Source: an uncultured Monoglobus sp.
Lineage (GTDB): Bacteria; Bacillota; Clostridia; Monoglobales; Monoglobaceae
Reading direction: 5' to 3'
Length of the DNA stretch: 64,000 nucleotides
NCBI GenBank assembly: GCA_947585115.1
Contig: CANPWW010000001.1
Coordinates: 18,544 to 82,543 of the forward strand
Position numbers and translations under genes: made by a program. Under the pieces are notes generated by a model. It was not told the origin of the DNA. It did not search any database and saw only the letters and a program-made list of their open reading frames with translations. Below, one piece after another: positions 1-64,000 of the stretch (the stretch's first letter is position 1; every line of letters starts with the position of its first letter).

Positions 1-1179
1 GGTGTCCGCGCCACTCTGCGCAACATGGGGATCGACAACAGCCTGATAGGCTACAACGAGGCGAACAAAACGGTCACATTGGGCGGCAGAGAGCTGATGA
101 GGCCGCAGTATATAAACGAGCAGGCGGGAATTTCTTTCTCGATGCCCGCGGATATACAGCGCAGCGTGGCCCAATTTTACTCAAACACGAGCAATCCGGT
201 CGTCAGGGTCTCGGACGCCTACAGCGGCTACGCGGGCAGATACGGCCTGTCCGCCGACGCGCTGGGCTACTCCAACGGAGTTGTCACGATCGGCGGAATA
301 CCGCTTGACACGCTTTATATAGACGACGACGGCAAGGCATGGGCATTTCAAAACGATGTGCGGTCGGCGGTTGACGATTACGTTAACTCGATCGGCGCGG
401 TATCGCCGAACGAGCTGCTTGAGCAGTACAACGATATGTACCTGCCGCGGATCGAAAGTCTCAGTAATTCGAACATGAACCGAAAGGAATTTTCGTATGA
501 TCCCGCGGCCGACCCGGTGTACGGAGCCTACCGCGACCAATATATGCTCAATGCCGGCCGCGCTGCCGAGGATACGATGGCGGCGTATTCCGCCATGACC
601 GGAGGATATTCAAACTCGGCGGCGGTGACTGCGGCGGGGCTGGCGCAGCAGTATTATATGAGCCAGCTTTCGGGAATGATACCCGAGCTTGCGCGGCAGG
701 CGTATGAGAGGTACTCGGACGGACTGAGCCGCGACGCGGAACTGCTTGATAACATGATCGGGCTTTACGACACGGTATGGAGCAACGCGTACGCCGCGAA
801 CAACAAGACGGTAAGCAACGCGAATTCCTCATTGTCGAGCAACGCCGAGAGAGACCAAGACGCTTTCGAGCGCCGCTGGGCGGAGGCGATGAACTCCCAG
901 GACTACAACTGGAACGAGCTTTTGAATAACCAGAAGTACAACTGGACCGAGAGACAGAACAGTCAGGACTATAGCTGGACCGACGTGCTGAACGGTCAGA
1001 AATCGCAGTCTAACATGCTGGGGCTCGAAAACGCCGCTAACGAGAATATTATGCAGGGGATCTACATGGAATATTATAACGACATGCTCCGCGCGCAGCT
1101 GGAGGGCGACCGCCTCAACAACCGCCTGACGCAGGAGCGCATAAACCAATTGATCCTTCAGAACATGCTCGGCATGTAA
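1..1179 (+). CDS. Phage-like structural protein, 5' end missing
   Basis: The reading frame is open from base 1, so the gene begins before the window; the first internal ATG is at 25. Two similar N-terminal segments (residues about 1-55 and 65-120, counting from base 25) each contain a short VT-IGG strand followed by an aromatic-rich stretch. The middle (about 165-250) is Ala/Tyr/Gln-rich and helical, with an SAMTGGYSNS motif that I associate with structural genes of clostridial prophages. The C-terminal part has 11-residue repeats of the pattern N-x-Q-x-Y-x-W (about residues 280-325), suggesting a right-handed coiled coil. There is no signal peptide in the visible part. It is probably the last gene of a prophage structural module outside the window, since a strong terminator follows at once. 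The exact role is unknown. Confidence 0.6.
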   Translation, partial: GVRATLRNMGIDNSLIGYNEANKTVTLGGRELMRPQYINEQAGISFSMPADIQRSVAQFYSNTSNPVVRVSDAYSGYAGRYGLSADALGYSNGVVTIGGIPLDTLYIDDDGKAWAFQNDVRSAVDDYVNSIGAVSPNELLEQYNDMYLPRIESLSNSNMNRKEFSYDPAADPVYGAYRDQYMLNAGRAAEDTMAAYSAMTGGYSNSAAVTAAGLAQQYYMSQLSGMIPELARQAYERYSDGLSRDAELLDNMIGLYDTVWSNAYAANNKTVSNANSSLSSNAERDQDAFERRWAEAMNSQDYNWNELLNNQKYNWTERQNSQDYSWTDVLNGQKSQSNMLGLENAANENIMQGIYMEYYNDMLRAQLEGDRLNNRLTQERINQLILQNMLGM

Positions 1180-1190
1180 AGCGCTCATAA

Positions 1191-1226
1191 AAACGCTTCC
1201 GAATCATAATTCGGAGGCGTTTTTTG
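1191..1226 (+). terminator. Intrinsic terminator after the phage-like gene
   Basis: AACGCTTCCGAAT pairs with ATTCGGAGGCGTT (one G-U pair) around a CATA loop and is followed by a run of T. It separates the phage-like gene from the promoter at 1237. Confidence 0.9.
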
Positions 1227-1236
1227 AATTAAATTA

Positions 1237-1265
1237 TTGACACTTTTCGAGGACGCTGTTATAAT
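1237..1265 (+). promoter_or_regulatory. Sigma-A-type promoter of the two-component operon
   Basis: TTGACA (1237-1242), 17-bp spacer, TATAAT (1260-1265): a perfect vegetative consensus. Predicted start is near 1272, about 40 nt before the response regulator gene. Confidence 0.9.
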
Positions 1266-1311
1266 TTAATATCATAGCTTTTAGGAAAGCGCTTATCAAA
1301 GGGTGAGACAT

Positions 1312-2040
1312 GTGCGTGTTGCGATTTGTGACGACGAGAATGTTTGGGTGAACAGGATAGAGGAACATCTGATCAGATTCAAGAAGTCTCACAAGGATAT
1401 CGAATGGGAGGTATTCTATTCGGGCGAGCAGCTTGTTGAGCATTATTCCCGCGGGGAAAGACTTTTTGATATTCTGATACTTGATATCGAGCTTAAAGAG
1501 CTGTCGGGTATCGAGACCGCTTTAAAGATACGCGAGGCGGACAAAAAAGCCGCCATTTTTTTCATGACATCTCACACGAAATATGTTTATGACTGTTTTA
1601 AGCCCGCGCCCGCGAATTTTTGGGTCAAGCCTGTCGAGTATGAAGTTTTGCGCGATGATTTTGAGGAAGTTATCCGAAAGTCGGCCGACATGAAAAAAGA
1701 GCTGATTTTCAAAAGCCGCGGCGAGTACAAAAAGATCCCGCGCGGAAGCGTGAATTATATCACAAGCAGCGCGAAAAAGGTGCTGATCCATACCGAAGGC
1801 GGGGATTTTGAAATATACGGCACGCTGAAGGGCATTTCTGAGCGGCTCGGGCCCCGCGGCTTTTCGTCTCCTCATAAGTCATACTTTGTTAACCTTGACA
1901 AGGTGGAGACCTTTAACACAAAAGAAGTGATATTGAGCGGAGGGGAGCATATACCCGTCAGCAAGTCAAGGCGGCAGCAGTTCAAAAAGGATTTTCTTGA
2001 GTATGTGAGCGGAGATAATTATGATATATACGGCGATTGA
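1312..2040 (+). CDS. LytTR-family response regulator (AgrA-like)
   Basis: Cytoplasmic response regulator. The N-terminal receiver domain (residues 1-120) starts MRVAICDDEN, giving the acidic pair, and has the likely phospho-acceptor Asp58 in LILDIE. A LytTR DNA-binding domain fills about residues 140-235, with the typical SPHKSYFVNL and HIPVSKSRR segments. I prefer the GTG at 1312 because AAAGGG lies 7-8 nt upstream and the protein then begins like other AgrA-type regulators; the GTG at 1303 would add MRH. It overlaps the downstream kinase gene by 20 bp, so the two are co-transcribed and probably translationally coupled. LytTR regulators usually bind paired direct repeats upstream of surface, bacteriocin or quorum genes; no target is identified here. 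Confidence 0.93.
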   Translation: MRVAICDDENVWVNRIEEHLIRFKKSHKDIEWEVFYSGEQLVEHYSRGERLFDILILDIELKELSGIETALKIREADKKAAIFFMTSHTKYVYDCFKPAPANFWVKPVEYEVLRDDFEEVIRKSADMKKELIFKSRGEYKKIPRGSVNYITSSAKKVLIHTEGGDFEIYGTLKGISERLGPRGFSSPHKSYFVNLDKVETFNTKEVILSGGEHIPVSKSRRQQFKKDFLEYVSGDNYDIYGD

Positions 2041-3301
2041 CCTGATCACATTGGTGTTTGAGATAATAGTTACATATATGTTTTTTGACGCGGTGCTTGA
2101 TTCGCGCAGGGGCGGCGTTTTGGCGCGCGCGGCGGTCGGCGCGGCATACTTCGTCCTGTCCTGGATATATAATGTTTATATCGAGTCGTTTGTTTTGTCG
2201 TTTGTCATTATGCTGCTTTTGACGTTTATGTGCACCGCGGTGTACAAAGACAGCGCGCTGAAAAAATTATTGATGTCGCTGCTTTATATGCTCTTTATGG
2301 CGGTCTCCAATTTTGTTTTTATTTTGGCGGGACTGGCGTTCGGGATCCCAATTGATGAAATGTTAAGAGAAAAAAGCATGTACAATATCATGGGCCTGGT
2401 TATTGTTATGATCCTGATGACTATTATGGTTAAAGCCGCGGGACTGTTTTTTAACAGAAACCGCGCGAAAGTCAGCGTGAGTTATTGGATATTGCTTCTC
2501 TCTATCCCTGTTGTAAATATTATTTTTATTCTGCATTACACCCGATATCTCTACAGCCTCAACGCGGAGTTTTCGTATTCTCTTGTTATACTGACGGTCT
2601 CAGCGATGTATTCGACCCTGCTTGTGTTTTATCTTTTCGATAAGCTGACGGCGCTGCTCTCGGAGCGCGACGCGCTGAGCGAGCAGGTGGGCGGACAGAA
2701 GCGTCGGAACGTTGAAATTGACAAAAAAGAGGAACATATTATGTCGGTCAGACATGATATAATAAACCATATGCGGGTCATTCAATCGCTGATACGGCGC
2801 GGCGAGACGGAAGCGGCGGATCGGTACATAGACGAGCTGGATCTTGACTTCGATGGCGCCGACGGGCTGATCGACACCGGAAATACGGCGATAGATATTT
2901 TAGTCAGCGGAAAAAAGAGCGCCGCGCGGCGGCTCGGTATAGATTTTCGCGAGAAAATAATCATTCCCGAAAATCTGAAAATAAGCAATGTTGACGCGGT
3001 GATACTTCTGGGCAACCTGCTGGACAACGCCGTTGAGGGCTGCGAAAGAGCCGCCGCGGCGGAAAAGCGGATAAAGCTGACGCTGAAATACAGAAACAGC
3101 TATCTGCTCTGCGTCGTTGAAAACACGTCGGATCCGGTCAAAGTCGGGCGCGGCTTTTTAAAAACGTCAAAGGCGGACGCGGACTCTCACGGTATCGGCC
3201 TGAGAAATATAAAGCGAATCGTGAACAAATACAACGGAGAGTCGGTCCAAAAATATAAAAACGGAGTTTTTATATCCGAAATTATGATTTTTATTGATTA
3301 A
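2021..3301 (+). CDS. GHKL sensor histidine kinase (AgrC-like)
   Basis: Membrane sensor kinase paired with the preceding LytTR regulator. About six hydrophobic segments lie in residues 1-205. A cytoplasmic linker is followed by the phospho-acceptor motif RHDIINH (His245), an N-box NLLDNAVEGC (about residues 330-340) and a G-box HGIGLRNIK near residue 390, as in the AgrC/HPK10 class that senses peptides. The ATG at 2021 lies inside the end of the regulator gene. No agrB-like processing protease or agrD-like peptide gene is next to it, so the signal must come from elsewhere or be of another type. Confidence 0.93.
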   Translation: MIYTAIDLITLVFEIIVTYMFFDAVLDSRRGGVLARAAVGAAYFVLSWIYNVYIESFVLSFVIMLLLTFMCTAVYKDSALKKLLMSLLYMLFMAVSNFVFILAGLAFGIPIDEMLREKSMYNIMGLVIVMILMTIMVKAAGLFFNRNRAKVSVSYWILLLSIPVVNIIFILHYTRYLYSLNAEFSYSLVILTVSAMYSTLLVFYLFDKLTALLSERDALSEQVGGQKRRNVEIDKKEEHIMSVRHDIINHMRVIQSLIRRGETEAADRYIDELDLDFDGADGLIDTGNTAIDILVSGKKSAARRLGIDFREKIIIPENLKISNVDAVILLGNLLDNAVEGCERAAAAEKRIKLTLKYRNSYLLCVVENTSDPVKVGRGFLKTSKADADSHGIGLRNIKRIVNKYNGESVQKYKNGVFISEIMIFID

Positions 3302-3385
3302 TTTTTGCTTGATTTGCGCGATCGGTCTATTTTTCCCGAAAAACAGCCCAGTTTTACCGTGTAGAGATTTTTTGCGCGATTTTTG

Positions 3386-3394
3386 TGTTATAAT
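3386..3394 (+). promoter_or_regulatory. Extended -10 promoter in the gap after the kinase gene
   Basis: TGT directly precedes TATAAT (3389-3394), giving an extended -10 element. No good -35 is present at the right distance. Predicted start is near 3401. No reading frame follows on this strand. Confidence 0.55.
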
Positions 3395-3400
3395 ATGATC

Positions 3401-3488
3401 AGCGGACGCGGGCGGGTGCGGCGGCCGACTTGGTGAGTTTTATTAATAAAACCCTTAGAAAGACCCGAGCCGCGCGGCTCGGGTTTTT
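3401..3488 (+). ncRNA. Candidate small RNA, about 88 nt
   Basis: A stretch without a plausible reading frame lies between an extended -10 promoter and a strong intrinsic terminator. Its 5' half is very GC-rich (3401-3430). An AT palindrome, GTTTTATTAATAAAAC, precedes the terminator. The next gene on the right faces the other way, so this transcript cannot be its leader. I do not recognise a known RNA family (not SRP RNA, tmRNA or 6S by obvious motifs). Position just after an AgrA/AgrC-type system is suggestive only. Confidence 0.4.
3463..3488 (+). terminator. Strong intrinsic terminator
   Basis: ACCCGAGCCGC / GCGGCTCGGGT is a perfect 22-bp palindrome followed by five T on the plus strand. 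On the minus strand the tail is only weakly T-rich, but it could also help stop the cyclophilin transcript. Confidence 0.85.
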
Positions 3489-3505
3489 CCCTTCAAATTA
3501 CTGTA

Positions 3506-4168
3506 TTATTCCGAAATAACCTCGGCTTTTTCGATCACTATCGGAGTTTGGGGCATTCCCTGAGAGTCTCTGGGAACATCGAGAAATCCGTCAACGACCT
3601 CCATGCCCTCGGTCACCTGTCCGAACACGGCGTAGTTGCCGTCGAGGTTCGGCAGATCGTCATAGCAGATATAGAACTGGCTGGACGCCGAATCGGGAGC
3701 CTGCGAGCGCGCCATCGCCACGCTGCCGCGCAGGTGCGGAAGTGTGTTTTGCTCAAAGCCGTTTGAGTAGAACTCGCCTTTGATCGTTTTGTCGCTGCCG
3801 CCCGTGCCGTTGCCGTCGGGGTCGCCGCCCTGCGCCACAAACGCGTCGATCACGCGGTGGAAGGTCAGGCCGTCATAAAAACCGCTTTTTACAAGGCTCA
3901 GGAAGTTCTCGACCGTCTCGGGCGCGTACTCGGGCGCGCATACTATGGTGAAGGTTCCGCCGTCGCTCATGGTGAACTTAACGGTCGGGCCGTCATCGGG
4001 GACCTTGCCGTCAAACTCAAAGGCCTCGCCCTCGGTCTTTGGCGCGCTTTCGGTTTTTGAGCCGCTTGATTTTGACGAGCTCTGCGAGCCGCAGGCGGTC
4101 AGCGCCGACAACGCCAGAGCGAGCGCCGCGATCAGACATAGCAGTTTTAAAAATTTTGTGTGTTTCAT
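3506..4168 (-). CDS. Cyclophilin-type peptidyl-prolyl isomerase, lipoprotein
   Basis: Catalyses cis-trans isomerisation of proline bonds, here probably outside the membrane. The ATG at 4168 follows a good GGAGGAATCC ribosome site; an upstream ATG at 4204 lacks one. The N-terminus is a lipoprotein signal with lipobox LTAC (Cys26), then a Ser/Lys/Thr linker to about residue 50. The cyclophilin domain fills about residues 60-218, with FHRVIDAFVAQGGDP (catalytic Arg and Gln), a MARS segment and the NYAVFGQVTEGMEVVD segment. It is a single gene facing away from the glutamate synthase operon. It likely helps fold exported proteins. Confidence 0.95.
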   Translation of the reverse strand: MKHTKFLKLLCLIAALALALSALTACGSQSSSKSSGSKTESAPKTEGEAFEFDGKVPDDGPTVKFTMSDGGTFTIVCAPEYAPETVENFLSLVKSGFYDGLTFHRVIDAFVAQGGDPDGNGTGGSDKTIKGEFYSNGFEQNTLPHLRGSVAMARSQAPDSASSQFYICYDDLPNLDGNYAVFGQVTEGMEVVDGFLDVPRDSQGMPQTPIVIEKAEVISE

Positions 4169-4234
4169 TTGGATTCCTCCTGTATTAAAAAATATTTGAT
4201 TCATTTTGCAAAAAGGTTGTTATATGTCACCGAG

Positions 4235-4261
4235 CGGGCGGATGATATCCGCCTCTACAGG
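4235..4261. repeat. Short palindromic repeat copy (core only)
   Basis: Contains GGGCGGATGATATCCGCC followed by TCTAC, a core shared with copies near 9720, 9890, 29330, 42735, 42775, 53945 and 56400. It lies between divergent genes. Confidence 0.8.
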
Positions 4262-4289
4262 ATCGGGATACGTCAGTATATTTTGCTAT

Positions 4290-4394
4290 TTGGCTGTGAT
4301 ATATATTTTACATAAAATACGGCATGATGTCAAGGTCGGAGACGGTTTTACAAAAAAGCCGCGTATTTCGGCGGCTGTTTTGTATAATTTTTTT
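4290..4394 (+). other. Promoter-like element followed by a terminator-like hairpin
   Basis: TTGGCT (4290-4295), 17 bp, TAAAAT (4313-4318) could start a transcript near 4325. ACAAAAAAGCCGC (4350-4362) pairs with GCGGCTGTTTTGT (4371-4383) with one mismatch, followed by seven T (4388-4394). The hairpin ends just before the main operon promoter, so it may be a roadblock or the end of a roughly 70-nt RNA. No coding frame is evident. Confidence 0.35.
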
Positions 4395-4395
4395 G

Positions 4396-4428
4396 TTGAC
4401 TTTTTTCTCATACAGTGGTATACTGTAT
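4396..4428 (+). promoter_or_regulatory. Glutamate synthase promoter with overlapping palindromic operator
   Basis: TTGACT (4396-4401), 17 bp, TATACT (4419-4424). The perfect inverted repeat ATACAGT-GGTAT-ACTGTAT (4410-4428) covers the -10 hexamer, the usual place for a repressor site. The regulator is not identified. Predicted start is near 4431. Confidence 0.75.
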
Positions 4429-4432
4429 AAAC

Positions 4433-4481
4433 CGAACAAAGGCGTTCGTCTGCTCAATGAGCGGCGAACGCCTGTTTTTTT
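4433..4481 (+). terminator. Leader terminator (attenuator) of the glutamate synthase operon
   Basis: GGCGTTCG (4441-4448) pairs with CGAACGCC (4465-4472), with an inner GCTC/GAGC stem, followed by seven T (4475-4481). It lies between the promoter and the first gene. A competing hairpin, CGAAC (4433-4437) with GTTCG (4444-4448) around the hexaloop AAAGGC, would use part of the terminator's 5' arm. That arrangement fits transcription attenuation. Confidence 0.65.
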
Positions 4482-4556
4482 GCTCGGAATACGGGCGTCG
4501 GGAGATTATTTTAGTTCAAATATCCCCCGATCGCTATGTTGGAAGGAGAAAGAGCT

Positions 4557-5678
4557 ATGCTACTCAGAGAAGGCGAAAACGGCAACAGGATTCCGGCGGG
4601 ATGCGCTATATCCGGTATTTTCTCGAAAAGCGGAACGAGAATCAACGGCAAGCAAATCATCGATTCGATTTCCGTTATGCACGACCGCTCAAACGGTCTC
4701 GGCGGCGGATTCGCGGGTTACGGCATTTATCCCGAATACAAGAATCAGTATGCCTTCCACGTTTTCTACGAAACAAACGAGGCGAAAGAAATCTGCGAAA
4801 GGTACCTCGACCGTCATTTTGACGTTATCAACCTTTCGAAAATACCCATCAGAAGGATCCCCGAGATCAAGGACGAGCCCCTGATCTGGAGGTATTTTGT
4901 CGACCCTCTGCGCACGCGCCTGGCTGCCTCGCAGCTTGACGAAAAGGAGTACGTTGTGCGCTGCGTCAACAGGATCAACACCAAGCTTGACGGCTGCTAT
5001 GTTTTTTCCTGCGGAAAGAACATGGGCGTGTTCAAGGCGGTGGGATTCCCCGAGGACGTGGGCAGATTCTACAGATTGAACGAATACGACGGCTATTGCT
5101 GGACGGCGCACGGCCGCTACCCCACAAACACCCCCGGCTGGTGGGGCGGAGCGCACCCGTTCGCGATGCTGGATTACTCGATCGTGCACAACGGCGAGAT
5201 CTCGTCCTACGACGCGAACCGCCGCTTTATCGAGATGTACGGCTACAAATGCAACCTTTTGACTGACACCGAGGTCATTACCTACATAACCGACTACCTG
5301 CTCCGCAAGCAGAAGCTGAGCCTTGAGGAAATGGCGAGCGTCGTGGCCGCGCCCTTCTGGTCGACCATAGACCACATGGAGGAGCCGGAAAAAAGCAGAC
5401 TCAAGTTCCTGCGCAACAAGTTCAGCAGTCTGCTTATCACGGGCCCGTTCTCGATACTGCTGGGCTTCACCGGAGGCATGATGGCCTTAAACGACAGGCT
5501 CAAGCTGCGCAGCATGGTCGTTGGCGAGAAGGACGACATGGTTTATATCGCCAGCGAGGAATGCGCCATGCGCGTGATAGAGCCCAACCTTGACACAATC
5601 TGGTCGCCCAGAGGCGGCGAGCCGGTGATCGTGCGGCTTTACGACGAGGCAATGGAAGAGATCGGAGGTGACGAATAA
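4557..5678 (+). CDS. Glutamate synthase, glutamine amidotransferase (class II) subunit
   Basis: Ntn-type glutaminase that releases ammonia from glutamine for the synthase subunit next door. The ATG at 4557 is chosen because GGAAGGAG lies 8 nt upstream; the ATG at 4536 precedes that site. Cys16 in GCAISGIF is the likely N-terminal nucleophile after removal of a short propeptide. HGRYPTN and VHNGEISSY are typical class II motifs. In most bacteria this domain is the N-terminus of a single large GltB; here it is a separate 373-residue protein, as in the archaeal-type split enzyme. It is the first gene of the operon and its stop overlaps the next start (TAATG). Confidence 0.93.
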   Translation: MLLREGENGNRIPAGCAISGIFSKSGTRINGKQIIDSISVMHDRSNGLGGGFAGYGIYPEYKNQYAFHVFYETNEAKEICERYLDRHFDVINLSKIPIRRIPEIKDEPLIWRYFVDPLRTRLAASQLDEKEYVVRCVNRINTKLDGCYVFSCGKNMGVFKAVGFPEDVGRFYRLNEYDGYCWTAHGRYPTNTPGWWGGAHPFAMLDYSIVHNGEISSYDANRRFIEMYGYKCNLLTDTEVITYITDYLLRKQKLSLEEMASVVAAPFWSTIDHMEEPEKSRLKFLRNKFSSLLITGPFSILLGFTGGMMALNDRLKLRSMVVGEKDDMVYIASEECAMRVIEPNLDTIWSPRGGEPVIVRLYDEAMEEIGGDE

Positions 5679-7183
5679 TGCTGCGTGACTACTTATATCC
5701 CGAATACGAGGCTGTGCGCAACTCCGATCTGTGTATCGGCTGCCGCGCCTGCGAGCGCCAATGCTCAAACGAGGTCCATCGCTTCGACAGCGACCTGGGC
5801 AAGATGGTGAGCGACAGCACAAATTGCGTCGACTGCCAGAGATGCGTTTGTCTCTGCCCGACCCACGCTCTCAAAATTGTAAAGAGCGACCATACATTCA
5901 AGCTCAACGCCAACTGGACACAGGAGGCGATAACCGACGTTATCCGTCAGGCGGGCACGGGAGCGGTGCTGCTTTCCGCAATGGGAAACCCCAAAGAATA
6001 CCCGGTCTACTGGGACAAGATGCTCATCAACGCGTCTCAGGTAACAAATCCGTCGATCGACCCGCTGCGCGAGCCTATGGAGACAAAAACATATCTCGGC
6101 AAAAAGTCCGAGGAGATACAAAGAGACAGAAACGGGAATATTATTCCCGAGACATCGCCGCAGCTTGAACTGGAGACGCCGATTATGTTCTCCGCCATGT
6201 CCTACGGCTCGATAAGCTACAACGCGCACAAGAGCCTCGCTACTGCGGCCGAGGAGCTTGGCATCTTATACAACACCGGCGAGGGCGGACTGCACGAGGA
6301 CTTTTACCAGTACGGTCCCAACACGATAGTTCAGGTCGCGTCGGGAAGATTCGGCGTGCACGAGGACTACTTGAACGCGGGCGCCGCCATAGAGATCAAA
6401 ATGGGTCAGGGCGCCAAGCCCGGCATCGGCGGACACCTGCCCGGTGAGAAAATAGTTGACGACATTTCAAAAACAAGAATGATTCCCGAGGGAACCGACG
6501 CCATATCGCCGGCGCCTCACCACGACATATACTCGATCGAGGACCTGCGCCAGCTGGTGTTCTCGCTGAAAGAGGCCAGCGACTACAAAAAGCCGGTCAT
6601 CGTCAAGATCGCGGCGGTGCATAACGTGGCGGCGATCGCCAGCGGCATAGCCAGAAGCGGAGCGGACATAATAGCCATCGACGGCTACCGCGGCGGCACG
6701 GGAGCGGCTCCAAAAAGAATACGCGACAACGTGGGTATTCCCATTGAACTGGCGCTCGCCAGCGTAGATCAGCGTCTCCGCGACGAGGGTATCCGAGACG
6801 AGGTGTCCGTTGTCGTCGGCGGAAGCATCAGAAGCAGCGCCGATGTGGTAAAGGCGATAGCGCTGGGCGCCGACGCGGTCTATATCGCGACCTCGGCTCT
6901 TATCGCTATGGGCTGCCACCTCTGCCGCAGCTGTCAGGCGGGCAAGTGCAACTGGGGCATTGCCACCCAGGTGCCCGAGCTGGTAAAGCGCCTCAACCCC
7001 GCGGACGGCAAGGAAAGGCTTGTGAATTTGGTTCACGCCTGGACCCATGAGATCAAAGAAATGATGGGCGGCATGGGTATCAACTCGATTGAGGCCCTGC
7101 GCGGAAACAGGCTTATGCTAAGAGGAATAGGGCTCACAAACAAGGAGCTTGAGATCCTTGGCATCAAACACGCGGGCGAATAA
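5678..7183 (+). CDS. Glutamate synthase FMN/Fe-S central subunit with N-terminal ferredoxin domain
   Basis: Catalytic subunit that aminates 2-oxoglutarate to glutamate with ammonia from the glutaminase and electrons from the Fe-S/flavin partners. The N-terminus (residues 15-65) has two cysteine clusters, Cys19/22/25/29 and Cys50/53/56/60, for a two-cluster ferredoxin module. The FMN-binding synthase barrel occupies about 110-480, with MSYGSIS, GQGAKPGIGGHLPG and GYRGGTGAAP. GCHLCRSCQAGKC near residue 410 suits the synthase iron-sulfur centre. Fusion of a ferredoxin to this domain is known from archaeal and clostridial enzymes. It is translationally coupled to the preceding gene. Confidence 0.95.
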   Translation: MLRDYLYPEYEAVRNSDLCIGCRACERQCSNEVHRFDSDLGKMVSDSTNCVDCQRCVCLCPTHALKIVKSDHTFKLNANWTQEAITDVIRQAGTGAVLLSAMGNPKEYPVYWDKMLINASQVTNPSIDPLREPMETKTYLGKKSEEIQRDRNGNIIPETSPQLELETPIMFSAMSYGSISYNAHKSLATAAEELGILYNTGEGGLHEDFYQYGPNTIVQVASGRFGVHEDYLNAGAAIEIKMGQGAKPGIGGHLPGEKIVDDISKTRMIPEGTDAISPAPHHDIYSIEDLRQLVFSLKEASDYKKPVIVKIAAVHNVAAIASGIARSGADIIAIDGYRGGTGAAPKRIRDNVGIPIELALASVDQRLRDEGIRDEVSVVVGGSIRSSADVVKAIALGADAVYIATSALIAMGCHLCRSCQAGKCNWGIATQVPELVKRLNPADGKERLVNLVHAWTHEIKEMMGGMGINSIEALRGNRLMLRGIGLTNKELEILGIKHAGE

Positions 7184-7198
7184 GGAGGGAATGCCGAA

Positions 7199-7636
7199 AT
7201 GAAAAGAATTTATGTTAATGAGGAATGGTGCCTCGGCTGCCATTTGTGTGAGTACCAATGCGCTTTTGCGAACTCCGGAATGGACGATATGGTCAAGGCC
7301 TTAAAGGGCAAGACCATCCATCCGAGGATACAGGTCGAGGGCGACAACAAGATAAGCTTCGCGGTCAACTGCCGCCACTGCTCCGACGCCCGCTGCGTCA
7401 AGGGCTGCATTTCGGGCGCCCTGTCCCGCGACAAGGACGGAGTCGTGGTGATAGACACCGACAAGTGCGTGGGCTGTTTCACCTGCATACTGTCCTGTCC
7501 CTACGGCGCGATAATGCCGTCGAGCGATCATTCGGTCGTGCAGAAGTGCCAGCTTTGCATGGACAACGCGTCGGGAGAACCGGCCTGCGTCAAGGGCTGC
7601 CCCAACAGAGCGATAGTATATGAGGAAAGGATTTAG
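7199..7636 (+). CDS. 4Fe-4S ferredoxin-type electron transfer subunit
   Basis: Iron-sulfur protein of the HycB/DmsB-like type. It has four cysteine groups: CLGCHLCEYQC near the N-terminus, CRHCSDARCVKGC, CVGCFTCILSCPYG and CQLCMDNASGEPACVKGCP. They could hold up to four clusters. It lacks a signal peptide and sits between the synthase and the flavoprotein, so it most likely carries electrons between them. A good ribosome site (AAGGAGGGA) precedes the ATG. Confidence 0.93.
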   Translation: MKRIYVNEEWCLGCHLCEYQCAFANSGMDDMVKALKGKTIHPRIQVEGDNKISFAVNCRHCSDARCVKGCISGALSRDKDGVVVIDTDKCVGCFTCILSCPYGAIMPSSDHSVVQKCQLCMDNASGEPACVKGCPNRAIVYEERI

Positions 7637-7645
7637 GGTGATATT

Positions 7646-8884
7646 ATGAAATATGATTACTTGATAATCGGTAACTCTATCGCCGCTGTCGGCTGCATCG
7701 AGGGCATAAGGGAGAACGACACCGAGGGCAGTATCTGCGTTGTTACCGATGAGAATTACAGAGTTTACGGACGGCCGCTGATCTCCTACTATCTGTGGAA
7801 CAAGACCACCGAGAAAAAGATGCTGAGCTACAGGCCGGATAATTTTTATAAGAAAAACGATGTCGAGCTTATGCTTGGCACAAGGGCCGAGAAGATAAAC
7901 CCCGAAAAGAAAACGGTCAGCATCAGCGGCGGCCGCGAGATCGGCTACGGAAAGCTGCTGATCGCCGCGGGCTCATCGCCGTTTGTGCCGCCCATGAAAG
8001 GCCTCGACGGCGTGGAAAAGAAATTCAGCTTTATGACGCTGGACGACGCCAAGGCTCTGGCGGAAGCGATAGACAAAGACAGCCGCGTGCTGATAGTCGG
8101 CGCCGGTCTTATCGGCCTCAAGTGCGCCGAGGGCATAAGCGACCGCGCGGGCAGCTTGACCGTTGTCGATCTGGCGAACAGGATACTTCCGAGCATTCTG
8201 GACGAAAAGGGCTCCGCCATAGTGCAGAAGCACATCGAGCGCCGCGGCGTTAAGTTTTACTTAAACGACAGCGTGGCCGAGTTTAAAGACGGAACGGCGA
8301 CGCTTTCAAGCGGTAAAAAGATAGAGTACGACGCGGTGGTTATCGCGGTGGGCGTTCGGCCCAACACCGCTCTCGCGGCCGACGCGGGCGGCGAGGTGAA
8401 CCGCGGTATCGCCACCGACTTAAAGTGCGTGACCACGATCCCCGACGTGTATGCCGCCGGCGACTGCGCTGAGTGCCTAAACAGCATAACGGGCAAAAGC
8501 CAGGTGCTGGCGCTGCTGCCGAACGCCTATATGATGGGGCACGCGGCGGGCGTCAATATGAGCGGCGGCGAGGAATTATACGACGACGCCATTCCGATGA
8601 ACGCCATCGGCTTCTGGGGCCTGCATATCATAACCGCGGGCGACTATGAGGGTGAGGCTTATGTGAAGCGCGAGGGGACCAAGTATAAAAAGCTGGTTAC
8701 AGCGAACAATAACCTGCGCGGCTTCATACTGATCGACGATATCGAAAGGGCCGGGATCTACACCCGTCTGGTGCGCGAAAAGACGCCGCTTGACGAGATA
8801 GATTTCGAGGCGATAAAAGAGAGACCGCAGGAAATGGCGTTCTCAAGAGCGGTCAGAAAAGACGACTTAGGAGGTGTCAAGTAA
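7646..8884 (+). CDS. NAD(P)/FAD-dependent oxidoreductase of the glutamate synthase operon
   Basis: Pyridine-nucleotide-disulfide-type flavoprotein, similar in layout to the NirB/rubredoxin-reductase group. The N-terminal FAD-binding start is YDYLIIGNSIAAVGCIEG, an NAD(P)-binding GAGLIGLKCAEG motif lies near residue 155, and VYAAGDCAE near residue 275 closes the FAD site. There is no redox-active CxxC pair. It probably plays the role of the GltD small subunit, feeding electrons from NAD(P)H through the ferredoxin to the synthase. Its stop overlaps the start of the next gene. Confidence 0.9.
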   Translation: MKYDYLIIGNSIAAVGCIEGIRENDTEGSICVVTDENYRVYGRPLISYYLWNKTTEKKMLSYRPDNFYKKNDVELMLGTRAEKINPEKKTVSISGGREIGYGKLLIAAGSSPFVPPMKGLDGVEKKFSFMTLDDAKALAEAIDKDSRVLIVGAGLIGLKCAEGISDRAGSLTVVDLANRILPSILDEKGSAIVQKHIERRGVKFYLNDSVAEFKDGTATLSSGKKIEYDAVVIAVGVRPNTALAADAGGEVNRGIATDLKCVTTIPDVYAAGDCAECLNSITGKSQVLALLPNAYMMGHAAGVNMSGGEELYDDAIPMNAIGFWGLHIITAGDYEGEAYVKREGTKYKKLVTANNNLRGFILIDDIERAGIYTRLVREKTPLDEIDFEAIKERPQEMAFSRAVRKDDLGGVK

Positions 8885-9609
8885 TGAAGATAAACGCGGG
8901 ACTCACATACTATGATGAGATAAACAAAAAGATCCGCGCCACACGCGACAAAAAAGTCGAGGTGGACAACTGCCTGGGTCAGAGATATATCGGCTGCGGA
9001 ATTTCCGGCAAGGAGCTTGTGGTAAACGGCACGCCCGGCAACGCGCTGGGAGCCTACCTAAACGGCGGCACCGTGACGGTCTACGGCAACGCGCAGGACG
9101 CCACCGGAGACACCATGAACGACGGCGTGATCTCGATTCACGGCTCGTCGGGCGACGCCACGGGCTACGCCATGCGCGGCGGCAAGATCTTCGTGCAGGG
9201 TGACGCGGGCTACCGCGCGGGCATCCACATGAAGGCGTACAAGGATAAGGTGCCGGTGCTGGTGATCGGCGGCAAGGCCGGAAGCTTTCTCGGAGAGTAC
9301 CAGGCGGGCGGATATATAATCGTGCTGGGTCTGGGACACGACGACAGAAAGACGGTTGTCGAAAGATTCTGCGCCACGGGCATGCACGGCGGCAAGATAT
9401 TCCTGCGCTGCGAGGAGCTGCCGTTTGACATTCCGCCCCAGGTCAATGCGCGCAAGGCCGAAAAGGCCGACCTTGACGAGATAGAAGGCTACATCGACGA
9501 GTATATAGAAATGTTCGGCGGCGACAAGGCGATAATTATGAAGAAAAACTTTTTCGTCCTGACCCCCGACAGCAAGAACCAGTATAAGCAGATATATACG
9601 GCATGCTGA
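8884..9609 (+). CDS. Glutamate synthase GXGXG-domain subunit
   Basis: Stand-alone copy of the C-terminal beta-helix domain of glutamate synthase. Repeating turns follow a G-x-G-x-G pattern, for example GTPGNALGAYLNGG, GNAQDATGDTMNDG, GSSGDATGYAMRGG and GDAGYRAGIHM (residues about 50-140). In the full-length enzyme this domain is structural and helps form the ammonia tunnel. The ATG overlaps the previous stop. It completes the set, so all functions of GltB plus a reductase are present in one five-gene operon. Confidence 0.93.
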   Translation: MKINAGLTYYDEINKKIRATRDKKVEVDNCLGQRYIGCGISGKELVVNGTPGNALGAYLNGGTVTVYGNAQDATGDTMNDGVISIHGSSGDATGYAMRGGKIFVQGDAGYRAGIHMKAYKDKVPVLVIGGKAGSFLGEYQAGGYIIVLGLGHDDRKTVVERFCATGMHGGKIFLRCEELPFDIPPQVNARKAEKADLDEIEGYIDEYIEMFGGDKAIIMKKNFFVLTPDSKNQYKQIYTAC

Positions 9610-9716
9610 CGTCGCGTCACGCCTCTTGGCTCGTTCCGACGCAAGCGTCGGAAGCTTCGCCTTGCCGGCGGACGCTCCTCTTTCCCACAAAGCGCACTCC
9701 GTTGGCGCTTTGCGGG
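9610..9716. other. Hairpin-rich intergenic stretch
   Basis: Two near-perfect hairpins: TTCCGACGC/GCGTCGGAA (9634-9653, loop AA) and CCCACAAAGCGC with GCGCTTTGCGGG (about 9684-9716, one mismatch). Neither has a strong T run. They adjoin the composite repeat that follows and may belong to it. Confidence 0.5.
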
Positions 9717-9825
9717 AGTAGGGGCGGATATTATCCGCCCATCTGCCTCCTCCTGGGAGGAGGTGTCAGGCGAAGCCTGACGGAGGTGGGAACGTAGTGA
9801 TTAGCGATTAGAGAATAGCGAATAC
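9717..9825 (-). repeat. Composite palindromic repeat, full copy
   Basis: Blocks in order: GTAGGGGCGGATATTATCCG core; CTCCTCCTGGGAGGAG palindrome; GTCAGGCGAAGCCTGAC hairpin; GGAGGTGGGAACGTAG; then iterated TGATTAG/GAATAGCG motifs. The same blocks in inverted order occur at 29271-29351 and 56312-56422. Confidence 0.85.
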
Positions 9826-9875
9826 GCGGGAATAATTCGGCAGATTTCTTTGCCGTGTTCCCGCGTTTGTTTTGT
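9824..9875 (+). terminator. Two-tier hairpin terminator
   Basis: ACGCGGGAA (9824-9832) pairs perfectly with TTCCCGCGT (9858-9866), and an inner CGGCA/TGCCG stem lies between. TTGTTTTG follows. Probably ends the glutamate synthase transcript. Confidence 0.7.
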
Positions 9876-9882
9876 ATGATCC

Positions 9883-9906
9883 TGTAGGGGCGGATATTAT
9901 CCGCCC
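9883..9906 (-). repeat. Short palindromic repeat copy (core only)
   Basis: GTAGGGGCGGATATTATCCG plus CCCG, the same core as at 9717. Nothing further is recognised in the AT-rich stretch from here to the promoter at 10027. Confidence 0.8.
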
Positions 9907-10026
9907 GCTTTGCGTACTGTCCGAAATAAAATGATCCCTCAGGTTTCACTATGACAAATTGTCGTCGAAATTGTTAAAAATGTTTTTAATTTATATTTTA
10001 ACTTGTAAAAGTTTCCAAAATGTGTA

Positions 10027-10055
10027 TTGCACTTTTATTTAATTCATTGTATAAT
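10027..10055 (+). promoter_or_regulatory. Sigma-A-type promoter
   Basis: TTGCAC (10027-10032), 17 bp, TATAAT (10050-10055). Predicted start is near 10062, about 40 nt before the ATG at 10102. Confidence 0.85.
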
Positions 10056-10101
10056 TAAGATAAAAGTAATCCTTGTTTGTTAATAAAGAAGGTAAATTTC
10101 A

Positions 10102-10737
10102 ATGAAAAAGATAAATGTATTTGATTATATACCGGGATTCCGCAGCCGCAAAATCTGGAAAATGGTCATAGCGGTAATATACTATATAAGTTGTTTTACC
10201 GCAATTTCCACTATGAGTTTTGCCGATTTTTTGGGTATGTTTTCATTGCCTTTTATTATTTTCGGCATAACGGGAGCGATAAAAAGAAAATCTTTTATAA
10301 ACTTAATAATCGGCGTTGCGGCAATCGCGGTATTCGCGGCATCTGTGCATTTTGCGCCGCCGAAAACGGAACCGATAAATGAGGCGGCGTTGTCCGCGGC
10401 CGCATCTGCGTCGACAGCCGCGCCCATTGCGGAGCCGACTCCAAAACCGACAGCCGCGCCCACTGCGGAGCCGACTCCAAAACCGACAGCCGCGCCTACT
10501 GCGGCGCCGACAATGCCGCCTGCCGCTGCGCCGGTTAACGGCGCGGTTGATGACAGCGCGGCTCAAACGCGCAGTATGCCGGGCAACGATGATTCCGAAT
10601 ATATTGTTTACAGAGGAAAAACAGGAGACAAATATCATAGAGCGAGCTGCCGAACGTTAAAAGGCGGCGGAATCCCAATAACCTTAGAGGAAGCAAAGAG
10701 CCAAGGACGTCAAGCGTGTAAAATTTGTAATCCGTAA
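10102..10737 (+). CDS. Membrane protein with Pro/Thr spacer and C-terminal Cys-rich Ada-like domain
   Basis: Function unknown. A short cytoplasmic start is followed by two or three hydrophobic segments (residues about 16-85). Next is an Ala/Pro/Thr spacer (about 92-150) containing tandem AEPTPKPTAAPT units. The C-terminal 45 residues carry the pattern YHRASCRTLKGG ... ITLEEAKSQGRQACKICNP. That fits the small metal-binding, Ada-N-like module often found at the end of nuclease or surface proteins. The topology suggests the Cys-rich end is displayed away from the membrane on a spacer. GC content is lower than in the neighbouring operons. Confidence 0.75.
   Translation: MKKINVFDYIPGFRSRKIWKMVIAVIYYISCFTAISTMSFADFLGMFSLPFIIFGITGAIKRKSFINLIIGVAAIAVFAASVHFAPPKTEPINEAALSAAASASTAAPIAEPTPKPTAAPTAEPTPKPTAAPTAAPTMPPAAAPVNGAVDDSAAQTRSMPGNDDSEYIVYRGKTGDKYHRASCRTLKGGGIPITLEEAKSQGRQACKICNP
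10414..10510 (+). repeat. 36-bp tandem repeat within the spacer
   Basis: Two nearly identical 36-bp units (10414-10449, 10450-10485) and a partial third, encoding the TAAPTAEPTPKP-type spacer. Copy number could vary between strains. Confidence 0.85.
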
Positions 10738-10777
10738 AATAAATTTAAAAATAAAATATATAAAGGAGTTAGTAGGA

Positions 10778-11152
10778 ATGATTGATTTCAAAAACGGTGA
10801 ATTTTTTAAACTGAAAAAGGTCGCAAACGATATGGTAGGATCAAATTTAACGGCGCTTCTCCTGCCGGACGAACGAATAATCGGCACATACAAAGGTATT
10901 CGTGATTATGTTGTTTTTACGGATCGGCGCTTTATTTCCGTGAATGTCCAAGGTATTACCGGAAAAAAGCAGGACTTCACATCAATGCCATATAAAAAAG
11001 TTAGTGTGTTTTCGGTAGAAACATCGGGTACATTCGATTTGGACAGCGAGCTTGAAATGTATTTCAGCGGCGTAGGAAAAGTTAAATTTGAGTTTACCGG
11101 CAAATCCGACATAATTGAAATCGGTAAATTGATAAGCCAATATGTATTATAA
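10778..11152 (+). CDS. Bacterial PH-domain protein
   Basis: A 124-residue protein matching the bacterial pleckstrin-homology (bPH, YvbH-like) pattern. LLPDERIIGTYKGIRDYVVF is followed by TDRRFISVNVQGITGKK and the strand-rich end FTSMPYKKVSVFSVETSG. These proteins adopt a PH fold; their cellular role is mostly unknown. AAGGAG lies upstream of the ATG. It follows the previous gene by 40 bp and may be read from the same promoter. Confidence 0.85.
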   Translation: MIDFKNGEFFKLKKVANDMVGSNLTALLLPDERIIGTYKGIRDYVVFTDRRFISVNVQGITGKKQDFTSMPYKKVSVFSVETSGTFDLDSELEMYFSGVGKVKFEFTGKSDIIEIGKLISQYVL

Positions 11153-11230
11153 GTTTTGTGCTTAAATATTTTTCCGCATACAGATGATTTTATCAATGGA
11201 ATCGACATAGGTATTAATAATTTGACGTAG

Positions 11231-11333
11231 GAGCGGGCGGCCGAGGTCGTCCGCCCCTATTTGCTAATCACTTAATTCCCACCTCCGTCTTTCCGCCAAA
11301 GGCGGAAATCCACCTCCTCCCGGGAGGAGGCAG
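11231..11333 (+). repeat. Composite palindromic repeat, variant copy
   Basis: A diverged core GGGCGGCCGAGGTCGTCCGC with CCCTA (11235-11260) is followed by TTGCTAATCAC and CCCACCTCCGTC. Then come the hairpin TTTCCGCC-AAA-GGCGGAAA and the CCTCCTCCCGGGAGGAGG palindrome. The block order differs from the other full copies because the core lies on the left. Confidence 0.75.
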
Positions 11334-11369
11334 AAACAGACGCTCCGCTCGGCGGGGCTTTTTTATTGC

Positions 11370-11396
11370 ATAAAATTAGTTTGCGGCGCATAGGAT
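11370..11396 (+). promoter_or_regulatory. Possible sigma-E-type sporulation promoter of yabP
   Basis: ATAAA (11370-11374), 14 bp, CATAGGAT (11389-11396) resembles the mother-cell sigma-E/K pattern. yabP is a sigma-E gene in Bacillus subtilis. There is no vegetative consensus promoter at this place. Confidence 0.4.
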
Positions 11397-11426
11397 TAAG
11401 CAGGAAAAATTCGGGAGGTGCGGAAG

Positions 11427-11711
11427 ATGGAGAATATCGAGGCGGGGGCGAAACACACCGTGGTGATCGAGGATAGGAGCAGGATAAAGATCAACCGCGT
11501 GGAGGACGTTGAGAGCTTCAACGAGGAAAAGGCGGTGGTGTATACCGCGATGGGGGTCATGGTGGTGACCGGATATAATTTCAAGGTCAGCAAGCTGAAC
11601 GTGGACGACGGTCAGCTTATAATCGACGGCGAGGTCGACAAGATCGAGTACACCGAGGCCGCGGGCGGCCAAGAGCAGAGCGGTGGATTTTTCGGCAGGC
11701 TGTTCAGGTAG
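11427..11711 (+). CDS. yabP: Sporulation protein YabP
   Basis: Small spore-coat/cortex-associated protein of the YabP family, 94 residues, made in the mother cell in known spore formers. The HTVVIEDRSRIKINRVEDVESF start and the GxxVVTGYNFKVSKLNVDDGQLIIDGEVDKIEY core match the family. The ATG at 11427 is preferred because GGGAGG lies 8 nt upstream; a GTG at 11418 would overlap that site. The C-terminus ends in a Gly/Phe-rich tail. It is followed 29 bp later by yabQ, the conserved order. Confidence 0.93.
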   Translation: MENIEAGAKHTVVIEDRSRIKINRVEDVESFNEEKAVVYTAMGVMVVTGYNFKVSKLNVDDGQLIIDGEVDKIEYTEAAGGQEQSGGFFGRLFR

Positions 11712-11740
11712 ACCGCGTATTATTTACGGAGGATAAAGCT

Positions 11741-12229
11741 ATGGATAAATTTACAGACGCGAATGAGATCGCTTATTTTTTGGAATCTATGGGATGCGGC
11801 GCGCTTTTCGCGGCGGCTTATGACTTTCTGCGGGCGCGCAGGAGGGAGAAAAAAGTCAAAGCCTTTTTTGTGTACCTCGAGGATATCGCGTGCCTCGCCG
11901 CGCTGGGACTTCTGGCGTACGCGCTCGCGTTCCGCGAGAATGTCGGGATCATACGCTGGTACGGGATATTGGGTCTCGGTCTCGGCGCGCTGCTTTTGAA
12001 GCTGGCGCTGGGCGACCGGCTGATGCGCTTTTTCGGAAAGGTCTACCGTGTTTTTACGCGTATCATGTGTTTTATAGCCAAGATCCTGCTTTTTCCCATT
12101 CGCCTGATCTCAAAGCTGATAAGGCGCCCCATAAGCGTGGTCGTGTGGCACTCGCGGGAGGGCTCGCGCGAGATAGCCGATATATGGCGGATGCTTAAAA
12201 TCAGGATTTCAAACAGGCTGCGCTCATAG
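11741..12229 (+). CDS. yabQ: Spore cortex biosynthesis protein YabQ
   Basis: Integral membrane protein of the YabQ family, needed for spore cortex formation in B. subtilis. It has four to five hydrophobic segments in residues about 10-130 and the family-typical ALFAAAYDFLRARRR start. The C-terminal third is basic and amphipathic. The Gly-Leu-rich segment 85-105 is a clear membrane helix. It sits between yabP and divIC as in Bacillus and Clostridia. Confidence 0.92.
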   Translation: MDKFTDANEIAYFLESMGCGALFAAAYDFLRARRREKKVKAFFVYLEDIACLAALGLLAYALAFRENVGIIRWYGILGLGLGALLLKLALGDRLMRFFGKVYRVFTRIMCFIAKILLFPIRLISKLIRRPISVVVWHSREGSREIADIWRMLKIRISNRLRS

Positions 12230-12271
12230 CAAAAAATTATTAAATTAAGACAAAATTTTCATTAATTTTGA

Positions 12272-12300
12272 TTGACAAAGAGCGCGAGGTATTATATAAT
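12272..12300 (+). promoter_or_regulatory. Consensus sigma-A promoter of divIC
   Basis: TTGACA (12272-12277), 17 bp, TATAAT (12295-12300), a perfect vegetative promoter. It separates the vegetative division gene from the sporulation genes upstream. Confidence 0.9.
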
Positions 12301-12375
12301 ACAATATATAATGTGATAAATATGTACATATTGTATCATGTTGTATCTCAAATTTTTCGCGGCAGGTGGCCTGAT

Positions 12376-12747
12376 ATGAGAAGCATAACAAGAAACACAG
12401 GAAAAAGACGCTCCACCAATGTCAGAGACAGGGCGGCACGCACGATCAAAAAAACCGGAAAGGTTAAAATAAATTTCAAGAGGCTTGCGCTGAGCCTGTT
12501 TGTTTTGGTATTCTGCGTGTATTTTGTCTGCACCGTGATAAGCCAGCAGGCGGTTTTAAGCCGCAAGAATGACGAGATACAAAGCATTAACGAGCAGATC
12601 GAGACCGCGTCTCGCGAGACGGAGCGCCTAAACGGCGAGCTTGAGAGCGTCAACGACCCGGAGTATATGGAGCGTATGGCGCGCGAGAAGCTCGGACTTG
12701 TCGCTCCCAACGAGCGGGTGTATATCGATTTGAGCGGCAGCAACTGA
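12376..12747 (+). CDS. divIC: Septum formation initiator, DivIC/FtsL family
   Basis: Single-pass division protein of about 123 residues. A basic cytoplasmic start (residues 1-38) is followed by one membrane helix (about 39-60). An extracytoplasmic coiled coil follows (about 62-95), then EYMERMAREKLGLVAPNE, typical of DivIC/FtsL. The ATG at 12376 has AGGTGG 6 nt upstream; the longer frame from 12268 would begin at the promoter. DivIC works with FtsL and DivIB in the septal complex. The position between yabQ and yabR is the conserved one. Confidence 0.93.
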   Translation: MRSITRNTGKRRSTNVRDRAARTIKKTGKVKINFKRLALSLFVLVFCVYFVCTVISQQAVLSRKNDEIQSINEQIETASRETERLNGELESVNDPEYMERMAREKLGLVAPNERVYIDLSGSN

Positions 12748-12810
12748 TTTCGGAAATAATTAATTAACATATCGGGAAGCGCTGGCTTCCGGAAGGGAAC
12801 AAAACATAAT

Positions 12811-13263
12811 ATGCAAATTGAAGAAGGAACGGTACTCGATGCGAGAATTACCGGTATTACGTCTTTTGGCGCGTTTGCCGATCTCGGAGAGGGAAAATCA
12901 GGTCTTATTCATATTTCCGAAATTGCCCCGACGTACGTCGAGGATGTGAACGACCATTTGAAAAAGGGCCAAAAGGTCAGAGTCAAGGTCATTGCCGTTC
13001 AAGGTGACAAAATCAGTCTTTCGATCAAGCGCGTTGAGCAGGATCAGCAGAGAAAGCCGCGCCGAAGCAAAAAGGAGAAGACGGCCAAAAGACCGTCTCA
13101 CAAGCTGACTCAGCCTCCCGAGGAGTTTGAGTTCGCGAAACGCGGCGATCTCAGTTTTGACGATATGCTTCAAAAATTCAAACGCGACAGCGACGAAAAA
13201 TTCCAGGATCTGAAGCGCAGCAACGACAACAAGCGCAGCGGAGGCTACAAGAGAGCGTATTAA
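12811..13263 (+). CDS. yabR: S1 RNA-binding domain protein (YabR-like)
   Basis: One S1/OB-fold domain in residues 1-72 (GTVLDARITGITSFGAFADL ... GLIHISEIA ... GQKVRVKVIAVQGDKISLSIK). A Lys/Arg-rich tail to residue 150 is probably disordered and likely contacts RNA. This type of general-stress-13/YabR protein associates with ribosomes or RNA in Bacillota; the exact target is not known. The gene order divIC-yabR is conserved. Confidence 0.92.
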   Translation: MQIEEGTVLDARITGITSFGAFADLGEGKSGLIHISEIAPTYVEDVNDHLKKGQKVRVKVIAVQGDKISLSIKRVEQDQQRKPRRSKKEKTAKRPSHKLTQPPEEFEFAKRGDLSFDDMLQKFKRDSDEKFQDLKRSNDNKRSGGYKRAY

Positions 13264-13332
13264 AAATCACGAATCGGGACATGCTATCTTTTGAAAGGAA
13301 CGCGGCTTGTTTCGCGCATTGTGGGTGATATT

Positions 13333-13773
13333 ATGACAAGTGCCTGTATTTTTTGGGTGATCGCGGCGGTGGTTTTCGGTATCATCGAGGGCGCCACTGT
13401 GGCTCTCGTCACGATATGGTTCGCGCTTGGAGCCGTGGCGGCGGCAGTTGCCGCGCAGCTCGGGTTTTCTCCCGTGGCGCAGGTGGGTACCTTTGTTATT
13501 GTGTCGGCGCTGTTTTTGTGCGTCACCCGTCCCGTTTTGAAAAAGATCGCGGTAAAAGACCCGCAAAAGACTAACGCCGACAGATTTATAGGAGGGATCG
13601 GTATCGTGACCGAGCAAATAGACGGAATAAACTCGTCGGGTCAGGTCAAGGTCGGAGGCAGCGTTTGGTCCGCGGTTTCCGAAAGCGGCGTGATTGAGAA
13701 GGGCGAAAAGGTCGAGGTCATACGTATATCCGGCGTAAGGCTGGTCGTCCGCCCGGCGGAGCGCGGCGGGTAA
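13333..13773 (+). CDS. NfeD-family membrane protein (short form)
   Basis: Two or three membrane helices in residues about 3-70. An OB-fold C-terminal domain (about 85-145, GIGIVTEQIDGINSSGQVKVGG and EVIRISGVRLVV) is characteristic of NfeD. It lacks the N-terminal serine protease part of long NfeD proteins. The ATG at 13333 begins just before the first helix; a TTG start at 13291 would add 14 residues and cannot be excluded. NfeD proteins partner with SPFH proteins, and such a gene follows directly. Confidence 0.9.
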   Translation: MTSACIFWVIAAVVFGIIEGATVALVTIWFALGAVAAAVAAQLGFSPVAQVGTFVIVSALFLCVTRPVLKKIAVKDPQKTNADRFIGGIGIVTEQIDGINSSGQVKVGGSVWSAVSESGVIEKGEKVEVIRISGVRLVVRPAERGG

Positions 13774-13820
13774 GCGCCGTTCGGTGCCATATAGGATTAC
13801 ATAAAGGAGCGTGCGTCTGT

Positions 13821-14756
13821 ATGGAAGTATTTATCATAGTTTTAATCGCGCTGATTATCGTTTTGGTGGCGGCGAATATAAAAATCGTTCCGCAGGCCAA
13901 GGCGTATGTTATTGAGCGCCTGGGCGCCTACAGCGCCACATGGAGCACCGGTCTGCATGTGAAGATCCCGCTCATAGAGCGGATCTCGAACCGGGTGACG
14001 CTTAAAGAGCAGGTGGTGGACTTTCCGCCACAGCCCGTTATCACCAAGGACAACGTCACGATGCAGATAGACACGGTCGTGTATTATCAGATAACCGACC
14101 CCAAGCTCTATACCTACGGCGTGGAACTGCCGATGGCGGCGATCGAGAATCTTACCGCCACGACGCTCAGAAACATAATCGGCGATATGGAGCTTGACGA
14201 AAGCTTGACGTCAAGAGACGTTATAAACACAAAAATGCGTTCTATTCTCGACGAGGCCACAGACCCGTGGGGCATCAAGGTGAACCGTGTCGAGCTTAAG
14301 AATATAATTCCGCCGGCGGGTATCCGCGAGGCGATGGAGAAGCAGATGAAAGCGGAGCGCGAGCGCCGCGAATCGATCCTCCGCGCCGAGGGTGAAAAGA
14401 AGTCGGCGATCCTTGTGGCCGAGGGCGAGAAGGAGTCCAGGATACTGGAGGCGGAGGCCGAGAAGGCCTCGCAGATACTTCGTGCCGAGGCGGACAAGGA
14501 GGCGGCCATTCGAATCGCGGAAGGCGAGGCGGAGGCCATCAGAAATGTGCAGCGGGCAACCGCGGACGGTATCAAAATGCTCAACGAGGCTATGCCCTCA
14601 AAGCAGGTGCTGACCATAAAGAGCCTTGAGGCCTTTGAAAAGGCCGCGGACGGCAAGGCCACCAAAATTATCCTGCCGTCGGAGATTCAGGGCATAGCGG
14701 GGCTTGCGGCATCGCTCAAAGAGGTGCTGTCAGACGACGGCGCGAAAAACAATTAA
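13821..14756 (+). CDS. SPFH/Band 7 (stomatin-like) membrane protein
   Basis: One N-terminal membrane helix (residues 1-21), SPFH domain (about 22-180, KAYVIERLGAYSATWSTGLH through VNRVELKNIIPP) and a long Ala/Glu coiled coil (about 175-250). The coiled coil has repeated AEGEKxS and AEAEKAS units typical of stomatin/HflK relatives. These proteins form large ring assemblies at the membrane and are thought to organise membrane domains. Pairing with NfeD is conserved in bacteria. Length (311) is normal. Confidence 0.95.
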   Translation: MEVFIIVLIALIIVLVAANIKIVPQAKAYVIERLGAYSATWSTGLHVKIPLIERISNRVTLKEQVVDFPPQPVITKDNVTMQIDTVVYYQITDPKLYTYGVELPMAAIENLTATTLRNIIGDMELDESLTSRDVINTKMRSILDEATDPWGIKVNRVELKNIIPPAGIREAMEKQMKAERERRESILRAEGEKKSAILVAEGEKESRILEAEAEKASQILRAEADKEAAIRIAEGEAEAIRNVQRATADGIKMLNEAMPSKQVLTIKSLEAFEKAADGKATKIILPSEIQGIAGLAASLKEVLSDDGAKNN

Positions 14757-14791
14757 ATCTTAATCAAACGAAAACAGGAGGAAATTAACGT

Positions 14792-15529
14792 ATGTCGGGA
14801 CATTCGAAATGGGCAACTATTAAGAGAAAGAAAGGCGCTATCGACGCCAAGAGAGGCAAGATATTCACCAAGATAGGCCGCGAGCTTATGGTGGCGGTCA
14901 AGGAGGGCGGCCCCGATCCGGGCTCGAACTCAAAGCTGCGCGACGTTATCGCCAAGGCAAAGGCCAACAATATGCCCAACGATAATATACAGAGAAGCAT
15001 CAAAAAGGCGGCGGGCGAGGGCAGCGCCGACAACTACATGAACATGATATACGAGGGCTACGGCCCCAGCGGTATCGCGGTCATGGTCGAGACCCTCAGC
15101 GACAACAAAAACAGGACCGCTGCCGACCTGAGACATTATTTTGACAAAAACGGCGGGAACCTGGGTCAGAACGGCTGCGTGAGCTTTATGTTCGACCACA
15201 AGGGTCTGATTGTCATTGAAAAGGCGGACGGCGTCGATGAGGACACTCTCATGATGGACGCTCTTGACGCGGGCGCCGAGGACTTCAACGTTGAGGACGA
15301 GTGCTACGAGATACTCACCGCCCCCGAGGCGCTGGGCTCCACCCGCGAGGCTCTCGAGGAAAAGGGTTATACATTTGCCCAGGCGGAGGTCAACTACATA
15401 CCTCAGACAACGACCGAGCTGACAAACCCCGAGGATATCGCCAAAATGGAAAAGCTGATCGACATGCTCGAGGAAAACGACGACGTTCAGAACGTTTATC
15501 ACAATTGGGACATGCCCGACGAGGAATAG
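14792..15529 (+). CDS. YebC/PmpR-family protein
   Basis: Highly conserved 245-residue family with start [18 protein letters not shown] and the [19 protein letters not shown] segment. Members have been described as transcription regulators and, more recently, as factors that ease ribosome stalling at proline stretches (TACO1/YebC). The second role would suit a cell that makes very proline-rich surface proteins, but this link is inference. AGGAGG lies upstream of the ATG. Confidence 0.95.
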
Positions 15530-15627
15530 TGAATTTAAGCGACCGCGGCTTGCATTGAGACGGCTCTTTGTGCGCCGCGGTCTGTTATTTGATAAATATT
15601 ATCGATTGTTTTGGAGGCGGCGATCAA

Positions 15628-16737
15628 ATGGCGAAAATTCTGCATATTGCCGATTTGCATCTTGACGCGCCCCACACCGCGCGTTTGAGCGTGGAACGGG
15701 CTGCGCTGCGCAGGAGCGAGCAGCTGGAGACTTTTTCGAGAATTATGGACACCGCCGCCGAAAACGCGGACGTTGTGCTGATTTCCGGGGATCTGTTCGA
15801 CGGCGAAAACGCGCGCCGCGAGACCTTGAGCGTCGTGCGCCGCAGGTTTGAGGCGCTGGGCGATATTCCCGTTTTTATCAGTCCGGGCAATCATGACCCG
15901 TATCCGGTGTATCAAAGGCTTGGCCTGAGCGAAAACGTTGTCGTTTTTCCGCCCGAGGGCGGCGCCTGCGATATCGAAAGGCTCGGGATCAGGGTGTGCG
16001 GCGCGGGTTTTGCATCAAGATACGAAAAGCCTGCCGCGGCTCCGCTTGAGTTTGAAAAGAGCGAGGCTCTCGCGAATATCCTGCTGATCCACGGCGATAT
16101 AAGCGGAGCGCCCGGCTCGGAGCGGTACAATCCGCTGAGCGGCGGCGACTTTGACGGTTTTGACTATGCGGCGCTGGGCCATATACACAGCCACGGCGGA
16201 ATATGCGGGACCGAGAGCGGCGCCAAATGGGCGTATCCGGGAATACCCGAGCCCGGCGGATTCGATGAGGGCTTTGGCGGCGGCTACATAATCGGCGATA
16301 TAGAGCGCGGCAGGGTCGAGCTTAAACACGTGAGGTCGGCCAAGCGCGGATATGTTGATATTGAGCTGGATTTTCCGAAAGGCGTTTCGGACAACGAGGC
16401 AGTGATAGAAAAGGCGTCCCGGAAAATCGCGGAGTTCGGCGAGGGCAATATCGTCAGAATAAGCTTGATCGGCAGAACAGAAAAGGGGTTCAGCCCCGAC
16501 GCGGCCCTTATAGCGGAGCGTTTAAAGCCGATCTGCTTTCACGCCGAAGTGATCGACCGAACGCGAAGGCATCTCGATCTGAGCGCGGACGACGGCGACC
16601 GAAGCCTGCGCGCGGTATACATAAGGCACATGAGAAAGATAGCCGAAAATTATTCCGAGGGCAGCCGCGAGCGGAGATTAGCCGACAGGGCGCTGCGCTT
16701 GGGTCTCGAGGCGATGGAAGGCGGCCCGATGATATGA
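15628..16737 (+). CDS. Metallophosphoesterase, SbcD/YhaO-type DNA repair nuclease
   Basis: Calcineurin-like phosphoesterase. Metal-binding motifs are HIADLHLDAP (residues 5-14), SGDLFD, GNHDP and GHIHSHGG, as in the Mre11/SbcD nuclease family. The ATG at 15628 is chosen because GGAGG lies 10 nt upstream; the frame open from 15568 lacks a site. Length (369) suits YhaO. It overlaps the next gene by 4 bp (ATGA), and that gene encodes an SbcC/Rad50-like ATPase, so the two probably form a DNA-end processing complex. Confidence 0.92.
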   Translation: MAKILHIADLHLDAPHTARLSVERAALRRSEQLETFSRIMDTAAENADVVLISGDLFDGENARRETLSVVRRRFEALGDIPVFISPGNHDPYPVYQRLGLSENVVVFPPEGGACDIERLGIRVCGAGFASRYEKPAAAPLEFEKSEALANILLIHGDISGAPGSERYNPLSGGDFDGFDYAALGHIHSHGGICGTESGAKWAYPGIPEPGGFDEGFGGGYIIGDIERGRVELKHVRSAKRGYVDIELDFPKGVSDNEAVIEKASRKIAEFGEGNIVRISLIGRTEKGFSPDAALIAERLKPICFHAEVIDRTRRHLDLSADDGDRSLRAVYIRHMRKIAENYSEGSRERRLADRALRLGLEAMEGGPMI

Positions 16738-18794
16738 CGAGAATAGAAAGGCTGGAGCTTATCGCCTTCGGCAGATTCAAAAACAAGACAATAGAGCTAA
16801 GCGGCGGGCTTAACTTCATCTGCGGCCTCAACGAGGCCGGGAAGTCCACGGTTCAGCTTTTTATAAAATCAATGCTGTACGGCGCGGGCGGCGGCCGAGG
16901 CAGGGGCGCGAAGCTCCGCGACCGCATGATCCCGTGGGGCGAGAGCCGCGCGTCGGGCAGGATGATAATCGAAAAGGACGGAGTGCCCGTTGAAATTTAT
17001 CGTGAGTTCGGAGCAAAACCATCCGAGGATGTGACAAAGGTCACCGCGGCGGCAGACGGCTCCGATTGGTTCGGCGCGCCTGTGAGCGGCACCGAGGTCG
17101 GCGAGCGGCTGCTCGGCCTGAGCGAGGACATGTTTTCAAGAACGGTGTTCATAGCGCAGGACAGCGCGGCGCTCAGCGGCGGCAGCGATGAGATCGAGGC
17201 TCGGCTGACAAACCTGCTGGCGGGCGGCTCCGAGACGGTGTCGGCCGCGGCGGCGGAGGCGAGGCTCAAAAAACGGATCGCGTCGCTCAAGGCAAAGGAC
17301 AGACGTGCGGCGCCCGGCGAGATCGACAAATTGGAAGCGGAGCGGCGGAGCCTTGCAGAAAAGCTCCGCGATCAGGAAAAGACGCGGAGCGAGGCCGCGA
17401 GGATCCGTTCGGAGATAGCTGCACTCGAGGCGGAAGCCGACATGGCGGAAAAAGAAAAAACGCGGCTCCGCGCGCTGGAGCTTTCCGAGGCAGCAAAGGA
17501 AAAGGCCGAGCGGCTGAAACGGCTCGACGCCTGTCTCGCCGAGGAGATACAGCTCGGCAACAGCCGAAGATTTCAGCTGTTCAAACATAAAATTAAAGAC
17601 GACACTTCGGACAAAATACATGATCTTTCCGACAGTATCGACGAGATCGAGTCGGGCGCGTACCGCTTGGGAGACGAGCGTGATTCCTACGCCCGTATGG
17701 CGGAAGAGTCGGCAAAGCGCGCAAAACTGTTTTTGATTATTGGCATTGTTTTGGCGGCGGTCGGGCTCTGCTGCGCGGTTTTGGGAATAATATTCAAGAC
17801 CTATGATTTGCTTTCGGGAGCGGCGCTTATAATTATCTCGCCGATCGGATATCTGATCACGCGCCGCAAATACGCGGGAATACTAAAGCTGCTCGGTGAG
17901 ACCGATCGAAAGATCGGCGATACGCGTAGGCGCGTGTCGGAGCTTGAGAAGGAGCTTTCGAAAGCCTTGAATAGGCTTGAGTGCGATACTGTGCGCGACT
18001 TTGATAAAAAATACGCCGACTACCGCGCGGCCGAGGCGAAGATCGAAACGGTCCGCGGCATATACGATAATATTCTGGGCGGCGGAGATTACGCGCAGAT
18101 CAAGGCCGAGGCCGATGAAGCCCGCAAATATATAATAGAAGAAACTCCGCCCCCAAATATGGATCCGAGACGGGCGGCGATCGAGGCGGAGCGGCGGCGC
18201 GACACGGCGGTCAAAAAGATCACCGAGCTCAGAATTGCCGAGGGGCGTTTGCCCGAAACCGTTCCGATCAGCGATATAGAAAACAACATAAATTCGATAG
18301 ACGAAAAGCTCGAAGAAAAACGCGATGAGCTTGAGGCTCTCGGCATGGCGCTCGAGGGAGTGAGAGACGCCGAGCGGCATATTCGTTCCGACTACGCGCC
18401 GCTGCTCAACGAGCGGGCGGGCGAGATACTGGCGGCGATGACCGACGGGCGCCGCGGAGATATCATGGTCGCGGCGGATTTTTCCGTAAAGCTCAGAGAC
18501 GATAGCGCGCCCGACGCGAAACGGGCGGAGCTGTTCAGCGCGGGAACATACACCCAGGTTTATCTGGCGGTCAGACTGGCGGTCGCGGAGCTTGTTCAAA
18601 ACGCGGAGGACACGATCGTGTTTCTTGACGACATTCTGACGGGGTTCGATGACGAACGCGCCTACAATGCGGCGCTTATGCTGAAAAAGCGCTGCACGGA
18701 CAAAAGGCAGGCCGTGCTGTTCAGCTGCCATGGCAGAGAAAGACAAAACGCCGAAAAAATCGGCGGCATAAATATAATTGAAATAGACGATTAA
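16734..18794 (+). CDS. SMC/Rad50-like AAA ATPase (YhaN-type)
   Basis: Partner ATPase of the preceding nuclease. Walker A is GLNEAGKST (residues 31-39). A long charged coiled coil covers about 180-310 and 385-570. The C-terminal half has the ABC signature region (FSAGTYTQVYLAVRLAVAEL) and Walker B-like IVFLDDIL. Two hydrophobic helices lie near residues 332-380 in the middle of the coiled coil, so the hinge region is probably membrane-attached, as in YhaN rather than SbcC. The 4-bp overlap with the nuclease gene implies coupled translation. Confidence 0.92.
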   Translation: MTRIERLELIAFGRFKNKTIELSGGLNFICGLNEAGKSTVQLFIKSMLYGAGGGRGRGAKLRDRMIPWGESRASGRMIIEKDGVPVEIYREFGAKPSEDVTKVTAAADGSDWFGAPVSGTEVGERLLGLSEDMFSRTVFIAQDSAALSGGSDEIEARLTNLLAGGSETVSAAAAEARLKKRIASLKAKDRRAAPGEIDKLEAERRSLAEKLRDQEKTRSEAARIRSEIAALEAEADMAEKEKTRLRALELSEAAKEKAERLKRLDACLAEEIQLGNSRRFQLFKHKIKDDTSDKIHDLSDSIDEIESGAYRLGDERDSYARMAEESAKRAKLFLIIGIVLAAVGLCCAVLGIIFKTYDLLSGAALIIISPIGYLITRRKYAGILKLLGETDRKIGDTRRRVSELEKELSKALNRLECDTVRDFDKKYADYRAAEAKIETVRGIYDNILGGGDYAQIKAEADEARKYIIEETPPPNMDPRRAAIEAERRRDTAVKKITELRIAEGRLPETVPISDIENNINSIDEKLEEKRDELEALGMALEGVRDAERHIRSDYAPLLNERAGEILAAMTDGRRGDIMVAADFSVKLRDDSAPDAKRAELFSAGTYTQVYLAVRLAVAELVQNAEDTIVFLDDILTGFDDERAYNAALMLKKRCTDKRQAVLFSCHGRERQNAEKIGGINIIEIDD

Positions 18795-18811
18795 AAAACG
18801 GAGGTAGAAAG

Positions 18812-19165
18812 ATGAGCGGAAAATTTGACAGTTCAAAAGGCAGCGTAAGGATTGCCAACAGTGTTATCGCCAAGATCGCCGGATACGCGGCCACGAGCTG
18901 CTACGGCGTTGTCGGAATGGCGGTAAGGAGCAGCAAGGACGGCATTGCCCGTATGCTCAAGCGCGAGCAGATGGACAAAGGCGTCAAGGTCAAGGTGGCG
19001 GGCAGCGGCATCGACATCGCCCTTTACATTATCGCGGAGTACGGCACGAACATAGGCACCATAGGCGAGCTTATCAAAAACAACGTTAAGTACAACGTGG
19101 AGCAGATGACGGGCATAAACGTGAACGCGGTCAACGTAAACGTCGAGGGAATTCGCGTGAACTAG
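18812..19165 (+). CDS. Asp23/Gls24-family protein (YloU-like)
   Basis: A 117-residue Asp23 family member. IANSVIAKIAGYAATSCYGVVGM is the typical start and VNVNVEGIRVN the typical end. Family members sit at the membrane and are tied to cell-envelope stress or lipid metabolism. The neighbour is fakA, an order (yloU-yloV) conserved across Bacillota. GGAGG precedes the ATG. Confidence 0.95.
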   Translation: MSGKFDSSKGSVRIANSVIAKIAGYAATSCYGVVGMAVRSSKDGIARMLKREQMDKGVKVKVAGSGIDIALYIIAEYGTNIGTIGELIKNNVKYNVEQMTGINVNAVNVNVEGIRVN

Positions 19166-19193
19166 CAGCGCGGCGCGCAATGAGGAGAAAATT

Positions 19194-20858
19194 ATGGATA
19201 ATAACAGCGTATACAAAACAATCAGTAACGACGACCTGAGGCTTATGATCCTGTCCGCCTCGCACAGCATACTCAATCGCGCGGGCGAGGTGAACGACAT
19301 GAACGTTTTTCCTGTGCCGGACGGAGACACGGGCACAAACATGAGCCTCACGTTCAGCGCGGCGGCCGAGAGCGTGATAGGACTTGACGACGGCGCGGGC
19401 GCGGGCGAAATGCTCGACACATTGGCAAAGGCGGCTCTGCGCAACGCGAGAGGAAATTCGGGCGTTATTCTGTCTCAGATACTGCGCGGAATCAAGCAGG
19501 GTCTGGGCGGTTCCGATGAGCTTGACGTGGCGGCGGTAAAGCGTATGGCTTGCTCCGCCAGAGACACCGCTTACCGCGCGGTCATGAAGCCTACCGAGGG
19601 AACGATCCTGACGGTTATCCGCGAGATCGCCGAGTTTGCCGAGCAGAGGTTCCCCGAGTTTGAGGATGTGCGGGAATTTCTCAAAGCGCTGCTCGGCGCG
19701 GGCGAGGAAAGCTTAAAGCGCACCCCCGAGATACTGCCCGTGCTCAAACAGGCGGGTGTGGTCGACGCGGGCGGCTGCGGAGTCACGGTCCTGCTCGGCG
19801 GCGCGGTGACTGCGCTTGAGACCGGAGCGGCGGTGCCTCTTGAGGACGAGGTAAAGGAAGGCGCCTCAAAAGCGGCCGATAAAGAGGATATCGACACGGC
19901 GAATATAAAATACAGCTATTGCACAGAGTTTTTGATAAACAAGAGCGCCTCAAGGAGCGTGACGCAGTTCAAGGCGTCGATAAAGCCCAAGGGCGACTGT
20001 ATGCTTGTGATCGACGACGAGGAGATCGTGAAGGTGCATATCCACACGAACCACCCCGGCTTTGTGATCGAGCAGGCGCTGAAACTGGGCGAGCTGACGA
20101 ATCTTAAAATTGACAACATGAAGTATCAGCACAACGAGATCATCGGAAACACGATCAAGCCCGAAAGCGGCGCGGACGAGGAGGAAGAAGCCGAGCCGCC
20201 CAAGAAGTACGGCTTTGCGGCGGTTTGCAGCGGCAGCGGAATGGACGAGCTGTTCCGCAGCTTAAACTGCGACGTGATAGTCAAGGGCGGCCAGACCATG
20301 AACCCCAGCACCCAAGAGCTGCTTGACGCCGCCGAGACCGTGAACGCGGAGAATATATTTATCCTGCCGAACAACAAAAACATAATCATGGCGGCGGAGC
20401 AGGTGAACGGACTCACGGAAAAAAACGTGATAGTCATACCCACGCGCAGCATGCCCCAGGGCATAACGGCTCTCGCGTCGTTTGACGAGGACGCATCCCC
20501 CGAGGACAACGAGGTCATAATGACCGAGACATCCGAGACCGTGAAGTGCGGCCAGATTACATACGCCGCCCGGGATTCCGAGGCGGACGGCTTTGACATA
20601 ACCGAGGGCGACATTATGGGAGTTATAGAGGGCAAGGTCAAAGTCTGCGGCCAAGACGTTGAGAAGGTTTTCTTCGACACGGCCAAAGAACTGGTTGACG
20701 ACGAGTGCGGCGTTATCTCGGTCTACTACGGCATTGACGCCGACAAGGACGAGGCCAAGCGTTTGACGGCCGCTCTTGAAAAAGAGTACCCCGACCTCGA
20801 CGTGAGCCTGAACTACGGCGGCCAGAGCGTGTATTTCTATATAATATCCGCCGAGTAA
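19194..20858 (+). CDS. fakA: Fatty acid kinase catalytic subunit FakA (DAK2 domain, YloV)
   Basis: ATP-dependent kinase that phosphorylates fatty acids bound to FakB; acyl-phosphate then enters phospholipid synthesis through PlsX/PlsY. The DAK2 nucleotide-binding domain is N-terminal (residues about 10-205, with NVFPVPDGDTGTNM and GNSGVILSQILRG). The FakA middle and C-terminal domains follow to residue 554. FakB is not in this window; plsX, the partner enzyme, is at 45309. Length is normal for the family. Confidence 0.94.
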   Translation: MDNNSVYKTISNDDLRLMILSASHSILNRAGEVNDMNVFPVPDGDTGTNMSLTFSAAAESVIGLDDGAGAGEMLDTLAKAALRNARGNSGVILSQILRGIKQGLGGSDELDVAAVKRMACSARDTAYRAVMKPTEGTILTVIREIAEFAEQRFPEFEDVREFLKALLGAGEESLKRTPEILPVLKQAGVVDAGGCGVTVLLGGAVTALETGAAVPLEDEVKEGASKAADKEDIDTANIKYSYCTEFLINKSASRSVTQFKASIKPKGDCMLVIDDEEIVKVHIHTNHPGFVIEQALKLGELTNLKIDNMKYQHNEIIGNTIKPESGADEEEEAEPPKKYGFAAVCSGSGMDELFRSLNCDVIVKGGQTMNPSTQELLDAAETVNAENIFILPNNKNIIMAAEQVNGLTEKNVIVIPTRSMPQGITALASFDEDASPEDNEVIMTETSETVKCGQITYAARDSEADGFDITEGDIMGVIEGKVKVCGQDVEKVFFDTAKELVDDECGVISVYYGIDADKDEAKRLTAALEKEYPDLDVSLNYGGQSVYFYIISAE

Positions 20859-20889
20859 TTCCGAAAAACGCATAGGTGGGCAAAGCAAT

Positions 20890-22947
20890 ATGAAACTGAG
20901 CGACAATATACAGTATTTAAAAGGAATAGGTGAAAAAAGAGCCGGGTTGTTTCACAAACTCGGCATTTTCACGGTGGGGGACCTGCTCTATCATCTGCCA
21001 CGCGGTTTTGAGGACAGGACAAGCACCAGAAATATCTGCGATCTGATCGACGGCGAGACGGTTTGCGTCCGCGGCGTGCTGGCGTCGGGCGTGCGCAAAT
21101 TCAGGGCGCGGCGCGGCGGCTGGGTCGTGCAGACCACGCTGTCGGACGGCACGGGCGTTATGCGCCTCACATGGTTCAACGCCTCGTATATCGACAAAAG
21201 TCTTTCCGATCCGGAGGCCGAGTATATGTTCTACGGCAAGGTCATCCACCGCACAATGGCGGCCGAGATGGTGAATCCGGTTATAGAAAAGCTGGAGAGC
21301 GAGGAGTCAAAGAAAATGGGCGTTATCCTGCCCATATATCCGGCGACGGCGGGGCTCAACCAGCGCGGCATCAGAGAAGCGGTCGGCCGCGCCCTTGAGG
21401 GACTGAGCGAGAAGATCCCCGAAATACTGCCCGACAGCGTTAGAGCGCGCAACAACCTGATGGGAATAGACGAGGCTATAAGGCTGGTTCACGCTCCAGA
21501 GGATTATGACCGCTTTTATGAGGCGAGGCGCAGGCTGGTATTTGAGGAGTTTTTAAAGCTCCAGCTCGGTGTGTCGACCGTGAAGAGTATAAAAAAATCC
21601 CGCAGAGCGGTGGTTATTTCGGACGTCAAGTGCATAGCGGAGTTTGCGCGCAGCCTCAGCTTTGATCTGACAAACGCACAGAAAAAGGTGATAAACGAGA
21701 TCGCCGCCGACCTGAAGAGCGGCGTGCCCATGAACCGTCTTGTGCAGGGCGATGTTGGCTCGGGAAAAACCGCAGTCGCTGCCGCCGCCATGTTCGCCGT
21801 GGCGCGGTCGGGCTGCCAGTCGGTAATGATGGCGCCCACCGAAATTTTGGCGGAGCAGCATTATAACAGTCTAAAAAACTTTTTCGAGCCTTGGGGAATA
21901 AAGGTCGCGTATCTCATCGGCGGCCAGTCGGCAAAGGAGCGCGCGGAGAATACCGCGCTTATAGAAAGCGGCGAGGCGGCGGTCGTTGTGGGCACCCACG
22001 CGGTCATCACCGACAAGGTGAATTTCAGCAATCTGGCGCTGTCGATAACCGACGAGCAGCACCGCTTCGGAGTGAGCCAGCGCAGCAAACTGAGCGCCAA
22101 GGGCCTAAACGTCCACACTCTGGTTATGACGGCGACGCCGATACCGAGGACGCTGTCGCTGGTGATATACGGCGATCTTGACATTTCGATCATAGACGAG
22201 CTGCCTCCGGGCAGAAAGCCGGTCAAAACTCTGGCGCTGACCGAGGCGCAGCGGCTGCGGCTCTACGATTTCGTGCTGCGTGAGCTGAACCGCGGCAGGC
22301 AGGCGTATTTTGTCTGCGCGCTGGTTGACGAGTCTGACGCGGTCGAGGCAAAGGCCGCCGCGGAATATGTGAAAAAGCTGAGCCAAGGCGTGCTGTTCGG
22401 CAGATCGGTCGGACTGCTGCACGGCAGAATGAAAACCTTTGAGAAGGACGATGTCATGCGCCGTTTTGCCGCGGGCGAGATCGAGGCGCTTGTGGCCACC
22501 ACGGTGGTCGAGGTCGGAGTTGACGTGCCCAACGCCACGATAATGGTTATCGAGAACGCCGAGCGTTTCGGCCTGTCGCAGCTCCATCAGCTGCGCGGCA
22601 GAGTCGGCAGAGGCGCCGACCAGGCCTACTGCGTTATGTTCGGCAATACCAAGAGCGGCGTTGCGAAGGAGCGCATGCAGGTCATGTGCGAGACCAACGA
22701 CGGATTCAAGATATCCGAGAAGGATCTTGAGATCAGGGGTCCGGGCGAGTTTTTCGGCACGCGGCAGCACGGCCTGCCCGAGATGAAGATCGGAAATTTT
22801 TTCACCGATATGGAAATTTTGAAGCAGACCCAGACCGAGGCGGAGATAATACTCAAGTCCGATCCGTTCCTGAAAGCCCCCGAGCACAGGCTGCTCTCAA
22901 AAAGCATAACCGACACATTCGCCAAAGCCGGCGATATATTAAATTAA
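20890..22947 (+). CDS. recG: ATP-dependent DNA helicase RecG
   Basis: Branch-migrating helicase for stalled forks and recombination intermediates. It has an N-terminal wedge/OB domain (about 1-230) and Walker A GDVGSGKT (287-294). The DEQH box is in TDEQHRFGVSQRSKL, motif III is TATPIPRTLSL, and the helicase C domain contains LHGRMK and RGRVGRG. Length (685) is standard. It follows fakA by 31 bp, the common yloU-yloV-recG neighbourhood. Confidence 0.97.
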   Translation: MKLSDNIQYLKGIGEKRAGLFHKLGIFTVGDLLYHLPRGFEDRTSTRNICDLIDGETVCVRGVLASGVRKFRARRGGWVVQTTLSDGTGVMRLTWFNASYIDKSLSDPEAEYMFYGKVIHRTMAAEMVNPVIEKLESEESKKMGVILPIYPATAGLNQRGIREAVGRALEGLSEKIPEILPDSVRARNNLMGIDEAIRLVHAPEDYDRFYEARRRLVFEEFLKLQLGVSTVKSIKKSRRAVVISDVKCIAEFARSLSFDLTNAQKKVINEIAADLKSGVPMNRLVQGDVGSGKTAVAAAAMFAVARSGCQSVMMAPTEILAEQHYNSLKNFFEPWGIKVAYLIGGQSAKERAENTALIESGEAAVVVGTHAVITDKVNFSNLALSITDEQHRFGVSQRSKLSAKGLNVHTLVMTATPIPRTLSLVIYGDLDISIIDELPPGRKPVKTLALTEAQRLRLYDFVLRELNRGRQAYFVCALVDESDAVEAKAAAEYVKKLSQGVLFGRSVGLLHGRMKTFEKDDVMRRFAAGEIEALVATTVVEVGVDVPNATIMVIENAERFGLSQLHQLRGRVGRGADQAYCVMFGNTKSGVAKERMQVMCETNDGFKISEKDLEIRGPGEFFGTRQHGLPEMKIGNFFTDMEILKQTQTEAEIILKSDPFLKAPEHRLLSKSITDTFAKAGDILN

Positions 22948-22966
22948 AAGATTTAGAGGAGGAAAG

Positions 22967-23620
22967 ATGAGCAAAGCTGAGACTATAAAGCGCTATGCGC
23001 TTTTGATTTTGGGACTGTTTCTGGCGGCTTTCGGAGTGGCGCTTACGCGTCACGGTGAACTGGGCGTGTCGCCGATCTCGTCGGTGGCGAACGTTCTGAG
23101 CTACAAATTCACGTTTTTCACGATGGGCACATGGCTGATAATATGGAACTGCGTCCTGATCGTCGGCCAGATAGTTATTTTAAGGCGGAATTTTAAACCG
23201 ATCGAATTTTTGCAGGTGCCAATCTCGTTCCTGTTCGGATGGTTCACCGATTTCGGGCTGTGGTGCGCTTCGATTATTCCTAATGATTTTTATCCTGTTC
23301 GGCTGGCATTGGTCGTGTCGGGCGTCGTTGTGCTGGGGCTCGGCATCTCGCTGGCGTTTATCGCCGGGGTCGTCATGAACTCGGGCGAGGCGTTTGTCAA
23401 GGCGGTATCAAGTGTCACCGGGTTCGAGTTCGGCAACGTGAAGATCGGGTTTGACATATTCTGCGTGGTGAGCGCGGTCGTGCTGTCGCTGATATTTTTT
23501 AATTTCAGGATAGTCGGCGCCCGTGAGGGCACGGTCATATCCGCGCTGCTGACCGGTGTTATGGTGAAATTTTTCAACAAGCGGCTCAAAGACCCGCTCA
23601 GTAAAATGCTGACAAAATAA
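22967..23620 (+). CDS. YczE/YitT-like integral membrane protein
   Basis: About five membrane segments across 217 residues, with a start (LILGLFLAAFGVALTRHGELGVSPI) typical of the YczE/DUF6198 group. The function of the family is not established; YczE affects lipopeptide production in some bacilli. It begins 19 bp after recG behind GAGGAGG and is probably the last gene of that operon. It converges on the antiporter gene with only 20 bp between and no clear terminator. Confidence 0.88.
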   Translation: MSKAETIKRYALLILGLFLAAFGVALTRHGELGVSPISSVANVLSYKFTFFTMGTWLIIWNCVLIVGQIVILRRNFKPIEFLQVPISFLFGWFTDFGLWCASIIPNDFYPVRLALVVSGVVVLGLGISLAFIAGVVMNSGEAFVKAVSSVTGFEFGNVKIGFDIFCVVSAVVLSLIFFNFRIVGAREGTVISALLTGVMVKFFNKRLKDPLSKMLTK

Positions 23621-23640
23621 ATAAATGAAAAAATTCGGTT

Positions 23641-25233
23641 TTAGTCCGAGTGATTTATAACCAGCATATCGTTCTGGCGGATTATCGTGTCCCCGTTGGG
23701 GATCAGTATTTTTCCGTCGCGGTTTATCATGATTATCAGACGGTCGTCTGTGTTGGGCAGTTTGCGGATGGGCTTATCTATCCACTTGCTGCCCTCTCTT
23801 ATTGTCTTTTCCGAAAGGCGTATGCCCGAGATCTCTCCGGGCGACTTGGCGCTCAGCACCACATAGTCGCCTTTTTTGATCCTTGTTGAGCCGTTGGGCA
23901 CTATCTTTTCGTCGCCCCGCTGTATCAGCACCAGAATGGTGTCGGGCGGATTAACGATGTCCTGCACCCTGAGCCCTGTCCAAGGGTGCTCCTCGGTCAT
24001 TTTGAATCTTATAAACTGCACAGGCACCTCGTCGGAATAGTCGTTAAATGTTTTCATAACGTCCTCGTTTTCGTCGATCATGTTGAGCTTTTTGGCGAGC
24101 GGCGCCAGCAGGCCGCCCTGTATCAGTATCGAGAACAGAACCACGCAGAACACGATATGGAAAACGTCGTATGTGCTGTTGCTGAGCATGACCATGACCG
24201 CGAACACGATCGAGGCCGCGCCTCTCAGGCCCGACCATGACACCATCAGCATCTGGCTGAGCTTGCTCTTAAAGGGCGTCAGCAGCAAAAACACAGCGGC
24301 GGGTCTGGCGATAAACGTCATAAACAGAGCGATCGCGATCGAGACCGGAAGCACCTGCGGTATCTGCGACGGGTGCGACACCAGTCCCAGCAGAAAAAAT
24401 ATGCTCATTTGCATAATGCTTGTGATCCCGTCAAAGAACGGCACCAGACTGCGCTTGTTTTTGATGCCCGCGTTTCCCAGAACTATGCCCACGATATAGG
24501 CGGACAAAAATCCGTTGCCGTGGACGATCTCGGGCAGCGCGAACGAGAGTATAACTATCGCGAACATAAACACGTTGTCAAAGCCCGGAGCGCTGAACCG
24601 GGCGCGCTTGAGCACCCACGCCGAGGCTATGGCAATAATGATGCCCGCCATGCCGCCGTAGAACAGCTGGGCGAATATCGTGTATAAAACCGCGCCCGCG
24701 CCGCCGACTCCGGCTTTGACCGAGAGCAGTATCGCCGTCAGCATATAGGCGAACGGGTCGTTGCTGCCGCTCTCTATCTCAAGCATAGAGGCCGTATTGT
24801 ATTTCAGGTTCAGCCGCTTTGAGCGCAGCACCGAGAACACCGATGCCGCGTCGGTCGAGCTTATCACCGCGCCTATCAGCAGCGCGTCTATAAGCGGCAT
24901 GTGAAGGGCGAGCATACAGAACAGCCCCACCAGTCCGCAGGTCATAATAACGCCGACTGACGACAGCAGTATCGACTGCGCGGCTATGGGCTTTGCCGCC
25001 TCTGTATTGGTTCCGAAACCGCCGTAAAACATGATAAAAGCCAGGGCGGTGCTGCAGATCTCCTCGGCAAATTCATAGTTGTCGAAATGAATTTTTATCA
25101 GACCGTCGCCGCTGAACAGCATTCCCAGCAGTATAAAAGCCAAAAGGGCGGGAACGCCCAGCTTGCCCGACAGCCTGTGAAGAAAGATACTGGCAAACAT
25201 AACGATTGCCGCGAGCAAAAGATATGTGTACAT
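23641..25233 (-). CDS. Potassium/proton antiporter, CPA1 family with RCK_C domains
   Basis: Cation/proton exchanger. About 12-13 membrane helices cover residues 1-385, including the ALLIGAVISSTDAASVFSVL and LMVSWSGLRGAASIVFAVM segments that form the ion-binding core. Two C-terminal cytoplasmic TrkA-C (RCK_C) domains, near 415-475 and 490-530, are typical of NhaP2/CvrA-type K+/H+ antiporters and may bind nucleotide regulators. Its own promoter lies at 25279-25307. Confidence 0.92.
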   Translation of the reverse strand: MYTYLLLAAIVMFASIFLHRLSGKLGVPALLAFILLGMLFSGDGLIKIHFDNYEFAEEICSTALAFIMFYGGFGTNTEAAKPIAAQSILLSSVGVIMTCGLVGLFCMLALHMPLIDALLIGAVISSTDAASVFSVLRSKRLNLKYNTASMLEIESGSNDPFAYMLTAILLSVKAGVGGAGAVLYTIFAQLFYGGMAGIIIAIASAWVLKRARFSAPGFDNVFMFAIVILSFALPEIVHGNGFLSAYIVGIVLGNAGIKNKRSLVPFFDGITSIMQMSIFFLLGLVSHPSQIPQVLPVSIAIALFMTFIARPAAVFLLLTPFKSKLSQMLMVSWSGLRGAASIVFAVMVMLSNSTYDVFHIVFCVVLFSILIQGGLLAPLAKKLNMIDENEDVMKTFNDYSDEVPVQFIRFKMTEEHPWTGLRVQDIVNPPDTILVLIQRGDEKIVPNGSTRIKKGDYVVLSAKSPGEISGIRLSEKTIREGSKWIDKPIRKLPNTDDRLIIMINRDGKILIPNGDTIIRQNDMLVINHSD

Positions 25234-25278
25234 TATATACTCCGTTTCTGTTTATTCTTAATTATCTTAATTATATAT

Positions 25279-25307
25279 ATAATACCATATTTTTGCTTTT
25301 GGGTCAA
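25279..25307 (-). promoter_or_regulatory. Promoter of the antiporter gene
   Basis: On the minus strand TTGACC (25302-25307), 17 bp, TATTAT (25279-25284). Confidence 0.7.
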
Positions 25308-25344
25308 TCACTGATTTAGTCGAATTGAGATTAAAATAATTAAT

Positions 25345-25686
25345 TTACATAACATAATCCAGAGTGCACGGCAAAATCATTTCCCGAACCATCATAAGCA
25401 TTCGCGTGCTGCACTCCGAAAGCGTCGCGTATCTGCGGTGGATCTCTCCGCGGTCCACTATCCTGTTGTCCGCGTCGCGCATCACGGCTTTTATACCGTA
25501 CGGCGAGTAGTCGTCGTCGCTCACGGTGAGCGTGTATTCTACCGTCATTTTTTTGTTGTTGGGAGTTGTGAATTCATATATGTATCTGAGAAAGCCTTCC
25601 GCTATACAGTTTTTTGCCTTGCAGTTTTGCGGAAGGTTGATCTCGCGCGATATAACGTCGAATAACTCCCTACTGTCATAAAACAT
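25345..25686 (-). CDS. Unrecognised small protein, 113 residues
   Basis: I do not recognise a family. The protein is soluble, with mixed alpha/beta character. It has two cysteines near the N-terminus (NCKAKNC), a strand-rich middle and a final helix rich in Met. I prefer the ATG at 25686 because GGGAG lies 9 nt upstream; the ATG at 25695 touches that site. It has its own near-perfect promoter, so it is probably expressed on its own. It stands between the antiporter and the surface-protein locus, facing away from the latter. Confidence 0.6.
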   Translation of the reverse strand: MFYDSRELFDVISREINLPQNCKAKNCIAEGFLRYIYEFTTPNNKKMTVEYTLTVSDDDYSPYGIKAVMRDADNRIVDRGEIHRRYATLSECSTRMLMMVREMILPCTLDYVM

Positions 25687-25790
25687 TTTAACCATCTCCC
25701 TGTTGTATAGTTAAATATTGATTTTATTTTTAACAAAAATAAATATACAGCAAATACATACTAAACATATATGGGTTTACGCATAACTAA

Positions 25791-25819
25791 AATATAATAC
25801 CGTATAAAAATTTTGTCAA
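25791..25819 (-). promoter_or_regulatory. Consensus promoter of the small unknown gene
   Basis: On the minus strand TTGACA (25814-25819), 17 bp, TATATT (25791-25796). Predicted leader is about 100 nt. Confidence 0.75.
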
Positions 25820-26330
25820 ATTTTGTTTTGTAACATAACGTAAAGCCCAGAAAACGGCGCCAATTCGGCACTTTTTACTTTTGCGCGTAACGCGGATGTA
25901 AAATAAAATCCGCGTTAATGTCGAAAAATATTATATATTAGTAATTTTTGGAAAAATATTTGCGATTATAAATATATCCCAAAAAACGGTTATACCTCTG
26001 TAACAGTATTTTAATGATTTTGGTTTCAGAAAACAGGATATTATTGTTATAGATTACAACATTTTTGACAAGGGCTTTTTATATTGCGCGGGAGCGGCCT
26101 AAAGGCGCAATGCCGTGAGGCGCGAAATAGGCATATTTTTATCTTTTTATGTGTAATATAAATAAAAATCCGCGACTTTAACATGAGCGGCATAGGTAAT
26201 TTTTGTGCAAATTGACTAATTTAACCTGAAAATGAAAAAAATAATATTAAATTTGTGATTCGATTTTTTAATGCTTTTTATGCAAAGTAAATATAATTTT
26301 TTGAAAAACACAAAAATATTCAAATAACGC
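25820..26330. other. AT-rich intergenic region with isolated hairpins
   Basis: No gene is seen. AACGCGGAT and ATCCGCGTT (about 25889-25916) form a perfect 9-bp stem without a T run. A GC-rich island at 26083-26135 carries ATTGCGC/GCGCAAT and ATGCC/GGCAT arms followed by a T-rich tail (to about 26148). It may be a small structured RNA, but no promoter is clear. Confidence 0.3.
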
Positions 26331-26359
26331 TTGCGAACATCAGAAAAGCGTGCTATAAT
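26331..26359 (+). promoter_or_regulatory. Promoter of the first SLH surface protein
   Basis: TTGCGA (26331-26336), 17 bp, TATAAT (26354-26359). Predicted start is near 26366, giving a leader of about 95 nt. Confidence 0.85.
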
Positions 26360-26460
26360 ACCTAAAGTCTAATAGGTTTTGTGTGTTGTCAAACCGAACA
26401 AAAACAAATTTGCAAAAAAATAATTAAACATAAATTTTAAGCAACATGGAGGAATGCATA

Positions 26461-29211
26461 ATGAAATCAAAAAGAAATCTGGCATTGATAATTGCGGTTT
26501 GCATGATGTTAAGCGCTTTTGGTTTTACGGCATATGCAGACGCGCCCGTCGCTAAAGACGCGAAGCGTGCCGCCGACATAACGACGGTGGATCTTGCGGA
26601 TCTCGGAGGCGCGCAGCCCGTTGCATATGGTATAGAACTGGCGGAAGAATCGGCAAGCCCCGAGCCTGAGACATCAAGCGAGCCCGAGACATCGAGCGAG
26701 CCCGAGACTTCAAGTGCGCCTGAGACATCAAGCGAGCCCGAGGCATCAAGTGAGCCCGCGGCATCAACTGAGCCTGCGGCATCAACCGAGCCCGCGGCGT
26801 CAACCGAGCCTGCGGCATCAACCGAGCCCGAGGCGTCAACCGAGCCCGAGGCATCAACCGAGCCCGAGGCATCAAGTGAACCTGCGGCATCAAGTGAGCC
26901 TGCGGCATCAAGCGCACCTGCGGCATCAAGTGAGCCTGAGACATCAAGCGAGCCTGAGACATCAAGCGAGCCTGCGGCATCAAGCGAGCCCGAGACATCA
27001 AGCGAGCCTGAGACATCGAGCGAGCCTGCGGCATCAAGTGAGCCTGAGACATCAAGCGAGCCCGAAACATCAAGTGCACCTGAGACATCAAGCGCACCTG
27101 AGACATCAAGCGAGCCCGAGACATCAAGCGCACCTGCGGCATCAAGTGAGCCCGAGACATCGAGTGCACCTGAGACATCAAGCGAGCCCGAGACATCAAG
27201 CGAGCCTGAGACATCAAGCGAGCCTGAGACATCAAGCGCACCTGCGGCATCAAGCGAGCCTGAGACATCAAGCGAGCCTGAGACATCAAGCGCACCTGCG
27301 GCATCAAGCGGGCCTGAGACATCGAGTGCACCTGAGACATCAAGCGCACCTGCGGCATCAAGTGAGCCTGAGACATCAAGCGCGCCTGCGGCATCAAGCG
27401 AGCCTGAGACATCAACCGAGCCCGAGGCATCAAGCGAGCCCGAGACATCGAGTGCACCTCAGACATCAAGCGAGCCTGCGACATCAAGCGCACCTGCGGC
27501 ATCAAGCGAGCCTGAGACATCGAGCGAGCCTGCGGCATCAAGTGAGCCCGAAACATCAAGCGAGCCTGAGACATCGAGTGAGCCTGCGGCATCAAGCGAG
27601 CCTGCGGCATCAAGCGAGCCTGCGGCGTCAAGTGAGCCCGAAACATCAAGCGAGCCTGAGACATCGAGTGAGCCTGAGACATCAAGCGAGCCCGCGGCAT
27701 CTGCAACGCCCGAGGTAATTCCGGTTACGGACGTTACGCCGAACGGCAATGCTGCGTCTGAGCCGGTTCAGCTTGAAGAAGGAACCGGATATACAGAGGA
27801 AGTTAAAGCGGTATTCGGCGATGACTTTGCCGGAATCGCGGATAACAAGATAACGGGTATCAACGATCAAAATACTGTTACGGCTAATGTAAAGATCGCG
27901 GAAAAAGGCGACTACGAGTTCAATGTTCTCGCGGTCGGCGACAAAGAAAACAACGTGATCACGCTGACAAAAAATGTTACACTTTCGGAGGAAGGTTTTG
28001 AAAACGAAAAGCTTGAGGCTGGAAATTCTGTCGGCAAAGCCGGAGAAGATGAAGTATATCTCTATACATATCTTGCCAAAGACCTTGAACCCGCTGATTA
28101 CACGATAACATATAAATCAGCTACGCAGGAGGATGCGTCCGACTTTATCGCGATGGCGATCGTAAATGTTACCGAGGAGCCCGCAGCATCGAGCGAGCCT
28201 CAGACATCGAGCGAGCCTCAGACATCAAGTGAGCCTCAGACGTCAAGTGAGCCGCAGACATCAAGCGAGCCTCAGACATCAAGCGAGCCTCAGACAACAA
28301 CTGAGCCTCAGACATCGAGCGAGCCTCAGACGACGAATGAGCCGCAGACATCAAGTGAGCCTCAGACATCGAGTGAGCCTCAGACATCGAGCGAGCCCGA
28401 GACATCGAGCGAACCTCAGACGACGAATGAACCTCAGACGACGAATGAGCCTCAGACATCAAGCGAGCCTCAGACGTCGAGCGAGCCCACCGAGACACCC
28501 GCGGCGACGCCCACAAGAAGACCTTCTTACAGCGGCGGCGGTTACGGCGGCGGAGGCGGATCGTTCGGAACAGGCAATGCCACGGCGACACCCAAGCCCG
28601 CGGCCACAGCTGCCCCGAACGCGACGGCTGACCCGAACGCCACAGCAACACCCGACACAACGGTTGTAGGACCCGGTCCCGTTTCTGATCAGGTATTCGA
28701 GGACGTGTCCGCGGATCACTGGGCATACAGCTACATTATGGACCTCTACAGCATGGGTATCATAAACGGCGAGACGCCCACAATGTTCGTTCCCGACGAC
28801 AACGTTACAAGAGCGGAGTTTGCCAAGATGGCGGCTATGCTGTTCGGCCTGACGGCGCAGAGCACGGATTCGCAGTTTGTTGACGTAACGTCCGGTGACT
28901 GGTTCGCGCCCTATGTGATAGCGGCGACAGAGGCCGGAATCGTGAACGGCACAAGCGAGACCACGTTCAGCCCGAACGACAACATCACGCGCGAGCAGAT
29001 CGCGGCGATAATCGGCAGACAGATGAGCTGGGCATCCGAGAACGCGGCAAGCTACAGCGACGCGGCCTCGATCGAGGCATACGCGCTGCCGTACGTGAAC
29101 GGACTTTCCGAGCAGGGGATCCTGACCGGAGACAACGGAATGTACAGACCCAAGGACAACGCCACCAGAGCGGAAGCCGCGGCGATCATCGACAGAGTGA
29201 AGAATCACTAA
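26461..29211 (+). CDS. SLH-domain surface protein with long Glu-Pro-Ser/Thr hexapeptide spacer
   Basis: Secreted cell-wall protein of 916 residues. The ATG at 26461 follows GGAGGA by 7 nt and opens a signal peptide (about 1-27, ending TAYADA). Residues about 65-415 are roughly 58 tandem hexapeptides of the SEPETS/SEPAAS/SAPETS type. A compact beta-rich domain follows (about 416-573). A second block of about 17 SEPQTS hexapeptides (573-678) leads to a [11 protein letters not shown] glycine-rich hinge. Three SLH domains (about 740-916; VFEDVSADHWAYSYI, FVDVTSGDWFAPYV, third repeat ending VKNH) should bind pyruvylated wall polymer. The spacer resembles the wall-spanning stalks of other Gram-positive surface proteins and may be glycosylated. 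The C-terminal third is nearly identical to that of the next gene. Confidence 0.93.
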   Translation: MKSKRNLALIIAVCMMLSAFGFTAYADAPVAKDAKRAADITTVDLADLGGAQPVAYGIELAEESASPEPETSSEPETSSEPETSSAPETSSEPEASSEPAASTEPAASTEPAASTEPAASTEPEASTEPEASTEPEASSEPAASSEPAASSAPAASSEPETSSEPETSSEPAASSEPETSSEPETSSEPAASSEPETSSEPETSSAPETSSAPETSSEPETSSAPAASSEPETSSAPETSSEPETSSEPETSSEPETSSAPAASSEPETSSEPETSSAPAASSGPETSSAPETSSAPAASSEPETSSAPAASSEPETSTEPEASSEPETSSAPQTSSEPATSSAPAASSEPETSSEPAASSEPETSSEPETSSEPAASSEPAASSEPAASSEPETSSEPETSSEPETSSEPAASATPEVIPVTDVTPNGNAASEPVQLEEGTGYTEEVKAVFGDDFAGIADNKITGINDQNTVTANVKIAEKGDYEFNVLAVGDKENNVITLTKNVTLSEEGFENEKLEAGNSVGKAGEDEVYLYTYLAKDLEPADYTITYKSATQEDASDFIAMAIVNVTEEPAASSEPQTSSEPQTSSEPQTSSEPQTSSEPQTSSEPQTTTEPQTSSEPQTTNEPQTSSEPQTSSEPQTSSEPETSSEPQTTNEPQTTNEPQTSSEPQTSSEPTETPAATPTRRPSYSGGGYGGGGGSFGTGNATATPKPAATAAPNATADPNATATPDTTVVGPGPVSDQVFEDVSADHWAYSYIMDLYSMGIINGETPTMFVPDDNVTRAEFAKMAAMLFGLTAQSTDSQFVDVTSGDWFAPYVIAATEAGIVNGTSETTFSPNDNITREQIAAIIGRQMSWASENAASYSDAASIEAYALPYVNGLSEQGILTGDNGMYRPKDNATRAEAAAIIDRVKNH
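26654..27706 (+). repeat. 18-bp tandem repeat array 1 (about 58 units)
   Basis: Units such as GAGCCTGAGACATCAAGC encode six-residue Glu-Pro-x-x-Ser-Ser steps, with scattered ACC/CCA-type variants. The array keeps long reading frames open in other frames and on the other strand; these are by-products. Confidence 0.95.
28178..28492 (+). repeat. 18-bp tandem repeat array 2 (about 17 units)
   Basis: Units such as GAGCCTCAGACATCAAGC encode EPQTSS and variants EPQTTN/EPQTTT. The consistent Glu-to-Gln change (CAG for GAG) sets this array apart from array 1. Confidence 0.93.
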
Positions 29212-29223
29212 GATAAAAAAATT

Positions 29224-29252
29224 TCTCCCCCGATTTCGGGGGAGATTTTTTT
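29224..29252 (+). terminator. Intrinsic terminator of the first SLH gene
   Basis: TCTCCCCCGA / TCGGGGGAGA with loop TT, followed by seven T. The matching terminator after the giant SLH gene (41495-41521) has the same arms. Confidence 0.95.
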
Positions 29253-29270
29253 ATGCGCAAAACAAGGATA

Positions 29271-29351
29271 CGTTCCCACCTCCGTCAGGCTAACGCCTGA
29301 CACCTCCTCCCGGGAGGAGGCAAACGGGCGGATGATATCCGCCCCTACGGG
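29271..29351 (+). repeat. Composite palindromic repeat, full copy
   Basis: CGTTCCCACCTCCGTC, hairpin GTCAGGC-TAAC-GCCTGAC, CCTCCTCCCGGGAGGAGG, then the core GGGCGGATGATATCCGCC with CCTACGGG. Inverted relative to the copy at 9717-9825. Confidence 0.88.
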
Positions 29352-29400
29352 TGCCTGTGGTGATTGAGTGCCGCAATCCGCGCGATAGGCGCCAAACTCT

Positions 29401-29424
29401 GTAGTGGCGGCAATCTGCCGCCCG
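29401..29424. repeat. Variant core of the palindromic repeat
   Basis: GTAGTGGCGGCAATCTGCCG plus CCCG, the same GGCGG...CCGCC plan with a different centre (compare 42729). Nothing else is recognised from here to the promoter at 29567 apart from a run of ten G near 29502. Confidence 0.7.
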
Positions 29425-29566
29425 TGTGGGCGGTCGAAAAATGGGGATTTTTGTTTACAATTTTTTGCATTTGTGAAACCTCACAAACAAAAAATCGAAA
29501 TGGGGGGGGGTGTTTTGTGTATATTGACGAAAAAAGCGCATAATTTAAAATTTGTATATGTACAAC

Positions 29567-29595
29567 TTGACAATTTCAAAGCAGCGTGATATAAT
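29567..29595 (+). promoter_or_regulatory. Consensus promoter of the giant SLH protein
   Basis: TTGACA (29567-29572), 17 bp, TATAAT (29590-29595). Predicted leader is about 80 nt. Confidence 0.9.
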
Positions 29596-29680
29596 AACAT
29601 AAAATTGCCTTAAGTACGCTTAATCGAACAATTTGACTCGAAAAAAATTTAAAAATTTTATATAAACGGAGGAAAAGTTT

Positions 29681-32600
29681 ATGAAAGCAAAAAGAATTCT
29701 TGCATTGGTTCTTTCGCTTTGCATGATCGCGAGCGCGCTCGGCGTCGGCATGCCCGTATTCGCCGCGGGCAGCGGCGACACGGCGGCGGACACCGCGGCT
29801 GTTGCGGCGCAGGACGACGCGGCTGTCGGTCAGCCGGCGGAAGAAGCATTGACGGAAGACGAGGCGGCGCCCGAACAGGCGGCTGCCGACGAGGCTTTGC
29901 CCGATGAGGCTCAGCCCGACGAGGCTCAGGCCGAGGAAGCTCAGCCAGAGGATTCGGAGCAGGAGGCCGCTATCCCCGCGATAGCCCGGCCGGACGCCAA
30001 CCGTTTTGTCGGCCTTTCGGGCGAGGAGATCATCAAGGTCTTTAATCAGACGAGCGCTGGACGCGAATCCCTGCTCGCGGGCATGACCGACGAGGAGTGG
30101 GCCACGATCAACGCCACCCTCACCGAGGACGAAAAAGCCCGTCTCGATGCCATACTCGCCGGCGGCGAGGATCAGCCCGCCGCGATCTCGAACGAGTCCG
30201 GCATAGAGCTTGCCTCGATAGACGGAGGCCTTACCCTGTCGGAAGCCACAAAAGGTTACCTCGCGGCTCACGCCGGAACCTATGTGACTGAGAAAAACTA
30301 TACAAACGGTGACAACGTATACCAGGGCACCGATTGGACGGTAGAGATCCCGGAGAGCGGAGAAGATATCATACTGAAGTATCAGGGCACAGACACCGGA
30401 GCTAAGGTTACCGCCCTGGGTGGAGTAAATGACACTACCGGCGCTTTTACAAGCATTACATTCAGCAACAGTGCCGATGAGGTCGGTAATTTCAAATGGA
30501 CGACCGGTGAAAGTAACAATTTAGAAGCGACGCTTGTGTTTGGTTGGAACGCCGCCGGTTGGATACAGTTCCCGAACAACGGTTTAAATTTCTGGTGGGA
30601 CAAAGATGGCGACGGCAAAAAAGAGCAGTACAAATTCTCAAACGCTGCTTATATGTACAATCAGACCAAGACGACAGAGTACTTTAAAAACTATATTGAC
30701 ACATATACCATCAATGACGGCTCTAACTGGAAGATAGAAGTCAATAGTGATGGAAAGCTTCACATGACAGACGGTGCGGAGCCCGACGATATTATAGTAC
30801 GTTCTGTCAACTTTGGAACAACAGCCGAGACATACGGAACCGTTGCCTCGGTTACATTTGAGAGCCCGACATGGTATAACAACGCAGCAGTACCGGCTCC
30901 ATATCAGGCACTGACCTTCACATGGTCGCCGGTGGTAAACGCAGGTACTGTCGGTAAGGAAGAAGGCTTTGAGCGCAATGTGTTCACAAGTCCTAACGCA
31001 TATATTTATGACCCGGACAAAAACGTAATCAAGCGTTTTGTCGCCAATAATATGTTTATGCCCGATAACACGGAAACATATTCGCGCAGCTATTTCAAAG
31101 ACTACGCGGGTACGTATGATATTTCAGATGACTTTGGTAAATATTACGACCCCGCATTTGAGGGCTGGAACCTTGAAATAGACGATAAAGGAAACGTTAC
31201 CATGCAGTATAAGGCGGACGGCCCGAAATATCCGGCGGTTATGATCAGCGGACGCAACAGAGAGTGCACATCAGCCGATGATTCGAAAACCAATGTTCAG
31301 TCCGTAAATCAGATGTATGTCTATGTTCCCGATTTTTATACAAGCGCGGCTATGACGGATCCCGCATATCTGACGCTGACATGGTACATAAACGATACGC
31401 CTAAAAACGCTTCCGAGGGTAAGGGCGCTTGGAGATTCCAGATAAGCAACGCCAACCTTTACAGAGCCGGAGCGGACGGCGAAGCGGAGCTTTTGCGCAC
31501 GCCGACTATATACTGCGACCATACGGAAAAATATATCGGTATGGCAAAAAATTTCCTTAAAGAATACAGCGGAAATTATTCCTATAACTACGCCGGAACA
31601 ACGGGCGAGTATATACAGATAACAGGAGACGGTGATGTTATCTGGTATTACTATGACGGAAATACTTTAGTAGCGCGCACGCCCGTTCACTATAATTTCG
31701 GCGCTTACAATATCAACGGCAACAACACACCGAACAACTATCTCAACGGAGAGCCGAGCATGGACAATCCGTATCAGGTAAACGGTATGATCTTTGCCGA
31801 CGGAAATTGGTATGCCGACGAGGACAAAACACCGGCAAACGACAGAATTACGGTTACGTTAGGTTTCAATTTTGAATATGAAAACTTCACCACGCCGGCG
31901 AATAATGCCACACAGGGTTACAAGCTCTATTCGGCGAAAAACGGCGACGCGCCGGGTCAGCTTTTGCGTACCTTTAACGAGTACGGACCGGGCAACGGCG
32001 GAACCGACCGCGAGAGATATATCAATTTCAACAAGGTAAACGAATTTCTCGGAAACGCTCCGAGAGAGTATACCCTGAACGATAACTCCGGCTGGAAGAT
32101 CACGATAGACCCGACCACCGGTCAGCCCACGCTCACCAACAGCGACGTCGCAACAGCGGGCAATATCAAGATCAAGTATGTTTCATACAATGAGGACAAG
32201 ACTGTATTCCCGTATGTAAAAACCGGTCTCAGCTCGTTCACGTTCACAAGCTCCGATTGGTATAATCAGCAGGGAACGCAGAACTATCAGACGTTTGCTC
32301 CCGCATGGTCGCATTATGTGAGCGCGTCGGCAACCGCGACCGATAAGCCCGAGGGCTTTGAGCGCTACGCGTTCAGCGGCAATATGACGCTTTATGATAG
32401 TACCGAGCCCGGACACATTCTCAAAAAGACTCAAAGCGCGGCATTCTTCACAGCCGACGGCGGATATACCAACGAGTACTTCAAGAACTACACGGGCGAG
32501 TACACTCTGGCTCCCGGATTCGGCGCCAACTATAACGAGATGTACAAAAACTGGAAGATCAATATAGACGATATGGGCAATGTAACGCTCGATGAGGGCG

Positions 32601-35600
32601 CAAACGGAATTTATAAGCCGGTGCTTAACGCGGTTAACAGATTCACAAGAGCGGACGCGGAAGGCAATAACCAGCCCGATAATTTTGTTTACTCGGTTGG
32701 CAATATGTACGCGTATCTGCCGGGATATTATACCGACACGGCGTGCACGACCCCGGCGTATCTGACGCTCACATGGGCTGTAAACAACGATAACAGAGCC
32801 CATGAGAACAAGGGCGATCCCTATAAGTATTTCACTATCGGCGGCGGATATTTCTATCAGCCCGATGCGGACGGCGACGGCGAGCCGGAGAAGTTCAAGG
32901 CTCCCACGCTGTACTTTATGCACACCGATTATATGAATTGGTACAAGAACTACTATAAGGATTACGCGGGCAAGTATTATATCAACAGACCGGGCACAAC
33001 AGAGAATTTAAATGACGAGTATATCGAAATCAAGGACGACGGCACGCCCGTATACCACGCGTTTAACAACAAGGATTATGAGGTTGCGTTCGTCAATATG
33101 AGCGACGCTCAAAAGTATGTTATGAAGGATCCGACGGTTTATCCCTCATCGATCGTGTTCACGGACTATGATTGGTACAGCAGAAACGACAATGAGTCAA
33201 CAGCCAATATTTATCCCGCGACATACGCATTTACATGGGCGAATGATATGACCGCGCCTTTCCAGCAGCCGAGACGTTTCACCGCGCCTACCTCTGCGGT
33301 TTACGCCGTTCAGCAGAAGGGCGAGGACGGCAACTGGAATGATCCTACCAAGACCGAGCTTTTGCATTACTTCTCGGGCTATATGAACTACACCTATCCC
33401 GGAAGCGCGGAGTTTGATCCTTCAACATCAGAGGAGAACCCGGTCAATGACAAGGATAAGGCGTCTATCGCCGAGATGAAGCAGTATCTGAAAAAATTCG
33501 CGTATATCCCCGAAGGCGCGTCTGATGATTACACCGAGTACAGCTTCAACGACCCCAATATCGACTGGGGAATCAGGATCACCAAGGATGGCGACGTGCT
33601 TGTTGATTTTGACGATAAAGAAAATAATTTTGTTAAGGTAAATCCGAAACCGGTATTCGCATATAATGCCACCAATCCGGCGGTCGGTATAAACGGCAGA
33701 TATTTAACTCAGCTGTTTATCGAGGTGCCCGACCATATCGGCAACGATCTTGAAGCCAAGCCGAACGATCCTCCGCAGCCCGCATATATCACGCTGACGT
33801 GGGGCGGCGGAAACAGCGCAGATATAATAACGCACTACTTCACCGCGAGCGGCACAATATATCACAAAGCCGATTCGGAAAGCGCCCACAAGGTAGTTCT
33901 GAGCACAACCGAGCGCTTTGTGTGTGACGCCGAGCTTAACGAAGACAGACAGTATATGACGGAGTTCGCGGGCGAATATTACGCGAACGACGGCTCCGAG
34001 TGGCGCATGAAGATCGACGAACAAGGTAAAGTATCACTCAAGTTCGACGAATCGGAGAACAAGGAAGAAAACTACAAGGAAGTTGTAGTCGCTCCGACGT
34101 TTATCGATAACGCTACATACGGCGGAAGATATGTTTCAAGCATAGTTGTTCCGCTGGAGGGCTGGTATGACAATACCGAGTGCACGCAGCCCGCATCTCT
34201 CACGCTCACTCCGTATCTCAGAAATTCGGGTGCCGCCGAGGATCAGCAGTATCTGAATAACTACTTCACGATGACGGCGAAAACCGTATACAAGCCGGAC
34301 GATGAGAGCGACGAGGATGAAGATCCGCAGCACATGACGGTATCGGCGATAGATCTCTGCGCGGAGCATGATTATCTGAACGCGCAGCAATGGCTCTCGC
34401 AGAACAAATACAAGGGCACATATCGTCCGCAGATGACAGATAAGTGGTACGCCGAGGTAGAGAAAGACGGCAGCGTATACTTCTATGTTGACGATGGTAC
34501 GGGCACGGACGACACTATTCATTATAAGAAGATCAAGCCTCGTGTTACGCTCAGATCGGAAATCAGCGAGGCGACGCACGTAGCGAACGGCGTAAGCGGA
34601 TTTGCCGTAATGTTCCCCAACGCGCGCGCGTATCAGGCGAACAACAATCTCCAAGCCGTCGAGCAGATGCAGAAGGTTTCCTTCGGCGCGGCGACGATTA
34701 ACGGTCAGGCTCCCGTATTGGGCGACGAGACGGCGTATATCTACGCGGGCAACACAATGCTCTATGATCCCAAAAAAGCGGACGGAAGCGATTGGGAAGT
34801 TGTGACAAAGAACACAGAACCCAATTTCAACAAGACTTTCACAAAGCTCTACGCAAACGACAGAGCGTACAGCGATGAGAATAAGGACAAAGCGCATGAA
34901 TACTTCAAGCAGTTCAAGGGCACATATTATCTGGATGATCCGAGTGTGCATCACTATATAAATATTGATGAAACCGGCGATATCACATGGGTGCCTGAGG
35001 ACAATGTTTCGGAGGATCAGACAATATACAGCGCGGACGTGGCGTTCAACAGCGATAACCTGACGCTCGGCGAGGACGGAATGCATCTGCCCAAGACCGT
35101 AAGCGTATTGTACAACGGTTTCAGAACCGAGGCAAACGATAAGGATAATGTAGTAAACGGCTACACTCCGTTCCAAAGAGGCGATATAACCTGGAACCAA
35201 TACAACAGAAACGCTACGGAACAACTGACATATCACACATTCGCAGGCGGAGCTACACTCTATAAGGACAATAAGGGCACAGAAGGCGAGCTACCGCTCT
35301 CGATAAACGGAAATAACCGTTATTATAAGACCGATCAGAGCAACTACGCATCGGTAATTAAAGACGGCACATATGAAACGGGCGACGGACAGTATAAAAT
35401 AGAGGTAAAGACAACGGATGCAAACACAACGTATACGCTCACCACACCCGACGGCTTAACGTATCCTCTGTCGCCTCTCGGCACAGAAGAGGGCGGCTAC
35501 TACCTCAGAGGCAAGATAGGCACGACATGGGTATTCGGTATGTTCGGCATATACGGCGAAGCGATCGTATCGAATCCCACAGCGCAGATAAGCTATAGGG

Positions 35601-38600
35601 ATAAAGATAACAATGCCGTGGTAATTCCCGCGAACACGACGTTTACCGACTTCGGACCTTCCGAGGAAGGCAGCATAGTTGTCGCGAATCCCGGTCAGAC
35701 AGTAGACACCGGCACGAAATACGCGCGTTTCTATAAGGCTATGCACGATGTTCAGGACGGCGGCACGATCTACCTTACCGATGATTTTGAGATGGGCTAT
35801 ATGGCTGAGCTTGGCAAGAGCGCTGACGGCAAAGGCAAGAAAGTTACCATCGACGGTCAGGGACACACTATAACCCGCGCGACTATCGGCGGCGTTACAT
35901 ACACAGGCTCACTGTTCAAGGTTGACAAGGGCGACGAGTTAACGATCAAGAATGTCAAGATCGACGCGGGCGCTTACTGGTACTGGGATAATCCTATGGT
36001 TGACCAGCTCATACAGATGAGCGTCTACGGCACAAGAGTTTCTGCGACAGGCAGATCATGGTACAGCGACTCATACGCTCACGGCGGAAGAAAGCCGATC
36101 GTGTACGGCAAGAGAGACCCGAACTCAACCATGCTTGATCCCACAAAGCCTTTGAGCGAACAGGATTTCCCCAGAGAGCCGTATGACCCCAACGGTTACG
36201 CGTCCGGCGCGGCTTTGTCGTCGGATATAGGCGCTGACGCGGCGGAAGGCAAGAATATCACAACCACAGGCAACCTCATTCAGGTAGGCGGCACGGTTAC
36301 TCTCGAGAACACCGAGATCGGCTATATGAGCACGTATAACGCTGACACAAATACCTACGGAAACTACGCGGTATTCGGTGTTACCGACACGGACGCCACG
36401 ATAAACATGAACGAAGGCACCGATATACACAATCTCGATGCCAACAGCGGACAGCTCGTGCGTGAACTGAAGGAAAACACGACCGTTAATATGACGGGAG
36501 CGAAGATCCACGAGTGCCACAGCGCATGGCAGAACGGCGGTCTTCTGAGCACGGCCGCGACGCAAAACGTTGTGATCAACGAAGGCACGGAAATATATGA
36601 TGTTTACGCGTACAACTGCAACGGAAGCGTTATTATAGTTCATGGCGGAAAACTTACCATGACCGGCGGACGCATACATCACATTTTCGGCCCCGGCGGC
36701 GTAAACAACGGCCATGGCGTTGCGATCTATCTCCATAACAGCAGTAACTTCCAGATGACCGGCGGTAAGGTCGATAACAATATCGCTCACGACGTCAGCA
36801 CGATCTATCAGTGGAGCAGCAACACGCAAATGGAGCTTGACGGCGGAACGATGAGCGACAATCTGCACTGGGATTACAGCGGCAACGAGCTCGGCGGAGT
36901 TGAATGGGACTACTATTTGAACGGACAGGATGTATTCGGTCCGAACATGACGGTTGACGGCGACATTGTTATTGACGGCAATACTTTGACCAACCACGGA
37001 ACGATGACAGGCTCCTTGGCGGTATTCAGTGAGGCAAATGGCACGTTCTCAAACTACGGAACTGTAGAGGGCGACGTTCATCTCGAAAACGGCGCTAACG
37101 TTACAAACGAAGCCACGGGCGTGATGAAAGGCAATGTTACGATCGAGGATCCGCAAGAATACACTGATCCCGAAAACGAGTATTTCGTAAACAAGGGCGA
37201 GATCGTCGGAGACCTGACTGTTGCGAACGACGCGAAGGTATTCAACAGCGGCCATATTGACGCTAACGTTACCGTAAAGAACGGCGGCGAGATCGTTCTC
37301 GACGGCGGCGGATATATCGAGGGCGACGTTACACTCTATCCGGGCAGCGAGCTGAGAACAAACGACAACAGCCAGCAGGGTAAAGTGGTAGGTAAGCTTA
37401 CCATTGAATACAAGGACGAAGAGGACAGACAGCGCTTTGAGGATATAATCAGAGACTCGAATATAGACGCATCGGGCGGAGTTGAATATAAACTGCACGA
37501 GCACAGCGGCAGAGAAGTACACCGGGATGCGACATGCTATAGAGAGGGCTACACCTATCTCGACTGCCCGTGCGGAGAGCAGAGTAATTATACGACGATC
37601 CCGATGACGCCGCATAACCTGCAGCGCAATACGGCTCTTGAGCATACGGCTACCTGCACGGAGCCCGCAACGGTAGTATTCGCCTGCGTTAACGAGGGAT
37701 GCACATACAGCGAGACAACCACCACAGGCGTGGCGCTCGGACATGATCCGGTTCTTGATGAAGAAAACAGCGTAGCGCCCACAACGGTAAGCGAAGGTAT
37801 TGTAGCGATGAAGTGCAGCCGTGATTGCGGCTGGACCGAGACGGCTTCGATCCCCACGCTGTCGATCGGCTCGGAAGGTCATAATATGCAGCCTGACGAG
37901 CAGCTGAGTTATCCCGCGGGATGTGACCACACGGGAATGTATGTTTTGAAGTGCGAAGACTGCGGTCAGATAGTCGCGGTATCTATTCCATCAACGCCGC
38001 ATAACTTTAATTCGAACGCGGTAGAAATTCCGGGCAGCCGCATTGAGCCCGCAGACTGCGTAACGGACGGCGAGTACCAGACGCACAGAGTATGCCAGGT
38101 TTGCGGCGCCGAAGAAGAGGGGTCCGTTGAGACGGTAGCTATACCCGCCCAAGGACATCAATGGAGCGAATGGGATATTAACGAGGAAAGCAGAAGATTC
38201 TGCACGGACGAGACCACGCAGACGCGCACATGCTCGGCATGCGGCGAGACCGAGACCGAAGTCGCGCGCGCAAAGGCGCACACATGGCAGGAGTTCGGCG
38301 ACGGAAGCATGGAGAAATGCGCTGAGTGCGGCATGGTTCAGGGCGGTCTGAACATCGAATATAACGTAAACGGCGGAACAGCTCCCCAGACTCTTCTGAG
38401 CCATATCAAGATGACATACGCGCCCGGAGACGCTGACTCGATCGGAATCAAGCTGTGGCAGCCCACAGATGAGACGGATCCCGACAGCGCCGCAAGCGCG
38501 GGAATTGTAAACGGAAGCTGGACTAAGTACACAGCCTTCGGCAACGCGGTATTCGTTGGCTGGAGCGATGTGGACTGCGGCGCGGAGCCGTTTTACAACG

Positions 38601-41485
38601 AGGCGCCGACGAACGCGCACTTTATCACAACGGTCGACATAACCGAAACGGTTGTGAACGATCCGCAGGTATACGCGGTTTGGGCGCTTGACAGAAACAA
38701 CAACCAGATAGCGGACTATACCGAAAACAAGGTATCGCTGGCGTACCAGGCGCTGGGCGGCGAAGGCACAGTGCCCGAGCCCTTGACGGATCTGCTTGTA
38801 GGCGCGAGCTATCCGCTGACAACCGAGACAAATCTGTACAAGAACGAAGGCAAAGCGATATTCGCGGGCTGGAGTGTAATACCGGAGACTGTGGATATAC
38901 CGGCGCACGGTACGACAATAGACAGCAGCGTAATTGACGCTTACGGCAACCCGGTATCAGAGGTATCGTGGACCGACGCGGAAGGACATGAACAGTCTGT
39001 AGAGCTTGTGACAAGCCCGTATACGATCCCGCAGCCGTCCGCAGGAACAAGCTATGTAAATCTCTACGCGGTATACGCCGAGACGGACGACCAGGGTAAC
39101 GCCGGATTTGACAGCAACTACCATCATGTAGAATACTACGCGCCCGGCGCGACCGGAAACCGCGACTATGCTATCGACGAGAATGGAAAGTTCTACACAT
39201 GTAACGACCATCATTCACCGGGCGAGTTGGCGCCACTTATGACAACGCAGTCGGCGTCCGTAATGATCTACAAACCCGGCGCGGTTCTGATAGGCTGGAC
39301 GCAGAACGAGGAATGGAACAATCCGGGTCATGCCCTTATCGACAACGAGAATGATGAGTCAACCACGCTCGTGACTGAAGTAGCCATACCGGACAACGAA
39401 AACGCCAAGGTATACGCGGTATGGGCGGTCGATTCGAACGGCAACGGTATTCGCGACTACGGCGAGAACAGACTGGCGCACGCGTATAACCTGAACGAGC
39501 GTTTCAGCAACCACGCCTCCAGCGGCAGCGATATTCCGACGCTTCCCTATGAGGACGAGAACGGCAATCCCATCACCGAGGATACGATAAGGATATCCGA
39601 AGAGAACAGAGCCAAGCTGCCCGCCATACAGTATAATGTCCTGCCCGGAGATTATGTTGCGTTCCCCGGAACGAATATCGACAGCCCGGACGAGAACATC
39701 AAGTTTGCGGACAGCAACGTGATCAAAGAGGCTGATCTGTACCTCGCGGACGGCGAGACCCTGTATCACCACTACGCGCAGATCGGCTGGAGCGGATTCT
39801 CGCACGGAGTTTCGCGGAGCCTGACGGATGAGAATAACTGGGTAATCGGAAAAATGCTCCTGCCGGATACCAGGAACCCGAACCCCGATGTCGCGGAGAG
39901 CGATTCAAACGGATATCTCGACCATGACGGATACTATTACAGAGCCATCGTTGACACGAGATTCATAAACGCCTACGTAGTATGGGCGGTAGACGACAAC
40001 TACAACTACATCGCGGACTACAACGAGACGCCTTACAAGGTGACCTTCGACGGCAACGGCTGCGACGCGGCATCGGTTATCCCCGAGCCCATCGACAATG
40101 TGCTGCCTCACTCGAATATCACGGTTCCCACAGAGGGCGTAACAAGGCAGAACGCGGTTCTGGTAGGCTGGAGCGTTACAAAGCTCGACAGCCCCGCAAC
40201 GGCAAAATCGCAGCTGCCCGAGAATCTCTCCGGCGAGGGAACGCTTATGATCCCCGAGAGAGCGGACGACGATAACAGCACAGAACTTACCGTTTACGCG
40301 GTATGGGCAGCCGATAATAACAACAACGGAACACCCGATTATGAGGAATCCGCGCCTCCCGTTGAGCCTTCGAGCGAGCCCGGAGAGCCTACTGCGGAGC
40401 CTTCGAGTGAACCTGCGGAGCCCACAACAGAGCCTTCGAGCGAGCCTGCGGAGCCCACAACAGAACCTTCGAGCGAGCCCACGGAGCCCACGGCTGAACC
40501 TACGGTTGAGCCTACGGAGCCCACGGCAGAGCCTACGGTTGAGCCCACGGAGCCCACGGCTGAACCTACGGTTGAGCCCACGGAGCCCACGGCAGAGCCT
40601 ACGGTTGAGCCCACGGAGCCCACAACAGAGCCTACGGCAGAGCCCACGGAGCCTACGGTTGAGCCTACGGAGCCTACGGTCGAGCCTACGGCAGAGCCTT
40701 CGAGCGAGCCCGCGGAGCCCACGGCTGAACCCTCGATCGAGCCTTCAACATCGCCTTCGAGCGAACCCACGAACACACCCACGCCGACTCCCACACGGAG
40801 ACCTTCCTATTCCGGCGGCGGCGGTGGCGGCGGCGGAACCTTTGGTACAGGTGCCACGGCTACACCCAAGCCTACGGCTACAACCGAGCCGGGTGATATA
40901 GCTGCGCCGAACGCGACAGCCACACCCGACACGACGGTTGTAGGACCCGGTCCCGTTTCTGATCAGGTATTTGAAGACGTACCCGCCGATTACTGGGCAT
41001 ACAGCTATATTATGGACCTCTACAATATGGGTATCATAAACGGCGAAACTCCCACATTGTTCGTTCCCGACGGCAACGTTACAAGAGCCGAGTTCGCCAA
41101 GATGGCTGTACTGATGTTCGGTCTGACGGCGCAGAACACCGAGTCGAAGTTCGTTGACGTAACGCCCGGCGACTGGTTCTCGCCCTATGTAATAGCGGCG
41201 ACAGAGGCCGGAATAGTTCTGGGCACGAGCGAGACGACTTACAGCCCGAACGACAACATCACCCGCGAGCAGATCGCGGCTATCATCGGCAGAGAAATGA
41301 ACTGGACGTCAGACAATCCGCTTGACTACAGCGACGCGGACACCATAGAAGATTACGCGAAGCCTTATGTAGCAGGACTTACCGAGCAGGGAATCCTGAC
41401 AGGAGACAACGGAATGTTCAGACCTAAGGATAATTCCACCCGAGCGGAAGCCGCGGCGATCATCGACAGAGTGAAGAATCACTAA
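29681..41485 (+). CDS. Giant multidomain SLH surface protein, 3934 residues
   Basis: Secreted wall-anchored protein. Order: signal peptide (1-30, cut near VFAAG) and acidic Ala/Glu/Pro stretch (31-110). A small helical segment follows (about 108-175). About 12 tandem diverged beta domains of some 140-160 residues (about 190-1900) each open with a YFKxYxGxY-like motif, then a WKIxIDxxGNV strand. A right-handed beta-helix region (about 2000-2600) has [16 protein letters not shown] and [15 protein letters not shown] steps. A Cys-rich section (about 2600-2890) has CxxCG pairs and GHxW motifs. Five segments ending YAVWAxDxNxN (about 2890-3560) may bind calcium. An [11 protein letters not shown] spacer (about 3560-3700), a Gly-rich hinge and three SLH domains complete it. 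The role is unknown; adhesion or S-layer structure is an inference. AGGAGG-like GGAGGA precedes the ATG. Confidence 0.94.
30256..35440 (+). repeat. About 12 tandem beta-domain repeats, with a three-domain super-repeat
   Basis: Domain starts near 30256, 30680, 31090, 31550, 32040, 32470, 32940, 33480, 33950, 34385, 34900 and 35340. Domains 2-3-4 and 5-6-7 match in order: NDGSNWK/NDNSGWK type, then DFGKYY/GFGANY type, then a GTT...EYI type. This suggests duplication of a block of three. Confidence 0.75.
40366..40770 (+). repeat. Glu-Pro-Thr low-complexity spacer repeat
   Basis: Imperfect 9- to 18-bp units of the GAGCCTACGGTTGAGCCC type encode [13 protein letters not shown]. It plays the same part as the EPETSS arrays of the neighbouring gene but with Thr in place of Ser-Ser. 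Confidence 0.9.
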
Positions 41486-41494
41486 GATAAAAAA

Positions 41495-41521
41495 TCTCCC
41501 CCACCCCGGGGGAGATTTTTT
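41495..41521 (+). terminator. Intrinsic terminator of the giant SLH gene
   Basis: TCTCCCCC / GGGGGAGA around a 5-nt loop, then six T. The stop codon and following TAAGATAAAAAA match those of the upstream SLH gene. Confidence 0.95.
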
Positions 41522-41555
41522 GTGCTTAATGTAACAATTTTTTAAATAAAACCGC

Positions 41556-41584
41556 TTGACAGGGTTTTGTATGTTAATTATAAT
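41556..41584 (+). promoter_or_regulatory. Consensus promoter of recA
   Basis: TTGACA (41556-41561), 17 bp, TATAAT (41579-41584). I saw no LexA-type GAAC-N4-GTTC box in or near it. Confidence 0.9.
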
Positions 41585-41650
41585 TATATACAGGAAAATT
41601 ATATCCAAATGAAAATAACCCACTATATTTCACGAAACGGAGAAAATATA

Positions 41651-42715
41651 ATGAACGAGGAAAAAAGAAAAGCACTTGACCTGGCTATGGGACAGATCGA
41701 AAAACAATTCGGAAGCGGCGCCGTTATGCGTCTGGGCGAGAAGCCAAACGCCAACGTTGAGGCGATACCCACAGGCGCGCTGTCGCTCGATATCGCGCTG
41801 GGCATCGGCGGCCTGCCCCGAGGCAGAATCATAGAAATATACGGACCTGAATCATCGGGCAAAACCACGGTCGCGCTTCACGTTGTGGCGCAGGTCCAGC
41901 AGATGGGCGGCGAGGCCGCGTTTATCGACGCGGAGCACGCTCTTGACCCGGTGTACGCTGAGGCGCTCGGCGTGCATACCGACGATCTGATCGTATCGCA
42001 GCCCGACACGGGCGAGCAGGCTCTTGAGATAACGGAGCAGCTCGTGCGCAGCGGCGCGGTCGACGTTATTGTTATCGACTCGGTCGCGGCTCTGGTGCCC
42101 AAGGCCGAGATCGAGGGATTAATGGGCGACGCGCACGTCGGCCTCCAGGCGAGGCTGATGTCCCAGGCGCTCAGAAAGCTGGCGGGCATAATCTCAAAAT
42201 CAAACACCACCGCCATATTTATCAACCAGCTGCGCGAAAAGGTGGGCGTTATGTTCGGAAATCCCGAGACGACCACCGGCGGACGCGCGCTGAAGTTCTA
42301 CGCCTCGGTGCGCCTTGACGTGCGCAGGATCGACACCCTGAAGGGCGATGACGGCGTTATGGGCAACCGCACGAGAGTTAAAGTAGTCAAAAACAAGGTC
42401 GCTCCCCCGTTCAAAGAGGCGGAGTTCGACATCATATACGGCGAGGGCATTTCCCGTATGGGCAATGTGGTCGACGCCGCCACCGACCTGGACATCATAC
42501 ACAAGAGCGGCTCGTGGTTCAGCTATGAGGGTGAGCGCCTCGGTCAGGGCCGCGAAAAGGTGAAAAAGATACTTGAGGAAAATCCCGAGCTCGCAGTCGA
42601 GATCGAGAACAAGGTCCGCGAGCAGGCGGGGCTGCCGCTGCTGGGCGGCGAGGGTCCGTCGATGTTCGACGACGCCCCCGTTGAGGGACTGGAGAAGCCT
42701 AAGAAGAAGAAGTAG
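41651..42715 (+). CDS. recA: Recombinase RecA
   Basis: Strand-exchange protein and SOS co-protease, 354 residues. Walker A is GPESSGKTT (65-73), followed by the conserved [10 protein letters not shown] and [16 protein letters not shown] (Walker B) segments and the L2 loop [21 protein letters not shown]. The C-terminal end is short and Lys-rich. The ATG at 41651 has GGAG 8 nt upstream; the frame open from 41567 begins at the promoter and is not used. recX follows 112 bp later with two palindromic repeats between. Confidence 0.98.
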
Positions 42716-42728
42716 GGCCTGCGCAGGC

Positions 42729-42792
42729 GCGGGCGGCAAATTGCCGCCCCTACAACCGTGGTGAAGCCTGTAGGGGCGGATATTATCCGCCC
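42729..42792. repeat. Two palindromic repeat cores in opposite orientation
   Basis: GCGGGCGGCAAATTGCCGCC with CCTAC (42729-42753), then CCTGTAGGGGCGGATATTAT with CCGCCCG (42768-42792). They face each other between recA and recX. Confidence 0.85.
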
Positions 42793-42827
42793 GTAAAGCA
42801 TGAATATATTGTGAATGGAGATAAATT

Positions 42828-43292
42828 ATGGATAATTTTACAAAGGGGCTGCATTTGGCGGCGCGGTATCTGGCGTCGCGGATGTACACGTCCCGCGAGA
42901 TATACGACCGCCTGCGCCGAAAGGGCTACGACGAGGAGACCTCGGAGCAGATCGTGGGCAGACTGATCGAGGAAAAGCTGCTCGACGACGCGCGGTATGC
43001 CGAGTTTTATGTGGCCGACGGCGTGAACCTCGGCCAAAAGGGCGAGTACCGCATAAGGCAGGAGCTTTTGCGCAAGGGCGTGGCGCCCGTTCTGATCGAC
43101 CGGGCTTTTGAAAACACCGATGCGGACTTTGACGCGGCTTTACGTGAATACGTGGAGCAGAGGCTGAGGGTCACCGAGATCACGGACTACAAAGACCTTA
43201 TGCGCTTTAAGGCGGCGCTGGCGAGGCGTGGGTACTCGCCCTCGGAGATACGCCGGGTCCTTGATGAGTATGACTTCGACTTCGGCCGATAA
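42828..43292 (+). CDS. recX: Regulatory protein RecX
   Basis: Modulator of RecA filaments, 154 residues, all-helical. It has three tandem three-helix repeats; the first contains ASRMYTSREIYDRLRRKGY and EEKLLDDARYAEFYV, the family-defining segments. Placement right after recA supports the call. AATGGAGATAAATT before the ATG gives a moderate ribosome site. The C-terminus ends in DEYDFDFGR. Confidence 0.93.
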   Translation: MDNFTKGLHLAARYLASRMYTSREIYDRLRRKGYDEETSEQIVGRLIEEKLLDDARYAEFYVADGVNLGQKGEYRIRQELLRKGVAPVLIDRAFENTDADFDAALREYVEQRLRVTEITDYKDLMRFKAALARRGYSPSEIRRVLDEYDFDFGR

Positions 43293-43314
43293 ACAATAAA
43301 TTAGGAGAAAGAAT

Positions 43315-44646
43315 TTGAAAAAGGTATCTATCGCATCATTGGGATGCTCAAAAAATCTGATCGACAGCGAGCAGATGACGGCGCTGCTCAAATCGGGCGG
43401 CTTTGAGATATGGGAAAACGAGGCCGACGCGGATATTATGATCGTCAACACCTGCACGTTTGTGGAGGACGCTCAGACCGAGTCGATAAACTGTATTTTG
43501 GAGCTTGCGCAATATAAAAAAGCCGATAAAAACAAGAAAAAACTGCTGATCGTCACCGGCTGCCTCGCGCAGCGCTACAAGGAGCAGATACTCCGCGAGA
43601 TCCCCGAGGTCGACGCGGTTATCGGCGTTAATGAGTACGACAGGATCGTTGACATAATAAACGCGCGTATCGGCGGAGGGCCGGCCAGCGTCAGCTGCTC
43701 CGAAAAGCCGCTGCTGTTCGAGGGAGAGCGCGAGCGCTCGACTCCGGGCTACACCGCGTTTTTAAAAATCGCGGAGGGCTGCGACAACCGCTGCACATAC
43801 TGCGTTATTCCGTCGATCCGCGGCGCGTACCGCAGCAGAAAGATCGAGGACATAGTAGCCGAGGCGGAAAAGCTGGCGGCGGACGGAGTTAAGGAGCTTA
43901 TTGTGATAGCCCAGGACACCACGCGCTACGGCATTGACATCTACGGCGAGTACCGCTTGGCGGAGCTTCTCAAAAAGCTGTGCGCCGTTTCGGGCATCGA
44001 ATGGGTGAGGGTGCACTACTGCTACCCGGAGCTTGTGACCGACGAGCTTATAGAAACATTCGCGGGCGAGCCAAAGCTCTGCGATTACTTCGACATACCG
44101 ATACAGCACTCCAGCGACCGCGTTCTGAAAAGAATGGGCAGGCGCACGAACCGAGCGCAGATAACCGAGATGATAAAAAAGATCAGGGCGGCTATCCCCG
44201 ACGCGGTGATAAGAACCACGCTGATTGTGGGGTTCCCCGGCGAGACCGAGGAAGATATGGACGATCTGCTCCGCTTTATCGACGAGGCGAGATTTGACCG
44301 TTTGGGCGTGTTTATATATTCCCGCGAGGAGGACACCCCGGCATATGATATGCCCGATCAGATCGACGAGGAGGAAAAGCGGCGGCGCCTTGAAAACGTT
44401 ATGGTGGCGCAGGCCGATATCGACGACGAGAACAACGCGGCGAAGGTCGGAACGGTGCAGACCGTTCTGGTCGAGGGCCGAGATGAGATAATAAAAAGCT
44501 ACTTTGGCAGGACATACGCCGACTCGGTGGATATCGACGGCATGGTATTCTTCAAATCCAAAGAAAAGCTGAGACCCGGAGATTTCGCTCGGGTCAGGAT
44601 AGACGAGGCGGAGGACATGAATCTGTTCGGAAGAGCGGTTAAATAA
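43315..44646 (+). CDS. rimO: Ribosomal protein S12 methylthiotransferase RimO
   Basis: Radical SAM enzyme that methylthiolates an aspartate of ribosomal protein S12. It has an N-terminal UPF0004 domain with three Fe-S cysteines (SLGCSKN, NTCTF, TGCLAQ) and a radical SAM motif CDNRCTYCVIP near residue 155. The C-terminal TRAM domain (about 375-443) ends in NLFGRAVK. SLGCSKNLIDSE is the RimO rather than MiaB form. The start is TTG at 43315, with AGGAG 7 nt upstream; no better ATG is near. Confidence 0.96.
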   Translation: MKKVSIASLGCSKNLIDSEQMTALLKSGGFEIWENEADADIMIVNTCTFVEDAQTESINCILELAQYKKADKNKKKLLIVTGCLAQRYKEQILREIPEVDAVIGVNEYDRIVDIINARIGGGPASVSCSEKPLLFEGERERSTPGYTAFLKIAEGCDNRCTYCVIPSIRGAYRSRKIEDIVAEAEKLAADGVKELIVIAQDTTRYGIDIYGEYRLAELLKKLCAVSGIEWVRVHYCYPELVTDELIETFAGEPKLCDYFDIPIQHSSDRVLKRMGRRTNRAQITEMIKKIRAAIPDAVIRTTLIVGFPGETEEDMDDLLRFIDEARFDRLGVFIYSREEDTPAYDMPDQIDEEEKRRRLENVMVAQADIDDENNAAKVGTVQTVLVEGRDEIIKSYFGRTYADSVDIDGMVFFKSKEKLRPGDFARVRIDEAEDMNLFGRAVK

Positions 44647-44659
44647 CGGAGGGGATATT

Positions 44660-45226
44660 ATGAGTTTGCCGAATAAACTGACGCTTATCAGAGTGATTCT
44701 GATCCCGGTGTTTATGGTGCTTAACCTGTGCTGCGGCACGGTCGGGCTGTATCTGTCGCTGGTCGTGTTTTTGCTGGCGGCGGCGACCGACTATTTGGAC
44801 GGGCAGATTGCTCGCAGGACCCGCAGCGTCACCAACTTCGGCAAGCTGATGGACCCGATGGCCGACAAACTGCTGACTATCGGCGCCCTTGTATGCTTCC
44901 TGGCGTCGGATCAGCCCTACATAAACGCGGGAGTTGTTATAATCATAATCGCCCGCGAGCTGATCGTCACAGGGATCCGCATGCTGGCGCTTGAGGAAAA
45001 CCGCGTTATAGCGGCGGGATTTCTGGGGAAACTCAAAACGGTGTCGCAGTTCTTTATGATAATCGCGGTCATCATAACCCAGATCATAAACGTCTACAGC
45101 GATCCACTGTCGGGCGGCGTCCGTAACCTGATCGTGCTCGTTCTGGTAGTGGTCTCAACGGCGCTCACCGTGCTTTCGGGACTTGACTATATTTTCAAAA
45201 ACCGTAACTTGTTAACATTTAAGTAA
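44660..45226 (+). CDS. pgsA: CDP-diacylglycerol-glycerol-3-phosphate phosphatidyltransferase
   Basis: Integral membrane enzyme that makes phosphatidylglycerol phosphate. The CDP-alcohol phosphotransferase signature D-x2-DG-x2-AR-x8-G-x3-D-x3-D is complete (Asp44, Asp47, Gly48, Arg52, Gly61, Asp65, Asp69). About five or six membrane helices. It starts 14 bp after rimO, the common rimO-pgsA pair. The stop codon lies in an inverted repeat that may be an operator for the following plsX operon. Confidence 0.95.
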   Translation: MSLPNKLTLIRVILIPVFMVLNLCCGTVGLYLSLVVFLLAAATDYLDGQIARRTRSVTNFGKLMDPMADKLLTIGALVCFLASDQPYINAGVVIIIIARELIVTGIRMLALEENRVIAAGFLGKLKTVSQFFMIIAVIITQIINVYSDPLSGGVRNLIVLVLVVVSTALTVLSGLDYIFKNRNLLTFK

Positions 45227-45283
45227 CAAAAATGTTACATGAATGTGACATGTATTGAAATTGATCTGGTTTTATATTATGTT
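45204..45283 (+). promoter_or_regulatory. plsX-fab operon promoter with nested inverted repeats
   Basis: GTAACA-AAAA-TGTTAC (45223-45238) is a perfect inverted repeat, and TGTTACAT-GA-ATGTGACA (45233-45250) overlaps it with one mismatch. TTGAAA (45255-45260), 17 bp, TATGTT (45278-45283) is a plausible promoter just after. The repeats lie upstream of the -35, a place suited to an activator or wrapping repressor. They do not match the FapR consensus as I know it. Confidence 0.5.
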
Positions 45284-45308
45284 TTAATCGACAGATAGGA
45301 TTGATTGT

Positions 45309-46298
45309 ATGAATATAATTGTTGACGCTATGGGCGGAGACAACGCTCCCGCGGAGATCGTCAAGGGCTGCGTTACAGCGGCGCGGGAGTTTGGCGAAAA
45401 CATCACGCTGGTCGGACGGGAGAGCGACATAGAAAAGGAACTCAAGGCAAGCGGCTACGGCGGCGATAAGATCAAAATCAAAAACGCCGCCGAGATAATC
45501 AGCGGAGACGACGAGCCCACCTCGGCCATCAGGCAGAAAAAAGACTCATCGCTGCGCGTGGGTCTCGAGATGCTGCGCCATGACGAGGGCGATGTGCTGG
45601 TGAGCGCGGGAAACACGGGCGCTCTGATAACGGGCGCGACGCTTATCGTGAAGAGGCTCAAAGGCGTGCGCCGCGTGGCGCTGGCGCCGATGATGCCCTG
45701 CGAGACGGGCTGCTTTTTGATGGTGGACGGCGGAGCCAACTCCGAGTGCGGAGCGGCGTTTTTAAAGCAGTTTGCGATCATGGGCTCGATATATATGGAA
45801 AAGATCATGAAAACCAAAAGCCCGCGCGTGGCGCTCGTGAATATCGGCGCCGAGGAGGAAAAAGGCACCGACGCGGTGATCGAGGCGGGACGCATGCTCA
45901 AGGAGATCCCGATAAACTATATCGGCTATATCGAGGGGCGCGACATTCCGCTCGGCGGCGCCGATGTGGTGGTGTGCGACGGGTTCACGGGAAACGTGGT
46001 TCTCAAGTTCATGGAGGGCATGGGCATCTTTGTTAAAGACGTGCTCAAGAGCCTGCTGCTGGACGGCGTGCGCTCAAAGATGGCGGCGCTTTTGATAAAA
46101 GGCAAGGTCAAGGACTTCGCCAGACAGATGGACTATACCGAGTACGGCGGCGCGCCTATTTTGGGCTGCGCGAAGCCGGTCGTCAAGGCTCACGGCAGTT
46201 CGAACGCCAAGGCGTTTTACCATGCGGTGAGACAGGCGATAGATATGGTAAACAACAACCTGACCGCCGCGATCGCGGAGAACATAATGAGATATTAA
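45309..46298 (+). CDS. plsX: Phosphate acyltransferase PlsX
   Basis: Interconverts acyl-ACP and acyl-phosphate, the first step of phospholipid synthesis in the PlsX/PlsY route. Start MNIIVDAMGGDNAPAEIVKG and the SAGNTGALITGATLIVKRLKG segment are family hallmarks; length 329 is normal. It opens the fatty-acid operon. It also ties to FakA (19194), whose product acyl-phosphate can be turned into acyl-ACP by PlsX. Confidence 0.97.
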   Translation: MNIIVDAMGGDNAPAEIVKGCVTAAREFGENITLVGRESDIEKELKASGYGGDKIKIKNAAEIISGDDEPTSAIRQKKDSSLRVGLEMLRHDEGDVLVSAGNTGALITGATLIVKRLKGVRRVALAPMMPCETGCFLMVDGGANSECGAAFLKQFAIMGSIYMEKIMKTKSPRVALVNIGAEEEKGTDAVIEAGRMLKEIPINYIGYIEGRDIPLGGADVVVCDGFTGNVVLKFMEGMGIFVKDVLKSLLLDGVRSKMAALLIKGKVKDFARQMDYTEYGGAPILGCAKPVVKAHGSSNAKAFYHAVRQAIDMVNNNLTAAIAENIMRY

Positions 46299-46332
46299 CT
46301 TAAATTCAGCATATAAAGAAAGGCATAAAAAC

Positions 46333-47322
46333 ATGAGTGAGATATACGCAAAAATCGCCGGGGTCGGCAAGTATCTGCCCGAAAAGGTGCTCGACAACGC
46401 CTATTTTGAGACTATTGTCGACACCAGCGACGAGTGGATAACCAAACGCGTCGGCGTCAAGGAGCGCCGCATGAGCGCGCCCGATGAGTACACGTCGGAT
46501 CTGGGGGCCAAAGCTGCCGAGGCTGCCCTCAAAAACGCGGAAATGAACGCCGAGGATATAGAACTGATCATTCTGGCGTCGGTTTCGCCCGAGATGTACA
46601 CGCCGTCATGCTCCTGCATGGTGCAGGCGAAGATCGGGGCCAAAAACGCGGCGGCTTTTGACATAAACGCGGCGTGCTCCGGATTCATTTTCGCGCTGGC
46701 AACGGCGAGCTTGTACATAAAAAGCGGAGCGTATAAAAACGCGCTGGTCATCGGCGCGGACACGCTGACAAAAATTACCGAATATAGTGACAGGTCCACC
46801 TGTGTGCTGTTCGGCGACGGCGCGGGAGCGGCGGTGCTCACCGCGTCGGACAAAAAAACCGGAGTGCTGGGCACGGTGCTCGGCTCGGACGGAGCGCAGG
46901 GCAATCTGCTCACCTGCTGCGGCCTTAAGGCGAGCGATGAGGATATAGAGCGCAGACCGTTTTCGGACAACAAGCGCACGATTTGGATGGACGGCCAGGC
47001 GGTGTTCAAGTTCGCCGTCAAAACAATGGAGAGCGCCACGATCGAGGTCGCGAAAAAATGCGGCATTGATATATCGGAGCTTGATCTGGTGATACCCCAT
47101 CAGGCCAACAAGCGCATCATCGAGGGCGCCAGAAAGCGGCTCAAGCTGGAGCGTGACAAGGTTTTCTGCAACGTTGAAAAGTACGGCAACATGTCGGCGG
47201 CCTGCGTGCCGATCGCCCTTTGCGAGGCGGTGGAGCAGGGCAGGATAAAGCCCGGCGAAAAGCTGGTGCTGGTGGGCTTCGGCGGCGGCCTCACATGGGG
47301 CAGCGCGCTGATAGAACTGTAA
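46333..47322 (+). CDS. fabH: 3-oxoacyl-ACP synthase III (FabH)
   Basis: Condenses acetyl-CoA (or branched starters) with malonyl-ACP to begin chain synthesis. The active-site triad is visible: Cys115 in NAACSGF, His in VIPHQANKRI and Asn in KYGNMSAA. The C-terminal GFGGGLTWGSALIEL segment is typical. Length 329 is standard. A good ribosome site (AAAGAAAGG) lies upstream of the ATG. Confidence 0.97.
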   Translation: MSEIYAKIAGVGKYLPEKVLDNAYFETIVDTSDEWITKRVGVKERRMSAPDEYTSDLGAKAAEAALKNAEMNAEDIELIILASVSPEMYTPSCSCMVQAKIGAKNAAAFDINAACSGFIFALATASLYIKSGAYKNALVIGADTLTKITEYSDRSTCVLFGDGAGAAVLTASDKKTGVLGTVLGSDGAQGNLLTCCGLKASDEDIERRPFSDNKRTIWMDGQAVFKFAVKTMESATIEVAKKCGIDISELDLVIPHQANKRIIEGARKRLKLERDKVFCNVEKYGNMSAACVPIALCEAVEQGRIKPGEKLVLVGFGGGLTWGSALIEL

Positions 47323-47336
47323 AGGAGGAGTTACAC

Positions 47337-48245
47337 TTGAACAGAATTTGCGAATTGCTCGGCATAGAGTATCCGATAATACAAGGCGGCATGGCGTGGG
47401 TCGCCACCGCTGAGCTGGCGGCGGCCGTGTCAAACGGCGGCGGCTTAGGATTAATCGCTGCCGGCGGGGCTCCCGCCGAGGTAGTGAGAGAGCAGATCAA
47501 AAAGGCTCGGACGCTGACCGACAAGCCGTTCGGCGTCAACGTCATGCTGATGAACCCCAACGCCGACGAGATAATGCAGGTTATAATCGAGGAAAAACCG
47601 ACGGTTGTCGCTACCGGAGCCGGAAATCCCGGAAAATATATCGCCTCTCTCAAAGAGGCGGGGATAAAGATCATGCCGGTCATTGCCAGCGTGGCGATGG
47701 CGAAGCGCATGGAAAAAGCGGGCGCCGACGCGGTGATAGCCGAGGGCACTGAGGCCGGCGGACACATAGGCGAGCTCACCACAATGGTGCTGACGCCTCA
47801 GGTGGTCGACGCGGTCTCGATCCCGGTAGTATCTGCGGGAGGCTACGCTGACAGCAGAGGCACAAGGGCCGCGTTCGCGCTGGGCGCTGACGGAATCCAG
47901 GTGGGCACAAGGTTCATCTGCTCGACCGAATGTCTGGCTCACGAGAACTACAAAAACGCGGTGCTCAAGGCCAAGGACAGAGACGCGGTGGTAACAGGAC
48001 GCTCGACCGGCGCGCCCGTGAGAGCGCTCAAAAACAAGCTCACGCGCGAGTACGACAGACTTGAAAAGGCGGGGGCGTCTTTTGAGGAGATCGAGGCGCT
48101 TGGCGTCGGAGGACTGCGCCGCGCCTTTGAGGAGGGCGACGTGCAGACGGGCTCGCTGATGGCGGGTCAGAGCGCGGCTATGGTCAAAAAAATCGAGCCC
48201 TGCGCGGATATTATAAAAGATTATTTCAAAGGAGTAGAATTTTAA
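47337..48245 (+). CDS. fabK: Enoyl-ACP reductase II, FMN-dependent (FabK)
   Basis: Flavoprotein that carries out the last reduction in each elongation cycle, replacing FabI. It is a TIM barrel of the nitronate monooxygenase-like type: GIEYPIIQGGMAWVATAELA start, EGTEAGGHIGEL near residue 140 and GADGIQVGTRFICSTE near residue 185. The start is TTG at 47337, with AAAGGAGG 8 nt before it; the longer frame from 47220 overlaps fabH. FabK-type enzymes are naturally insensitive to triclosan. Confidence 0.95.
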   Translation: MNRICELLGIEYPIIQGGMAWVATAELAAAVSNGGGLGLIAAGGAPAEVVREQIKKARTLTDKPFGVNVMLMNPNADEIMQVIIEEKPTVVATGAGNPGKYIASLKEAGIKIMPVIASVAMAKRMEKAGADAVIAEGTEAGGHIGELTTMVLTPQVVDAVSIPVVSAGGYADSRGTRAAFALGADGIQVGTRFICSTECLAHENYKNAVLKAKDRDAVVTGRSTGAPVRALKNKLTREYDRLEKAGASFEEIEALGVGGLRRAFEEGDVQTGSLMAGQSAAMVKKIEPCADIIKDYFKGVEF

Positions 48246-48248
48246 GAC

Positions 48249-49184
48249 ATGAAAACGGCATTTTTATTTTCGGGCCAGGGCGCCCAGGCGATCGGCATGG
48301 GCAAAGAGCTGTGCGAGAATTTTCCCGCCGCCGACAAGGTTTTCGACGAGGCGAGCGAGGCTCTGGGCTTTGATATAAAAGACATGATTTGGAACGGCGA
48401 CAGCGACACGCTGATGATAACCGAGAACACTCAGCCGGCGATACTCACGATGTCCGCCGCGGCGCTTAAAGTCGCGGAGGAGATCGGGCTCAAGCCCGAC
48501 GTGGTAGCGGGTCTGAGTCTGGGTGAGTACACCGCCCATGTCTGCTCGGGCAGCATGAAATTTTCCGACGCGGTCCGCTTGGTCAAAAAGCGCGGCAAAT
48601 ATATGCAGGAGGAAGTTCCGCTCGGAGTCGGCGCTATGGCTGTTATTCTGGCGCTCACTCCCGAGGATGTGCGCGAGATCTGTGCCAAAGCCTCCGAGAA
48701 AGGCGTCTGCGAGCCCGCCAACTTCAATTGTCCCGGTCAGATAACCGTTGCGGGCGAAAAAGCGGCTGTTGAGTACGCTTGCGAGCTGGCCAAGGAAAAG
48801 GGCGCAAAGCGCGCCATGCTTATGCCGGTGTCGGCGCCTTTCCACTGCAGTATGCTCAAGGGCGCGGGCGAGAAGCTCAAGGCGGAGCTTGAAAAAGTAG
48901 AGATAGGCGAGATGAAAATTTCGCTGATAACCAACGTGACCGCCGACTACGTCAAGAGCAGCGATGAGATCCGCGATATTCTGGTGCGCCAGGTGTCAAG
49001 CTCGGTGCTGTTTGAGGAAAGCCTCAGGCGCATGATGGCGGACGGCGTGGATACGTTTATCGAGATCGGTCCCGGCAAGGCGCTCAGCGGCTTCGTAAAG
49101 AGGATCGACAAGACAAAGACCATACTCAACATCGAGGACATGGCGTCGCTTAACAAGACAAAGACGGCACTGGGAATCGACTAA
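48249..49184 (+). CDS. fabD: Malonyl CoA-ACP transacylase (FabD)
   Basis: Loads malonyl groups on acyl carrier protein. N-terminal FLFSGQGAQ, nucleophile Ser90 in GLSLGEY, Arg in the following helix and the catalytic His in PVSAPFHCSM are present. The usual GHSLGE is GLSLGE here, a variant common among Clostridia. It begins 3 bp after fabK, so translation is probably coupled. Confidence 0.96.
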   Translation: MKTAFLFSGQGAQAIGMGKELCENFPAADKVFDEASEALGFDIKDMIWNGDSDTLMITENTQPAILTMSAAALKVAEEIGLKPDVVAGLSLGEYTAHVCSGSMKFSDAVRLVKKRGKYMQEEVPLGVGAMAVILALTPEDVREICAKASEKGVCEPANFNCPGQITVAGEKAAVEYACELAKEKGAKRAMLMPVSAPFHCSMLKGAGEKLKAELEKVEIGEMKISLITNVTADYVKSSDEIRDILVRQVSSSVLFEESLRRMMADGVDTFIEIGPGKALSGFVKRIDKTKTILNIEDMASLNKTKTALGID

Positions 49185-49198
49185 GGGAGGTAATAATA

Positions 49199-49951
49199 AT
49201 GGAATACGAGAATAAAACTGTAATAGTGACGGGCTCGGCCCGCGGAATCGGCAGAGAGATCGCGATAAAATTCGGCGGTTTGGGCGCGAACGTTGTGGTT
49301 TTTGATATTGATATCGAGGGTCAGGCGGATGCGGCGCAGGCCGTGTGCGACGAGATCAGGGCCGCGGGCGGCGGCGCGAAATATTATCTCGGCGACGTGT
49401 CAAAGCCGGGTGACACCGACGGGCTGATAAAGTTCGCCAAGGACGAGTTCGGCAGCGTTGACGTTATAGTGAACAACGCGGGCATCACGCGCGACAATCT
49501 TATCATGCGCATGAGCGAGGCGGATTGGGACGCGGTGCTGACCGTTAACCTAAAGGGCGCGTTCAATGTGATAAAGTCAGCTGCGCGCACGCTGATGAAG
49601 CAGCGCGCGGGCGTGATAATCAATATGGCGTCGGTATCGGGCGTCATGGGCAACGCGGGTCAGGCGAATTATGCCGCGTCAAAGGCGGGTCTTATTGGCC
49701 TCACAAAATCGGTGGCGAAGGAACTGGCGTCGCGCAACATCCGCTGCAACGCCATTGCTCCCGGATTTATTCAAACGCCGATGACCGACAAGCTGCCCGA
49801 GAACATACAGCAGTCGTATAAGGACGCTATCCCGCTCAAGCGGTTCGGTCAAGTCGAGGATATCGCCAACTTGGCGGTGTTCCTGGCCGGCGATAGCGCG
49901 AAATATATAACGGGTCAGGTAATAAATGTTGACGGCGGCCTTGTTATGTGA
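49199..49951 (+). CDS. fabG: 3-oxoacyl-ACP reductase (FabG)
   Basis: NADPH-dependent short-chain dehydrogenase, 250 residues. The cofactor motif is TGSARGIG (11-18), NNAG follows at 92-95, and the catalytic residues are Ser145, Tyr158 and Lys162 (NYAASK). The C-terminal ITGQVINVDGGLVM is typical of FabG. GGGAGGT precedes the ATG. Confidence 0.97.
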   Translation: MEYENKTVIVTGSARGIGREIAIKFGGLGANVVVFDIDIEGQADAAQAVCDEIRAAGGGAKYYLGDVSKPGDTDGLIKFAKDEFGSVDVIVNNAGITRDNLIMRMSEADWDAVLTVNLKGAFNVIKSAARTLMKQRAGVIINMASVSGVMGNAGQANYAASKAGLIGLTKSVAKELASRNIRCNAIAPGFIQTPMTDKLPENIQQSYKDAIPLKRFGQVEDIANLAVFLAGDSAKYITGQVINVDGGLVM

Positions 49952-50021
49952 TATAGTATTGAAAAATAAATTAAAAAAAGCAAATAAAGCAAAATAAAAC
50001 AATGTAAATGGAGGAAACAAA

Positions 50022-50255
50022 ATGGATATTTTTGAAAAAGTTAAGGAAATCACGGTCGACCAGCTGGGCGCCGACGAGGATGCGGTAACAATGGACGCTT
50101 CGTTCATTGACGACCTCGAGGCTGATTCACTGGATATCGTTGAGCTTATGATGGCCCTTGAGGAAGAGTTCGACATCGAGATCCCCGATGAGGACGCCGA
50201 GAAGATCTCAACAGTCAGCGACGCCGTTGACTATATCAAGGAGCATCAGGACTAA
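50022..50255 (+). CDS. acpP: Acyl carrier protein
   Basis: Small acidic four-helix carrier, 77 residues. Ser36 in ADSLDIVE receives the 4'-phosphopantetheine arm. A strong GGAGG lies before the ATG. It stands 70 bp after fabG and 212 bp before fabF; the latter gap holds three hairpins that may adjust expression of acpP relative to fabF. Confidence 0.98.
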
Positions 50256-50278
50256 TTTGATTATTTTACGGGCACGGC

Positions 50279-50422
50279 GCGAAAGTTTTCGGATTTTGAA
50301 AATTTAGGAGAACTTTCGCTACCCAAAGGCGGCATGTCCGCATGCCGCCTTGTGTGTCTGTGTGCCCAAGGCGGCAGATTATACAGAAGCTTGTTTTTTG
50401 TTAAAGCAAGCCTCTGTATAAT
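50279..50422 (+). other. Three successive hairpins between acpP and fabF
   Basis: GCGAAAGTT/AACTTTCGC (50279-50319); AAGGCGGCATG/CATGCCGCCTT with loop TCCG (50326-50351), a perfect 11-bp stem; and ATTATACAGAAGCTTG with CAAGCCTCTGTATAAT (50378-50422), 15 of 16 paired. None has a clear T run, so they look like RNA stability or processing elements. A TATAAT at 50417 within the third arm could also act as a -10. Confidence 0.55.
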
Positions 50423-50467
50423 TTATCGAAATCTACAAAAGCGAATGGCTTAGGAGGAAACAGCAAA

Positions 50468-51709
50468 ATGAACAGAGTAGTTATAACGGGCGTCGGAGCG
50501 GTCACGCCGGTCGGCATAGGAACCGACAATGTTTGGGAGAACATAAAAAACGGCGTTTCGGGAATCGGCAGGATAACAAAGTTCGACCCGACCGACTTCG
50601 CGTGCCAGGTGGGCGCCGAGGTCAAGGACTTCGACGCGTCCGATTATATAGACAAGAGAGAGGCAAAGCGCATGGACCTTTTCGTGCAGTACGCGGTCAC
50701 GGCGGCGAAGATAGCCGCAGACGACGCGAAGCTTGACATGAAACAGGAGGACCCGAACCGCGTTGGCGTTATGGTCGGCTCGGGAATCGGCGGCATCAAC
50801 ACGCTGTGCGAGCAGCACAAAAGGCTGCTCGACAAGGGCCCGGGCAGAGTCTCGCCTTTTATGATACCGATGATGATATCAAATATGGCCGTGGGCCAGA
50901 TAGGAATAGCCTTCGGCTGCAAGGGCGTTAATCTTACGACGGTTTCGGCCTGCGCTTCGGGCACCGACGCCATAGGCCAGGCGATGCTGGCGATTCGCAG
51001 AGGCGTCGCTGACGTTATGCTGACAGGCGGAGCCGAGGCGACTATCAATCAGCTGGCTCTGGCGGGATTCTCGTCCATGAAGGCGCTGACAACCAGAAAC
51101 GACGAGCCCGAAAAGGCGTGCTCGCCCTTTGACAAAAAGCGCGACGGCTTTATCATGGGCGAGGGCAGCGGCATTATGGTTATCGAGTCGCTGGAGCACG
51201 CCAAGGCGCGCGGCGCGAATATAATCGCCGAGCTTGTGGGCTACGGCTCGACCAACGACGCTTACCATATCACGGCTCCGGCTCCCGACGGAGAGGGCGG
51301 CGCCAGATGTATGGCGGCGGCCGTTAAGGACGCGGGCATCAGCCCCGACCAAGTCGATTACATAAACGCCCACGGCACATCCACGCCCTATAACGACAAG
51401 TTCGAGACCGCGGCCATCAAGACGGTGTTCGGCGATCACGCGTACAAGCTGGCGGTAAGCTCCACCAAGTCGATGACGGGCCACATGCTGGGCGCCGCAG
51501 GAGGAATTGAGGGCATTATATCCGCGTGGGCTGTCCGCGACGGGTTCCTGCCTCCCACGATCAATCTTGACGACCCGGACCCCGAGTGCGACCTTGATTA
51601 TGTGGCAAACAAGGGCAGAGCGGCGGATATCGAATACGCCGTTTCAAACTCGCTCGGATTCGGCGGCCACAACGCCTCGATCGTGATCAAAAAATACACC
51701 GAGCGGTAA
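50468..51709 (+). CDS. fabF: 3-oxoacyl-ACP synthase II (FabF)
   Basis: Elongating condensing enzyme. The Cys-His-His triad: Cys162 in [12 protein letters not shown], His in [11 protein letters not shown] and His in [15 protein letters not shown]. Length 413 is standard for FabF. AGGAGG precedes the ATG. It closes the fatty-acid set and is followed by a strong terminator. Confidence 0.98.
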
Positions 51710-51721
51710 AAAAGACCACAC

Positions 51722-51751
51722 AGGCTTCCCCGGCGGGGGAGCCTTTATTTT
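51722..51751 (+). terminator. Intrinsic terminator of the fab operon
   Basis: AGGCTTCCCC pairs with GGGGGAGCCT (one G-U) around GGC, followed by TTATTTT. Confidence 0.88.
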
Positions 51752-51764
51752 CAAAGGAGCTATT

Positions 51765-52433
51765 ATGAAGTATAACTATAAATTCAACAACAGAGATCTG
51801 TACCGTCTGGCGACCACGCATATTTCATTCGCCAACGACAAGCACATCGAGAGCAATCAGAGGCTGGAGTTTTTGGGCGACAGCGTGCTGTCGTTTGTGG
51901 TCGCCGATTATATCTACAAAAAATACCGCGGCGTCGCGGAGGGTGAGCTGACCGAGATCAGAGCCAACGCTGTATGCGAGAAAACGCTGGCGATCGCGGC
52001 GGGTAAACTTGAGCTTGGCGAGGACCTTCGGTTCGGACGCTCTGAGCAGATGTCGGGCGGCAAGCGCAAGGACTCGGTGCTTGCCGATACATACGAGGCT
52101 GTGCTTGCGGCGATATACTTAGACGGCGGCATAGAGCCCGCCCGCGAATTTGTTATGAGCACGATCGGCGATATGATAGGCGACACCTCGTATGTGGAGC
52201 TTGAGAACTACAAGTCCGAGATACAGAGCTACTACCAGAAGCGCGACAGGAACCGCGAGGTGGTGACGTATCGCCTGATCAGCAAGTCGGGCCCCGACCA
52301 CAACCCGTATTTCGAGGTCGAGGCGGTGTACCGCGGAAAGGTCATCGGCAAGGGTGGCGGCAAGACACGCAAGAGCGCGGAACAGGAGGCGGCGAAATAT
52401 GCCCTCGAGCAGACCCGTGAGAAAAAAGTATAA
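51765..52433 (+). CDS. rnc: Ribonuclease III
   Basis: Double-stranded RNA endonuclease. The RNase III signature is RLEFLGDSVLSFV (about residues 33-45), a second metal site is in DTYEAVLAAIYLDGG, and a dsRNA-binding domain lies at about 145-218, ending GGGKTRKSAEQEAAKYAL. Length 222 is normal. AAAGGAG precedes the ATG, 13 bp after the fab terminator. In many Bacillota smc follows; here a radical SAM gene overlaps its end instead. Confidence 0.97.
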   Translation: MKYNYKFNNRDLYRLATTHISFANDKHIESNQRLEFLGDSVLSFVVADYIYKKYRGVAEGELTEIRANAVCEKTLAIAAGKLELGEDLRFGRSEQMSGGKRKDSVLADTYEAVLAAIYLDGGIEPAREFVMSTIGDMIGDTSYVELENYKSEIQSYYQKRDRNREVVTYRLISKSGPDHNPYFEVEAVYRGKVIGKGGGKTRKSAEQEAAKYALEQTREKKV

Positions 52434-53391
52434 TATTCCGCTGTTTATTCCCCATGAAGGCTGCGGCCACGATTGCGTGTTCTGCAATCAGCGCAAAATA
52501 ACGGGCTTTCAGACCTCGGTGACGCCCGAGCGGGCGCGTGAGGAGATATCAAAGATACTCGCGACTATCAAAAATCCCGATTGCGATATTGAGATTGCGT
52601 TTTTCGGCGGCAGCTTCACGGGGCTCGATCTTGGGCTCCAGCGCCGCTTTTTCGAGACCGCTGCATCGTTTCGCGACGAGAGGATACGCGGGATAAGACT
52701 GTCCACCAGGCCCGACTATATAAACAAAAAAGTGCTCGATCAATGCGAGGAGTTCGGAGTCAGGACAATAGAGCTGGGCGTGCAGTCGGCGAGCGACCGG
52801 GTGCTTGAGCTCAACCGCCGCGGCCACACCTTTGAGCGGGTGAAAGAGGCGTCCGCGATGATAAAGGAGCGCGGCATTGATCTGGGGCTCCAGATGATGG
52901 TAGGAATGTACGGTTCGGACAGAGAGACCGATATCTATTCCTGCGAAAAAATAATCGAGCAAAAGCCCTCATGCGCGAGGATATATCCCACGCTGGTGCT
53001 GAGCGGAACGCAGCTTGAAAGTCTTTGCAAAAATGGCGAATACGCGCCGCTCACTCTTGAGGAGGCGATCGAGACCTCGGCGGAAATTCTGAGCCGTTTC
53101 AGAGAAAACGGCATAAGCGTTATCCGCGTGGGACTGTACCCCGGCGAGGACCTGCGCTCGGAGGGAAATATAGTCGCCGGGCCGTTTCACTCGGCTTTCG
53201 GCGAGCTTGTCGAAAACAGGATATACAGAAACAAAATCGAAGCGGAGATAATAAAAAACGGGATAAGAGATCAAGAATATGAGATTTGCGCGCCGCCCTC
53301 CGAGACCTCAAAGATCATAGGCCAAAGAGGCTGCAACCGTGAGTATTTCAAAGAAAAATACGGAGTGAGATTATGCTTGAAACCGATATGA
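52399..53391 (+). CDS. Radical SAM protein, Elp3/NifB-type fold
   Basis: Radical SAM enzyme of 330 residues. The 4Fe-4S motif CX3CX2C is Cys22, Cys26 and Cys29 in GCGHDCVFCNQR. FFGGSFTGL and GVQSASDRVLELNRRGH match the Elp3-type SAM domain, but there is no acetyltransferase domain. The substrate is unknown; Elp3 relatives modify tRNA, but this short form is not proved to. The ATG at 52399 has GGAGG 9 nt upstream and overlaps rnc by 35 bp, so it is read with rnc. The frame could start at 52354 but without a site. Confidence 0.88.
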   Translation: MPSSRPVRKKYNIPLFIPHEGCGHDCVFCNQRKITGFQTSVTPERAREEISKILATIKNPDCDIEIAFFGGSFTGLDLGLQRRFFETAASFRDERIRGIRLSTRPDYINKKVLDQCEEFGVRTIELGVQSASDRVLELNRRGHTFERVKEASAMIKERGIDLGLQMMVGMYGSDRETDIYSCEKIIEQKPSCARIYPTLVLSGTQLESLCKNGEYAPLTLEEAIETSAEILSRFRENGISVIRVGLYPGEDLRSEGNIVAGPFHSAFGELVENRIYRNKIEAEIIKNGIRDQEYEICAPPSETSKIIGQRGCNREYFKEKYGVRLCLKPI

Positions 53392-53924
53392 AAGAGGATT
53401 TTTTCTGGTACCTCGACTCAAAATTTGAGAAGATCCGAGTGATGGAAGAGGTGGTTATCGGCAAATCCCGCGCCGATGTTATGGCGGTGCTGCCCGACGA
53501 GCTGCTGGGTTTCGAGCTCAAAAGCAACGGCGACACATACGCGCGCCTTCCGTCTCAGACCAAGTATTACGACAAATACTTTGACAAAAACTACCTCGTT
53601 GTGGGCGAGACCCACAGAAAAAACGCCCACAAGCATGTGCCGCCCCATTGGGGGATAATCATGATCCCCGATGTGGGAAACGACATCCGCGTGCTGCGCG
53701 AGGCCGAAAAAAATCCGAAAGCCAAAATGCGGTGGCAGCTGTCGCTGCTCTGGCGCAGCGAGCTTATGAACATAAGGCTCGAAAACGGGCTTTACAAATA
53801 CGCCGACAAAAGCAAGCTGTTTGTGATAAAATACATGATCGAAAAGCTCGACGAGCAAACCCTGAAGCGCGCCATGTGCCAAGAACTGTTCGAGCGTGAA
53901 TATAACGTAGAGACTAGGAAATAG
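53373..53924 (+). CDS. sce7726-like PD-(D/E)XK nuclease-fold protein
   Basis: A 183-residue protein whose core, SRADVMAVLPDELLGFELKS, followed by DTYARLPSQTKYYDKYFD and NYLVVGE, fits the sce7726 family as I recall it. The Asp in RADV and the Glu-x-Lys in FELK would be the nuclease-type D-ExK residues. The family's function is not established. It overlaps the radical SAM gene by 19 bp, with GGAG 7-8 nt before the ATG. The last codons (NVETRK, stop) come from sequence resembling the edge of the local repeat element, so the original C-terminus may be altered. Confidence 0.7.
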   Translation: MLETDMKEDFFWYLDSKFEKIRVMEEVVIGKSRADVMAVLPDELLGFELKSNGDTYARLPSQTKYYDKYFDKNYLVVGETHRKNAHKHVPPHWGIIMIPDVGNDIRVLREAEKNPKAKMRWQLSLLWRSELMNIRLENGLYKYADKSKLFVIKYMIEKLDEQTLKRAMCQELFEREYNVETRK

Positions 53925-53966
53925 GACCTAGAGACTAGGCCGGGCGGATGATATCCGCCCCTACGG
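53906..53966. repeat. Repeat edge plus palindromic core at the end of the nuclease-like gene
   Basis: AACGTAGAGACTAGGAAATA and a second TAGAGACTAGG resemble the AACGTAGTGATTAG edge seen at 9790 and 63888. The core GGGCGGATGATATCCGCC with CCTACGG follows at 53942. Confidence 0.75.
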
Positions 53967-54013
53967 TTGGCGAGGATATATCGTATCGCCGCAAATGCGT
54001 GAATTTCGCCAAA

Positions 54014-54046
54014 CCTCGTAGGGGACGGCGCCCTCGACGTCCCGGC
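54014..54046 (-). repeat. Left copy of a 29-bp inverted repeat pair
   Basis: CGTAGGGGACGGCGCCCTCG then ACGTCCCGG. The reverse complement occurs at 56257-56285, on the far side of the BspA-like gene. Confidence 0.85.
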
Positions 54047-54049
54047 TTC

Positions 54050-54165
54050 CCCTTGAGGATAATCAGCAAGCTTGCTTGCGGGTTCAAAGCTATCTTTCAA
54101 AATTGCTTGCAATTTTGACCAAGAGCTTCCTTAATGCTGTCACCGAAGGTGACGGATGAGGTGTT
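54050..54165. repeat. Second hairpin repeat type
   Basis: CCCCTTGAGGATAATCAGC, hairpin CAAAATTGC-TT-GCAATTTTG (54098-54117) and GTCACC-GAA-GGTGAC (54139-54153) followed by GGATGAGGTGTT. I recognise the CACCGAAGGTGACGGATGAG plan as a widespread non-coding repeat of Clostridia. Only one copy is in the window. From 54166 to 54356 I see nothing else apart from AT-rich sequence. Confidence 0.55.
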
Positions 54166-54356
54166 AACGCAGCAAATAACAAATACGCGGAAATTTAACG
54201 TGTTCCATAAAAAAATAAAGTTTTAATTTTGGCGGCGGCATGGTTTCGGCTGTGCTGTTGTTTATTTTTTTGAATAATTACGGCGGTTAAGCCGTGAAAC
54301 GGACAAAATATTTGCCAACAAGCATAGACATGCTTACGAATTTTTATGTTTTTTAA

Positions 54357-54385
54357 TTGACCTTTTGGAAATAATATGATAGAAT
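54357..54385 (+). promoter_or_regulatory. Promoter of the structured leader and BspA-like gene
   Basis: TTGACC (54357-54362), 17 bp, TAGAAT (54380-54385). Predicted start is near 54391, exactly where the long hairpin begins. Confidence 0.75.
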
Positions 54386-54390
54386 AAATT

Positions 54391-54503
54391 TGCCACGTAA
54401 ATTTAATATTTTACTCTTTATATTAAGGGTGCATTTTTCATTGTGTAAAAATGTACGCTCTATTTTCGCATCCTTGTTAAAGAGTGAAATAATTTGCGTG
54501 GCA
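54391..54503 (+). ncRNA. Highly structured leader RNA or small RNA (long hairpin)
   Basis: The 5' arm 54391-54420 pairs with 54478-54503: 24 Watson-Crick pairs and two G-U pairs, with one 4-nt bulge (54404-54407). An inner stem AAGGGTGC (54425-54432) with GCATCCTT (54468-54475) and a small CATTTTT/AAAAATG hairpin continue the structure. All three non-Watson-Crick pairs are G-U on the plus strand, which fits selection on this RNA strand. No reading frame of note lies inside. An intrinsic terminator follows at 54527. It may be a riboswitch-like leader or an independent small RNA; a decayed miniature transposon with long inverted ends is the alternative. Confidence 0.6.
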
Positions 54504-54526
54504 GCAATCGGAGCTAAACATTTTTC

Positions 54527-54564
54527 GTGTGTGGTTCCGTTTGTGACCACACACTTTTTATTTT
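54527..54564 (+). terminator. Terminator directly upstream of the BspA-like ribosome site
   Basis: GTGTGTGGT and ACCACACAC form a perfect 9-bp stem with a 10-nt loop, followed by TTTTTATTTT. AGGAGG (54566-54571) comes 2 nt later. This is the layout of a transcription-attenuation platform. Confidence 0.8.
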
Positions 54565-54580
54565 CAGGAGGTACATTTTT

Positions 54581-56221
54581 ATGAAAAGAGTTTTATGTTT
54601 AAGTTTGGTATTAACAATGATTTGCGCGCTGCTGACGTTTATGCCCGTGACCGCCGCAACAATAGTAGACAGCGGCAATTGCGGAGCGCAGGGCGATAAT
54701 GTAAAATGGACGCTTGACAGCGAAGGTACCCTGACGATCAGCGGCACGGGTGAAACTAAGGATTATTTTGGTGATTCACCCTTTTTTAGTTCTCAAAACA
54801 TAAGAAAAGTTATTATTAAAGACGGAATCACACGTATTGGAACATGGATTTTTCGTGACTGCTCCGAATTGGAAAATATTATCTTACCAGACAGCATTAT
54901 AAGTATTGGCGAATACGCATTTTGCAATTGCGCCAAACTTTCAAGCATAAATATACCTAATAACGTTACACAAATAGGTTATAATATTCTTTATGGCACG
55001 GGATATTATAATGATTCTCACAACTGGATCAATGGGATACTTTATGCAAAAAACTATTTGTTAAATGCGGATAAAGAACTGATTACAGATGAATGTATAG
55101 TTAGAAATGGTACAAAATGTATTGCGGATCTAGCATTTTATGGTTGTAATAATTTAAAAAGTATTACTATCCCAAACGGTATTAAAAATATAGGTCCGAG
55201 TACGTTTTCTGATTGTATAAGTTTATTAAATGTAAATTTACCTGATAGTATAATTACTATTGGCAATACAGCATTTAGTGAATGTAGTAATTTAGAAAAG
55301 ATAAATATACCAAATGGTGTGGTATTAATTGGTATAGGTGCATTTATGGATTGTGTCAGCTTAAAAACTATAACTATACCAAATGGTGTAACAAATATTA
55401 ACGATGATTTATTTAACAATTGTATAAACTTGGAATATATTTCCCTGCCAAAAAGTATTACCAACATTGGCGATAGAGCTTTTGAAGGATGTGAACGCTT
55501 ATTAAATATAGATATACCTGCAAACGTAACAAATATAGGCGAACAAGCATTTTGTAGGTGCATTACGTTAACCTACATAAATATACCTAATAGTGTTACC
55601 AATATCGGTGATTACGTTTTTTCAGGATGCTCCGGTTTAAAAAGCATAAAGTTACCGGACGGCATTACATATATTGGGGATAGTGTATTTGTTGATTGTG
55701 TCGGTTTAAATAGTATAAGCATACCAAATAGTATAATAGAAATTGGAAATAGCGCATTTGACTATTGTGATAATCTTAAAGATATATATTACAGCGGCAC
55801 AAAGCAAGAGTGGAAAAATATAAATATTGGCAAATGGAACGATCCACTTTTCAACGCTACTATTCATTACAATTCGACAATGCCGAGTGAGGCAACGCCT
55901 ACGCCTATTCCTACGCAAAAACCGACTCCAATACCTACGGTTAAGCCGACCGCAGATCCGAATGCGCCTTCGGTTGAGATCACCGAGATATCGGATTATA
56001 TTGTTACCGCAAAGGTCAATAATTGCGATGATACCGACGCGCAGGTTATCTTGGCGGTGTACAACAAAAACGGTGCGCTGATCGAAATGCAGAATTATTA
56101 TAACTTTGGCGATGTAACATTTTTCAGCGCAAACTTGCAAAACGCGAACATAAAAGTGATGCTGTGGAGCGGTACGGACAGTATAAAGCCGCTGGCCGAA
56201 ACCGCGGAAATGAGTTTGTAA
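54581..56221 (+). CDS. BspA-like leucine-rich-repeat surface protein
   Basis: Secreted protein of 546 residues. The ATG at 54581 has AGGAGG 9 nt before it and opens a signal peptide (1-26, MKRVLCLSLVLTMICALL). After a short beta domain (DSGNCGAQGDNVKWTLDSEG, about 29-65) come about 13-14 LRR_5/BspA repeats of 23 residues (about 70-425), with the pattern LxxIxIPNxVTxIGxxAFxxC. A TPTPIPTQKPTPIP spacer (about 430-455) and a final beta domain (about 460-546) end it; there is no SLH domain, LPXTG or other anchor. BspA repeats often mediate adhesion. The gene is AT-rich compared with its neighbours and flanked by inverted repeats, both signs of transfer. Confidence 0.92.
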   Translation: MKRVLCLSLVLTMICALLTFMPVTAATIVDSGNCGAQGDNVKWTLDSEGTLTISGTGETKDYFGDSPFFSSQNIRKVIIKDGITRIGTWIFRDCSELENIILPDSIISIGEYAFCNCAKLSSINIPNNVTQIGYNILYGTGYYNDSHNWINGILYAKNYLLNADKELITDECIVRNGTKCIADLAFYGCNNLKSITIPNGIKNIGPSTFSDCISLLNVNLPDSIITIGNTAFSECSNLEKINIPNGVVLIGIGAFMDCVSLKTITIPNGVTNINDDLFNNCINLEYISLPKSITNIGDRAFEGCERLLNIDIPANVTNIGEQAFCRCITLTYINIPNSVTNIGDYVFSGCSGLKSIKLPDGITYIGDSVFVDCVGLNSISIPNSIIEIGNSAFDYCDNLKDIYYSGTKQEWKNINIGKWNDPLFNATIHYNSTMPSEATPTPIPTQKPTPIPTVKPTADPNAPSVEITEISDYIVTAKVNNCDDTDAQVILAVYNKNGALIEMQNYYNFGDVTFFSANLQNANIKVMLWSGTDSIKPLAETAEMSL

Positions 56222-56250
56222 AATATAATTAATTCTTCCCAATTAAATCC

Positions 56251-56286
56251 AAGGGGACGGGACGTCGAGGGCGCCGTCCCCTACGG
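56251..56286 (+). repeat. Right copy of the inverted repeat pair flanking the BspA-like gene
   Basis: GGGACGTCGAGGGCGCCGTC then CCCTACGG, the reverse complement of 54014-54046 with about one mismatch over 29 bp. Confidence 0.85.
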
Positions 56287-56311
56287 CGTTTTGTATACTA
56301 TTAATCTAATA

Positions 56312-56422
56312 ACTATTCGCTAATCACTAATCACTACGTTCCCACCTCCGTCTGCGGCAAGCCGCAGACACCCCCTCCCGGGAGGAGGCAAGGCGGGCGG
56401 ATAATATCCGCCCCTACGGGAT
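56312..56422 (+). repeat. Composite palindromic repeat, full copy
   Basis: CTATTCGCTAATCACTAATC, ACTACGTTCCCACCTCCGTC, hairpin GTCTGCGGC-AA-GCCGCAGAC, CCCCTCCCGGGAGGAGG and core GGGCGGATAATATCCGCC with CCTACGGG. The hairpin bases differ from other copies but pairing is kept. It may also serve as the 3' end of the minus-strand ftsK transcript. Confidence 0.88.
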
Positions 56423-56438
56423 TTTGCCGTGGACGTTT

Positions 56439-59312
56439 TTAGGCGTTGTCTCGGTTGAATTTCATTTCGTTCAGTTCTTGGCGGGTTATCAGGACCTGGC
56501 GGGGTTTGGTGCCCTCGTAGGGGCCTATTATTTTGCGCTCTTCCATCTGGTCGATCAGCTTGGCGGCGCGCTGATAGCCCATTTTGAATTTTCGTTGGAA
56601 CATGGCGACCGACGCCTGACCGTTCTCGAGGACCAGCTCGACGGCCTCAAGGAACATGTCGTCGGTCTTTGACAGCGGGCCGCTTTCCGAGCCCGGGGTC
56701 TCGCGGGGCGAGGCATTTTCAAGGTCAGCCGCGACTTTTTCGTGCTCTTTTTCGATCTCCTCGATCAGCTCCTCGTCGTACTCGGCCTCGTACTGGTCTT
56801 TTATGTAGTTGACAAGAGCCTCGATCTCGTTGTCGGACACATAGTTGCCCTGCACGCGTATGGGTTTAAGCTCACCTCGGGGATAATACAGCATGTCGCC
56901 CATTCCCAGCAGCTTTTCGGCGCCCGCCGAGTCGATTATCGTGCGGCTGTCCACCTGCTGCGACACCGCAAACGCGATACGCGAGGGTATGTTAGCCTTG
57001 ATAACGCCGGTTATAACGTTGACCGACGGCCTTTGTGTGGCGATAACCAGATACATTCCGGCGGCTCTCGCCAGCGCCGCCAGGCGGTTTATCGCTTCCT
57101 CGACCTCGCTTTTCGCCACGCTCATAAGGTCGGCCAGCTCGTCTATGATTATCACAATTTCGGGCAGCTTGGCGTCGGGCTCCCCGTTTTCCTCCATCAG
57201 CTTGTTGTATCCGTCAAGGTTGCGAACCTTATTGTCTTTGAGCAGCGCGTAGCGGTTCTGCATCTCGATAACCGCCCAGTTGAGGGCGCCCGCCGCGTGC
57301 TTCGGGTCGGTCACGACCGGTATCAAAAGGTGCGGTATTCCGTTGTAAACGCCCAGCTCGACCATTTTGGGATCGACCATTATCATCTTTATCTCGTTGG
57401 GCTTCGCCTTGTATAAAATGCTGGTGATAAGCGAGTTTATGCAGACCGATTTTCCCGAGCCCGTGGCTCCTGCGATGAGTATGTGCGGAAAGTCCGCTAT
57501 GTCCGCCACGACGCAACTGCCGCTGATGTCCTTGCCCAGCGCTACCGCGGTCTTTGACTTTTTGTTTTTAAACTCGGGCGTGTCGATGACCTCGCGTATC
57601 GGCACGGATTGGCGTTCGGTGTTGGGTATTTCGATGCCTATCGCCGATTTTCCGGGAATGGGCGCCTCGATTCGAACGCCCGAAGCCGCCAGACTCAGCG
57701 CTATGTCGTCGGAGAGGCCTGTAATCTTTGATACCTTGACGCCCTTTCCGGGCTGCAGTTCAAAGCGGGTAACCGACGGTCCCTGCGTGATGTTTATTAT
57801 CTGCGCCTCGACCTTAAAGCTGTTTAAGGTGTCGAGCAGGCGGTTGGCTTTTTCCTCAAGCTCTCGCTTGATCTCGTCATTGGTTTTGCGCCTGTGCCGC
57901 GGCTCGGCCAGAAGGTCTATGGGCGGCAGGCTGTAGTGATAGTAAACGGGAGTGTTAAGCGCTTCCGTTTTTCCGATCTCGGCGGCGATCTTGTCCGCCT
58001 CGGAGGCGTCCTTCTGAGGCTCGCCGCTTTCAAGCGCCATTTTTCTGCCTCGGGTCACAGCCTCGTCAAGCGGCGCTCCGCTGTCTAAAGCCGCTTTTGT
58101 CAGCGGGTCGAGTTTGTCCTCCATTGCCGCGTCGCTCGGCGGTTCAAAGTCATCGCCGCCGTCCGATTCGGGCTTTGGCTTGGCGGAGCCGTCTTTCGGC
58201 GGTATATCGGTCAACGCGCCCGTTTCGGACTTATCCAGAAAAGCGGGAACGTCAATATCGTCAAAGGGGCCGTCGTCGTCCGTTTCGGGTTCTATGGTGC
58301 CGCTCTTTATTCCGTCTATGTCAAAGGGCAGGTCCTCAAGCCTGAATTTCGGGCGCTCCGAGTCGGCGAGATCGCCGCTCTGGTCCTCGTCCTCACGGAT
58401 AACGAACCGCTGCGGTTTGGTGGGCGTTTCCGGAATATTCGGTTTTTCGGAACGCGGTTTGGCCTTCGGAAGCGTTTGATCGGCTTTTTTGTTTCGCGCT
58501 TCGCGTTTTAGGCGTTTCGCCTTTTTTTTCGCCGCGCGGCGGTCTCTCATAAGCTTGAGGGTGGAGGGCCGCTTTTCGGCCTTTTCGGTGGTGTGAGGCG
58601 GGTCCTCTGGATCAAACTCGATCTCGCGCTCCATGCGCCTGCGGAAGCTTTCGCGTATTCTCGCGAAAAATCCGCCTATGCCCCTGAATATTTTCTCGAC
58701 CGAGATACCGGTCAGTATTATAAACAGCACCAGCGTCAGGGCGCAGGCGCAGACCCACGCGCCCATGTATCCTATGAGCAGCGTCAGGACCTTGCATATA
58801 AAGCCGCTGATAATGCCGCCGCCTATCCCGTCCACTCCGTTTTCATAGAGCGCGCGGAGATTTGATATAAATCCGCCGTCCGTGAACGAGGTGTCGTGCT
58901 TCACAAGGGCGAAGATCACGCCCGAGCAGATCATCAGTCCGAGCAGAACCACCCACTTATATGCAGCGCTCTCGTTTTCCTTGAGGCGGAACGAGTTGAT
59001 GCCCGCCAAGATAAAATATACGAAAAACACCGACGACGCGGCGCCGAACAGACCGTAGCACACGTTTTTGATAAACTCGCCCACGATACCCGCGGCGGGC
59101 ACGAAAAACGCGCACACAAGCAGCAGCGCGGCCGTGATCAGCAGAATACCCTGCACCTCGCCCGACATGCGCTTTACCGGTTTTTTGACCGCGACCGGCT
59201 TTTCGCTCCTCGCGGCCGCTCTCGCGGCTCCGCGGGAAGTGCCGCTTTGTTGTTTTTTTGCCGTTGTTTTTTTCGGTTTTGGTTTTTTGGTTGATTTTGT
59301 TTTTGCCGCCAT
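56439..59312 (-). CDS. ftsK: DNA translocase FtsK/SpoIIIE
   Basis: Septal DNA pump that clears chromosomes during division and moves DNA into the forespore. A Lys-rich start is followed by four or five membrane helices (about 50-215) and a long charged linker (about 230-440). The motor domain (about 480-850) has Walker A GATGSGKSV near residue 616, Walker B VIIIDELADLM and the ATQRPSVNVITG segment. The winged-helix gamma domain at the C-terminus (about 885-950; QRKFKMGYQRAAKLIDQME) reads polarity sequences. Length 957 is on the long side because of the linker. Confidence 0.97.
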   Translation of the reverse strand: MAAKTKSTKKPKPKKTTAKKQQSGTSRGAARAAARSEKPVAVKKPVKRMSGEVQGILLITAALLLVCAFFVPAAGIVGEFIKNVCYGLFGAASSVFFVYFILAGINSFRLKENESAAYKWVVLLGLMICSGVIFALVKHDTSFTDGGFISNLRALYENGVDGIGGGIISGFICKVLTLLIGYMGAWVCACALTLVLFIILTGISVEKIFRGIGGFFARIRESFRRRMEREIEFDPEDPPHTTEKAEKRPSTLKLMRDRRAAKKKAKRLKREARNKKADQTLPKAKPRSEKPNIPETPTKPQRFVIREDEDQSGDLADSERPKFRLEDLPFDIDGIKSGTIEPETDDDGPFDDIDVPAFLDKSETGALTDIPPKDGSAKPKPESDGGDDFEPPSDAAMEDKLDPLTKAALDSGAPLDEAVTRGRKMALESGEPQKDASEADKIAAEIGKTEALNTPVYYHYSLPPIDLLAEPRHRRKTNDEIKRELEEKANRLLDTLNSFKVEAQIINITQGPSVTRFELQPGKGVKVSKITGLSDDIALSLAASGVRIEAPIPGKSAIGIEIPNTERQSVPIREVIDTPEFKNKKSKTAVALGKDISGSCVVADIADFPHILIAGATGSGKSVCINSLITSILYKAKPNEIKMIMVDPKMVELGVYNGIPHLLIPVVTDPKHAAGALNWAVIEMQNRYALLKDNKVRNLDGYNKLMEENGEPDAKLPEIVIIIDELADLMSVAKSEVEEAINRLAALARAAGMYLVIATQRPSVNVITGVIKANIPSRIAFAVSQQVDSRTIIDSAGAEKLLGMGDMLYYPRGELKPIRVQGNYVSDNEIEALVNYIKDQYEAEYDEELIEEIEKEHEKVAADLENASPRETPGSESGPLSKTDDMFLEAVELVLENGQASVAMFQRKFKMGYQRAAKLIDQMEERKIIGPYEGTKPRQVLITRQELNEMKFNRDNA

Positions 59313-59350
59313 TACGATTTCTCCTTTAAAGGCGTTATTATTCAGAATAA

Positions 59351-59356
59351 ATTATA
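59351..59356 (-). promoter_or_regulatory. Extended -10 promoter of ftsK
   Basis: On the minus strand TGATATAAT, with TATAAT at 59351-59356. No good -35 is present. Confidence 0.5.
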
Positions 59357-59490
59357 TCACAAAACAGGTTACATTTGTATTACGGGAGTTTTTCATTTTG
59401 TGTAATATCTATCAAAAGAACCGTAAAATATCACAAAATTTGCATATTTATCCAAACTTGAAAAAACTGAGATATTAATATAAAATCGTC

Positions 59491-59519
59491 TTGCAAAAAA
59501 ATTTTTAATATGCTATAAT
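59491..59519 (+). promoter_or_regulatory. Promoter of leuA
   Basis: TTGCAA (59491-59496), 17 bp, TATAAT (59514-59519). The 80-nt leader contains a small CTATCG/CGATAG hairpin (59527-59546). There is no T-box sequence. Confidence 0.85.
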
Positions 59520-59604
59520 TAAATTCTATCGGGTAACAGCGATAGGTTAGAGTTTTCATTATCACATAATTTGTTTAAAAATCTTTGAAAGGAGGAGGTT
59601 TGAC

Positions 59605-61281
59605 ATGAAAAACTTTAATAAGTACAAAAAGGGCTACTTTATGCCGCCCGTGAAATCAATGAAGTGGGTCGAGAAAGACGCTATCGAAAAAGCGCCCATC
59701 TGGTGCAGCGTCGACCTAAGAGACGGAAACCAGGCTTTGGTGGTGCCGATGAGCCTTGAAGAAAAGCTGGAGTTTTTCATATACCTATGCAAGATAGGCT
59801 TTAAGGAAATCGAAGTGGGATTTCCCGCCGCGTCCGAGACGGAGTACCTCTTTCTTCGCAGACTGATCGAGGATAATCTGATTCCCGACGATGTTACCAT
59901 TCAGGTTCTGACTCAGGCGAGAGAGCATATAATCAAAAAGACCTTCGAGGCGCTCAGAGGCGCCAAAAACGCTATTGTTCACGTGTATAACTCGACTTCT
60001 CTGGCCCAGCGCAAGCAGGTGTTCAGAATGTCAAGAGACGAGATAAAGCAGATCGCGGTGGACGGAGCCAAGCTGCTCAAAAAGCTGACCGAGGAGGAGG
60101 GTGCGGATTACCGCTTTGAGTACAGCCCCGAGAGCTTCACGGGCACAGAGCCAGAGTACGCCCTTGAGGTGTGCAACGCGGTGCTTGACGTGTGGAAGCC
60201 CACTCCCGACCGCAAGGTAATAATCAATCTTCCCGTGACGGTGCAGATGTCGCTGCCCCATGTCTACGCCTCTCAGATCGAGTATATGAGTGAGAACATG
60301 CGCTACCGCGAGAACGTGGTGCTGTCGCTCCATCCCCACAACGACAGAGGCACGGGCGTGGCCGACACAGAGCTGGGACTTTTGGCCGGAGCTGACCGCG
60401 TTGAGGGAACTTTGTTCGGAAACGGCGAGAGGACCGGAAACGTGGACATAGTGACGCTGGCGCTCAATATGTACACCCACGGCGTTGATCCCGGGCTTGA
60501 TTTTTCCGATATACAGGACGTGGTCGAGCACTATGAGCGGCTCACCGGAATGCACGTGGATCCCAGACAGCCCTACGGAGGCAAGCTGGTGTTCGCGGCG
60601 TTCTCGGGCTCGCATCAGGACGCTATCGCCAAGGGCATGAAGTACAGAGACGAGAGGCACGAGAGCTACTGGACGGTGCCCTATCTTCCCATCGACCCCA
60701 AGGATCTGGGCAGAGAATACGAGGGCGACGTTATCAGGATAAACAGCCAGTCCGGAAAGGGCGGCATAGGTTATCTGATGGAGCAGAGATTCGGATTCAA
60801 TATTCCCAAAAAGATGCGCGAGGACTTCGGATATATGGTCAAAGATGTGTCCGACCATCTGCACAAGGAGCTGCAGCCCGATGAGATCGTGAATATCTTC
60901 AGGGAAAACTACATAAACATAGAGACCAAGATCAAGATGAAAGAGGCGCATTTCGAGCAGAAGGACGGAATTATAGCCCACATAACTCTTGAAGAGAACG
61001 GAAAGACCGAAACTCTCACCGGCCAGGGCAACGGACGTCTGGACGCTGTGACAAACGCGTTCGGCGACGTGCTCCACGGAAAGTACACGATAGAGACATA
61101 CGAGGAGCACGCGATAAGCACGGGCTCGAACTCGCAGGCCTGCGCCTATATCGGACTTTCGGATCCTTACGGAAACGTGACCTGGGGCGTCGGAATACAC
61201 AACGATATTATCAACGCGTCGATTATCGCCCTTATCAGCGCGATAAACAGAATTTACCAGCAAAAGGGCGATTTGGATTAA
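59605..61281 (+). CDS. leuA: 2-isopropylmalate synthase
   Basis: First committed step of leucine synthesis: acetyl-CoA plus 2-oxoisovalerate to 2-isopropylmalate. The N-terminal TIM barrel has VDLRDGNQALV (metal-binding Asp), SLHPHNDRGTGVAD and GNGERTGNVDI; the C-terminal LeuA dimer/regulatory domain lies at about 430-555. At 558 residues, with the MKNFNKYKKGYFMPP start, it belongs to the longer LeuA type, which is usually feedback-inhibited by leucine. It stands alone: no leuBCD genes follow. AGGAGGAGG precedes the ATG. Confidence 0.96.
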   Translation: MKNFNKYKKGYFMPPVKSMKWVEKDAIEKAPIWCSVDLRDGNQALVVPMSLEEKLEFFIYLCKIGFKEIEVGFPAASETEYLFLRRLIEDNLIPDDVTIQVLTQAREHIIKKTFEALRGAKNAIVHVYNSTSLAQRKQVFRMSRDEIKQIAVDGAKLLKKLTEEEGADYRFEYSPESFTGTEPEYALEVCNAVLDVWKPTPDRKVIINLPVTVQMSLPHVYASQIEYMSENMRYRENVVLSLHPHNDRGTGVADTELGLLAGADRVEGTLFGNGERTGNVDIVTLALNMYTHGVDPGLDFSDIQDVVEHYERLTGMHVDPRQPYGGKLVFAAFSGSHQDAIAKGMKYRDERHESYWTVPYLPIDPKDLGREYEGDVIRINSQSGKGGIGYLMEQRFGFNIPKKMREDFGYMVKDVSDHLHKELQPDEIVNIFRENYINIETKIKMKEAHFEQKDGIIAHITLEENGKTETLTGQGNGRLDAVTNAFGDVLHGKYTIETYEEHAISTGSNSQACAYIGLSDPYGNVTWGVGIHNDIINASIIALISAINRIYQQKGDLD

Positions 61282-61335
61282 ATTTATGAAAAACGCATAA
61301 ATTGAATATAGAAACTGTTTTAGGAGTTGAGAAGC

Positions 61336-63888
61336 ATGAAAAAGTTGTCGTCATTGCTTATGGCAATTATACTTTTTGTATGTTTCTCGGCTCCTTTTCC
61401 CGTTTGGGCCGATGACGACATAATAACCGTGGTCCTGCCCGGACAGGCGCCCGACCCGGTGGGGGAAGCTTCGGAAGAATTCGCGGAAAAGCCCGAGCCG
61501 ACGAAGCCCGAGCCCGATGATTATGTGACACGCGCGCAGGCGGTGGATATTTTGATCGAGGGTCTGGGCGACGAGCTCAAGGCGGTTATGCCCGCCGACC
61601 TCACGGTGTTCTCGGATTACGAGGCGCTTGACGCCGGCAGCCGCCGCTCGATGGGTCTGGCCGTGGCTCTGGGCGCGGTGAACGGCTCCGACGACGGCAT
61701 GCTGCACCCGAATGATTATGTGACCCGCGTCGAAAGCTTTGCGATAGTCAGCCGTATTCTGGCGCGCAACGACCTGCCCACCGACCTGGGCGACGGCAGC
61801 GATTTCTTCACCGATGTTCCCGAGTGGGCTGTGCAGGACATAGAGCGGCTCAAAAACGCGGGGCTGGTGTACGGCTACGGCGACGGAACTTTGGGCTCGT
61901 ACGATTATATGCTCTATGAGCAGATAACTCTGGTGTATGACCGCCTGCTGGCGTTCCGCGCGTCGCTGCCCGGAGGCGAGCTATATAAAAACGATTACTA
62001 CCAGTATGTCAACGAACAATGGCTCAGCGAGACGACCCTGCCCGAGGGCTACGCCAAATGGTCAAATGTGGAGCAGCTTTCCCAGAACAACGCCTATCGC
62101 ATACAAAGCATCATAGGCGAGATCATAACCGATTATTACGTGGGAAACGTGCCCGCCAAGGGAACAAACGAGCAGAAGATCCTTGATATATACCTGGCGG
62201 CCGCCAATGAAAAATACCGCGAGAGCGTGGGCATAGAGCCGATCAGGCCTTATCTTGAGCTGATCGACGATATCGAGAACATAAGCGACCTGCCCCGCGC
62301 GCTGGCGGAGCTTGAGAAGGCGGGCTTCCATTCGCTTATACCGATCAGGATCAATTCCGACTTCTCGGATTCCACGCAGAACCGCGTCAGCTTTGAGGCT
62401 TGCTATACCGGAATTGAGCCCGGAGTTATCAAAAGCGGAGAATATGCGAACGTGGAATCGGCGTACAGGCTCTACATACAAAATCTGTTTATCGCGTCGG
62501 GCCAGTCGGCGCACGAGGCCGCGGAGAATGCCGACGCTGCCGCCGAAATATGCGTTCGCTTGGGCGAGGCCACAATGGACGACTCGCTCTGGGACAAACC
62601 CGAGATCATATACAACGTTTGCTCCGAAAAAGAGCTGAAAGATCTTTTCTCGAACATAAACATAAAGAATTATATAAAGTATCTGGGTTACGACTCCGCC
62701 GACAATGTTATCGTTTTTGACAAGGAACTGGCGAAGGCGATCAATTCCGAGCTTAAATCCAGAAATCTCGACGCTTTGAAGCAATATCTGAAAGCCGCGC
62801 TTTTGGATTGCTCGGCGCTGTATCTCAACGCAAGGATGTTTGAGGCGTACAGAAACTATATCAACGCGATCAGCGGCACAAACTCCGCGGTTTCGCCGTC
62901 CGCCTACGCCGTGACGATAACCCAGTCGCTTATGGGACTGGAGCTGGGCGAAAAGTATATCGAAAGATATTTTTCCGCCGACTCCAAAAAAGAGATAGAG
63001 GATCTGGCGGATCTTATAATAAAGACCTTTGAAAAGCGGATCGACAACCTGGAGTGGATGAACGCCGCCACCAAGGAGGTCGCCAAGGATAAGCTTGAGG
63101 CGTTATCGGTGCATATAGGGTATCCGGACTATTTGCGGGGATACGTGAATAATAATTTCAAAGTCCGCAGCATCGAGGACGGCGGCAGCCTGATGGAATA
63201 TGTTATCGACTACAACAAAATGCAGAGCGACAAAAATAACGAGCTGATAAACAACGGCGTGTCGGCCGACAAGGGCGCGTGGAGCCTCTCGCCGCAGTCG
63301 GTCAACGCCTACTATGACCGAGCGGGAAACTGCATAGTGATCCCCGCCGGCATGCTCCAGGCGCCGTATTACAGTCCAAACGCGTCGTTTGAAACCAATC
63401 TGGGCGGCATAGGCAGCGTTATCGCCCATGAAATTACCCACGCCTTTGACAACGTGGGCTCGCAATTCGATAAAAACGGAAATTACCGCGACTGGTGGCT
63501 TTCGGAGGATTATACGGCGTTCAATGAGATTTGCCGCAAATTTGTCAGCGAATACGGAAAAATTGAGGTCATGCCCGGAAGCTTTGTCGACGGAAGCCTG
63601 ACGCTCAGCGAGAACATAGCCGATATAGGCGCCATGGCGTGCATACTCGATATCGCGGGAGCGGATAATCCGAACCTTGACGAGTTGTTCAAGACCTACG
63701 CCAGGACATACCGCGTGGTATGCACCGACGAGTACGCGAAAATGCTGCTGTCGACCGACGTTCACTCGCCGAATCGGATAAGGGTGAACATGGTGCTTTC
63801 AAACTTTGAGGAATTTTTGAATCTTTATCATATGCAGCCCGGCTGCGCCATGTACCGCGCCGAAAAAGACAGATTGAAGATATGGTAA
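61336..63888 (+). CDS. M13-family metallopeptidase with N-terminal SLH domains
   Basis: Exported zinc peptidase, 850 residues. The ATG at 61336 has AGGAG 9 nt upstream; signal peptide about 1-26 (FPVWADD). About three SLH-like segments lie at residues 45-215 (YVTRAQAVDIL, YVTRVESFAIVSRIL, FFTDVPEWAVQDIERLKNAG). The M13 (neprilysin/PepO) domain begins near 220 (YKNDYYQYVNEQW). The zinc site is HEITH (698-702) with Glu759 in ENIADIG; NAYYDRAGNCIVIPAG is the substrate-binding strand. It ends LKIW rather than the neprilysin CxxW. SLH domains should hold it on the cell wall. The stop codon TAA begins the following repeat-like tail. Confidence 0.94.
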   Translation: MKKLSSLLMAIILFVCFSAPFPVWADDDIITVVLPGQAPDPVGEASEEFAEKPEPTKPEPDDYVTRAQAVDILIEGLGDELKAVMPADLTVFSDYEALDAGSRRSMGLAVALGAVNGSDDGMLHPNDYVTRVESFAIVSRILARNDLPTDLGDGSDFFTDVPEWAVQDIERLKNAGLVYGYGDGTLGSYDYMLYEQITLVYDRLLAFRASLPGGELYKNDYYQYVNEQWLSETTLPEGYAKWSNVEQLSQNNAYRIQSIIGEIITDYYVGNVPAKGTNEQKILDIYLAAANEKYRESVGIEPIRPYLELIDDIENISDLPRALAELEKAGFHSLIPIRINSDFSDSTQNRVSFEACYTGIEPGVIKSGEYANVESAYRLYIQNLFIASGQSAHEAAENADAAAEICVRLGEATMDDSLWDKPEIIYNVCSEKELKDLFSNINIKNYIKYLGYDSADNVIVFDKELAKAINSELKSRNLDALKQYLKAALLDCSALYLNARMFEAYRNYINAISGTNSAVSPSAYAVTITQSLMGLELGEKYIERYFSADSKKEIEDLADLIIKTFEKRIDNLEWMNAATKEVAKDKLEALSVHIGYPDYLRGYVNNNFKVRSIEDGGSLMEYVIDYNKMQSDKNNELINNGVSADKGAWSLSPQSVNAYYDRAGNCIVIPAGMLQAPYYSPNASFETNLGGIGSVIAHEITHAFDNVGSQFDKNGNYRDWWLSEDYTAFNEICRKFVSEYGKIEVMPGSFVDGSLTLSENIADIGAMACILDIAGADNPNLDELFKTYARTYRVVCTDEYAKMLLSTDVHSPNRIRVNMVLSNFEEFLNLYHMQPGCAMYRAEKDRLKIW

Positions 63889-63925
63889 CGTAGGGAATAG
63901 GGATTAGCGAATAGTGATTAGATGA
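63886..63925. repeat. Edge fragment of the composite repeat
   Basis: TAACGTAGGGAATAGGGATT then AGCGAATAGTGATTAG, matching the iterated tail of the copies at 9790 and 56312. The TAA stop of the peptidase gene is part of it. Confidence 0.7.
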
Positions 63926-63942
63926 AAGTTGTATAATAAAAG

Positions 63943-63971
63943 TGGACACGCAAAAAAGAGAATGATATAAT
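63943..63971 (+). promoter_or_regulatory. Promoter at the right edge
   Basis: TGGACA (63943-63948), 17 bp, TATAAT (63966-63971). AAGGAG (about 63978) and an ATG at 63993 follow. GTGGACAC close to a gene start is reminiscent of the ends of IS3-type elements. Confidence 0.65.
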
Positions 63972-63992
63972 TAAATCAAGGAGCGTGTTAAA

Positions 63993-64000
63993 ATGAGAAG
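63993..64000 (+). CDS. Start of a gene cut by the window edge
   Basis: ATGAGAAG begins 9 nt after AAGGAG behind a near-consensus promoter. Only two codons are visible, so the product cannot be named. The upstream sequence hints at a transposase gene of an insertion sequence. Confidence 0.35.

Follow-up and report, generated by a model that had tools for sequence, protein, structure and literature searches.

The long hairpin and terminator in front of a BspA-type gene in the window (the whole stretch of 64,000 nucleotides of uncultured Monoglobus sp. DNA analysed here) are one copy of a conserved RNA family, more than one odd hairpin, and the element's predicted transcript is probably a cis-acting transcription-attenuation switch in which a single strand, c, is exchanged between two partners, both supported by covariation. 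The element takes up window positions 54391-54563 (173 letters). By anatomy alone it would be assigned to the terminator/antiterminator attenuators, and no Rfam 15 family matches it.

The window copy and its promoter

An earlier sequence-only reading of this DNA described a promoter-like site, a 113-nt hairpin, a terminator and a Shine-Dalgarno (SD) sequence, and all four were found in place, with small corrections. The predicted sigma-70 promoter (54357..54385, plus strand) consists of a -35 hexamer TTGACC (54357-54362), a 17-nt spacer and a -10 hexamer TAGAAT (54380-54385) with TG before it. The scan of the window puts the transcription start near 54391-54393, at the base of stem P1, in agreement with the claim that the start coincides with the first base of the hairpin, which begins at 54391. 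A lone site of this kind means little, since the scan returned 6 such sites against 4.6 ± 2.0 in shuffled sequence; the site gains weight from its conserved position across copies and not from the scan score alone. Among 133 non-redundant copies, the best-scoring -10 starts 11 or 12 nt upstream of the element in 109 and TGn precedes the -10 in 105, leader copies and copies facing a convergent gene being alike in this, and the class means for hexamer matches lie at 9.6-9.9 of 12, compared with 7.3 in random stretches.

The hairpin (54391-54503, 113 nt) has an outer stem of 12 + 14 pairs with a 4-nt bulge, plus inner stems. The minimum free energy of 54385-54580 is -67.0 kcal/mol against -34.8 ± 3.7 for shuffled sequence (z -8.7), and the plus-strand fold is stronger than that of the minus strand (-67.0 versus -48.2). 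The hairpin fold holds five G-U pairs, two of them in P3 and one each in P1, in P2 and at the apex; the earlier count of three, a number that varies with the stems meant, was not reproduced. The stem of the terminator occupies 54527-54554, with 10 pairs by the scan, and runs into a T tail at 54555-54564, and the AGGAGG that belongs to the downstream gene (54566-54571, plus strand) begins 1 nt past this tail, a gap first given as 2 nt. A predicted intrinsic terminator therefore lies between promoter and gene, and the attenuator-like leader layout, terminator and then SD, is confirmed. The inferred controlled gene (54581..56221, plus strand, ATG at 54581) encodes a BspA-type leucine-rich-repeat protein of 546 aa, and its BspA-like character, already recognised, is borne out by an LRR_5 match with an E value of 7.5e-88. 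The RNase III-like ORF said to lie about 2 kb away ends at 52433, upstream of the element, and is named by eye. Just 5' of the element lie interspersed repeats (window 53941-54142): at E <= 1e-3, a query with 53925-54200 gave 57 matches in the genome, counting the window itself, and a large number of them span query positions 125-217 at 87-99% identity.

Distribution of the family

A BLAST search with 54385-54580 found six clear places in the genome itself, including the window, and further ones in the genus. From 41 diverse copies (alignment A1) and from 96 copies (alignment A2) the covariance models R1 and R2 were built, respectively. With R1, the genome holds 21 copies at E <= 1e-3 and a relative (G001) holds 33 places; matches occur in 35 of 38 genomes of the host's family and, at E <= 1e-4 and under stricter filters, in 98 of 391 genomes sampled from the class, where 21 families were counted among the matches listed. 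The homology search in related Clostridia that had been proposed thus yielded a family with many copies. When R2 was run against 398 sampled genomes of the phylum, the genome itself was the sole match, and 14 genomes of the same class among those listed were without one. R1 found no copy in two genomes of the same genus, G007 (74% complete) and G008 (99% complete, one contig), and the element is not essential in these two since it is absent there.

An exact pattern recovered 89 stretches in GTDB contigs. Among the 80 listed, all are titled MAG or uncultured; they are mostly from Clostridia, Oscillospiraceae, Ruminococcaceae and Monoglobus, and many come from animal guts. That the hosts are known mostly from metagenome assemblies suggests a reason why so large an RNA family is still missing from Rfam.

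The earlier view of the element as a candidate regulatory RNA of no known class stands, as the Rfam 15 scan of the window gave no match at gathering scores. At the same scores, 20 loci with other copies returned two tRNA genes and nothing at the elements. When 11 loci were scanned at E <= 1, rnk_pseudo and IsrM overlapped an element, but these are different families and fell below their cut-offs. The weak matches in the window at E 1-10 (SBWMV1, mir-238, SQ2397, SCARNA7) are taken as chance, because they lie far below the cut-offs and did not recur at the 11 other loci at E <= 1. One locus (L077:1162-1306) has a cobalamin riboswitch match at 31.9 bits, against a cut-off of 31.5, 5' of its two tandem elements; it appears only under permissive filters. 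No description of the element was found in the passages of PMC8040213, PMC11109978 and PMC2965389 that were searched, and it may be identical to a still unnamed candidate of the large RNA screens.

Competing helices and the proposed switch

Three stems make up the rod of the hairpin. P1 (5' strand 54391..54402, plus strand, pairing with 54492-54503) and P3 (5' strand 54424..54432, plus strand, pairing with 54468-54476) are defined by fold and covariation, and P2 (54407..54420, plus strand, with 54478-54491) is a variable 14-bp stem taken from the fold. P1 is paired in 97.3% of cells in A1, with changes on both sides in 8 of 12 pairs, and in 98.6% in A2, with double changes in 11 of 12 pairs, A2 having been fitted to a model that contains P1; P3 is paired in 79.3% of cells in A1, with double changes in 7 of 8 pairs. 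The comparison of copies shows an apical strand, b, enclosed by P1 and P3; it belongs to a chain of helices formed by strands a to e: a:b is the apical helix, b:c a pseudoknot, c:d an antiterminator and d:e the terminator. Strand a (GTGCATTTTT, 54429..54438, plus strand) pairs with b in apical helix P4, its first letters overlapping P3. Strand b (AAAAATGTACGCTC, 54447..54460, plus strand; consensus A5 then UG-A-GCUC) has a or c as its partner, and c (GCAATCGGAGCTAAACATTTTT, 54504..54525, plus strand) is the switching strand, which pairs with b or with d. Strand d (54527..54544, plus strand) is the 3' side of the antiterminator, and its first 9 nt are also the 5' arm of the terminator; the 3' arm is e (54546-54554), which together with the T tail spans 54546..54564 on the plus strand. 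The terminator stem is paired in 98.7% of cells in A1.

The overlap of b:c and c:d on c averages 71% of the letters that the smaller helix uses there, and in 185 of 188 elements each of the two is worth -9 kcal/mol or better, so that they exclude each other. Neither a:b and c:d nor b:c and d:e share any strand, so that the RNA would have two complete states. Terminator and antiterminator are closely balanced: they are worth -15.2 and -13.6 kcal/mol (the latter with the RNA cut before e), and they lie within 4 kcal/mol of each other in 136 of 189 elements. The nested minimum-energy fold of the window copy, from which the pseudoknot is left out, holds c:d and not the terminator (-64.3 versus -63.3 with the terminator forced).

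Covariation supports the two competing helices. The alignment model of A2 leaves b:c and c:d unpaired, and neither helix guided the alignment. In A2, 96.5% of the 1315 cells of b:c are paired; 9 of its 14 pairs change on both sides, and its double-change cells number 70 against 24 after shuffling (0/500). For c:d the paired share is 89.8% of 1066 cells, with double changes in 8 of 12 pairs and 48 double-change cells against 24 (0/500). Sliding the partners by 1-3 columns lowers b:c to 35-63% and c:d to 22-52%. For neither helix did any of 500 shuffles match the paired percentage or the covariation score, and 87 of 500 matched the number of double-change pairs of c:d. In A1, P1, P3, the terminator and b:c together are paired in 92.4% of 1688 cells, against 31-58% with partners slid by 1-3 columns. 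The comparison backs an exclusive antiterminator, with c:d weak in this closer set, where 148 of 500 shuffles matched its double-change pairs and 9 of 500 its score. At position 6 of b three strands change together: C stands there in 18 of the 96 copies of A2, always opposite a G in c (18 of 18), and a carries G in 14 of the 15 copies that have a letter at this place. Some copies, L326 among them, preserve the helices although their letters differ widely; in L329 no fitting b:c is present. The check for compensatory changes that had been suggested along with the hairpin came out strongly in relatives. The first reading could not see the copies elsewhere, nor that the hairpin tip and the terminator face competition from b:c and c:d.

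The most telling test stays within one genome, where on average a copy fits itself better than it fits the other copies. For the 21 copies of the genome, self energies against those with other copies were -10.2 and -7.2 kcal/mol for a:b (a taken with 8 nt more), -14.4 and -10.1 for b:c, and -18.6 and -12.3 for c:d, with 0 of 5000 permutations reaching the observed value in each case; the short a:b, without the 8 nt, is not clearly self-specific (260/5000). The advantage holds on average, the own partner ranking first for 8 of 21 copies in b:c and for 7 of 21 in c:d. It recurs when copies are sorted by what follows them: all three helices are self-specific at 0/2000 in the leader (66) and convergent (35) classes, and the permutation counts out of 2000 for a:b, b:c and c:d were 5, 0 and 0 in the far+ class (21) and 1, 42 and 28 in the near+ class (12). 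Because the average fit of b:c and c:d is better within a copy than between copies of the genome, the covariation is in cis; by the same comparison of b and c letters, pairing in trans between copies is not needed, though it may still occur.

We propose that polymerase would start at the base of P1 and that P4 (a:b) would form first. In the OFF state c would take b, freeing d, so that the terminator could form and an RNA of about 170 nt would be released; in the ON state c would take the emerging d, and polymerase would read on into the SD and the gene. The choice would be set by a signal that stabilises or blocks b:c; candidates are metabolites, proteins, other RNAs and pausing of the polymerase. 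Since b sits at the tip of the rod, which is about 35 bp long, b:c would need a bend, for which the bulge separating P1 from P2 is a possible place.

The nature of the input bears on a special case of the switch, a strict metabolite riboswitch in which a ligand pocket in P1-P3 stabilises b:c. Its layout and strand exchange are those of terminator-type riboswitches, there are tandem copies, and certain kinds of downstream genes recur. Metabolite aptamers, however, usually have a conserved unpaired core, and we found none: by our assignment of the columns, each of the 30 positions with at least 93% conservation belongs to a helix or an exchange strand (P1, a, b, c, the terminator) or to the T tail. 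For the invariant A5:U5 a U-A-U triple was considered, but the need of A5 to pair with two different runs of U explains the invariance more simply. The downstream genes, moreover, encode surface proteins, small regulators and small unknown proteins, and not one pathway. The apparent lack of such a core makes a classical metabolite aptamer less likely, with a protein, an RNA or pausing left as candidate inputs, and we regard the strict riboswitch as possible but doubtful. With ZTP- and preQ1-type riboswitches the element shares a leader RNA with exclusive antiterminator and terminator, an SD right after, and a pseudoknot opposed to the antiterminator; it differs from them in having no Rfam match and no conserved unpaired core that we could find, in its three linked strand exchanges, in its roughly 20 copies in this genome and in its many copies without an ORF. 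Like trp-type attenuators, it has consecutive strands with alternative neighbours and the terminator last, but no leader-peptide frame was identified and b:c is a pseudoknot across P1. T-box leaders are likewise clostridial leaders with antiterminators; the Rfam scans gave no T-box match, however, and the downstream genes are not related to amino acids.

Leader copies, gene-less copies and rival explanations

By a crude caller with a minimum of 60 aa, which misses short ORFs, the next gene of 142 non-redundant copies is co-directional and 5-45 nt away in 66, convergent in 35 and co-directional but farther in 33, the contig ending first in 8. When short ORFs are allowed, an SD and an ORF of at least 20 codons directly follow the terminator in 79 of 140 copies and are missing in 61. 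The assumption that every copy without a called gene is gene-less was rejected in part, as 7 of the 35 convergent copies have an SD and an ORF of at least 20 codons. The copies that lack both comprise gene-less ones and tandem ones that run into the promoter of the next copy. Where a co-directional gene follows, the start codon lies 14-17 nt past the element in 34 of 99 copies. The earlier alternative between a signal-sensing leader and a stand-alone RNA is therefore not a matter of one or the other, and both arrangements occur.

Of the 61 proteins downstream of leaders, 60 were scanned: 25 matched LRR_5 (BspA type), 5 Cu_amine_oxidN1, 3 SLH and 2 MazE/MraZ, in a set of which about half comes from the genus of the window and near relatives, which favours BspA. 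In the genome itself we read 15 of the 21 copies as leaders; six stand ahead of AbrB-like proteins of 79-89 aa, and the rest are mostly BspA-like or secreted by eye. One AbrB-like protein (L030, own-genome copy on contig 8) passes TIGR01439, a similar one from another genome (L047) falls just below, and the others are AbrB-like by eye. Several of the six AbrB-like proteins (L313, L319, L323, L324, L327, L328) have CxxC pairs resembling a zinc ribbon by eye.

The gene-less copies speak against a switch that serves leaders only, since plain leader control does not require alternative pairings in copies without an SD and ORF, and convergent-class copies keep the same alternative pairings. Many of these copies carry instead a further strand, f, a sequence after the terminator that is complementary to the 3' strand of P1 and to c. 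Its pairing reaches -17 kcal/mol or better in 26 of the 61 copies without SD and ORF versus 6 of the 79 with them. With tandem copies removed, because there the next unit can supply the complement, 21 of 50 still reach -17 kcal/mol or better and the fit is self-specific (0/2000), as it is in the convergent class and among all copies without SD and ORF (0/2000 each); no self-specific trend was seen in the leader (922/2000), near+ (531) or far+ (656) classes. In several read-through folds f encloses the terminator hairpin, and our guess is that f would capture c in the read-through RNA of many copies without a direct ORF, which keep the same alternative helices. A control structure that occurs both with and without an ORF is also a feature of stand-alone decoy RNAs such as Rli55/EutX.

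These same copies also argue for a stand-alone small RNA family, whose released product of about 170 nt would act in trans, the leader copies being secondary. A promoter-like site is found in 109 of 133 copies; 12 of 22 listed pairs of same-strand neighbours lie only 43-63 nt apart, with a new promoter in the gap where it was read; 61 of 140 copies have no SD and ORF, and many gene-less ones have f; and an RNA chaperone could make use of the A5 and U5 runs, which are conserved. Yet more than half of the copies have an SD and ORF directly behind them, the starts are concentrated at 14-17 nt, and the average self-fit of b:c and c:d puts the covariation in cis. We therefore judge a purely trans-acting RNA rather unlikely, and continue to prefer the attenuation switch.

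The first reading had named copies at many unrelated loci with target-site duplications as the mark of a miniature transposon. The first half of this is seen, many copies being dispersed or in tandem and some being 96-99% identical across loci or genomes, and the second is not clearly so. The longest shared flank word averages 6.29 in convergent copies (5.95 in shuffles, sd 0.18), 6.33 in far+ copies (6.20, sd 0.25) and 6.44 in leader copies (6.23, sd 0.14), so that convergent and leader copies stand about 1.5-2 sd above shuffles; flanking direct repeats show no clear excess, and no clear target-site duplication emerged in these three classes. The copies also diverge with compensatory changes, and start codons keep a preferred distance from them. 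The window copy had no match in the plasmid collection, and two exact patterns had none in viral contigs. The only match in the phage collection is one copy (L371, 126 bits) in MT835845.1, a record labelled Bacteriophage sp.; judged by eye, its ORFs resemble ClpB/C, YicC and a metallo-hydrolase, so that the record seems to be chromosomal and wrongly labelled. A miniature transposon is thus unlikely, and we give very little credence to any mobile element or selfish repeat carrying its own promoter and terminator.

About as unlikely is a homologous-recombination module, in which a block of promoter, RNA, SD and signal peptide shuffles surface genes and the fold is incidental. Two comparisons speak for shuffling. 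L035 and L036 share 96.5% identity over 839 nt upstream and 98% in the element, but no alignment was obtained between their genes. Between L035 and L052, identity is 96% upstream and 94% in the gene, and only 77 nt of their elements align, at 90%. From these alignments, leader, locus and gene seem to recombine as modules, a pattern consistent with gene conversion between paralogous leaders and one that may promote the exchange of surface genes. An incidental fold, however, would leave the compensatory changes and the self-specific b:c and c:d unexplained. A second 6S RNA, suggested by a similar length and a long-hairpin plan, is rejected with near certainty, as the element has no RF00013 match and a canonical 6S gene stands elsewhere in the genome (82.2 bits, cut-off 46.4), RF00013 being matched in 34 of the 40 genomes searched.

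If the attenuation switch is correct, it would constitute an undescribed layer of control, repeated about twenty times in this genome and spread over part of the Clostridia, often in front of surface or small regulatory proteins, and one input could then change what is exposed on the surface of many gut bacteria. A wider reading, which we offer tentatively and would not yet bet on, is that the switches are class-wide, with about 20 per genome, that one signal sets the repertoire of surface and AbrB-like proteins by termination, and that the gene-less form with strand f is an RNA-only device that reports or buffers the same signal. The 191 distinct variants are a natural test set for three coupled strand exchanges, with the compensatory changes already made by evolution.

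Several small ORFs recur behind the element. Cys-rich proteins of about 60-83 aa (TGI.L.PGN.GKDC..CCC.EC) are encoded directly 3' of it at L164, L169, L170, L173, L176, L187, L190, L358 and L360; two of them, L164 and L173, were scanned against Pfam and NCBIfam and had no match. Another small family of about 49-61 codons (YK.LYH..FN) stands behind the element in other genomes (L205, L209, L210, L216). At L075, L079 and L081 the SD after the terminator is followed by a start codon and a near-immediate stop, and the next called start lies 73-80 nt past the element. At L317, the element is 96-98% identical to those of L358 and L360 and the gene that follows these two, Cys-rich by eye, is missing, so that this copy looks like a relic from which the gene was lost.
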